Shown piece by piece: positions 1 to 32,751 of a DNA stretch of 32,751 nt. The stretch's first letter is position 1, and every line of letters begins with the position of its first letter. The translations under genes were made by a program, and so were the position numbers. The notes under the pieces are model-generated. The model did not search any database, was not told the DNA's origin, and was given only the letters and a program-made list of their open reading frames with translations. Source of the stretch: Tannerella sp. (lineage in GTDB: Bacteria; Bacteroidota; Bacteroidia; Bacteroidales; Tannerellaceae); contig JAIROL010000050.1 of the NCBI GenBank assembly GCA_031257565.1, positions 1 through 32,751 on the forward strand, given 5' to 3'.

Positions 1-301
1 AATGACCTGTTTTGCGCCAACCGCTTAGAGACCCGTATTTCTTCTCCAACCCGGATATCATATCCAAACTTTTACGGGCACAATCCCAAAGCAGGTTGTA
101 ATCGGTGGGAAAATGAACGTTGCTCTCAAACACGAAGCTATCCGTCTTTAAGGACAATGCTTCCGTTTCTTTTTTTTTGAACACTTCGCCATGACCAAAG
201 GATACTGTCACATCGTTGATTTGCTTCATCGTCGCATCATCGACATGCAAACTGACTATTGTCATGTCTTCCGTAAACAAGGGGAGGATTGCTTGAGGCA
301 T
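1..301 (-). CDS. Transposase, N-terminal part only (runs off the left edge)
   Basis: The minus strand reads an open frame from an ATG at 301 to the window edge, about 100 codons, absent from the ORF track because it has no stop here. The segment KTDSFVFESNVHFPTDYNLL followed by LWD resembles the catalytic-core entry of DDE transposases of the ISNCY/IS1182 type found in Bacteroidota, where an Asp is followed by a conserved N-x-H-x-P-T-D stretch. The first 20 residues (MPQAILPLFTEDM...) look to me more like the start of a different Bacteroidota IS-encoded protein, so the frame could be a fusion; this is from memory and weak. An A9 run codes three lysines and stays in frame. The gene lies upstream of, and is divergent from, the carbohydrate unit. 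Whether it is intact cannot be judged from the part visible. Confidence 0.7.
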   Translation of the reverse strand, partial: MPQAILPLFTEDMTIVSLHVDDATMKQINDVTVSFGHGEVFKKKETEALSLKTDSFVFESNVHFPTDYNLLWDCARKSLDMISGLEKKYGSLSGWRKTGH

Positions 302-610
302 AATAACAATATTTAATGGATTTTAGATTTTACTGTAAATATAATAAAAATGTTTCAATTAAAAAAACATGACACTTTCATTTCACAACAACTTTTTGTT
401 TCTCGCTTATTTTTAAGATGTTAGATTTTACAGGTCAGGAACTCTGATACTAAATGTGATCGATATGACAATAGAATTTATTAAATTATAGATCGTACTG
501 TCCTAAAATGAAAGGATTCTCTGTTTCTATCGTGTTAAAAATTAAATTTTGTACATTTGAAATAGTTTCTTATATTGCCGGTCCATTATAAATTTCTAAA
601 ACAATAAAAT
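302..610. other. AT-rich intergenic region
   Basis: About 309 bases without a credible gene. It is strongly AT-rich and separates the divergent transposase and oxidoreductase genes, so it should hold both promoters and possibly the right end of the insertion sequence. I could not define a terminal inverted repeat because the other end is outside the window. Only the TACATTTG box listed separately is recognisable. Confidence 0.6.
552..559 (+). promoter_or_regulatory. Possible Bacteroidota -7 box TACATTTG
   Basis: TACATTTG matches the TAnnTTTG -7 consensus of Bacteroidota primary sigma factors and lies about 50 bases before the ATG at 611. No convincing TTG or TTTG -33 element is seen 17-20 bases upstream, so the call is tentative. 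Confidence 0.4.
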
Positions 611-1918
611 ATGGTGACAAGACGAAATTTCCTGCGTCAATCTGCTTCGACAATAGCAGCAGGTTTGGTAATGCCTTCCGTATGGGGGAATAATCCTTAT
701 ACAGATGTTGTAAGCGCTAACGACAAAATAAGGATTGGCTTAATCGGCTGCCGGAATATGGGGTGGGCTAATTTAGCTGATTTTCTTATTCATCCGGATG
801 TAGATTGTGTCGCTTTATGCGATATTGATCGAAAATTACTGGAGAGTAAAGCCGGGGAAGTTCGGAAACTACGCAACAAAACTCCTGATCTGTATGGAGA
901 TTACAGAAAATTGCTCGACAGAAAGGATATAGATGCAGTTATCATTGCGACGCCCGATCATTGGCATTGTTTACAAATGGTTGACGCATGTGCGGCGGGA
1001 AAAGACGTCTATGTGGAAAAACCTGTCGCCAACTCGATTGCGGAATGTGACGCCATGGTCGGCGCCGCTCAAAAATATAACAGAGTCGTTCAGGTAGGAC
1101 AGCAGCAGCGTAGCGGAAATCACTGGCATGAAATGAAACGTTATATTGATTCCGGCAAATTGGGAAAAATTGCCCGTGTGGATGTCTGGGCGAATTTCAA
1201 TTATGCGGCAATGTCATTACCGGTACCGGATAGTCCGCTACCGGAAGGAATTGACTTTGACATGTGGTTGGGGCCTGCGCCGAAACGTTCGTTTAATAAC
1301 GAGCGTTTTCACGGTTCGTGGCGGATGTTCTGGGATTACGGCGGCGGCCTTCTTACGGATTGGGGCGTTCATTTACTCGATATGGCATTGTGGGGAATGA
1401 ACGTAAAAGGAGTGCCTGAGAAAGTGATGGGCGTAGGAGGAAAGTATGCTTATCCTCAAAATTCCCCGGAGACATTTGATACCATGTCTGTTATTTATCA
1501 ATATGAAAATTTCCTGATTCACTGGAGTAATGTGGCAGGCGCTGAAACCGGACCTTATGAAAGGAATTACGGATTGGCTTTTAAAGGAACGAACGGTACG
1601 TTAGTCGCTAATCGTGAGAGTTGGGAAGTCATACCGGAAGGTGATAAATCTGAAGCAATCAGGTCATTGCCGGACTTTCAGGATCACAAAGATCATGTCG
1701 CCAATTTCCTGACTTGTATGAAGAACCGGGATATCAATACGGCATGTACGATTGCTAATGGAAGTTTATGCGCCAAGTATGCACATCTGGGTAATATCTC
1801 GGCAAGAGTGGGCGATTCACTTACATTTGATGATCAAAAGAAATTATTTAATCATAAAGAGGCTGATAAACTGTTCAAACCTGACTATAGGAAGCCATGG
1901 ATATTTCCGGAATTATAA
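611..1918 (+). CDS. Gfo/Idh/MocA-family NAD(P)-dependent oxidoreductase, Tat-exported
   Basis: A 435-residue sugar- or inositol-type dehydrogenase. The N-terminus TRRNFLRQSA has a twin-arginine motif followed by a hydrophobic stretch, so the folded, cofactor-loaded protein is probably exported by Tat. The Rossmann fold starts at RIGLIGCRNMG (about residues 41-51). EKPVANS (about 135-141) is the conserved EKP motif that positions the cofactor and carries the active-site lysine. GGGLLTDWGVHLLDMA supplies the D-x-G-x-H motif of the C-terminal substrate domain. Length is normal for secreted Bacteroidota members. It is followed after 52 bases by a glycoside hydrolase on the same strand with no terminator between, so the two are probably co-transcribed and act on the same sugar. 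Some relatives are glycosidases using NAD by a redox route (GH109), so hydrolysis rather than net oxidation is possible. The substrate cannot be told. Confidence 0.9.
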   Translation: MVTRRNFLRQSASTIAAGLVMPSVWGNNPYTDVVSANDKIRIGLIGCRNMGWANLADFLIHPDVDCVALCDIDRKLLESKAGEVRKLRNKTPDLYGDYRKLLDRKDIDAVIIATPDHWHCLQMVDACAAGKDVYVEKPVANSIAECDAMVGAAQKYNRVVQVGQQQRSGNHWHEMKRYIDSGKLGKIARVDVWANFNYAAMSLPVPDSPLPEGIDFDMWLGPAPKRSFNNERFHGSWRMFWDYGGGLLTDWGVHLLDMALWGMNVKGVPEKVMGVGGKYAYPQNSPETFDTMSVIYQYENFLIHWSNVAGAETGPYERNYGLAFKGTNGTLVANRESWEVIPEGDKSEAIRSLPDFQDHKDHVANFLTCMKNRDINTACTIANGSLCAKYAHLGNISARVGDSLTFDDQKKLFNHKEADKLFKPDYRKPWIFPEL

Positions 1919-1970
1919 TACTGTGTGCAGAATAAATGAATGATTTAAAATTTATGTTAAATAATAAAAT

Positions 1971-3605
1971 ATGAAAAGATTTTTTTTATGTTGTATACTG
2001 CTGGTAAGTATTACGTTGATATCGTTGGGGCAGGATTTTTATACGCCTGATGAACGTACCGATTGGTTACGAAAGGCCCGGGAAAATATTCCCGTATTGA
2101 AAGAAACGATAATGAAGCCTGCGGGTATAGTTAATATAGTGAAGGATGCGGATTCTTTTCAGGGTTGGAAAGCGCTGCCGTCTGTTTCTGTTGAGGAGTT
2201 TTACAAGGCGTCGCTGAAATCTCAGTCAGGAGTTATCATAGATTTTGGAGAACACATGACCGGATACTTCACTTTTACGGTTTCTCCGATGAATCTGACT
2301 CCGGATGCACCGGCACGTATTAAGTTTACGTTCGGAGAGACGCCGTCGGAACCGGTAACGCCGTTTGATCCGTATCGCGGAGGCTTGAGCCGTGCATGGT
2401 TACAGGATGAGATTGTTACGGTGATGACTGTTCCTGACACGATAACCATACCTCGTCGTCTGGCATTCCGGTATGTCAAGGTAGAGCTTCTGCATGCTCC
2501 TAATTATGACTTTTCCGTTTCTGACGTCTCATGCAGGGCCGTTACATCTGCTACCGTAAACCCGGAACCTCTCCCGGTGGTAGTTCCGCAATTGATCAGG
2601 GACATAGACCGCGTCGGACTGAATACGCTAAAGGAATGTATGCAAACCGTATACGAGGATGGGCCGAAACGTGACCGGCGTTTGTGGATCGGCGATCTTT
2701 ATCTGGAGGCATTAGCTAACATGTTTTCGTATAAGCAGCATGGCCTGACAAAACGTTGTCTTTATTTACTGGCCGGACTGGCGGACGAGAGCGGCTTTCT
2801 GAACGGGACTGTTTTTGAACAGCCTTATCCCCATGCCCAGGCCAAACAGCTATTGTATGATTATGCATTGTTATATAATGTATCCGTAAAAGATTACCTC
2901 GAGGCGACGGGTGATAAGCAAACTGCAACGGATTTATGGAAGGTCGTTAAAAAGCAATTGGATGTTGCGACTCCTTATATACGGGACAATGGCCTGATGG
3001 ATTTTGAAAAAGCAAATAAAGAATGGTGGATATTTTTTGACTGGCGGGATGGATTGCATCGTGAGGTAGCTTTTCACGGCGTAACTATTTATGCTTATAA
3101 ACAAACGTATGAATTAGCCAAAATGTTGGGAAAAGAAAAAGAGGTAGCGCATCTTCCCGGTATTATAAAGAAAATGACAAATGCGGTCAGAAGGAATTTT
3201 TACAATAAGAAGACCGGTTTGTTTGCAGGAAATCTGAATCATCAGATATCCTGCTCATCGCAGGTATGGATGGTTATCAGCGGCGTTACGACAAAGGAGG
3301 AGGCACAGCGGGCGTTAAAAGCATTGAAAATGACTGCCGATGTAGTATATCCGGGTACGCCTTATGCGTATCACTATTATATTCAGTCATTGGTCGACTG
3401 TGGTATGAATCAGGAAGCGAGGGACGCTTTGATCGGGTATTGGGGAGGAATGGTAAGAAAGGGAGCTGATACGTTTTGGGAAGCATATGATCCCATAAAC
3501 GATCTTTTATCTCCCTATGGTTTTTTTCCCATGAACAGTTACTGTCATGCATGGAGTTGTACCCCGGTTTATTTCATACGAAAGTATCCGGAGATCTTTC
3601 AATAG
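1971..3605 (+). CDS. Secreted alpha-L-rhamnosidase-like glycoside hydrolase (GH78-type six-hairpin fold)
   Basis: A 544-residue protein with a Sec signal peptide (MKRFFLCCILLVSITLISLG). Residues about 30-195 look like a beta-sandwich accessory domain and about 200-544 like an (alpha/alpha)6 barrel. The motif EDGPKRDRRLWIGD at about 229-242 aligns with the DCPQRExxGWxGD block of GH78 rhamnosidases: D230, D235 and D242 match the spacing of the catalytic-site acids, but the position usually Glu (general acid) is Asp. FWEAYDP at about 502-508 supplies the later conserved Glu (E504). It is shorter than classical GH78 enzymes, which often carry extra N-terminal domains. It probably works in the periplasm or at the cell surface with the oxidoreductase upstream. 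Rhamnose specificity is inference from the family and other deoxy- or uronic-sugar substrates are possible. Confidence 0.78.
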   Translation: MKRFFLCCILLVSITLISLGQDFYTPDERTDWLRKARENIPVLKETIMKPAGIVNIVKDADSFQGWKALPSVSVEEFYKASLKSQSGVIIDFGEHMTGYFTFTVSPMNLTPDAPARIKFTFGETPSEPVTPFDPYRGGLSRAWLQDEIVTVMTVPDTITIPRRLAFRYVKVELLHAPNYDFSVSDVSCRAVTSATVNPEPLPVVVPQLIRDIDRVGLNTLKECMQTVYEDGPKRDRRLWIGDLYLEALANMFSYKQHGLTKRCLYLLAGLADESGFLNGTVFEQPYPHAQAKQLLYDYALLYNVSVKDYLEATGDKQTATDLWKVVKKQLDVATPYIRDNGLMDFEKANKEWWIFFDWRDGLHREVAFHGVTIYAYKQTYELAKMLGKEKEVAHLPGIIKKMTNAVRRNFYNKKTGLFAGNLNHQISCSSQVWMVISGVTTKEEAQRALKALKMTADVVYPGTPYAYHYYIQSLVDCGMNQEARDALIGYWGGMVRKGADTFWEAYDPINDLLSPYGFFPMNSYCHAWSCTPVYFIRKYPEIFQ

Positions 3606-3651
3606 ATAATCTGTGGCAGGTATGGAAATCTAATCGCAGTTCGGTAGTAGC

Positions 3652-3673
3652 TTATCGAGATGTGTTTCGATAA
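3652..3673. terminator. Hairpin between convergent genes, possible terminator
   Basis: TTATCGA and TCGATAA form a 7-bp stem around an 8-base loop, lying between the stops of two convergent genes (3605 and 3747). There is no long T run directly after it on either strand, so termination is only plausible. Confidence 0.4.
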
Positions 3674-3746
3674 ATCAAACTTTATGCTTATTTTTGCGGC
3701 AAGATTTTATTCTTATGCACTTATTTTAGGTGGTAAACTTGAGTTT

Positions 3747-4868
3747 CTAATTATCCGGCGACAAAAGTAATAAAAAGTCGGCAACGATCGGCAAGTGATC
3801 GCTATATCCTCCTTTGTAGGTTTTACCGGTATATTTACGCAAAGGATTTTGTTCGCCGCGACTGTTTTTTTTAGAGAGCAGGAAGTCGGGCGCGAATATA
3901 CGCGGACTTCCTTCTTTCAGATAGTTGTTCCAGTGACGGCTTATCATGATCTGGTCGAGTTGCGACCATTCGCCCTGAAATTTATGCGTGCCGTGAAAAT
4001 TAAGTTTTCCGGCGTCGCCGAACAGGTTGATAAGGTTATATTTACTTTTTGATCCTTTTATTAGGGTCTGTATGCTTTTATCGGAAGGATTGTCATTGAA
4101 ATCTCCCATTATTATAATATTTGATTCCGCATTTATCCTGTATAGCGAATCGCATAATTTCCGGAGAAATTTTGCAGCATCCATTCGGTCCTGTTCCGTT
4201 TCTTTTTCTCCTCCCGATCGGGAGGGGAAATGGCAGACGAATAAATCCAATTGTTCGCCGTTTATTAGATCTCCCCATACATGCAGAATATCCCGTGAAC
4301 GCTTTCTTTTGTTTGTAAAAGGAATGCGTTCCGACGAATGACCGAGGTATTTGAATTTGTCACGCTGATAAATGAGCGCATTGTTGATACCGCGGGCGTC
4401 GCTTCCTTTTGTTATGCAGTAACTATAGTGTTGTTCTTTGAGAGGGGTGCGATTGAGCAGGCGTATCAGGACGCTATCGTTTTCAACTTCGCACAGTCCG
4501 CATAAGGCGGGCGTTCCCCACTCGCCGATAGCGCTTATTACCTGTGCTGTTTTTCGTAAATGCCGGTAATAACGGCCCGGGGTCCAATGCATTTGTCCGT
4601 CCGGAAGGAAATCATCATCCTGTTTCTTCGGATCGTCATCAGTATCAAACAGGTTTTCTACGTTGTAGAACATGACACGGATTTCCTGATAATGATCATT
4701 TTCTTTGTTGCTAAAGTCATTTTGCCGTTTTGACTTTTTATTGCTACGCGACGTTTTTTGTGACCGGTTATAGGAACGGCTTTGCGAGTATGCATTGGAA
4801 CACCCATACAATAACGCAATAAAACACAAAAAAATAGTTGTTTTGTTTAAAAGCCGGTTATTTTTCAT
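3747..4868 (-). CDS. Endonuclease/exonuclease/phosphatase-fold lipoprotein
   Basis: The ORF track opens this frame at 4925, but the ATG at 4868 is better: it gives a lipoprotein signal peptide, MKNNRLLNKTT then a hydrophobic run ending ALLYGC, and overlaps the previous gene by 11 bases, as in coupled genes. The mature protein (about 350 residues) has the metal-dependent EEP fold: YNVENLFDT (first Asn/Glu metal site), CEVEND, GDFNDNPSD and the terminal GGYSDHLP with the catalytic His. Family members cleave DNA, RNA, inositol phosphates or sphingomyelin; the substrate cannot be inferred here. A basic, Ser/Lys/Arg-rich segment (about residues 25-55) follows the lipid-anchor Cys and probably acts as a linker. 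It ends a two-gene minus-strand unit with the beta-helix-like lipoprotein and should be on the outer membrane or in the periplasm. Confidence 0.85.
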   Translation of the reverse strand: MKNNRLLNKTTIFLCFIALLYGCSNAYSQSRSYNRSQKTSRSNKKSKRQNDFSNKENDHYQEIRVMFYNVENLFDTDDDPKKQDDDFLPDGQMHWTPGRYYRHLRKTAQVISAIGEWGTPALCGLCEVENDSVLIRLLNRTPLKEQHYSYCITKGSDARGINNALIYQRDKFKYLGHSSERIPFTNKRKRSRDILHVWGDLINGEQLDLFVCHFPSRSGGEKETEQDRMDAAKFLRKLCDSLYRINAESNIIIMGDFNDNPSDKSIQTLIKGSKSKYNLINLFGDAGKLNFHGTHKFQGEWSQLDQIMISRHWNNYLKEGSPRIFAPDFLLSKKNSRGEQNPLRKYTGKTYKGGYSDHLPIVADFLLLLSPDN

Positions 4869-6414
4869 TTTTAGTTTCTTCTTGAGGTACGTATTCGTAA
4901 GCTCCGATAGACGGTCCGAGCTCACTTGTCAGACGGTTAATTCCATAACGGTCTGTCGGATATTGTTCCGATAGACGGCGATCGGCCTTTCCGATACCTA
5001 ACGATTCGCTTGCCGGCCGGAAATCGTATATGTAATCATATTTTCCGTCTTTATTTTTCCCGTCGCTCTTTCTATATTTCATGCTCTCGACCTTTGGGTC
5101 TTCAACGAACAATACTTCTTGAAAACGGTCATTATCCACCTTTTTCGTTTTCATCACACAGTGATTGAAGCGATAATTGAACTGTTCGTCATGGCCATTC
5201 ATGTAAATGTCGTTTGTAGAAAACATAATTTCTCCGCTGTATCTTTTTGTCGTATCGGCAGACAGGCTACCGTCAATGACGCAGTTGTCGAAAAATGCCT
5301 GTCGCAACGGAAATGAATGTTTTTCTTCGTTGTTGTTTTCATTGATGTAGATGATGTTGTCGGCAAGCGTAAGAGTTTGTATAAATTTTGACGCGCTGTT
5401 GCTCATCATAGCCGAAGGCATATAATTGGCCATTGTACAATGTGTGAACTGATATTTTCCTCCCGACAACATGACGAGATAATCGCTGGCATTACTAAAT
5501 TCCGTATTGGAGGCTTCAATATAGCAGTTGACAGCCCACAGAACATTTCCGTCCATATTTTTTATTTGCGAATCTCTGACGTCAATTTTTTTTCTGTCCG
5601 GAGTCGATTCTTCAAATGTCAGTCCTGAAATCCCATTACGTATCAGTGTGTGATTCAGTTCATTATCGAAGCTTGAGGCTCCGAAGAACAGGCCGTCCCA
5701 TTGTGCGGAAATCTGATCGTATGATATTGTTGAGGAGAAGTTGTTGAGTCTGTCGGCGCGAAATGTAACAGGCTCGTTCTGCGTGCCGTTGGTCTTTATC
5801 GTTCCGTCAATCAGCCATTTCGCATTTTTGTGCATATAGAAAGATACGCCTTTGTCTATATTAACAGTTACGCCTTCGGGTATCATAATACTGTCATAGA
5901 TAAGGTAAGGTCTTTCTGCGGCGAGAGTGGTATCGTTCGCAAAAGCAGTTCCACCCCTTAGAATATGCGCATTCTGTCCGTATGCTTCAAGTAATACGGA
6001 TTGTACCCTTCCGTTCGTTATAAATACGACGGAATCATATAAGACAAACGGGGTATTGTCGTCGTTGGGGTCGATTGTCACTTCTACGGCTATAAACAGA
6101 CTGTCTTTTTTCCATATGGGAATTTCGCTGAAAGAGCTGCCTTTGCGACCATCTACATTGATGCGGAATCCGCTTTCTCCGCCGCTGGCGAGTAAGATCT
6201 TATTAATTTTGAGCGCTTCGTCGTTTCGGTTGTATATCATGAAATAACCTGTCGTAGAGCCAATGGTTGTAAATACGGTATCGAACGATAACGTATCAGT
6301 TGAAAACGAAAGCTGATGATTGGGACTTACGGAGTAATCATCTATATCATTACACCCTGCCATCAAGACTATTATCAGACCTGTCGCCCATGCTATGAAG
6401 GATTTTTGCTTCAT
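4858..6414 (-). CDS. Right-handed beta-helix-like lipoprotein, function unknown
   Basis: The track frame starts at 6471; the ATG at 6414 is preferred because it begins a clean lipoprotein signal, MKQKSFIAWATGLIIVLMAGC, with the anchor Cys at 21. The rest (about 518 residues in total) has a beta-rich N-terminal part (about 30-130) with D-x-V-F-T-T type strands, then stretches typical of parallel beta-helix proteins: a placeholder-like signature (GVTVNIDKGVSFYMHKNAKW, GTIKTNGTQNEPVTFRAD), then repeated N-x-I/V-x-x-x-G/S turns. The C-terminus SELGPSIGAYEY is the end motif common to choice-of-anchor or beta-helix surface proteins of Bacteroidota. No catalytic residues are recognisable; such proteins bind or cleave polysaccharides or act as surface scaffolds. 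Its stop overlaps the start of the nuclease/phosphatase-fold gene, implying translational coupling. Confidence 0.8.
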   Translation of the reverse strand: MKQKSFIAWATGLIIVLMAGCNDIDDYSVSPNHQLSFSTDTLSFDTVFTTIGSTTGYFMIYNRNDEALKINKILLASGGESGFRINVDGRKGSSFSEIPIWKKDSLFIAVEVTIDPNDDNTPFVLYDSVVFITNGRVQSVLLEAYGQNAHILRGGTAFANDTTLAAERPYLIYDSIMIPEGVTVNIDKGVSFYMHKNAKWLIDGTIKTNGTQNEPVTFRADRLNNFSSTISYDQISAQWDGLFFGASSFDNELNHTLIRNGISGLTFEESTPDRKKIDVRDSQIKNMDGNVLWAVNCYIEASNTEFSNASDYLVMLSGGKYQFTHCTMANYMPSAMMSNSASKFIQTLTLADNIIYINENNNEEKHSFPLRQAFFDNCVIDGSLSADTTKRYSGEIMFSTNDIYMNGHDEQFNYRFNHCVMKTKKVDNDRFQEVLFVEDPKVESMKYRKSDGKNKDGKYDYIYDFRPASESLGIGKADRRLSEQYPTDRYGINRLTSELGPSIGAYEYVPQEETKNEK

Positions 6415-6472
6415 AAAACCGTATTTATATTTTGTAAACGTATCTATCTGCATATTTATTGTATGCTTCACA

Positions 6473-6516
6473 TTAAAAACGAGAGATCGCCTTTTCGGGT
6501 AATCTCTCGTTTTTAA
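6473..6516. terminator. Strong bidirectional-type terminator hairpin
   Basis: TTAAAAACGAGAGAT pairs perfectly with ATCTCTCGTTTTTAA across a 14-base loop. The GC-containing part is followed by five T residues when read on either strand. It lies just after the stop of the dipeptidase gene on the minus strand, so it most likely terminates that gene and insulates the lipoprotein pair downstream. Confidence 0.9.
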
Positions 6517-6523
6517 TTTCCGG

Positions 6524-7978
6524 TTATACCGGTATGTTTTTCAGCATGTCGAGAAGATGTTTCCACCATCGGTCGACTGTCTTTATTTCGATGCGCTCGT
6601 CGGGAGAATGTACGCTTCGTAATGTCGGACCAAACGAGATCATATCTAATTGAGGATATTTTTCCAGAAACAGTCCGCATTCGAGTCCTGCGTGTATAGC
6701 CATTATCTTCGCGTCTTTTTTGAACAGTTTCCTGTAACTTTTTTGCGCCGCTTTCAGTATTTTGGAGTCCGGATCAGGCGCCCATCCCGGATAACCCTCC
6801 CCGTGTTCGACATTTGCTCCTGCCAGACGGAATACGGACGCCGCCTGATCTGCAATAGCGTTCTTTGCAGACTCGGTTGAGCTACGTTGGCTTGTTCCGA
6901 CTACGATCTTTGTCGTACCGACCATCTTGACCGAAGCGAGATTCGTTGATGTTTCAACAAGCCCTTCCATTTCATGGCTCATACCGATTACTCCATGCGG
7001 ACATGCGAGCAGCGAGTAGATCAGTTTTTCTTTCAATGTTCTCGGGAGGCATTTTAGGGGATTCTCCACAGTCTCCATAATCAGTTTCACATTCGGATCG
7101 ACACGTTTCAGTTCATTTTCAATGTCGGCGGCAAAATTATTCAGCATGACGCGGATCGGTTCGCGATTTTTGGGCGCTGTTCCTATGACGGCGTATGCTT
7201 CGCGCGCGATGGCGTTATGCAGGTTTCCGCCTTGTATTTCCGCCAGATTGAAAGGATATTTTTCCTGTAACCGATAAAGAAAACGTGCAAGTATTTTGTT
7301 TGCGTTGCCAAGTCCTTTATGGATATCCCCTCCCGAATGTCCGCCGTTGAGACCCGTGACCGTTATCCGGAAAAACTGATTGGATACCGGCGCCGGTACG
7401 GCTTTATATTCGAATGTAGCAACCGTCCCTTTTCCTCCGGCGCATCCCATAAAAATCTCGCCTTCGTCCTCACTGTCAAGATTGAGCAGGATATTTCCTG
7501 TCATAAAGCCTTTTTTTATCGCTTTGGCTCCTGTAAGTCCGGTTTCTTCATCAACCGTAAACAGGCATTCGAGCGGTCCGTGTTCGATCTCTTTCGACGT
7601 AATAACAGCCAAAGCTGCAGCTACTCCAATGCCATTGTCTGCTCCGAGCGTTGTTCCTTCGGCACGCAACCATTCTCCGTCAACCACAGTTTTGATAGGA
7701 TCCTTATCAAAATCGAAGACCACGTCGTTGTTTTTCTCGCAAACCATATCCAGATGAGCCTGCAGGATTACAGTCGGTAATTTTTCATAACCTTTTGTTG
7801 CCGGCTTGAATAACAAGAGATTACCGGCTTTGTCTTTTTTGATCTCGATCTTGTTTTTAGCCGCAACCTCTTCGATGTACTTTATGATTTTACCCTCTTT
7901 TTTGGAGGGTCGTGGCGTCCGGGTGATTTCATGGAAATATTTCCATACAATTTTTGGTTCTAAGTCTTTAATAGTCAT
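6524..7978 (-). CDS. pepD: Aminoacyl-histidine dipeptidase (PepD-type, M20C metallopeptidase)
   Basis: A 484-residue cytosolic dipeptidase, the usual length of PepD, which hydrolyses Xaa-His and a range of other dipeptides in peptide catabolism. Metal-site and catalytic residues are visible: HLDMV (H75, D77), GADNGIG (bridging D114) and DEETGLTG (E144, E145), then AIHAGLECG and SFGPTLRSVHSPDE near the C-terminus with the last metal-binding His. The dimerisation (lid) domain lies about 185-400, with GLNGGHSGGDI at its start. No signal peptide is present. It is a single-gene unit: the strong hairpin at 6473-6516 follows it and the start at 7978 faces the divergent small membrane protein gene. 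No lesions seen. Confidence 0.95.
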   Translation of the reverse strand: MTIKDLEPKIVWKYFHEITRTPRPSKKEGKIIKYIEEVAAKNKIEIKKDKAGNLLLFKPATKGYEKLPTVILQAHLDMVCEKNNDVVFDFDKDPIKTVVDGEWLRAEGTTLGADNGIGVAAALAVITSKEIEHGPLECLFTVDEETGLTGAKAIKKGFMTGNILLNLDSEDEGEIFMGCAGGKGTVATFEYKAVPAPVSNQFFRITVTGLNGGHSGGDIHKGLGNANKILARFLYRLQEKYPFNLAEIQGGNLHNAIAREAYAVIGTAPKNREPIRVMLNNFAADIENELKRVDPNVKLIMETVENPLKCLPRTLKEKLIYSLLACPHGVIGMSHEMEGLVETSTNLASVKMVGTTKIVVGTSQRSSTESAKNAIADQAASVFRLAGANVEHGEGYPGWAPDPDSKILKAAQKSYRKLFKKDAKIMAIHAGLECGLFLEKYPQLDMISFGPTLRSVHSPDERIEIKTVDRWWKHLLDMLKNIPV

Positions 7979-8095
7979 GATTATTTATGTTTTAGGATTG
8001 AAAATATGATTGTTAATTTTTATCAATTTATGTAATCTTGTTTGAAAAATGATGAATTATTCACTTTAAAAGTATCGTACAATAATTTAAACTCT

Positions 8096-8103
8096 TATCT
8101 TTG
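8096..8103 (+). promoter_or_regulatory. Bacteroidota -7 box TATCTTTG
   Basis: TATCTTTG fits TAnnTTTG and is followed by C, as in the best examples. It lies 21 bases before the ATG at 8125, giving a short leader. No strong -33 element was found, so the element is called on the -7 box and position alone. Confidence 0.55.
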
Positions 8104-8124
8104 CAAGCACAAATATAAAAATAA

Positions 8125-8340
8125 ATGCTTGAAGTTTTAGTATTGAGTGCAATAATTCTTCTTATTTGCCTTATTTTGTTTAGTGTGAATGTTTTATTGA
8201 AAAAGAACGGTAAATTTCCCAATATGCATGTCGGGTCTAATCCCGCATTACGCAAAAAAGGAATTAAGTGCGCCCGGACTCAGGATTTCGAAGCAGGTAT
8301 TCAGAAGAATCTTTTCGAACGGATGCAAAAGGAAGCTTGA
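8125..8340 (+). CDS. Small single-span membrane protein, conserved hypothetical
   Basis: A 71-residue protein with one hydrophobic N-terminal segment (about residues 3-26, LEVLVLSAIILLICLILFSV) and a basic soluble tail containing KKNGKFPNMHVG and ALRKKGIKCARTQDFEA. I recall this K-x-G-x-F-P-x-x-H-V-G...LRKxGI-x-C-A pattern from small conserved Bacteroidota proteins with no assigned function. A single Cys sits in the tail. The gene is 28 bases upstream of the OmpH-like gene on the same strand and probably shares its promoter, so a link to envelope biogenesis is possible but is only context. It is short but has its own -7 box and a sensible composition, so I consider it real. Confidence 0.75.
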   Translation: MLEVLVLSAIILLICLILFSVNVLLKKNGKFPNMHVGSNPALRKKGIKCARTQDFEAGIQKNLFERMQKEA

Positions 8341-8368
8341 ATAGGAAGTAAATATTATAATATTGAAT

Positions 8369-8995
8369 ATGAAAGAAAAATTACATTATGCGATTGAAAC
8401 GGCGCTTTTTGTAGCCGTGGTTATTTTATTTATTCTTCAGTTTTCGGGGAATAAAAAGTTGTCGGATACGAATGCGGTTGTTTCGGGAGATGGAACAACA
8501 TCGGAAAATGTTATGCCCATAGCATATATTGATGTTGATTCCCTGATGTCAAATTATACGTATTCTATCGATTTGAACGAGCAAATGACTAAAAAGTTTG
8601 AAAATTCACGCGCTAATCTGACTGAGAAGACGCGTAAGTTACAGTCCGAAGTTGCCGATTTTCAACGTAAATATGAAACCAATTCATTTCTTTCGCGCGA
8701 AAGAGCCGAATCCGAATATCAACGGATTACGAAAAAACAAGAAGATTTGCAGAAGCTTGAAGTTCAGTTGTCTCAGGAGCTTACGGATGAACAGTTCCGT
8801 ATGAATGAAAATTTGCGCAAGACGATTATCACGCAATTGCGCGAGTTCAATAAAGGTAAAGGATACCAGCTTGTTTACGGAAAGATGAATGACAATATTC
8901 TTTATGCTGACGATGCTTATAATATAACGGCAGAGGTGATAGAGTATCTTAATCGGCAGTATGCTTCTTCTCCGGCGGCGAAACCAGGCGAGTAA
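8369..8995 (+). CDS. OmpH/Skp-like periplasmic chaperone family protein
   Basis: The track frame begins at a TTG at 8363; the ATG two codons later (8369, MKEKLHYAIE) is the more likely start. The 208-residue product has an uncleaved-looking N-terminal membrane segment (about 8-28, TALFVAVVILFILQF), a Ser/Thr/Gly linker, then IAYIDVDSLMSNY, the conserved first strand of OmpH/Skp proteins. A long charged helix (about 70-150) is the coiled-coil tentacle region, followed by GYQLVYGKMNDNILYADDAYNIT, the closing strand and ITAEVIEYLN helix of the family. Skp-like proteins hold unfolded outer-membrane proteins in the periplasm; this membrane-anchored version is common in Bacteroidota and its exact role is not established. 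A terminator follows within 30 bases. Confidence 0.87.
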   Translation: MKEKLHYAIETALFVAVVILFILQFSGNKKLSDTNAVVSGDGTTSENVMPIAYIDVDSLMSNYTYSIDLNEQMTKKFENSRANLTEKTRKLQSEVADFQRKYETNSFLSRERAESEYQRITKKQEDLQKLEVQLSQELTDEQFRMNENLRKTIITQLREFNKGKGYQLVYGKMNDNILYADDAYNITAEVIEYLNRQYASSPAAKPGE

Positions 8996-9022
8996 AGAAT
9001 CTATATAGGTTGATGAAAAATC

Positions 9023-9057
9023 CGAAACCTGATGTTTACACAGGTTTCGATTTTTTT
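9023..9057 (+). terminator. Rho-independent terminator after the OmpH-like gene
   Basis: CGAAACCTG pairs with CAGGTTTCG around a 9-base loop and is followed by ATTTTTTT. It begins 28 bases after the stop at 8995, a textbook arrangement, and separates this unit from the defence pair downstream. Confidence 0.9.
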
Positions 9058-9130
9058 GTTGATTTTGGATGAGGATAAAGATGTGGTGGAAAAGGAAATG
9101 GAGAAAACATGATAATTGAGATAAAAGTTG

Positions 9131-9138
9131 TACCTTTG
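9131..9138 (+). promoter_or_regulatory. -7 box TACCTTTG directly before the methyltransferase start
   Basis: TACCTTTG matches TAnnTTTG. It ends only four bases before the ATG at 9143, so the transcript would begin at or within a few bases of the start codon. The surrounding GTACCTTTGTACC is a short direct repeat of GTACC. No well-spaced -33 TTG is present (the nearest is about 12 bases upstream), which lowers confidence. Confidence 0.45.
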
Positions 9139-9142
9139 TACC

Positions 9143-12043
9143 ATGGTTAATAGATTGAAAGAATATGCCGAAAACTTGAGAGCGCTTGATTTTCAATTTA
9201 ATAATCAAGTCAATTCCTCTATTTACTTTGTTGATAAATTGAAAGATTATATTGCAGATACAAATATATCTCCCTATATTATCATTGCTTTGGATAAGGC
9301 AAAATCATTTGAAGCAGATGCGGTATATTTTCGTTTCTTTGATGATGAGCGTCCGCCAATGCCGCAATTGTATATTTACGATAATATAACCAAAAATAAA
9401 TCTGCCGATTATTATGCTCAAAAACATAAGGATATTTGGAGTAGCTGTGAAATTGCTTCTTTTCTTGTGATAGATGAAACTTCTGTCAAAATATTTGACA
9501 GCCGAAAACCTGTGAAAACAGAAAAAGATAAAATTACTATTACTTCGGAACCAATCAAAGAACTTAATTTGTCGAAAATTAATGATATTGCAAAAGAATT
9601 TAAAGCATATTCTTTTGATAACGGCAGTTTTTGGGAAAACAAAGAAATGAGAAATCATTTTTTAAATTCCCGAATCGCTTCCGAAAGGTTAATGAAAGGA
9701 TTAAAAGATATTCGGGTTATTTTACGAAAAAACAACACACTATCAAAAGATTTAATTGACCAGTTACTAATTGTATGTATTTTAATAAAATATTTGGAAG
9801 AAACGGGTATTGACAGAGAGACAGAACAAAATATTAATTTGGCGCATAAATTTTTTGAAGAAAAAACAGGATATGCGAAATTGGAAGATATAATACGCAA
9901 TAATAAACTGGTGCAGTTGTTATCAGCATTAGCAGAACATTTTAATGGAGGTATATTTAATATTGATGATAGATACATACAAGAGTTAAACAATAAAGAC
10001 ATTAGCGAATTAGCACAGTTTTTTGACGCGGGATATAAAAACAATTTATTTGGTTGGAAAGAATATTCGTTCGAGTATATTCCCGTTGAACTGATTAGTA
10101 ATTTCTACGAGGAATTAATTCCTAAAACAACAACCGAAGATGAAAAAACAGAAGAAAAAAGTAAAAAAGAAACAGGTGCGGTATATACTCCGAATTTTCT
10201 TGTCAATTTGTTAATAGATGAGTGTTTACCCTTGAATAAAAATAATTTGGATAAGGATATTAAGTTGCTTGACCCTGCTTGCGGATCAGGAATTTTCCTT
10301 GTTTCTGCATACAAACGGCTTGTGCAACGATGGCGTATAAAAAATCAATTAGCAAATCCGACTGCAGATAAATTAAAAGAAATTCTTAAAAACAACATTT
10401 TCGGAGTAGATGTTAATTCTAAATCTGTCAATCTTTCAGTTTTCAGTTTGCAATTAGCATTGTGTTCCATGCTGACGCCAAAACAAATATGGACAGAATT
10501 TCAATTTGATGATTTGCAGGAAAACAAAAATATTGTCCAAAAAGATTTTTTTGAATATTTGGTTGATAAGAATGTAACACACAATTTCGATTTAGTGATA
10601 GGCAATCCACCATTTAAACGCAATATATTGGACGGGAAAAGTTATGAATATTACGGGAATCTTTTAGAAGAAAACAGATACCCGATAAAATTCAAAAATC
10701 CACAAAAAGAATTTGCTTATTTGTTTTTGGAGAAATCAATGCACTTTCTTTCAAACAAACAAGGAAAATTATGTTTAATCCTTCCTTCGGGGCCCTTATT
10801 ATATTCGAAAGATTCTGTTAGCGTAAGAAAGTCATTATTTTCTACATACAATGTTTCCCAAATTATAGATTTCACTTTTTTGCGAAGAGTTTTATTTCCG
10901 GCGACAGTTGCTACTCTGGCTATTTTTGTGGATAATAATCAGCCAACAGAAAAACTGGTACGGCATATCACGGCAAAACGCACAAAACAAAGTAAAGAGC
11001 ATTATTATTTTGAATTTGACCATTATGATTTTCATAATCTTCCGAAGGATTTAGTTACAGATAAGATAAATGTATGGAAATGTAACTTAGCAGGTGGATT
11101 AATAGTTTGTGATATTATTGCGAAATTGAATAAAATCAAGCCAAAATTCAAAGATTTTTGGCTTTCAAACAATATTAGAACATATAATGATAACATAAAT
11201 AAAGAAGATGTATTTCCTGCATATAAAAAAGAAATTGAAAATAACTCTTTGTTCCCACAGGAAGTACTTATTCCAATGAAAAGTAAAACTTATTGGGGTA
11301 TCAGAAAAAAAATAACAAAAGGAGTTTTCCCAACGGAAATTGTAATGGATGATTTCAAAAAAAAGGATACTTTTGATGGAATAGGATTTTGTGGGTCGGC
11401 AGAAGATATAGAACAATTGAAAAAATATATCAAAAATTATTCGGAATGGATTTGTTTTTATATTGCAGCAACGAGTGGCAGACAAGGAGTTAGAAGTCCT
11501 TATGTTATGTGCTTGTCTGATATGGAAAAATTTCCATTTGTAGAAAATTTGAAAGATTATATTTCCTGTTCGGATAAAATAATAATTGAAGATATTGCCA
11601 AATATACGCTTGACGAATTTGGTAATGGAGAAAAGGCACAAATTAATACTTTAAAAGCAGACGAAAATACTTTAAAGGAGTTTTCGCAAATATATTCAGA
11701 ATCCTTAAATGTATTTTATCGTTCCGGCAACAAACGATATACATTGACAAATATAAAAGAAGGGGATGCTTATTTTGTTTGTGATATAGAATATACAGAT
11801 AAAAACATTTTCCCAATACCTTTCTCCGAAACAGAAGATAAAATTAACAGTTTGCTTTTTGATTGGAATCTTTCAGGAAGCAAAAAAATCAATAAAATTA
11901 TTTTTACTTACGGGAATGATGTTATACGCATTATCAAACCCAAACAATTGCGTTATTGGCTTAAAAGTAAGGCATTGAGAGACGCTGACGAAACTGTTGA
12001 TTTCATTCTAACCCATAACAATTATGCAGGAAATTCTAAATAA
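9143..12043 (+). CDS. N6-adenine DNA methyltransferase, Eco57I/type IIG-like, of a restriction-modification pair
   Basis: The track starts at a TTG at 9128; the ATG at 9143 (MVNRLKEYAE) is the better start, giving 966 residues. Order: an N-terminal domain (about 1-150) with ADAVYFR, LYIYDN and a segment about an ALWS-like turn (DIWSSCEIASFLVID); a helical domain (about 180-345); the methyltransferase core opened by GAVYTPNFLVNLL, with motif I DPACGSGIFL (about 377) and motif IV NPPF (about 488); then a C-terminal target-recognition region with SGRQGVRSPYV. NPPF plus DPACGSG defines a gamma-class adenine methyltransferase. The N-terminal domain resembles the front of Eco57I-like enzymes but I see no clear PD-(D/E)XK triad in it, so cleavage is probably done by the overlapping next gene. 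The gene is much richer in A and T than its neighbours, suggesting transfer. Confidence 0.87.
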   Translation: MVNRLKEYAENLRALDFQFNNQVNSSIYFVDKLKDYIADTNISPYIIIALDKAKSFEADAVYFRFFDDERPPMPQLYIYDNITKNKSADYYAQKHKDIWSSCEIASFLVIDETSVKIFDSRKPVKTEKDKITITSEPIKELNLSKINDIAKEFKAYSFDNGSFWENKEMRNHFLNSRIASERLMKGLKDIRVILRKNNTLSKDLIDQLLIVCILIKYLEETGIDRETEQNINLAHKFFEEKTGYAKLEDIIRNNKLVQLLSALAEHFNGGIFNIDDRYIQELNNKDISELAQFFDAGYKNNLFGWKEYSFEYIPVELISNFYEELIPKTTTEDEKTEEKSKKETGAVYTPNFLVNLLIDECLPLNKNNLDKDIKLLDPACGSGIFLVSAYKRLVQRWRIKNQLANPTADKLKEILKNNIFGVDVNSKSVNLSVFSLQLALCSMLTPKQIWTEFQFDDLQENKNIVQKDFFEYLVDKNVTHNFDLVIGNPPFKRNILDGKSYEYYGNLLEENRYPIKFKNPQKEFAYLFLEKSMHFLSNKQGKLCLILPSGPLLYSKDSVSVRKSLFSTYNVSQIIDFTFLRRVLFPATVATLAIFVDNNQPTEKLVRHITAKRTKQSKEHYYFEFDHYDFHNLPKDLVTDKINVWKCNLAGGLIVCDIIAKLNKIKPKFKDFWLSNNIRTYNDNINKEDVFPAYKKEIENNSLFPQEVLIPMKSKTYWGIRKKITKGVFPTEIVMDDFKKKDTFDGIGFCGSAEDIEQLKKYIKNYSEWICFYIAATSGRQGVRSPYVMCLSDMEKFPFVENLKDYISCSDKIIIEDIAKYTLDEFGNGEKAQINTLKADENTLKEFSQIYSESLNVFYRSGNKRYTLTNIKEGDAYFVCDIEYTDKNIFPIPFSETEDKINSLLFDWNLSGSKKINKIIFTYGNDVIRIIKPKQLRYWLKSKALRDADETVDFILTHNNYAGNSK

Positions 12044-12731
12044 TACAGGTAATCCACCATCTTCGCTACCTATTTACGAACATTTATATAGCTTTATAGA
12101 TGACGTCTTGTGCAATTTTAAACCATTAAGTACAACCAGTACGGGTAATGTTGTTTCTTCAGAAGATGATATTACGCAAGACCTGGTCGCCTATTTCGAA
12201 GATCAGCAAGAGTTTTCGAATCACTCTGATTATTCATTCAAATTTGAAAACCAAAGTAAGCAGGGGGGAAATAAAACTGATATAGGGGTTAGATTAGGTA
12301 GAAGATATTCAAGTACCAATAGAAGTTTATTCTGTTGGATTGAAGCCAAACGTTTACCCACTCCCCCAGAAAAAGACAGGGACGAACGTGAATATGTATT
12401 TGTAAGTCGGAAAAAGGAAAACGAAAAAAGAATATTCAAAGGGAATGGCGGTATTCAGCGATTTAAGGAAGGTAAACATGCACCCAAACTTTCATATTCA
12501 ATTATGATTGGATACATACAGGAAAACGATGCTGACTATTGGCTGAATAAAATAAACGGTTGGATAAACGATCTGACAATTACCGATTCTATCCTGTGGA
12601 ATGAATCGGATTATCTACAAAAACAAAAAAAAACCAGACGCAATAGATATGTATCTACTCACAATCGGAGTAGAGGATTAATGCCGATAACTTTGCATCA
12701 TTTTTGGATAAATTTATTGACAAATCAATAA
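12024..12731 (+). CDS. Putative PD-(D/E)XK restriction endonuclease partner of the methyltransferase
   Basis: A 235-residue protein starting inside the end of the methyltransferase gene (20-base overlap, different frame), so translation is probably coupled. I do not recognise a named family, but a nuclease signature is visible: an acidic helix EDDITQDLVAYF (about 47-58), then KTDIGV with D86, then CWIEAKRL with E107 and K109, the D-(x)20-E-x-K arrangement of PD-(D/E)XK nucleases. After it come GNGGIQRFKEGKHAP (about 140-154) and IMIGYIQ...WLNKINGWINDL, which look like conserved blocks of the same family. Composition is as AT-rich as the upstream gene. The simplest reading is the restriction half of a restriction-modification system; a regulatory or phage-sensing nuclease is also possible. 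No toxin or antitoxin partner follows. Confidence 0.65.
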   Translation: MQEILNNTGNPPSSLPIYEHLYSFIDDVLCNFKPLSTTSTGNVVSSEDDITQDLVAYFEDQQEFSNHSDYSFKFENQSKQGGNKTDIGVRLGRRYSSTNRSLFCWIEAKRLPTPPEKDRDEREYVFVSRKKENEKRIFKGNGGIQRFKEGKHAPKLSYSIMIGYIQENDADYWLNKINGWINDLTITDSILWNESDYLQKQKKTRRNRYVSTHNRSRGLMPITLHHFWINLLTNQ

Positions 12732-12786
12732 ACATGATACCCTCGTAACTCCAATACTGTTCGCAAAATAGAAAGCAACAAATTAG

Positions 12787-12863
12787 CGGGATGCGGTCTA
12801 ATCCAAGCAGTTTGCCCGATTCTCCTACAGGGTACTTCTTGAACTGTTCCTGATTTTTTATTT
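12787..12863 (-). pseudogene. Short remnant of a DDE-type transposase gene
   Basis: Between the island and the AddB-like gene the minus strand reads IKNQEQFKKYPVGESGKLLG then LDRIP. This closely resembles the block (R)IKxPEQL-x-x-x-x-PGE-x-GKLLGLDRxPE from a family of DDE transposase-like proteins as I remember them. Similarity ends right after LDRIP, the position where relatives continue with E-V-x-T-L-R, and does not resume in the other two frames. The 79-codon frame in the track (12655-12894) therefore contains a fragment rather than a gene. It begins immediately after, and may slightly overlap, the stop of the AddB-like gene. Confidence 0.6.
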
Positions 12864-15800
12864 TTATCTGCCGCATATACCCGTAAAAGGACAATAATCG
12901 CAGTGTTTTGTATTCGGCGTCTGAATAAAGGGTTTGTCGGCGTCGAACAGTTCATCTAAACAGGTTCTCAGACTTTCTTCGAATTCGTTGCAATAGTTTT
13001 TGAAATCAGCTATAATCGTTTTTTCTTTTCCGTTTGCCCGGCGGATGACGGGGTCGAACTCTCCCTGCCTGAAAAGATTTCTTGTGTAGTAGACGGCCGG
13101 CTGTATTTGTTTTTTTTCACTTTCCGAAGTATAGACCCAGGCGTACAGAAACACCTGCATGAGCGCTTTTCTGCGATCTTTTTGCGTTATATCAAACAGG
13201 CTTTCCATCGTGTCGAATGTCAGAGCCGACGGTCTGCCGCTCTTGTAATCGATAATACGTACCGTATTGTTGACGTCGTCAATCCGGTCGATAAAACCTT
13301 TGATGCGTATTTTGCGGCTGTCGGTAATTTCAAGCGTCCGATGGAATAGTTTTTCCGATTCGTAGTACAGGAAAGGGGTCAGCGAACGGTCATATTCCAG
13401 AATCTTACAGGCATATTTACGTATTGTTTCGCCATAGAGATAGGCTTGTCCGACAAGCGGACGCGCTTCTTCCGTGTGGAAAAAATCTTTGGCGAAAGCC
13501 TGCCGTATTGTTTCTGTCATGTTTTTCTCCTGCGCTGTGATCTTCAGCAAGTCTGCCGTGACGATTTTTCCGCAGAAAGGCTTGTATGACAATTCCATTA
13601 CCCGGTGGAGTATGGTTCCAAACGTGTCGTGTTCGAGCGTTTCGCTGACGGCGTCTTCTTCGTCAATGCCTTTGATAACGGAAAGGTAAAATTTAAGCGG
13701 GCAGTCGAGATAAGTGTTAATTGCGCTGGCGGAGAGGCTTTTTTCTGTTTGGTAGGCGGCAAGCGAGCGCATTATTTCCTCATCTTTATCGATTTTAAAC
13801 GGTTCTATGTACGATGATGATACGTCATATACAGACAGCTTTTGTTGTATCGGCGTTTTGTAGTGATATTTCAACTGGCGTACAAAGCGACTGACTTCTC
13901 CGCTTTGAAGTCCGTCGGCGCGCGTATCGTAAAGCAGGGCGACGCGTTTGGCGCGATGGATCATACGATAGAAATGATAGGCCCATACGCTTTCCTGATG
14001 TTCCGGGGTCGGTAGTCCGAATCCGCGCCGTAAATGATAGGGAATGAAAGAGCCTGCCGTGCTTTTTGCCGGAAAGACGCCTTCGTTAACCGATAGAATG
14101 ATCAGGTTTTCAAAATCAAGTACGCGGGTTTCGAGGACTCCCATTACCTGTAATCCGGACAAAGGTTCGCCGTAGAATGGAATTCTGATGAAATCCGTCA
14201 TTTTTTTCAACAGCCTGAAATAGACGTCGGACGACATCTCTGCGTTTGTTTCCCTCATCATTTCCCGCATACGATTTACCATCGTGTAATAGTGGAAAAT
14301 AAATTCCTGTTCAAGCGCATTGGTATCGATTGTAGCATCTTCTTCACCGGCTGTTTCGTTCTCTGTTTGATTAGTCTCCGGAAACAGGTCTGTCCGGCTA
14401 CCCATCGTTGTGGCTTTTCTATCTTCGGTTGCGGAGAGGCGGGCATTGAGTTCTTTGAGGACTGCCGTCAGATAATCCGAAACCTCCGTCGTCGTCGAAG
14501 GCGCGGAAAACAGTAATTTCAATAACCGGGTAATGCCTAAGACAGATACGGAAATGTAGACCTGATTACGTTCGGTGATATCTTTAATGATTCCGGCTGT
14601 TTCCGCAGGACAAACAGACGACACATATTTATGATGTAAAACGGCGATAACATCCCGGTGATAAAACATCGTATCGTTTTCTGTTCTCCGTATATTTTTC
14701 TGCAACGATTGCAGATAGTCCATCAGCGAGGCGACAGGAGCGCCTGATAATGAATAGCCCAGCGTTATATTTATTCGCGAGATATGTTCCGGAATGGAGT
14801 TAAGTACAGGCAGGAGCAATTGTTCGTCAGGTAATACGATTGCTGTTTGCAGCGCTTCCTCGGACGTCATTTTTTTACTTCCGCATAATTTCTCAAGCGC
14901 AGGATAGATCTGTTTGGCCTGACCGATACGCGATGGTATGCCAATGACCTCAAACTGCGTGTTGACCGGTTCTTCCTCCGGCAGTACATATTCCGAAGGA
15001 AACATACTGATATTGTCTCTCATAAAGAAAGAAGCCCGGTTGTCTTCGTCTTTGATCTTTTCCGAAGAATAATCCCAGTAAAAATCGGCTATGCCCTGTT
15101 CTTTCAGCAATTTCAGGAATTCCCGTTCAGCCTTTGTCAAGGCATTCAGTCCGATAAAAACAATTTTTTTGTAAGGCAGCTTATTCAATTCCTTATTATT
15201 ATCATCGTGATTTCCATTCTCTGTCTCTCCAAAGATGTTATCTTCAAAAAGCGACTCTGTAAATCCTGCTGTATTTTTCGACGACGTCCGGCGGGTTTTC
15301 TTTTCAAAGTTTTCAATAACCTCCCGATAGGTCATTCCTTCGTAGGCAAAACCTTCCGCCGCAAGCGTTTCGCGCAGTTTCGTATAAATGGGGTAGAGCA
15401 GTTCCCAGACCCGTAAGAAGAACTGTTTGTTCGAATCGTCGCTTTCCGGTCGGAATGATGACCAGAACGATCGTATTGCCTGAATTTGCGATGGCTTCAG
15501 GAATGAAAATTCTTTATCGATATTGTTCAGATCGGTCACATTGGTAAATAGCCGTTTGGCGTCGATCAGATATTTGTCTATGTCGTCGAAATCATTCAAA
15601 AGCATTTCTCCCCAATAGACAAAATCATCAAAAGTCTCTTTCGATCCGCTCTGGCGGATATAGATATCGTAAAGTAGAAAAAGCAGCTTGACAGGGTCGG
15701 CCTGTTGCTTCGGATTTAGTTTGTAGAACAGGTCGTTGATTGTCAGGATGGAAGGAGAGAATATCGGTTTGACGGCAACTTCCGACAAATATTTACGGAA

Positions 15801-15905
15801 AAACAGGCCGGAACGCCTGTTTGGGAATACAAATGCCAAACGATGCACGTCCGCACCGTATTTGTCATAGAAAAGTTCAGCTATTTGTTTTAAAAATGGC
15901 GTCAT
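12864..15905 (-). CDS. AddB-like PD-(D/E)XK nuclease / helicase-related repair protein
   Basis: A 1013-residue protein. The N-terminus has FPNRRSG (about 26-32), the AddB-type counterpart of the helicase nucleotide-binding loop, which lacks a full Walker A and so is probably not a working ATPase. The middle resembles an inactive UvrD-like helicase. The C-terminal third is a RecB-family nuclease: C735 in DCPLKFYL, GTILHRVMEL, GFIDRID with D873, and IIDYKSG with D886 and K888, the catalytic set. C735 together with C1002, C1005 and C1011 in CDYCPFTGICGR gives the four cysteines of the iron-sulfur cluster that staples the nuclease domain in AddB. It should process double-strand DNA ends for recombination. 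The usual AddA helicase-nuclease is not adjacent in this window. A -7 box lies just upstream and it is a single-gene unit here. Confidence 0.87.
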   Translation of the reverse strand: MTPFLKQIAELFYDKYGADVHRLAFVFPNRRSGLFFRKYLSEVAVKPIFSPSILTINDLFYKLNPKQQADPVKLLFLLYDIYIRQSGSKETFDDFVYWGEMLLNDFDDIDKYLIDAKRLFTNVTDLNNIDKEFSFLKPSQIQAIRSFWSSFRPESDDSNKQFFLRVWELLYPIYTKLRETLAAEGFAYEGMTYREVIENFEKKTRRTSSKNTAGFTESLFEDNIFGETENGNHDDNNKELNKLPYKKIVFIGLNALTKAEREFLKLLKEQGIADFYWDYSSEKIKDEDNRASFFMRDNISMFPSEYVLPEEEPVNTQFEVIGIPSRIGQAKQIYPALEKLCGSKKMTSEEALQTAIVLPDEQLLLPVLNSIPEHISRINITLGYSLSGAPVASLMDYLQSLQKNIRRTENDTMFYHRDVIAVLHHKYVSSVCPAETAGIIKDITERNQVYISVSVLGITRLLKLLFSAPSTTTEVSDYLTAVLKELNARLSATEDRKATTMGSRTDLFPETNQTENETAGEEDATIDTNALEQEFIFHYYTMVNRMREMMRETNAEMSSDVYFRLLKKMTDFIRIPFYGEPLSGLQVMGVLETRVLDFENLIILSVNEGVFPAKSTAGSFIPYHLRRGFGLPTPEHQESVWAYHFYRMIHRAKRVALLYDTRADGLQSGEVSRFVRQLKYHYKTPIQQKLSVYDVSSSYIEPFKIDKDEEIMRSLAAYQTEKSLSASAINTYLDCPLKFYLSVIKGIDEEDAVSETLEHDTFGTILHRVMELSYKPFCGKIVTADLLKITAQEKNMTETIRQAFAKDFFHTEEARPLVGQAYLYGETIRKYACKILEYDRSLTPFLYYESEKLFHRTLEITDSRKIRIKGFIDRIDDVNNTVRIIDYKSGRPSALTFDTMESLFDITQKDRRKALMQVFLYAWVYTSESEKKQIQPAVYYTRNLFRQGEFDPVIRRANGKEKTIIADFKNYCNEFEESLRTCLDELFDADKPFIQTPNTKHCDYCPFTGICGR

Positions 15906-15913
15906 TATGATCG

Positions 15914-15921
15914 CAAAGATA
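15914..15921 (-). promoter_or_regulatory. -7 box TATCTTTG for the AddB-like gene
   Basis: On the minus strand TATCTTTG ends eight bases before the ATG at 15905, so the leader would be very short. The -33 element is not obvious. The position between the end of the efflux operon and this gene supports its own promoter. Confidence 0.5.
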
Positions 15922-15963
15922 ATAACAATCGCGCTATTTTGCTGCTATTTTTATTAAAATAAA

Positions 15964-15985
15964 CCTCCCTAATGCTTTCCGGAGG
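15964..15985 (-). terminator. Possible terminator after the efflux operon
   Basis: On the minus strand CCTCC and GGAGG form a 5-bp stem with a 12-base loop, followed by a T-rich stretch (TTTATTTT). It lies about 50 bases after the stop at 16038. The stem is short, so confidence is low. Confidence 0.4.
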
Positions 15986-16037
15986 CAAAAAAGGCGTCTT
16001 TATTGACGGTTCTTAATCGGTTGTATGCGCCTGTAGT

Positions 16038-19000
16038 CTACGTTTTTGTGGCATTCGCTTCCCGATTCGCAGTTCTTTTCCCGATCACAGTTCTTCTCCT
16101 GAGCAGAAATAACGGAAGATAGAAGAAAATTCCGGCGAGCGACATGATCAGTCCGCCAATCGTACCGGCTGCAAGCGGAAACCAGAATGCCTCTTTGTCT
16201 AATCCGACCATGAACGGGATGAAGCCGAGTATAGTTGAGATGATGGTAAGGAATATCGGCACAATTTTTATATTCCATGCTTTTATATAGGCTTTTACCG
16301 GATTCATCAACGGTTTTCGCCGAAGGGTCCGGTTATATTCGTTTATCAGGTAGATGCTTGCATTTACCGTGACGCCGCATAACAATACGAACGCGGCGAA
16401 ACCGCCCTGGTCGAAATTTAGTTTGAACAGGTAAAATGTCAGGAACACTCCTATGTATGAGACCGGTATGACAAATATGATTGCAAGCGGCTGTTTGAGG
16501 GAGTTGAACAAGATGGAAGTCATGAAAAAGATGATCAGGATGATCAGGCCGAGAAAAAGATATTGTTTGTTGTCCTCCTTGCCCCACCAGTAGCCCCCGC
16601 TTTCGCTTTCTGCCGAGTATCCCAGAGGCAGGTCTTTGTTGAATTGTTCGAGCTCGAGGTCAAGAAATTTTTTTCCTTGTTGCGAAGAACCGATATATTC
16701 GTATTGCAGATAAAGCACATATTGCTGGTTTTCTTTTACGATATTTTGCGGCGTCTGCGTCTTTGTGATAGTCGCGAGTTCGCCTGTTTTATAATATTTC
16801 CCGTTCATGGAACGGCTCATATGCGTCAGGCTCCATAAATCATACAGAAAGCTTTGTTTGGACGATATTTTTATATACTCGATCTGCTCGTCGCCGTTTA
16901 CATATCCGCAGTTGATATCACGTCCGAATACGGGGCTTACCGATGCGTATAGTTCATACGGACGTATGTTTTCGGCTACCATGCGTTGCCGGTCGAGCCT
17001 GAATACATATTCGAGGTAATCCTCTTTATACCAGGAATACTGCGAATTGATATGCACTTCCTTGATGCGGCGGTAGGTAGTAAGTAAACGTTTGCAGAGC
17101 GAGTCGGCGTGAACATACAGGTCGTCATAGTTGTATCCGTATACTTTCACGCGCATGCTTCCCGCATATTCGTAAACATTGTTGCTGAACCCTTGATCCT
17201 GCAGCCCGTATACATCCCAGCTTCCGCCTCCCAGCTGCAACGCTTTCGATATGACGTTACTTTTAAGTTGGTAGGGGAAACCGCCTCTTTCGGCCTCTTT
17301 GGTAAATAACACCCGGATATTCGCGCGCCGTGAATTATAAATACTGGTCTGGAACTGGCGTATTTCCTTAAACCGGCTCAGGTAGCTTTCCATCTGCCGG
17401 ATAAGGCGGTTCATCTGTTGGATAGTCGTCCCGTTGGGCATTGATGCGGAGATCGTGAGTATAGTCTCGTCATTGCGCGTGAAATAGCTGCCGTTGTATA
17501 CTTTCTGTACGAACAGGCGGAGTGTGCCGCCGAGTGATTTTTCGATTGCCGGACGAATCTTTTCCTTGAAATTGGAGGATGATGCGATTTTATTGTAACG
17601 TTCGGCCCACTTACTTTTACCTTCGATTTTATCCGGAAGCATAAAGACCGGAATACCGAAAGCCAGTAGTAGTATGACGAGCGCTACGGACCGGAATCGA
17701 AACAGGAATTTGATGATCAGGAAATACGACTTGTCAAAATAGACGACGATTTTTTCAGGTGAAAAATGCAGTCGCCTGAACCGGAAGCGCGCGAGTTTCT
17801 TCCTGACGTTTATTTTTTCGATAGCTGCCGGAACGAGTAGTAACGAAACGGCGAGCGACACCATCAGATTTATTATTACTACAGCGGCAAAATCCTGCAG
17901 ATTCAACCGGATCTTTTCCTTCAGGAAGAAGATCATTGCCAGCGCCCCTACGGTTGTGAGTGTGGCGGCGAGTATGGACAGGAATACTTTCCGGTCGCGG
18001 TTACGCATATAGTGGTCGGCCATAATGATGGTATTGTCAATCACGAGGCTTAAAGATATGGTGATACCGGCGAGCGAATAGATCTGTATTTCCAGACCGA
18101 ACATGTAATAAAAAATAAAAGCGATGGAGATATTGAAGAACAGACTCAGTATGATAAGCAGCAGGTAGCGTACATTGAAAGTCGTCAGGAAAACGAAAAG
18201 GAGAAGGATGAATATCGTGAGGGTTGTCCGAAAATATATCTTATTCAGTTCATTATTAATATGCTCCGTGGCGTCATAATTGATATGCATTTCATATCCT
18301 TTCGGCAACAGTTGTCTGATTTGAGCCATTTCTTCTTTGACGGATTCGCTGAGGCGCAGTTGATTGGCGTCTTCGGTAGCGGTGAGCGACAGATAGATGG
18401 AGTTAAGTCCGTTTATCCGGTAATAGTTGGTCGGAGGTTCTTCACGATATGTCACCTTGACCAATTGATCGAGACATATCATGCGACCGTTTTTGTCTGC
18501 CAGAAATATATCTTCGGCGTGAAAACCTTTGCGTTTGTTAGCCGCTTCCGTAGATAGCGAGAGACGCATATAACGTTTATCCTGTTCGTTGCTCTCATAC
18601 ATCGCCATGGCAAGCGATTCTTTCCGGTTATATGATCCCACCGCCTCTCTGATATCATTGACGGTAATACCGAGTACATCCAACCGGCTGATATCATATT
18701 CAAGCAGCCACTCCATCGGCGTCGCTCCTGATACTTCTATTTTGTAGATGCCCGGAAGTTGTGCCAGCACAGGTTTTATATGCTCTTCTGCGTATTGTTG
18801 TATGATGATCGGCGAGACCATGGCGTCAATATTATACACGAGGAACGGGCGCGCCGATTCTTCATCAGGACGATTTATATAGATTGCAGGATATGAAGTG
18901 GAGGAGGGGAGGCTCGGCCATGTCTGGCGTATGATCGTTGAAGCCTCGAAGCGTACCATGTCCATCGACGCATGTTTGTCAAGCTCCAGCGTAATCCTTC

Positions 19001-19256
19001 CGTTATTATTGCCGGAGGTCGATTTGATATTCCTGACTCCGGCGATACGCGCCAGCATCGCTTCCAGTTTTGACGTGGCTTCCATCTCGACAATACGCGC
19101 CGAATGGCCCGGCATATTGAAGCTGACGGTGAGGCTGGGCAATGTGCGCGAAGGCGACAGCTTTACCGTAAGCGACGGTATGACGGCCAACCCAATCAGG
19201 GATATCGCCACAAATGCGACGACGACCGTGAATGCCGGTGTGCGGGACGTTTTCAA
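16038..19256 (-). CDS. RND efflux transporter permease (second permease of the operon)
   Basis: A 1072-residue inner-membrane pump of the AcrB/HAE-type RND superfamily. The layout is standard: TM1 at about 9-27, a large periplasmic loop, TM2-6 (about 345-480), a loop region with TM7 (about 525-545), a second periplasmic loop, and TM8-12 (about 880-1060). The TM4 motif SLVIDNTII has D407, the proton-relay acid, followed by Asn where AcrB has a second Asp; TM10 has GVTVNASIYLIN where AcrB has Lys. It starts 9 bases after the TolC-like gene stop and is the last gene of the operon, so it shares the adaptor and channel with the other permease. The two permeases are clearly different in sequence, not recent duplicates. 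Substrate unknown. Confidence 0.93.
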   Translation of the reverse strand: MKTSRTPAFTVVVAFVAISLIGLAVIPSLTVKLSPSRTLPSLTVSFNMPGHSARIVEMEATSKLEAMLARIAGVRNIKSTSGNNNGRITLELDKHASMDMVRFEASTIIRQTWPSLPSSTSYPAIYINRPDEESARPFLVYNIDAMVSPIIIQQYAEEHIKPVLAQLPGIYKIEVSGATPMEWLLEYDISRLDVLGITVNDIREAVGSYNRKESLAMAMYESNEQDKRYMRLSLSTEAANKRKGFHAEDIFLADKNGRMICLDQLVKVTYREEPPTNYYRINGLNSIYLSLTATEDANQLRLSESVKEEMAQIRQLLPKGYEMHINYDATEHINNELNKIYFRTTLTIFILLLFVFLTTFNVRYLLLIILSLFFNISIAFIFYYMFGLEIQIYSLAGITISLSLVIDNTIIMADHYMRNRDRKVFLSILAATLTTVGALAMIFFLKEKIRLNLQDFAAVVIINLMVSLAVSLLLVPAAIEKINVRKKLARFRFRRLHFSPEKIVVYFDKSYFLIIKFLFRFRSVALVILLLAFGIPVFMLPDKIEGKSKWAERYNKIASSSNFKEKIRPAIEKSLGGTLRLFVQKVYNGSYFTRNDETILTISASMPNGTTIQQMNRLIRQMESYLSRFKEIRQFQTSIYNSRRANIRVLFTKEAERGGFPYQLKSNVISKALQLGGGSWDVYGLQDQGFSNNVYEYAGSMRVKVYGYNYDDLYVHADSLCKRLLTTYRRIKEVHINSQYSWYKEDYLEYVFRLDRQRMVAENIRPYELYASVSPVFGRDINCGYVNGDEQIEYIKISSKQSFLYDLWSLTHMSRSMNGKYYKTGELATITKTQTPQNIVKENQQYVLYLQYEYIGSSQQGKKFLDLELEQFNKDLPLGYSAESESGGYWWGKEDNKQYLFLGLIILIIFFMTSILFNSLKQPLAIIFVIPVSYIGVFLTFYLFKLNFDQGGFAAFVLLCGVTVNASIYLINEYNRTLRRKPLMNPVKAYIKAWNIKIVPIFLTIISTILGFIPFMVGLDKEAFWFPLAAGTIGGLIMSLAGIFFYLPLFLLRRRTVIGKRTANREANATKT

Positions 19257-19265
19257 CTCTTCACT

Positions 19266-20768
19266 CTAATTCTTAATTATTAATTCCACCGTTTCGGATA
19301 TCGGCATATTGTATTCAAAATCGTATAATGTTAGTTTTCGTATTTTGAAATAGCTGACCCAGTAATTTTCGAGGGCGGAGATGTAATTACGTCTTGCTTC
19401 CTGCTGGCGTTGGCGGGAAAGCGTGAGCGTGTTGATGTCTGCTTTGCCGATTACAAACCGCCGGCGTGTACTGGCGTAAGCGTCGTCGGCTATCAGAAGC
19501 GCTTCTTCCGCAGATGCGATCAGATCTTTCTGGATATTGAAGTCGCCGACCGTCATGATCACGTCTTCTTCTACTTTTACCTCTCCCTGACGCGCCGTAA
19601 TCTCTGTTACATTGAGACTGTTTTTTGCCATGTTGTATTTTCCTTTCCGTACTCCCCAGTCTACAAGCGGGATGGATATGCTCAGCGAAACGATATCCTG
19701 GCGCAACGGATCGCGGTAGACTCCGGAGAGCGATCCTGCCACCTGATTATAACCGACGCTGGCCCATATTGAAGCATTGAACATCGATTCTTTTTTTGTT
19801 TTGTCTACATTCTGCCGACTTTCAAGAATATTCTGTTTGTATCCTAACAGGTCAGGGTTGTTATTTCGCGCTTCTGTCAATGCCTTGTCGGATGATATAT
19901 CCATTGATTTCGGATAACTCGGAAGCCTTAGGCGTATGGGCGTATTTTTGTCCATATTCAGGAATGAGTTAAGGGCGAACATGGCGCGTTTGAGGGAGAT
20001 ATCCGCATTTTTCAAAGAATTGACGGCATTGATGCGGTCCAACTTCAGCGTTAGCAGGTCCGACCGGCTGATTGCCGCGATCTTATAGCGTTCTTCGCCT
20101 ATGCGAAAGAGCGTATCCGTATTACGTACATTTTCGTCGGCGAGGTCGTATTCAGCCTGTGCCATTGCCAGATTAAAGAAATATCCGGCCGCTAATCCGG
20201 CGGTGTTTTCGAGATCGTAGACCAATTGTTTTTTTGCTTTTTCATATTTCAGCGGCTCGATTTTCTTTTCCCATTTGAATGCGTTATATCCCAGGAGGTC
20301 CTGGCTATAGCCGATACGTACAGGGATGGATGAGTATTGTGTTTCGGTATGATCGCCGAAGTTGCGCAGGTAATCGAGATTGGTATTGAGAAAAAACGAG
20401 CCTCCGAGCAGATCGAAGTTTTGTTTGACCGACAGTCCGCCGTATGCTTCAAAAGCCTGTTGTTGGCGGTATGTGTCGAGATTGGATTCCGAATCGTAGC
20501 GTTTGACGATGGTACGGTTATATTGTCCCGGCGTAAGGTTTAGCGTCAGGCTTGGCAGGCGTCCGGCTTTGAATGCACGGTATTCCCAGTAGCCCGACAT
20601 ATAAACGTTTTTTGAACGGAATGCCTCAAGCGAACTGTCGGCCGCCAGCGCAATCGTTTGTTCGAGCGTCAGGGTGATGGGCGCTTCCGTCAAAACCCTG
20701 TTTTGCCCAAATGACGGCGTCACAGCAAAAGAAAAGAAAAAGGCGATCGATAAATTTCTAAAAGACAT
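19266..20768 (-). CDS. TolC-family outer-membrane efflux channel
   Basis: A 500-residue outer-membrane factor with a Sec signal peptide (MSFRNLSIAFFFSFAVTPSFG, then Q at the cleavage end). The sequence shows the TolC plan of two repeats of helices and strands: TLEQTIALAADSSLEA near the start is the family's opening helix, and long amphipathic helices at about 170-260 and 400-475 form the periplasmic tunnel, for example a DLLTLKLDRINAVNSLKNAD segment and the later NTLTLSRQRQQEARRNYISA segment. It sits between the two permease genes, 12 bases after permease 1 and 9 bases before permease 2, so the operon encodes a complete tripartite pump. No lesions seen. Confidence 0.92.
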   Translation of the reverse strand: MSFRNLSIAFFFSFAVTPSFGQNRVLTEAPITLTLEQTIALAADSSLEAFRSKNVYMSGYWEYRAFKAGRLPSLTLNLTPGQYNRTIVKRYDSESNLDTYRQQQAFEAYGGLSVKQNFDLLGGSFFLNTNLDYLRNFGDHTETQYSSIPVRIGYSQDLLGYNAFKWEKKIEPLKYEKAKKQLVYDLENTAGLAAGYFFNLAMAQAEYDLADENVRNTDTLFRIGEERYKIAAISRSDLLTLKLDRINAVNSLKNADISLKRAMFALNSFLNMDKNTPIRLRLPSYPKSMDISSDKALTEARNNNPDLLGYKQNILESRQNVDKTKKESMFNASIWASVGYNQVAGSLSGVYRDPLRQDIVSLSISIPLVDWGVRKGKYNMAKNSLNVTEITARQGEVKVEEDVIMTVGDFNIQKDLIASAEEALLIADDAYASTRRRFVIGKADINTLTLSRQRQQEARRNYISALENYWVSYFKIRKLTLYDFEYNMPISETVELIIKN

Positions 20769-20780
20769 ATATTTATTCGT

Positions 20781-23700
20781 TTAATTGTTTAACGCTGTAC
20801 TTTTTTTTCTTCGAGCATAAATTTTCCAGTATACCAGCGGAATAAAGTAAAGACTGACCAGCGTACCGATAATCATTGAGGAAATCATGGCTATGGCGAG
20901 CGGTTTTTGGATTTCCGAACCCAAATCGTAGGAAAACATCATCGGAACCATAGCGATGATCGTAGTCAGCGACGTCATAATGATCGCCCGTAGACGGCGG
21001 CGTCCTGCGGTATGGATGGCTTCCATTACCGGAATGCCCTCTTTACGCAATTCGTTGATCATGTCGATCTTCAGTATCGAATCATTGATGATGATACCGC
21101 AGGTTACGACAATACCGATAGCGCTCATCAGATTCAGCGTATGGCCGAACAGCCACAGGCAGATCAGCGCAGCGCAAATGTCTATTGGTATTTCTATCAG
21201 AACGATCAACGGTTGCAGGAAACTTTCGAACTGTGCAGCAAGAATGAAATACATCAGCAAAATAGATATCAATAAAATGACTGTCAGTTCGCCGAGCATC
21301 TTTTTATTGGAGAAATAATTGCCTGAAAAACCGACGTCCCACGATTTCATGTCGTTTACTTCTTCTTTCGTTTTTTTCATCAGCCCTTCCGGATTTTTTA
21401 CTTTCTGATAGGAAATGGGAATATATTCGCCGTTCTTACCTGCTACGATGGTTTTCAGGCCTTCTGTGGGAACTACTGTTATAAAAAAACCGAGCGGTAT
21501 CTGCCGTTGTTCTCCTGCGGAACCTGCGTTTGTGCGGATAAGCGTTTTGCCGATCACTTCACTGATGGTTTGTTCTTCTCCTGCTATACTGATGGGAAGA
21601 TATTGCTGGTATGAACGTAGCGTGGCGATTTCGTTATCGCGGAATGCCGTTTTCAGCAACCGGCGAATCTCGTTATAATTCACATTGTATAGCAATAGCT
21701 TCTCGCGGTCTATGTAGATGCTTATCTCTTTGTCGAAGGAAACTCCTTCGGAATGTTCGCCGGCGAGTTTCTCCAGTTGTTGTTCTATTCTGCGGATCTC
21801 TGCCGCTTCAGGAGAGCTTTCCCTGTTGCGGGGATAAAGTTCCGTTATCAGGTCGGATTCGCCGGTAATGAATATTTTTTCGAATATCGTTTCCGGGGGA
21901 GCAAATGATATGATTGCAAGCGGATATGTCCTTTTTATCCATGCATCTATTTCCTCCTGCGCCTTTTCTGCCATTTGCGCGTTTTCCGCTTTGATATACA
22001 ATTCGCTTTCGGACGACGGCATTTTTTGATCATTGTCCAGTATAAACTGCTGGCGTCCGATGTAAGCGGAATGTTCAAGCGTTAACGGATCGATTTCACG
22101 GCAAAGAGCGCCGATACGTTTCCTGTTTTCGTCCAGATGGATATTTTCACCCCAGTCAATATGCGTCAATAGCTCCACCTGGTCGACAGCCGGCATACCC
22201 GATTTGGGAATGACGTCGAACATCAGTACGCAAAGAGGGAATGATGCAATGATCAGAACGGCGCAGACTGTTTTATGTGCGAAAGTAAAGTCAATCAACC
22301 GGTCATACCACCGGAAAAGCCTCCTGTTGCCGCGTTCCTGATAACGACGGACTTTATCGCCCAAGTCGCGTTTCGTAAAGTTTTTTGCATAGACCAGTTT
22401 GTACAGTACGGGTAAGAGCATGATTCCCGTGAAGTATGAAACCAGAAGTCCTACCGAAACAGAGAACGCTTCATCCACAAAGATAGCTCCGGCTATACCG
22501 CTGAGGAAGATAAGCGGCAGAAAGACGGCTATTGTTGTCAGCGTGGAACTTAGCATGGGCGTTATGACTTCTGTTGTTCCTTTTATACAGGCCTCTTCGA
22601 GCGACAGATTCCGTTCGCGATACTGGCTTATATTTTCAGTAATGATGATCGCGTTGTCGATCATCATGCCCAGCGCAAGGATAAGTCCGGATAAAGAGAT
22701 GATATTAAATGATTTATCAAAGAAGTAAAAAAACTGAAAGCACATGATCAGCGATACGATCATACTTATTCCGATGACCGCAGGCGATTTGGCGTCGCCC
22801 AGGAAAAGGAATGCGACAATGCAAATAAGTATAAAGCCGAGAATGAAATTTTCTTTGAGATTGGATATCGTATAGTCCAGCAATTCCGTCTGGTTGCGGT
22901 TTACCGTGAATTCGACGTCAGGGTAAAGACGCCGGAAATGATCAATGGTAGCGTTCAGCGATTTTTTCAGATTATCCATATTTTCGGCCGACTGTTTGAT
23001 GATGGCAAGCGTAACGGCGCGTTTACCGTTTACCATCGAGAAGCCGCGTTCTTCTTCCGGTATTACTTTCACCGAACAAAGATCTTTCAGTTGGTAGATA
23101 CGATCCGATTTGCGCAGGTAAATATTTTCAATATCTTCGGCCGTATGGAGCAGCGACAAAAATTTGACGTTGTATTCGTAGTATCCGTCGCGGATGATCA
23201 TGCTTCCGGCTTCGATATTGTTATCGTTTATAGCTGTTTCTATATCCGAAAGCGTGACGCCGGCGATTTCCAGCTTGTCCATGTCCGGCATGATACGTAC
23301 CTGGCTTGATACGATCCCTGTTGCGTCGACCATCGTCACTTCAGGTAACTGTTCGATACGGCGTTTGATCACGTTCTCGGCAAACTCGCTCATGGCAAGG
23401 AAGCGTTCGGTTCCCGTTGTTCCGTATTTCTCGTCGTCTTTCAGCGTCAGGTTGAGGTAAAATACCGGAATATCCGTCGCGCTGGCTTTGATGACGCGCG
23501 GTCGCTCTAAGTCGCGCGGCATGTAGTTCATCGCCGCATCTATTTTTTCATTTACCTCAATAAAGGCCAGTTCTATGTTTGTGCCGTAATCAAAACGCAG
23601 GTTTACCTGCGCGCTCCCATCGCGCGTTTCACTCCGGATATCCCGCAGTCTGGTTACCTGCATCAGTTGCCTGCGCAAAGCGGTCACTACCGTATTTTCC

Positions 23701-23870
23701 ACCTCGCGCGCCGAACTGTTGGGCATTGATACCTGAACGGTCATGTCCGGAATCGGAATATCCGGTAACAGCGATACCGGAAGGGTGAAATAAGTAATCA
23801 ATCCGATGATCACCATCGCCAGGAACGCCATCAATACGGCAATCGGCCGTTGTATCAAAAATTTAACCAT
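20781..23870 (-). CDS. RND efflux transporter permease (first permease of the operon)
   Basis: A 1029-residue RND pump, close in length to AcrB (1049). TM1 at about 10-28 is followed by LPVSLLPDIPIPDM and the first porter domain, TM2-6 (about 335-490), a second periplasmic part and TM8-12 (about 850-1015). TM4 carries GMMIDNAIIITENI with D405, keeping one of the two Asp residues of AcrB and replacing the other by Asn, a pattern common in Bacteroidota and heavy-metal-type pumps. TM10 has GIIINDSILKID in place of the AcrB Lys region. Its ATG overlaps the adaptor stop by one base (TAATG), indicating coupled translation. Together with the adaptor, TolC-like channel and second permease it should export lipophilic or toxic compounds; the substrate cannot be inferred. 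Confidence 0.94.
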   Translation of the reverse strand: MVKFLIQRPIAVLMAFLAMVIIGLITYFTLPVSLLPDIPIPDMTVQVSMPNSSAREVENTVVTALRRQLMQVTRLRDIRSETRDGSAQVNLRFDYGTNIELAFIEVNEKIDAAMNYMPRDLERPRVIKASATDIPVFYLNLTLKDDEKYGTTGTERFLAMSEFAENVIKRRIEQLPEVTMVDATGIVSSQVRIMPDMDKLEIAGVTLSDIETAINDNNIEAGSMIIRDGYYEYNVKFLSLLHTAEDIENIYLRKSDRIYQLKDLCSVKVIPEEERGFSMVNGKRAVTLAIIKQSAENMDNLKKSLNATIDHFRRLYPDVEFTVNRNQTELLDYTISNLKENFILGFILICIVAFLFLGDAKSPAVIGISMIVSLIMCFQFFYFFDKSFNIISLSGLILALGMMIDNAIIITENISQYRERNLSLEEACIKGTTEVITPMLSSTLTTIAVFLPLIFLSGIAGAIFVDEAFSVSVGLLVSYFTGIMLLPVLYKLVYAKNFTKRDLGDKVRRYQERGNRRLFRWYDRLIDFTFAHKTVCAVLIIASFPLCVLMFDVIPKSGMPAVDQVELLTHIDWGENIHLDENRKRIGALCREIDPLTLEHSAYIGRQQFILDNDQKMPSSESELYIKAENAQMAEKAQEEIDAWIKRTYPLAIISFAPPETIFEKIFITGESDLITELYPRNRESSPEAAEIRRIEQQLEKLAGEHSEGVSFDKEISIYIDREKLLLYNVNYNEIRRLLKTAFRDNEIATLRSYQQYLPISIAGEEQTISEVIGKTLIRTNAGSAGEQRQIPLGFFITVVPTEGLKTIVAGKNGEYIPISYQKVKNPEGLMKKTKEEVNDMKSWDVGFSGNYFSNKKMLGELTVILLISILLMYFILAAQFESFLQPLIVLIEIPIDICAALICLWLFGHTLNLMSAIGIVVTCGIIINDSILKIDMINELRKEGIPVMEAIHTAGRRRLRAIIMTSLTTIIAMVPMMFSYDLGSEIQKPLAIAMISSMIIGTLVSLYFIPLVYWKIYARRKKSTALNN

Positions 23871-24955
23871 TAATCCTCCATTAATTTGACTGTCGTTCCG
23901 TCCGCCAGATGCTCGTTGCCGTTTATGATAATTTCATCGCCTTCCTGAAGCGATTTGCTTGTGATGGTGTAATGCGTCGCATTTTCCAATCCCGTATCGA
24001 CATAATTCCATGCAGCTTTCCCGTCTTTATATGCGAATACGACCTGTTTACCCGTGCGCAGAACGACGGCGGTTTTCGGTACGACCCATTGTTTGCCTAA
24101 GGAACGGAATACGCTGATACGCACATTCATTCCGTTGAATATCTTGGCATGAGGTTGCACGTATGCTTTAACCCTTACGGTACCATCTTTATCCACGCTT
24201 GGGTTGATGCCTGCAATGCTGCCGGCAGATTCAATATCGGGCGACGCGTATGATTGGACTTTCACCTTATCTCCTGTTTTTATCAGCGGCATTTCATTTT
24301 CGAGAATCCTAAAGTCGACTTCCGGTTGTCCTTCGCTGATGATCGTGCAGAAAGGTTCCGATGCATCGATCGCGCAATAAGGTTTTGAAAAGAGATTGGC
24401 GACCGTACCGGCGATAGGCGTGCGGAGTGTCGCGTTATCGAGGTTATATTTCGCCAGATCGTATTGAATTTTGGCGTTATTATATCCGCTTCTGATATTG
24501 GCCAGCTTAAGGACGTCTTCCGGAATAGAAGCGGAATCGGCGAGCGAATGACCTTGTCCGATCAGCACATCCTGTAGTTCAAGATATGCTTTCTGCAGAT
24601 TATCCTCTGCCTGCAAATAGCCGTTCGACAACTGGAATGTGTCAAGCATGGCGATTGCGGTTCCCGCTGCTACGCGATCGCCGTTCTTAACAAATATTTT
24701 TACCGGAACGTTTCCTGCCGAGGTAGAGACAAACTGTAGTTCGGCTATCTGTTGCGCGCTGATTCGTCCGTTACTGACCAGTTCATGCTCGAAATCAATC
24801 GTACGCAACGTTTCGGTACGCACTTCCGCTTCTTCGGTCGGGAGCACAGTTTCCACCGATCCTTCTTTTTCGGCATTGTCGCTGTTGTTTTTTGGCCCGC
24901 AGCATGTCAGTCCCACTGTGATGAATATACCCGTAGCAAGTTTCCAGTTTATCAT
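23870..24955 (-). CDS. RND periplasmic adaptor (membrane fusion protein), lipoprotein
   Basis: A 361-residue adaptor of the AcrA/HlyD type. The N-terminus MINWKLATGIFITVGLTCCG is a lipoprotein signal with two adjacent Cys (18, 19), so it is probably lipid-anchored. FVSTSAGNVPVKIFVKNGDRV and the later ATLRTPIAGTVANLF are the two halves of the lipoyl (barrel-sandwich) domain, flanking a short helical hairpin (about 115-150). The beta-barrel follows (about 205-280, GDKVKVQSYASPD) and the membrane-proximal domain ends with QEGDEIIINGNEHL. It links the permeases to the TolC-like channel. It is the first gene of the four-gene unit, with a well-formed promoter 20 bases upstream. Confidence 0.93.
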   Translation of the reverse strand: MINWKLATGIFITVGLTCCGPKNNSDNAEKEGSVETVLPTEEAEVRTETLRTIDFEHELVSNGRISAQQIAELQFVSTSAGNVPVKIFVKNGDRVAAGTAIAMLDTFQLSNGYLQAEDNLQKAYLELQDVLIGQGHSLADSASIPEDVLKLANIRSGYNNAKIQYDLAKYNLDNATLRTPIAGTVANLFSKPYCAIDASEPFCTIISEGQPEVDFRILENEMPLIKTGDKVKVQSYASPDIESAGSIAGINPSVDKDGTVRVKAYVQPHAKIFNGMNVRISVFRSLGKQWVVPKTAVVLRTGKQVVFAYKDGKAAWNYVDTGLENATHYTITSKSLQEGDEIIINGNEHLADGTTVKLMED

Positions 24956-25206
24956 GATATCAGATCTTTTTTTGCAAATATACGATTATTTTTTACGTGC
25001 AATCTTTCTAATCTATTAAAAAATGTTGCGCGGTATTTATTTATTGTAGCTTATTGTGGGATGTTATTGTAAATAAGGCTATTAGTTTTTCTTGAAAAGA
25101 GATGCAAAACAGATGCGGGCTACCGATAGTTTACGTATTATAAACGATTAATCATTCTTCGTTCCCGACCATTTCATTGACATAAAACCGGAAAGTTTAC
25201 CGGCAA
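24956..25206. other. Intergenic region before the efflux operon
   Basis: About 250 bases. The left part carries the efflux promoter. The right part follows the stop of the barrel-protein gene on the minus strand and holds a weak hairpin (CCGGAAAGTTTACCGG at about 25188-25203) that could end that operon, but without a convincing T run. No gene or operator was recognised in the rest. Confidence 0.5.
24975..25002 (-). promoter_or_regulatory. Promoter of the RND efflux operon (-33 TTG, -7 TATATTTG)
   Basis: On the minus strand TTG, a 17-base spacer and TATATTTG followed by C match the Bacteroidota primary-sigma promoter. The predicted transcript start is about 15 bases before the adaptor ATG at 24955. 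It is the best-formed promoter in the window. No operator palindrome or regulator gene is seen beside it. Confidence 0.7.
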
Positions 25207-26826
25207 TTAAAAAAATGAGCCTACCGTAAAGGTTATCGAATTGAAATTGTCTCCATCGTGGTATTCGACGTCGAAGCCTTTTGTCAGGGAATAATTGATG
25301 GCGGCATATCCGGTAATACCGATTGGGTCTAATAATCTTGAGTATTTTAAACCGATATCGGTTTTTATTTGTCCGGCAGTCAGGTATTCGTATTCTGTTT
25401 GAAGATTTTTGTCGTTGTATTTCGGTTTGGTCTGGTTCTCTCCGGGCGTGGCATATTCGCTGTCTTTAAAGATTGTTCCGCCGCCGGAAGCGTAACGGGC
25501 GTCTATGGAAATACTGTACATATTTTTCCCGTTTATGATGTTGCGGACAGCGGCAGCGTTGTAGTGCGTATACCGAATGGTTTGTTTCCGGTAGTACGGG
25601 TATAACGACAGGGTTTGTTTGTTTTGATAGAAATCAATGCCTCCCCTGAATATCAGGGCAGGACAGAAATCTTTAACTCCGAGATTGGCGATGTATTCGG
25701 CTTTTACATGAAATTGTTCCTTGTCGGCAACCTTTAACGGGTCGTAGTAGATGATATGGGTATACCCTCCCGGTTGCGTTTCGAACTTATATACATTTTC
25801 GAAATTCTCAAGCGTTTCATTCTCAAGATACAGGTTTACCAGCTGATGATTTTGGCTTTTCTTCAGGGAGAATGAGCCTCTGTATTCAATGATGTCGGAA
25901 TTATGTTCGCTATAAACAATCATGTAAGGCGTACGTTTTCCGAATTCTCCGTCGCGGGATTTGCAGGTTAATTCATTGAAAAAATGAATTTCGGGCGCGA
26001 GGTTGATACCGAGTTGCAGGGAAGCCCCATGGAAATTGTTATACATCGGATTGTTTTCTCCGCTTGTCGTATAACCTGTTTCTCCGAATTGTTCGGTCTT
26101 GCCGAAGAATGCTCCATAACTGACAAGCGATGTATACCGTTTGTCGCTTGTGCCGTAAGTTTTAAATTCGACGCCTTCAACGCTACGGCGGTAATAATAA
26201 TTTGCGCCTATTTCGATTGAATTGTTGATGCGGTAACTGAGGCCGGCGGTTACGAACATATCCAATAATTTGTTTTTGTGACGCAGGTCTTTTTGTTTGG
26301 CATAATTGGCGGCATGATAGTCGATTTTTCCTCCGATTGTCAGGCGTTCCGTCAGATCCGCGCTTATTGCTCCTGTCAGATGATATGCTTCAAGGTTTTT
26401 CTTTCCCTGCGTCGTATCCGAGTATTCTACCATATCGAAAGGATTATAGTACGGATTGATAAATACCGATCCGCCCATGTTTTTGCCGGTGAAATTTTCA
26501 TAGCTTACGCTGCCGTAAAAAACAATTTCCGGAGAAAGCCTGTAGTACGATTCTGTTTGCGCCCCAAGTTTATAGCTATCTTCCGATTGATAATAATTAA
26601 TGAACTTTCCGTCGCTTTTATTTGCGTAAAGGTTAGCGATCGCTATTCTGTTGACGGGTAAATACCGGATGCCCGTGGCATTGTATGCTGAAAGACGCGT
26701 ATCAGTCCGTCTGATATAATCATAATCTTTCCAACCGATACCGACCGTATCCTGCGCTGCCGTATAGGCGGAGCAAAAAGCTCCGCCCGACAACATTAGT
26801 AATAGCATTTTAATAAAACCCGACAT
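25207..26826 (-). CDS. Outer-membrane beta-barrel protein (resembles the DUF6850 type)
   Basis: A 539-residue protein with a Sec signal (MSGFIKMLLLMLSGGAFCSAYTAAQ) and then alternating aromatic, amphipathic strands from about residue 90 to the C-terminus, which ends in a Phe pair (ITFTVGSFF), the usual outer-membrane insertion signal. Segments such as YYRLSPEIVFYGSVSYENF and IGANYYYRRSVEGVEF are typical transmembrane beta-strands. I recall barrel proteins labelled DUF6850 lying downstream of a DUF4876 lipoprotein and a TonB-dependent receptor in Bacteroidota; the gene order fits. There is no plug domain and no catalytic motif. It is last in the three-gene operon, 49 bases after the lipoprotein. 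The role is unknown; a porin-like partner in uptake or a surface anchor are both possible. Confidence 0.75.
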   Translation of the reverse strand: MSGFIKMLLLMLSGGAFCSAYTAAQDTVGIGWKDYDYIRRTDTRLSAYNATGIRYLPVNRIAIANLYANKSDGKFINYYQSEDSYKLGAQTESYYRLSPEIVFYGSVSYENFTGKNMGGSVFINPYYNPFDMVEYSDTTQGKKNLEAYHLTGAISADLTERLTIGGKIDYHAANYAKQKDLRHKNKLLDMFVTAGLSYRINNSIEIGANYYYRRSVEGVEFKTYGTSDKRYTSLVSYGAFFGKTEQFGETGYTTSGENNPMYNNFHGASLQLGINLAPEIHFFNELTCKSRDGEFGKRTPYMIVYSEHNSDIIEYRGSFSLKKSQNHQLVNLYLENETLENFENVYKFETQPGGYTHIIYYDPLKVADKEQFHVKAEYIANLGVKDFCPALIFRGGIDFYQNKQTLSLYPYYRKQTIRYTHYNAAAVRNIINGKNMYSISIDARYASGGGTIFKDSEYATPGENQTKPKYNDKNLQTEYEYLTAGQIKTDIGLKYSRLLDPIGITGYAAINYSLTKGFDVEYHDGDNFNSITFTVGSFF

Positions 26827-26875
26827 ACGGTCTTTTATTATTATTCGTTCATAGCCGTCAGTAAAAATTCTTTTG

Positions 26876-28204
26876 TTAATCCCTTAAAGAAGCCTGTTTA
26901 CGCTGGTGGAAGTCGTTGGCGGAATTATTGGTATCCTTATAGATGATACGAGCGCCGTTTTTGATAGATGCTTCGGCGTCTATTCCGCTTGGATCGGTAC
27001 TGGCTTTTCCATCAATTTCAGTTCCCTTGTTATAGCTATATACGAGCTTGGTTTCGTTTCCTTCAATAGCTTTGGTTGCTTCCGGGTCTACATTGCGATA
27101 GGAAGCATATCCTAATGTGTTTTCCAGATATGTTTGTCCGGCGTCGACTTTGGCAGTGAAGCGTTTCTGATTTTTATCGCTTGTTGTTGTGAATACTTCA
27201 ACAGCATCAATAATCTGGTCTACGGGTACTTTCTTGCGCGTATTCGCCGGAGTTGCACTTCCGCCGTAATAGTTAGTGTTATCCGCATTATTTGCGAAAT
27301 CCACGGGCGATTCGTCTTTTGTCGAAAAAATAAAGAATGCCGGATTTAACTGGCTTACAACCCAGGCATTACTTTGTCCGAATTTTATAGCAGATAAATA
27401 ATGGGACGTCGGTATTACTTCCGAAGGCGAAGGGTAGGTGGTTGTGTTGTCATATACGGCAATATCATACATACAATAATAATCGGGGTTGGCAAAATTA
27501 ATGGATTTGGAATATGTTTGCGTATTGTCAATGGCATTGTTGAGGGCTACGACAATTTGCTTTCCGGGTTCTAATGTGATATTATCAGGGAAGTACCATA
27601 TTCCGTTTCCTGCAGGAATCCAGTCGTCGTCTTCGTAGATTAGCTTACCGTCCGTATAATCGTTGTTTGAAGCATGTGCGTTATATGGCTGAATTATTCC
27701 AAAGCATAACTGCCCAAGGCTTGCCGGTTGGTTGGAGTTATTATACAATATAACGTATTTGTCATTGAAGAATCCGCCTGACAGGTTGTCTTTCTGACAG
27801 CCGCCGACGTATAATTCTTTAATTATAATCTGACTTTGTTTTGATTCGGAAAGAGTTAATTCCACAATTTCTGTTTCCACCCATGATTCGGTTACGGTAA
27901 TATTGCTTTTAATTCCGTTATAGATGAAAGATTCGCCTGTGCCATAACGGACGTCAGTCGCCGAGGCTTCGTATACGCCTGCGGCAACGGTGAATGTCGC
28001 TTTACCGGAATGATCCGTCGTCGCTTCAACAGCAGAGCCGCTTGAGTTTGTCAGTTTTACTTCCACTCCTTCAACAGGCTCGAAATTGTCGCCTGTATAA
28101 ACCAGTTGTACGTTTACCGAATACGTTTTGTACTGGTCGTCGTCGTCATTGCAGGATGTACACAAAATAAGCGTGCCGACCAAAAAATAAAAAAACTTTT
28201 TCAT
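26876..28204 (-). CDS. Lipoprotein resembling the DUF4876 family, with an Ig-like start and lamin-tail-like domain
   Basis: A 442-residue lipoprotein: MKKFFYFLVGTLILCTSC has the lipobox with Cys18, followed by an acidic NDDDDQ stretch that in Bacteroidota often directs surface display. Residues about 28-120 look like a carboxypeptidase-regulatory/Ig-like beta-sandwich (EGVEVKLTNSSGSAVEATTD). From about 125 to 310, IIIKELYVGGCQKDN, DKYVILYNNSNQPASLG, WYFPDNITLEPGKQIVVALN resemble a lamin-tail-type (LTD) fold, the kind seen in extracellular binding proteins; this is my own structural reading. Two Cys-containing sites (C in VGGC and LCFG) could pair. The gene follows the TonB-dependent receptor by 36 bases and occupies the place where a SusD-like binding lipoprotein would be, although it is not SusD-like. 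It is probably the ligand-capturing subunit. Substrate unknown. Confidence 0.75.
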   Translation of the reverse strand: MKKFFYFLVGTLILCTSCNDDDDQYKTYSVNVQLVYTGDNFEPVEGVEVKLTNSSGSAVEATTDHSGKATFTVAAGVYEASATDVRYGTGESFIYNGIKSNITVTESWVETEIVELTLSESKQSQIIIKELYVGGCQKDNLSGGFFNDKYVILYNNSNQPASLGQLCFGIIQPYNAHASNNDYTDGKLIYEDDDWIPAGNGIWYFPDNITLEPGKQIVVALNNAIDNTQTYSKSINFANPDYYCMYDIAVYDNTTTYPSPSEVIPTSHYLSAIKFGQSNAWVVSQLNPAFFIFSTKDESPVDFANNADNTNYYGGSATPANTRKKVPVDQIIDAVEVFTTTSDKNQKRFTAKVDAGQTYLENTLGYASYRNVDPEATKAIEGNETKLVYSYNKGTEIDGKASTDPSGIDAEASIKNGARIIYKDTNNSANDFHQRKQASLRD

Positions 28205-28240
28205 ACTTCTTTCGTTTTAAATTGTTATTTATATCATGAA

Positions 28241-31200
28241 TTATAATTTTAGCCTTACCGATAATCCGTAGTAGAAGTTAGGTATATAACTGTTATCGTA
28301 TAACGTATATTTTGCATTATTGTTCGACATTTTTATCCGCGACATATTATTGAAAAAATTGTTTGCATAAAAAGAGATGCTTGCAAAATTCCCAATTTCC
28401 TTTGTAATGCTGATATTTGCCGAGAAATAGGCAGATATTTTATTTGGATTGAAATAATAATTACTGCTTGTTTTTACGATTAGCTTCGCAAGTTCGTTGT
28501 ATAGATTCGTATCGTATTCTTTTGCCCATGCGAATCTTTCGGCAAACGGTATTTTTGTCTCCGGCTCATCCCATGTGCTGTAATAGAGCGGATATACGCC
28601 CACATATACGTCGCCCTGATAGATGTCGGAATCATCTCCAAAATATCCTTCAGGGCCGTTTAATGCGAATCCGTAGTTCTGACCGTTATATTCGCTGAGT
28701 CTTTGAGTGTAATCGTACAATGACGCTTCCATTTTGATGGAAAAGATCGTTCTTATTTTGGGGATATGCGTGATTGCGGCGAGGTTTACGTTCAGGTTTT
28801 TAGATATTCCGCCGTTGGAGACCGATGCGGAAGAATAATTGAGAGATGACAGGATCTCTGACGAGTTTGAGGATGTAGATGTGGCAGATGAACCGGCGTA
28901 ATAACCGATATATTGGAAAGGCCTTCCATCGCCCATTGTGAAGGACGGTTTCCAGGATATGACAGTCTCGTCGACGCCTTTGTAATAGTAGTAGTTTCCA
29001 TCGAAGCGAAATGTTGTCCTGATGGAAGGAATCTGGGGGAAATCAACCGTCCACTCCATGCCTTTGCGCACTACCGGCGAACCGTTCTTGTAAATATAGT
29101 TGTGTTTATAATCATTACGCGTCGCGTATTCCAATTGCTGATTTTCGTATATGCCGGTTTTGTCGGAAACGGTTACGACGCCGGTTTGCCTGTCGATTAG
29201 ATATGCCCTGTCTGCCGACGGAATAACGCAGTTGTTAAGCGCTTTCTGATCAGTTAGATGATAGGAATAGGGCGTATAGTCGCGGGTCAGTATATACGGA
29301 TTGAATGTCTTGTTCCTATAGACGGAAAGGGATATCTTTATGCCTTTGATATTCGCTTCGGCGCCGGCTTCGATCTGCTCGTTGTATTGCCATTTCAGGT
29401 CAGGATTATAAACCGTTTTGGCAGGCGTGGTATAATAGGCGTAAAAGGTCGTGCCGTCGGCCATGGTTCCCGGCGCAAAAGCCAGATCGTCCGAATAGGT
29501 CGGTCTCGGATAGAGCGCTTCGGCCGAAGGAAGTTTGACGGACTTTCCCCAACCGGCATAAACATTGATGTTCCGGACTACCTTATCGGCTTTTTCCCAT
29601 AAGGTATATTTGGCGTTAAAGCGTGGCGAAAGACTTTGAACAGCGCCGTATTCCGAATCTTTTATCAGGGTGATATCCGAACGCAGGCCTGCCGTTATTT
29701 CAATTTTTGACAAATCACTACCGAAAGGCAAAGTGAGTTTATCTTCGGCGTATAATGCAAAGTTGTTGATATATGGCATTTCGTTGTACCGGTATGCACG
29801 CCATGTCGGAGCGTGTTGCATATTGTCGTAGTAAGCGCCCCTTCCTTTGTTCCCGTTACGGCTCATATCTCCTCCCAACATGAATTTATTGGAAAAAGAA
29901 CCGAAAAAAAGTATCCGGTCGGCTTTTACCTTGGCCGTATAACTGATCGGTTTGTTATCATGGCAGTAAAGCTGAGACCAGTATCCTGCAGGAAGAAGGA
30001 TGATGGGCGCATCCGGGTCTTTGGCGTAGCTTGTTGCAATAAAATATCCTTCTTCCGTCGAATGAATGGCTGCCTGCGATGACGAGCTGCTTTTATTCGT
30101 ATTCGATTTCGAAAACTTGTCCGAATAACTGACGGAGCCGGACAATTCTATATTTGTAATCCACGGTTTATTCAGCAACCAAAAGAAACGAAGATTCCCC
30201 CTGAAATTATTATCTCTTTTCTTGATATAATCATCTTTGAAAGCATCCGGATCGGCCTCGGAGTCGTATCCGCCGATATTCCCGCTAAATCCGGCGTCAA
30301 GCGTCAACGGCGTCCCTTTCAGGCGGTTCAATGTATTGGAATACCGCAGGGAAAATACATTCCGGTCATATGATGTGTAAGGCGAGGCCGGATCGGAGAT
30401 GGATTTTGTGTATTCAAAACTTGTGTTCAGCGTCCCTGCGCTTGTTCCAAGTGCGAATCCTTTGCTGATAGCCGCCTGCTTCATGTTCGGTTTGGTAGAC
30501 AAATCGACAGTAAGGGGCGTTTTTCCCTTTTTAGCGTTAATTTTTACGATTCCGTTTGATAAGTCTCCATGTTCTACGGATGCTATTCCTGTGATGATTT
30601 CAACCGATTCGATATTGGTTGAACTGATATTGCGGACGTCGGCGCCTTTTGTTTCATCGAATGCGGAATTGTTTTGTATTCTGACGCCGTCTATTTCAAC
30701 TGCTGTTCCAAACGATGCATTTCCTTTCTCGTTGCTGTCGCTTCGCAAGGCAAATCGCTGATCGGAAGTCAGGTCCTGCGCGATCGGGCTTTTCCCTCCC
30801 GGCAATAACGATGAAATATCCGTAATATTGAGTATCTGTGCGTGATCTAATGTCGTGCGGTCGATCGTATAGGATGTGGTCAGTTCTTTTGTTTTCTGAA
30901 CAGCTGTTACAACCACTTCGTTCAGGGAGAGGTTTTCCTCCGGCAGTAGAAATATCATATCCGACAGGTCATTTTTAACATCCAGTTCGAATGTCATTTT
31001 TACGTATCCCAGACTGTAAACGGTAAGGATAATCTTACCCTTAGGTATGTTTTTCAGTAAAAACCTGCCGTTTTCGTCCGATACGCTCCACGACCGATTA
31101 TCCGTAAGAGATATCGTAGCATACTCAACCGGCCTTTTATCATGGTTGTCCAGGATTTTACCTGCGATTGTATAACCTTGACAAAAGATACCTTGAGTGA

Positions 31201-31243
31201 TACATAACAAAAATATGATAATCAAAATGATATATCTATGCAT
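28241..31243 (-). CDS. TonB-dependent outer-membrane receptor with carboxypeptidase-regulatory-like domain
   Basis: A 1000-residue transporter. A Sec signal (MHRYIILIIIFLLCITQGIFC) is followed by a carboxypeptidase-regulatory-like domain (about 24-105; YTIAGKILDNHDKRPVEYAT, SVSDENGRFLLKNIP). The plug starts at LNEVVVTAVQK (about 107), with VEIDGVRIQNN and the typical VESVEIITG-like stretch IESVEIITGIASVEHGD. From about 250 to the end is the 22-strand barrel, ending NFYYGLSVRLKL. It is not followed by a SusD gene, so it is not a classical glycan SusCD pair; instead a DUF4876-type lipoprotein and a barrel protein follow. Energy would come from the inner-membrane TonB-ExbBD complex encoded elsewhere. 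A -7 box lies about 20 bases upstream of the start. Confidence 0.92.
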   Translation of the reverse strand: MHRYIILIIIFLLCITQGIFCQGYTIAGKILDNHDKRPVEYATISLTDNRSWSVSDENGRFLLKNIPKGKIILTVYSLGYVKMTFELDVKNDLSDMIFLLPEENLSLNEVVVTAVQKTKELTTSYTIDRTTLDHAQILNITDISSLLPGGKSPIAQDLTSDQRFALRSDSNEKGNASFGTAVEIDGVRIQNNSAFDETKGADVRNISSTNIESVEIITGIASVEHGDLSNGIVKINAKKGKTPLTVDLSTKPNMKQAAISKGFALGTSAGTLNTSFEYTKSISDPASPYTSYDRNVFSLRYSNTLNRLKGTPLTLDAGFSGNIGGYDSEADPDAFKDDYIKKRDNNFRGNLRFFWLLNKPWITNIELSGSVSYSDKFSKSNTNKSSSSSQAAIHSTEEGYFIATSYAKDPDAPIILLPAGYWSQLYCHDNKPISYTAKVKADRILFFGSFSNKFMLGGDMSRNGNKGRGAYYDNMQHAPTWRAYRYNEMPYINNFALYAEDKLTLPFGSDLSKIEITAGLRSDITLIKDSEYGAVQSLSPRFNAKYTLWEKADKVVRNINVYAGWGKSVKLPSAEALYPRPTYSDDLAFAPGTMADGTTFYAYYTTPAKTVYNPDLKWQYNEQIEAGAEANIKGIKISLSVYRNKTFNPYILTRDYTPYSYHLTDQKALNNCVIPSADRAYLIDRQTGVVTVSDKTGIYENQQLEYATRNDYKHNYIYKNGSPVVRKGMEWTVDFPQIPSIRTTFRFDGNYYYYKGVDETVISWKPSFTMGDGRPFQYIGYYAGSSATSTSSNSSEILSSLNYSSASVSNGGISKNLNVNLAAITHIPKIRTIFSIKMEASLYDYTQRLSEYNGQNYGFALNGPEGYFGDDSDIYQGDVYVGVYPLYYSTWDEPETKIPFAERFAWAKEYDTNLYNELAKLIVKTSSNYYFNPNKISAYFSANISITKEIGNFASISFYANNFFNNMSRIKMSNNNAKYTLYDNSYIPNFYYGLSVRLKL

Positions 31244-31263
31244 AGATTTTAAAGTTCAGACTG

Positions 31264-31271
31264 CAAAGATA
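31264..31271 (-). promoter_or_regulatory. -7 box TATCTTTG for the TonB-receptor operon
   Basis: On the minus strand TATCTTTG followed by C fits the consensus and lies 20 bases before the ATG at 31243. The -33 element is weak at the expected spacing. It is the only promoter-like element before the three-gene operon. Confidence 0.55.
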
Positions 31272-31358
31272 AGTATTTTTAGTATATGATGGTATCCCAA
31301 TTAATGGGGATATGGCGATGAGGTATACTTTGCTCGGGATAAACTTGCGAGATAAAAA

Positions 31359-31425
31359 GCAGAACGCAGAAAGCAGAAAGCAGAACGCAGAAAGAGCAGA
31401 ACGCAGAAAGCAGAAAGCAGAACGC
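31359..31425. repeat. Heptamer tandem repeat (GCAGAAC / GCAGAAA)
   Basis: Seven-base units alternate in a fixed order, GCAGAAC, GCAGAAA, GCAGAAA, GCAGAAC, GCAGAAA, then GA and the same series again, ending in a degenerate unit (GCAAATA). A 37-base higher-order unit is therefore repeated twice. The spurious frames in the track (SAFCFLL repeats, 31236-31509) are produced by this block. It lies upstream of the TonB operon promoter. No spacers are present, so it is not a CRISPR array. Confidence 0.85.
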
Positions 31426-31485
31426 AAATAAGAACCACAGTGCGGTTTGTAACGCCATCTTCCGACGGTTTCCTGCTTTCCTGCC

Positions 31486-31498
31486 TTCTGCTTTCTGC
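31486..31498. repeat. Inverted copy of the heptamer repeat
   Basis: TTCTGCTTTCTGC is the exact reverse complement of GCAGAAAGCAGAA found in the tandem block about 100 bases to the left. The two could fold into a long-range hairpin that flanks about 60 unique bases. Confidence 0.7.
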
Positions 31499-31515
31499 CG
31501 ACATATCACAAAATC

Positions 31516-31747
31516 ATGCCGCGTGCAGTATATTTACCGAGAGTATGCGATTTGGAATTGCAGGAAGCGCTTGCTATAATGGGCGCCGTGTTGATTGAAA
31601 GCGCCAAATGGCGCGGTAAAACGAGTACGGCGGCTCATATTGCCAAAAGTACGCTATTTATGCAAGACCCCGACAACGCTCGTTCTTACCGGCAAATAGC
31701 GGATACAAAGCCTTCGCTGTTATTGAAGGGCGAAGTACCCCGATTGC
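31516..31747 (+). pseudogene. N-terminal remnant of an AAA/DUF4143-type ATPase
   Basis: The 81-codon frame reads LQEALAIMGAVLIESAKWRG then KTSTAAHIAKSTLFMQDPD and DTKPSLLLKGEVPRL. This matches the start of Bacteroidota ATP-binding proteins of the AAA/DUF4143 type, where the P-loop is GAKWCGKTTTA and the sequence continues as PRLIDEWQ. Here the first Gly of the P-loop is Ser (SAKWRGKT) and similarity stops at PRL, after which the frame runs into foreign sequence and a stop. It keeps roughly 75 of about 400 residues, so it cannot be functional. The upstream codons (MPRAVYLPRVCDLE) fit the family's start. Confidence 0.75.
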
Positions 31748-32128
31748 CGATAATTTGTTGATAGAAATAGTATTATCCTGTTTAATAAGCAATAAAATAG
31801 CAGATTGTGTGTCAGTCGTACCACCTGTTTTTTCAGTCGTACCACCTGTTTCGTTAACTTGGTACCCTATTTGGTTAACTTGGTACCCAGGCATAATATT
31901 ATCAGAATTTATTTTTTGCTCTGTATAACTGAACCTGGTTTCAAAACCATCCCCTAAATTACGAAAATCAAAAACCATTGTCGGATAGACTGCAATGGCT
32001 TCCCGAATACGAATAAAACCACTTCCATATTTTTCTATATCGTGAGTCAGATAAAATGCTTCGGCAAGTTCCAATTCTTTATAAAACAGGATAAAAGCCA
32101 ATATATTGGTGTCCAGATAATAGCGCAT
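31658..32128 (-). pseudogene. Chimeric ORF: PIN-toxin start joined to the tail of an AlbA/RecG-like ATP-binding protein
   Basis: The 156-codon frame begins MRYYLDTNILAFILFYKELE, the N-terminus of a PIN-domain ribonuclease with its first catalytic Asp (YLDTN). At about residue 21 it changes abruptly to LAEAFYLTHDIEKYGSGFIR, then YPTMVFDFRNLGDGFETRFS, the C-terminal ATPase-like part of AlbA_2/HATPase_c_4 (RecG-like) regulators. A heptad-repeat linker (GYQVNQI, GYQVNET, GGTTEKT, GGTTDT) and the start of a winged helix (LLLIKQDNTISINKLS) follow. The frame then runs antisense through the ATPase remnant, so its last 20-30 codons are meaningless. Neither parent is complete: the PIN part lacks the later acidic residues and the AlbA part lacks its N-terminal domain. 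The start lies 3 bases after the antitoxin-like ORF at 32132-32284. Confidence 0.7.
31813..31888. repeat. 21-bp tandem duplications inside the chimeric ORF
   Basis: CAGTCGTACCACCTGTTT occurs twice 21 bases apart (31813 and 31834), then GTTAACTTGGTACCC twice 21 bases apart (31853 and 31874). They encode seven-residue repeats in the linker of the AlbA-like tail, a region that is repetitive in this family. Confidence 0.8.
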
Positions 32129-32131
32129 AAC

Positions 32132-32284
32132 CTACTTTAATACTGCCCTCATATTTACAATTGTGCCGATTCCGTTAGGATTTTTCTCCCAAAATAAGGC
32201 TATTTTAGACTTCGGTTTTTCTGCCCTATAAACTTCTTTCGCCGCCTTTTTTGTTGTTTCTTTTGTTGTTTCTTTTCTTTTCAT
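32132..32284 (-). CDS. Small antitoxin-like ORF, array copy 1 (50 aa)
   Basis: Too short for the ORF track. The minus strand reads MKRKETTKETTKKAAKEVYR, AEKPKSKIALFWEKNPNGIG, TIVNMRAVLK and stop. The first half is very basic, the second holds a short W/F-containing segment and the end IVNMRAVLK. I do not recognise a named family. Its place directly before a PIN-domain start, and its two relatives in the array, suggest an antitoxin or regulator of a VapBC-like pair. The next ATG follows after 3 bases, so the unit was probably a two-gene operon before the toxin was replaced by the chimera. Nearly identical DNA (38 bases, 32208-32245) recurs in copy 2. Confidence 0.6.
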   Translation of the reverse strand: MKRKETTKETTKKAAKEVYRAEKPKSKIALFWEKNPNGIGTIVNMRAVLK

Positions 32285-32433
32285 AGCTGTATAAATTTAA
32301 TTGGTATCCAAATAGCATCTCATCTTAGAACCGCCCGCATATTGACTATTTCTCCGATACCGTCAGGATGTTTCTCTCTGAACATAGTATAAGCCGACTT
32401 CGGTTTTTCTGCCCTATAAACTTCTTTCGCCGC
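32208..32433. repeat. 188-bp period direct repeat between array copies 1 and 2
   Basis: GACTTCGGTTTTTCTGCCCT and the following 18 bases are identical at 32208-32245 and 32396-32433. The spacer sequence before each start (TTTCATAGCTGTATAA..TTTAATTGGTATCCA) is also nearly identical around 32284 and 32472. Both pairs are offset by 188 bases, so the whole unit was duplicated in tandem. Copy 3 begins 212 bases further on and has the same spacer but a diverged body. Confidence 0.85.
32297..32323 (-). pseudogene. PIN-toxin stub of eight codons (after copy 2)
   Basis: ATG overlaps the antitoxin-like stop in the arrangement ATGA and reads M-R-C-Y-L-D-T-N followed at once by TAA. This is exactly the first strand of a PIN domain with its catalytic Asp, cut after Asn. 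The next bases are the spacer leading to copy 1, so the rest of the toxin is missing. Confidence 0.65.
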
Positions 32434-32472
32434 TTTGTTTGCTGTTTTTTTTGTTGTTACTTTTCTTTTCAT
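32320..32472 (-). CDS. Small antitoxin-like ORF, array copy 2 (50 aa)
   Basis: Not in the track. It reads MKRKVTTKKTANKAAKEVYR, AEKPKSAYTMFREKHPDGIG, EIVNMRAVLR and stop, the same length and plan as copy 1 with about two thirds of residues shared. The N-terminal KRK, the KEVYRAEKPKS block and the C-terminal IVNMRAVL are kept while the region between them differs. Keeping an open frame through these differences suggests the ORF has been under selection, or diverged before duplication. The stop codon overlaps the ATG of the PIN stub by four bases, as in many toxin-antitoxin operons. Function unknown. Confidence 0.6.
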   Translation of the reverse strand: MKRKVTTKKTANKAAKEVYRAEKPKSAYTMFREKHPDGIGEIVNMRAVLR

Positions 32473-32484
32473 AGCTGTATAATT

Positions 32485-32511
32485 TTAATTGGTATCCAGA
32501 TAATATCTCAT
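32485..32511 (-). pseudogene. PIN-toxin stub of eight codons (after copy 3)
   Basis: ATG overlaps the antitoxin-like stop (ATGA) and reads M-R-Y-Y-L-D-T-N then TAA, cut at exactly the same codon as the stub after copy 2. The following bases AATTATACAGCTATG lead straight to copy 2. Confidence 0.65.
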
Positions 32512-32684
32512 CTTAATACTGCCCTCATATCTACTATTTTTGTGATAAGCGGCTCTCTATCCGGATTCATGAACCATTCGCCGATGGGTGACAGTTTTTT
32601 CCCTTCTTTCAATTGAAAGACTTCTTTTTTAACGCTGCCTTTCTTTGCTTCGTCTATTCCTGTTTTCTTATTTTTCTTTTCCAT
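32508..32684 (-). CDS. Small antitoxin-like ORF, array copy 3 (58 aa)
   Basis: Not in the track. It reads MEKKNKKTGIDEAKKGSVKK, EVFQLKEGKKLSPIGEWFMN, PDREPLITKIVDMRAVLR and stop. It is eight residues longer than copies 1 and 2 and clearly diverged, but keeps the basic start, the KEV block and the C-terminal IVDMRAVLR. It lies first in the transcription direction, with a -7 box upstream, so the array can be read as one transcript from right to left. The end overlaps the PIN stub by four bases. The function is not recognisable; antitoxin-like by position only. Confidence 0.58.
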   Translation of the reverse strand: MEKKNKKTGIDEAKKGSVKKEVFQLKEGKKLSPIGEWFMNPDREPLITKIVDMRAVLR

Positions 32685-32735
32685 ATTTCTTTAATTGCTT
32701 CCATAGTACTGTTTTTTTTATCTGAATCTACGCCA

Positions 32736-32743
32736 CAAATATA
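32736..32743 (-). promoter_or_regulatory. -7 box TATATTTG upstream of the array
   Basis: On the minus strand TATATTTG fits TAnnTTTG and lies about 52 bases before the ATG at 32684. The -33 element would fall outside the window. It would drive the whole three-copy array. Confidence 0.5.
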
Positions 32744-32751
32744 TATATAAA

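What the first reader, a model, noticed from the sequence alone, without database searches (positions are those of the whole stretch)
9143..12731. AT-rich methyltransferase plus separate PD-(D/E)XK protein: a compact defence pair
Seen: a gamma-class adenine methyltransferase (DPACGSG, NPPF) overlaps a 235-residue protein with D86, E107 and K109 in nuclease-like spacing. The pair is bounded by a terminator on one side and a transposase remnant on the other and is far more AT-rich than neighbours. Known: Eco57I-like enzymes often carry cleavage in the same chain, whereas here it seems to be in a small partner of a family I do not recognise. Inference: a split restriction-modification or methylation-linked phage defence system.
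Basis: partly seen in the sequence, partly recalled or inferred. Interest (0 to 1): 0.62.

Follow-up and report, generated by a model that had tools for sequence, protein, structure and literature searches.

The report
Restriction enzyme with detached cutting subunit
Two overlapping genes encode a DNA-marking enzyme whose built-in cutter has lost its catalytic residues and a separate small protein that carries those residues instead; this pair is found, essentially unnamed, across many bacterial phyla, and it probably cuts foreign DNA that lacks the host's mark.

Summary
At 9143-12043 is a 966-aa gamma-class adenine methyltransferase. Overlapping it by 20 bp, at 12024-12731, is a 235-aa protein with D86, E107 and K109. 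No Pfam, NCBIfam, PADLOC, PHROG or PDB-sequence family covers the small protein. The pair is an AT-rich insertion that a sister species lacks.

The pair is a widespread, obligate two-gene system. A scan made only with the methyltransferase returned 80 loci from many phyla. The small gene lies downstream in 76, and the other four are contig ends. E47, D86, E107 and K109 are invariant in 93 of 93 homologues, and the AlphaFold model has the PD-(D/E)XK core order.

The methyltransferase keeps an N-terminal Type IIG-like nuclease domain without its catalytic residues. Relatives with an intact N-terminal D...ExK lack the small gene (0 of 9); those with a degenerate one have it (15 of 15). Natural swaps of the target-recognition region leave the small protein 67-87% identical, so it probably takes its specificity from the methyltransferase.

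Best reading: a split Type IIG-like restriction-modification system with a detached nuclease subunit. Activity and complex formation are untested. I rate it a new variant of a known kind.

The parts
9058..12863 (.). inserted block carrying the pair and a short IS-like remnant; about 89 bp in the sister species
   Evidence: Sister contig G429:C82 (L143) matches the window up to 9057 and again from 12864 with ~89 bp between; G+C 31.7%
9023..9057 (+). intrinsic terminator of the upstream OmpH/Skp-like gene; the insertion begins directly after its T tract
   Evidence: read directly; synteny with the sister ends at 9057
9131..9138 (+). TACCTTTG, a match to the Bacteroidota -7 promoter element TAnnTTTG, just before the start codon
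   Evidence: sequence reading; consensus from general knowledge; not tested
9143..12043 (+). gamma-class adenine methyltransferase, 966 aa, Type IIG-like architecture
   Evidence: Pfam/PADLOC/NCBIfam; model pLDDT 80, pTM 0.84; Foldseek hits CamA, BpuSI, BrxX, DrdV
9200..9517 (+). N-terminal PD-(D/E)XK-like domain (residues 20-125), catalytically degenerate: ADAVYFR...PQLYIYD in place of D...ExK
   Evidence: no conserved acid/Lys triad in 83 homologues; profile match to intact Type IIG R domains, score 36.2 vs shuffled maximum 16.6
10133..11002 (+). methyltransferase core (residues 331-620), DPACGSG and NPPF
11063..11722 (+). target-recognition region (residues ~641-860), swapped as a block between close relatives
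   Evidence: mostly 17-65% identity here between proteins mostly 70-100% identical on both sides
11723..12040 (+). conserved C-terminal segment with KPKQLRYWL-S-ALRDAD; its divergence tracks that of the small protein best
   Evidence: partial rank correlation 0.34, permutation sd 0.044
12024..12731 (+). small PD-(D/E)XK-type nuclease subunit, 235 aa
12162..12164 (+). codon of E47, invariant (start of the helix before the beta strands)
12279..12281 (+). codon of D86, invariant
12342..12350 (+). codons of E107-A108-K109, the ExK motif; E107 and K109 invariant
12737..12785 (-). short transposase/IS-like remnant at the downstream edge of the insertion
   Evidence: repeated at C96, C30 and C277 of the same genome; weak protein match

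Best explanation
This is a two-gene restriction-modification system that works like a Type IIG enzyme with its nuclease moved to a separate subunit. The large protein recognises a sequence through its C-terminal target-recognition region and methylates an adenine there, marking host DNA; its own N-terminal nuclease domain is kept as a fold but has no catalytic residues. The small protein (E47, D86, E107, K109) is the metal-dependent nuclease; it docks on the methyltransferase and cuts incoming DNA in which the site is unmodified, probably near the site and with SAM-dependent control. Shown: the genes, their obligate pairing, conservation of the nuclease signature, loss of the N-terminal signature, and independence of the small protein from the target-recognition region. 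Inferred: methylation, cleavage, docking, phage defence.
For: Obligate adjacency in one order in 76/76 testable loci found with the MTase alone. Same order in all eight annotated plasmid regions inspected. E47/D86/E107/K109/Y124 invariant in 93/93 homologues down to very distant ones. Model with PD-(D/E)XK core order, pTM 0.85. Profile match of the small protein to the catalytic half of Type IIG R domains, D86 on D and E107-A-K109 on E-A-K, score 30.4 vs shuffled maximum 19.0. N-terminal MTase domain homologous to R domains but lacking the triad. Dichotomy in Bacteroidota: degenerate N-domain and small gene 15/15; intact D...ExK and small gene 0/9. Target-recognition swaps: L014/L048 MTase core 88%, recognition region 35-43%, small protein 87%; L109/L064, L063/L068 and L040/L042 alike. 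Partial correlation of small-protein divergence with the recognition region 0.03 (sd 0.045) against 0.34 for the C-terminus and 0.23 for the core. XRE-type ORFs upstream in several Bacteroidota, a ~61-70-aa ORF upstream in alphaproteobacteria. Carriage on conjugative plasmids.
Against: No enzymatic, methylome or phage data. Foldseek found no significant structural neighbour for the small protein, and profile E-values are modest (about 6e-4). Enrichment near defence genes was not separable from a random-locus control. Only a handful of clear recognition-swap pairs, nearly all Bacteroidota. The docking site is unresolved: the C-terminus leads over all pairs, the helical region (166-330) in close pairs.
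Confidence: 0.7

Rival explanations
1. A conventional Type II system: the small protein is an autonomous restriction enzyme that recognises the same site by itself, and the large protein is only the protective methyltransferase.
For: Two separate overlapping genes, a small PD-(D/E)XK protein of ordinary Type II size, and upstream HTH-type ORFs reminiscent of controller genes.
Against: Block replacement of the MTase recognition region leaves the small protein 67-87% identical, and its divergence does not follow that region. An autonomous enzyme would have to change specificity in step. A solo small gene was seen only as a truncated relic (L017).
Confidence: 0.15
2. A methylation-linked defence that is not classical restriction: the nuclease is licensed by the methyltransferase, as in BREX- or MADS-like systems, or acts on modified phage DNA, or kills the infected cell.
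For: The MTase has weak similarity to BREX PglX and to the MADS methyltransferase; SIR2, TIR and AbiH genes lie beside some copies.
Against: No ATPase, phosphatase, protease or helicase accompanies the pair consistently; matches to PglX/MADS are far below their curated cut-offs (56.7 of 500 bits, 50.1 of 720).
Confidence: 0.1
3. The nuclease serves a housekeeping role with an epigenetic methyltransferase, for example a Vsr-like repair or nicking function.
For: A small endonuclease beside a DNA methyltransferase is also the layout of Vsr systems (general knowledge).
Against: Patchy distribution (10 of 396 Bacteroidota genomes), AT-rich insertion absent from the sister, plasmid carriage, and the complementarity with loss of the Type IIG nuclease triad.
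Confidence: 0.05

Closest known systems
Type IIG restriction-modification enzymes (Eco57I, BpuSI, MmeI, DrdV)
   Same: N-terminal PD-(D/E)XK-type domain, gamma-class adenine methyltransferase core and C-terminal recognition region in one order; recognition region changes while the rest stays
   Different: The N-terminal triad is gone and the presumed nuclease is a separate protein. [quoted passage not shown] the part of its Table 4 and text that I read showed no detached nuclease.
Type IIT / heterodimeric Type IIS enzymes with a small catalytic subunit (BtsI, PMC2909958)
   Same: A small catalytic subunit that depends on a large partner for recognition
   Different: There the large partner is itself a restriction subunit with its own cutting domain; here it is the methyltransferase
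Type I and Type III systems (HsdR/M/S; Mod/Res)
   Same: A nuclease subunit directed by the methyltransferase's recognition
   Different: No helicase/translocase subunit here; the nuclease subunit is about 235 aa
BREX PglX/BrxX methyltransferases
   Same: Same methyltransferase superfamily; Foldseek match
   Different: BREX needs several further proteins; none is present

Membership tests
Type IIG restriction-modification enzyme | gamma-class methyltransferase core with NPPY/F-type motif (here NPPF) and SAM motif | tested here: met
Type IIG restriction-modification enzyme | nuclease and methyltransferase activities in a single chain | tested here: not met
   N-terminal D...ExK absent in the window and 82 homologues; nuclease signature on a separate gene
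Type IIG restriction-modification enzyme | one recognition region serving both methylation and cleavage | tested here: inconclusive
   recognition-swap pattern supports it; biochemistry not done
Type IIG restriction-modification enzyme | cleavage stimulated by SAM | not testable with these tools
   needs purified protein
PD-(D/E)XK nuclease superfamily (small protein) | alpha-beta-beta-beta-alpha-beta core with D and (D/E)xK on adjacent strands | tested here: met
   model secondary structure H47-64 E72-80 E83-91 E104-111 H143-148 E158-165, D86 and E107/K109 on strands 2 and 3; invariance
PD-(D/E)XK nuclease superfamily (small protein) | significant structural or sequence match to a known member | tested here: inconclusive
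   no Foldseek hit at E<=0.001, no Pfam/PDB sequence hit; profile match to Type IIG R domains E=6e-4
Conventional Type II system with autonomous restriction enzyme | restriction enzyme has its own recognition, changing with the methyltransferase's | tested here: not met
BREX | PglX with the other core Brx proteins | tested here: not met
   PglX model score 56.7 against cut-off 500; flanking genes are OmpH-like and a PD-(D/E)XK-containing 1013-aa protein, none of them Brx
Type I restriction-modification | HsdR translocase and separate HsdS | tested here: not met
   no such genes beside the pair in the window

The most novel reading that the evidence does not exclude
A superfamily of split Type IIG-like systems, widespread in bacteria and also seen in an ANME-2 archaeal bin, in which a detached nuclease subunit docks on a methyltransferase whose own nuclease domain has become a scaffold, so that one recognition region sets both activities while cutting can be switched by subunit assembly. 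It is currently annotated as a lone N-6 DNA methylase or 'Type IIG' plus a hypothetical protein.
Probability: 0.55. Interest if true: 0.68.

Novelty: new variant of a known kind. Interest (0 to 1): 0.55.

Why it matters
If right, existing tools miscall this system: PADLOC matches only the large gene, as Type IIG, and the nuclease is called 'hypothetical protein' in every annotated record inspected. A detached nuclease would explain how a Type IIG-like host can methylate before it can cut, and naturally occurring recognition swaps with a nearly unchanged nuclease offer a ready set of enzymes of different specificity. It also gives a direct test of how recognition is shared between methylation and cleavage.

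Tried and rejected
(a) Foldseek of the small model against PDB and BFVD: no significant hit, so fold membership rests on topology, residues and profile match. (b) Defence-island enrichment: 120 immediate neighbours matched JetD, GajB, AbiEi, Cas5e, a DRT-associated helicase and others, but 120 genes from random Bacteroidota loci also matched R-M and other defence families; the tool lists only families, so no enrichment is claimed. (c) First profile comparison used two misplaced R-domain fragments; redone with a curated set and shuffled controls. (d) Prevotella Pin25611IV (regulator, MTase and an overlapping 'hypothetical' gene, PMC5608340) looked like a possible characterised member, but its genes are M of about 675 aa and S of about 467 aa, so it is a different system. 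(e) The small protein has no match in the phage collection. (f) Genome scans with alignment A3 and with the window MTase alone gave no loci; the scan with MTase alignment A4 succeeded. (h) The Fisher value printed used provisional counts; the final counts are 15/15 against 0/9 after dropping contig ends and unclear cases. (i) Literature searches found no description of a split Type IIG nuclease; REBASE itself could not be searched, and one search failed on its terms.
Full report
OBSERVATION. The methyltransferase ORF starts at ATG 9143 (the mechanical listing begins at an upstream TTG, 9128) and ends at 12043; the small ORF runs 12024-12731, overlapping by 20 bp. Pfam gives N6_Mtase (2.8e-19) and Eco57I (1.2e-18) for the large protein and nothing for the small one; PADLOC matches only the large protein, best as Type IIG, and NCBIfam gives only sub-threshold BREX/MADS matches to it. 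The small protein has no meaningful PDB sequence match, and 50 homologues gave no consistent Pfam, PADLOC, NCBIfam or PHROG family. The pair is 31.3% G+C against 43.6% elsewhere in the window, with GC3 of 25-30% against 47-55% in three other genes of the window.

THE PAIR IS AN INSERTION. In the same-genus genome G429 (contig C82, L143) the window's flanks match up to 9057 and from 12864 at 83-86% identity, with about 89 bp between them where the window holds 3,806 bp. The left edge follows the T tract of the OmpH gene's terminator (9023-9057). The right edge holds a short sequence repeated in three other contigs of the genome with one weak protein match (E=2.7e-4).

OBLIGATE CO-OCCURRENCE. 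A search of 396 Bacteroidota genomes with the small protein gave ten genomes. Apart from the window, eight of nine had it beside a homologous MTase, one of these degraded (G271/L019), and the ninth (G160/L017) is a truncated relic. The unbiased test used only the MTase alignment: 80 loci across Bacteroidota, Pseudomonadota, Planctomycetota, Acidobacteriota, Nitrospirota, Verrucomicrobiota, Spirochaetota, Cloacimonadota and an ANME-2 archaeal bin. The small gene is downstream on the same strand in 76, 73 of them within 320 bp of the MTase stop; in the other three the MTase frame appears broken, and in a few loci the small gene itself is fragmented. The four without it (L036, L055, L057, L106) end within about 200 bp of the MTase or inside it. 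On plasmids the small protein matches 20 records, mostly conjugative or mobilizable; in the eight annotated regions inspected the pair is 'N-6 DNA methylase' or 'SAM-dependent methyltransferase' plus 'hypothetical protein'.

THE SMALL PROTEIN. E47, D86, E107, K109 and Y124 are invariant in 93/93 aligned homologues, H226 in 92 with one gap. AlphaFold2 on 50 sequences gave pLDDT 84.9 and pTM 0.85, elements H47-64, E72-80, E83-91, E104-111, H143-148, E158-165: the PD-(D/E)XK order, with E47 opening the first core helix, D86 on the second strand and E107-x-K109 on the third. Foldseek found no significant neighbour in PDB or BFVD; weak, non-significant hits included the Type IIG enzyme DrdV and NucC. 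A profile comparison with the N-terminal nuclease domains of single-chain Type IIG-like relatives scored 30.4 against a maximum of 19.0 over 30 column-shuffled controls, placing D86 on their D and E107-A-K109 on their E-A-K. I take it as a PD-(D/E)XK-type nuclease with high but not complete confidence.

THE LARGE PROTEIN. Its model (pLDDT 80, pTM 0.84) matches CamA, BpuSI, BrxX and DrdV. Residues 44-119 model as alpha-beta-beta-alpha-beta-beta. The N-terminal profile matches the Type IIG nuclease domain (36.2 against a shuffled maximum of 16.6), best in the part after the catalytic strand, but where relatives have PDY...(V)EAKKP this family has ADAVYFR...PQ-x-YIYD with no conserved acid-lysine set in 83 proteins. 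It looks like a Type IIG enzyme whose built-in cutter is dead.

INTACT OR SPLIT. In the Bacteroidota sample, MTases without an N-terminal D...ExK had a downstream gene with the small protein's signature in 15 of 15 testable cases, including seven very distant ones with conserved D...E(C/A)K. Those with an intact D...ExK and enough downstream sequence had none in 9 of 9 (contig ends and unclear cases dropped, so the p-value printed, made on provisional counts, should not be used). Relatedness within each group makes the number of independent events smaller.

WHAT SETS SPECIFICITY. Residues ~641-860 of the MTase behave as an exchangeable block. In L014/L048 identity is 84-100% over residues 1-560, 71-72% over 561-640, falls to 17-38% over 681-840 and returns to 92% at 921-960, while the small proteins are 87% identical; L109/L064, L063/L068 and L040/L042 repeat this with small proteins 67-77% identical. 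Over 2,628 pairs the small protein's divergence has no partial rank correlation with the recognition region (0.03, permutation sd 0.045) but does with the C-terminal segment (0.34) and the core (0.23). An autonomous restriction enzyme would have to change with the recognition region. The simplest reading is that the small protein is guided by the MTase, as a Type IIG cleavage domain is. Where it docks is unresolved: over all pairs the C-terminus leads, in close pairs the helical region 166-330.

MECHANISM. Most likely the MTase binds its site, methylates an adenine in host DNA and, on unmodified DNA, positions the nuclease subunit to cut. Methylation, cleavage, SAM control, docking and phage defence are inferred. 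XRE-like ORFs upstream in several Bacteroidota and a conserved ~61-70-aa ORF (NFKV...FK.EFKGFA...MTDLLKEGF) in alphaproteobacteria could be controllers; the window itself has none.

COMPARISON WITH WHAT IS KNOWN. It works like a Type IIG enzyme, but single-chain nuclease activity, a defining feature, is not met, so I do not file it as a Type IIG member. The review of Type IIG organisations (PMC3874165) calls the R domain permanently N-terminal, and the portions read gave no detached nuclease. Pin25611IV (PMC5608340) was checked and is different. Heterodimeric Type IIS enzymes such as BtsI (PMC2909958, abstract) have a small catalytic subunit but a nuclease, not a methyltransferase, as partner. 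I found no description of this family in the papers searched, but REBASE was not searchable and preprints and most subscription papers were not held, so someone may already have named it.

LIMITS. Neighbouring genes include several defence genes, but random loci gave comparable matches, so enrichment is not claimed. Verdict: observation confirmed, interpretation supported; a new variant of a known kind.

Noticed in passing
window 9131-9138: TACCTTTG, a match to the Bacteroidota -7 element, ends 4 bases before the MTase start codon, which would make the transcript nearly leaderless if used.
   Followed up: no
L143 (G429:C82), corresponding to window 8330-9057: The sister species carries two tandem copies of the OmpH/Skp-like gene at this place, the window one.
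   Followed up: partly
alphaproteobacterial loci such as L030, L031, L096, L099, L107, L110 (and L083): A ~61-85-aa ORF directly upstream of the MTase with a conserved NFKV...FKKEFKGFA...MTDLLKEGF..SKKKR segment, resembling a ribbon-helix-helix regulator; a possible controller of the pair. Annotated ORFs of the same size lie at the same place in L199-L201.
   Followed up: partly
L178 and L194 (G272:C2): An intact-D...ExK Type IIG-like enzyme is followed 64 bp downstream by a 341-aa HNH-type protein instead of the small nuclease.
   Followed up: no
L017:9063-9413 (G160:C31): A truncated relic of the small nuclease without MTase, beside what looks like a broken transposase gene.
   Followed up: no
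whole genome G000: Several other N6_Mtase matches on eight other contigs, two with in-frame stops; this organism carries many methyltransferase genes.
   Followed up: no
window 16038-24955: Two AcrB-type transporters, an outer-membrane efflux protein and an HlyD-like fusion protein in a row: an ordinary efflux cluster.
   Followed up: no
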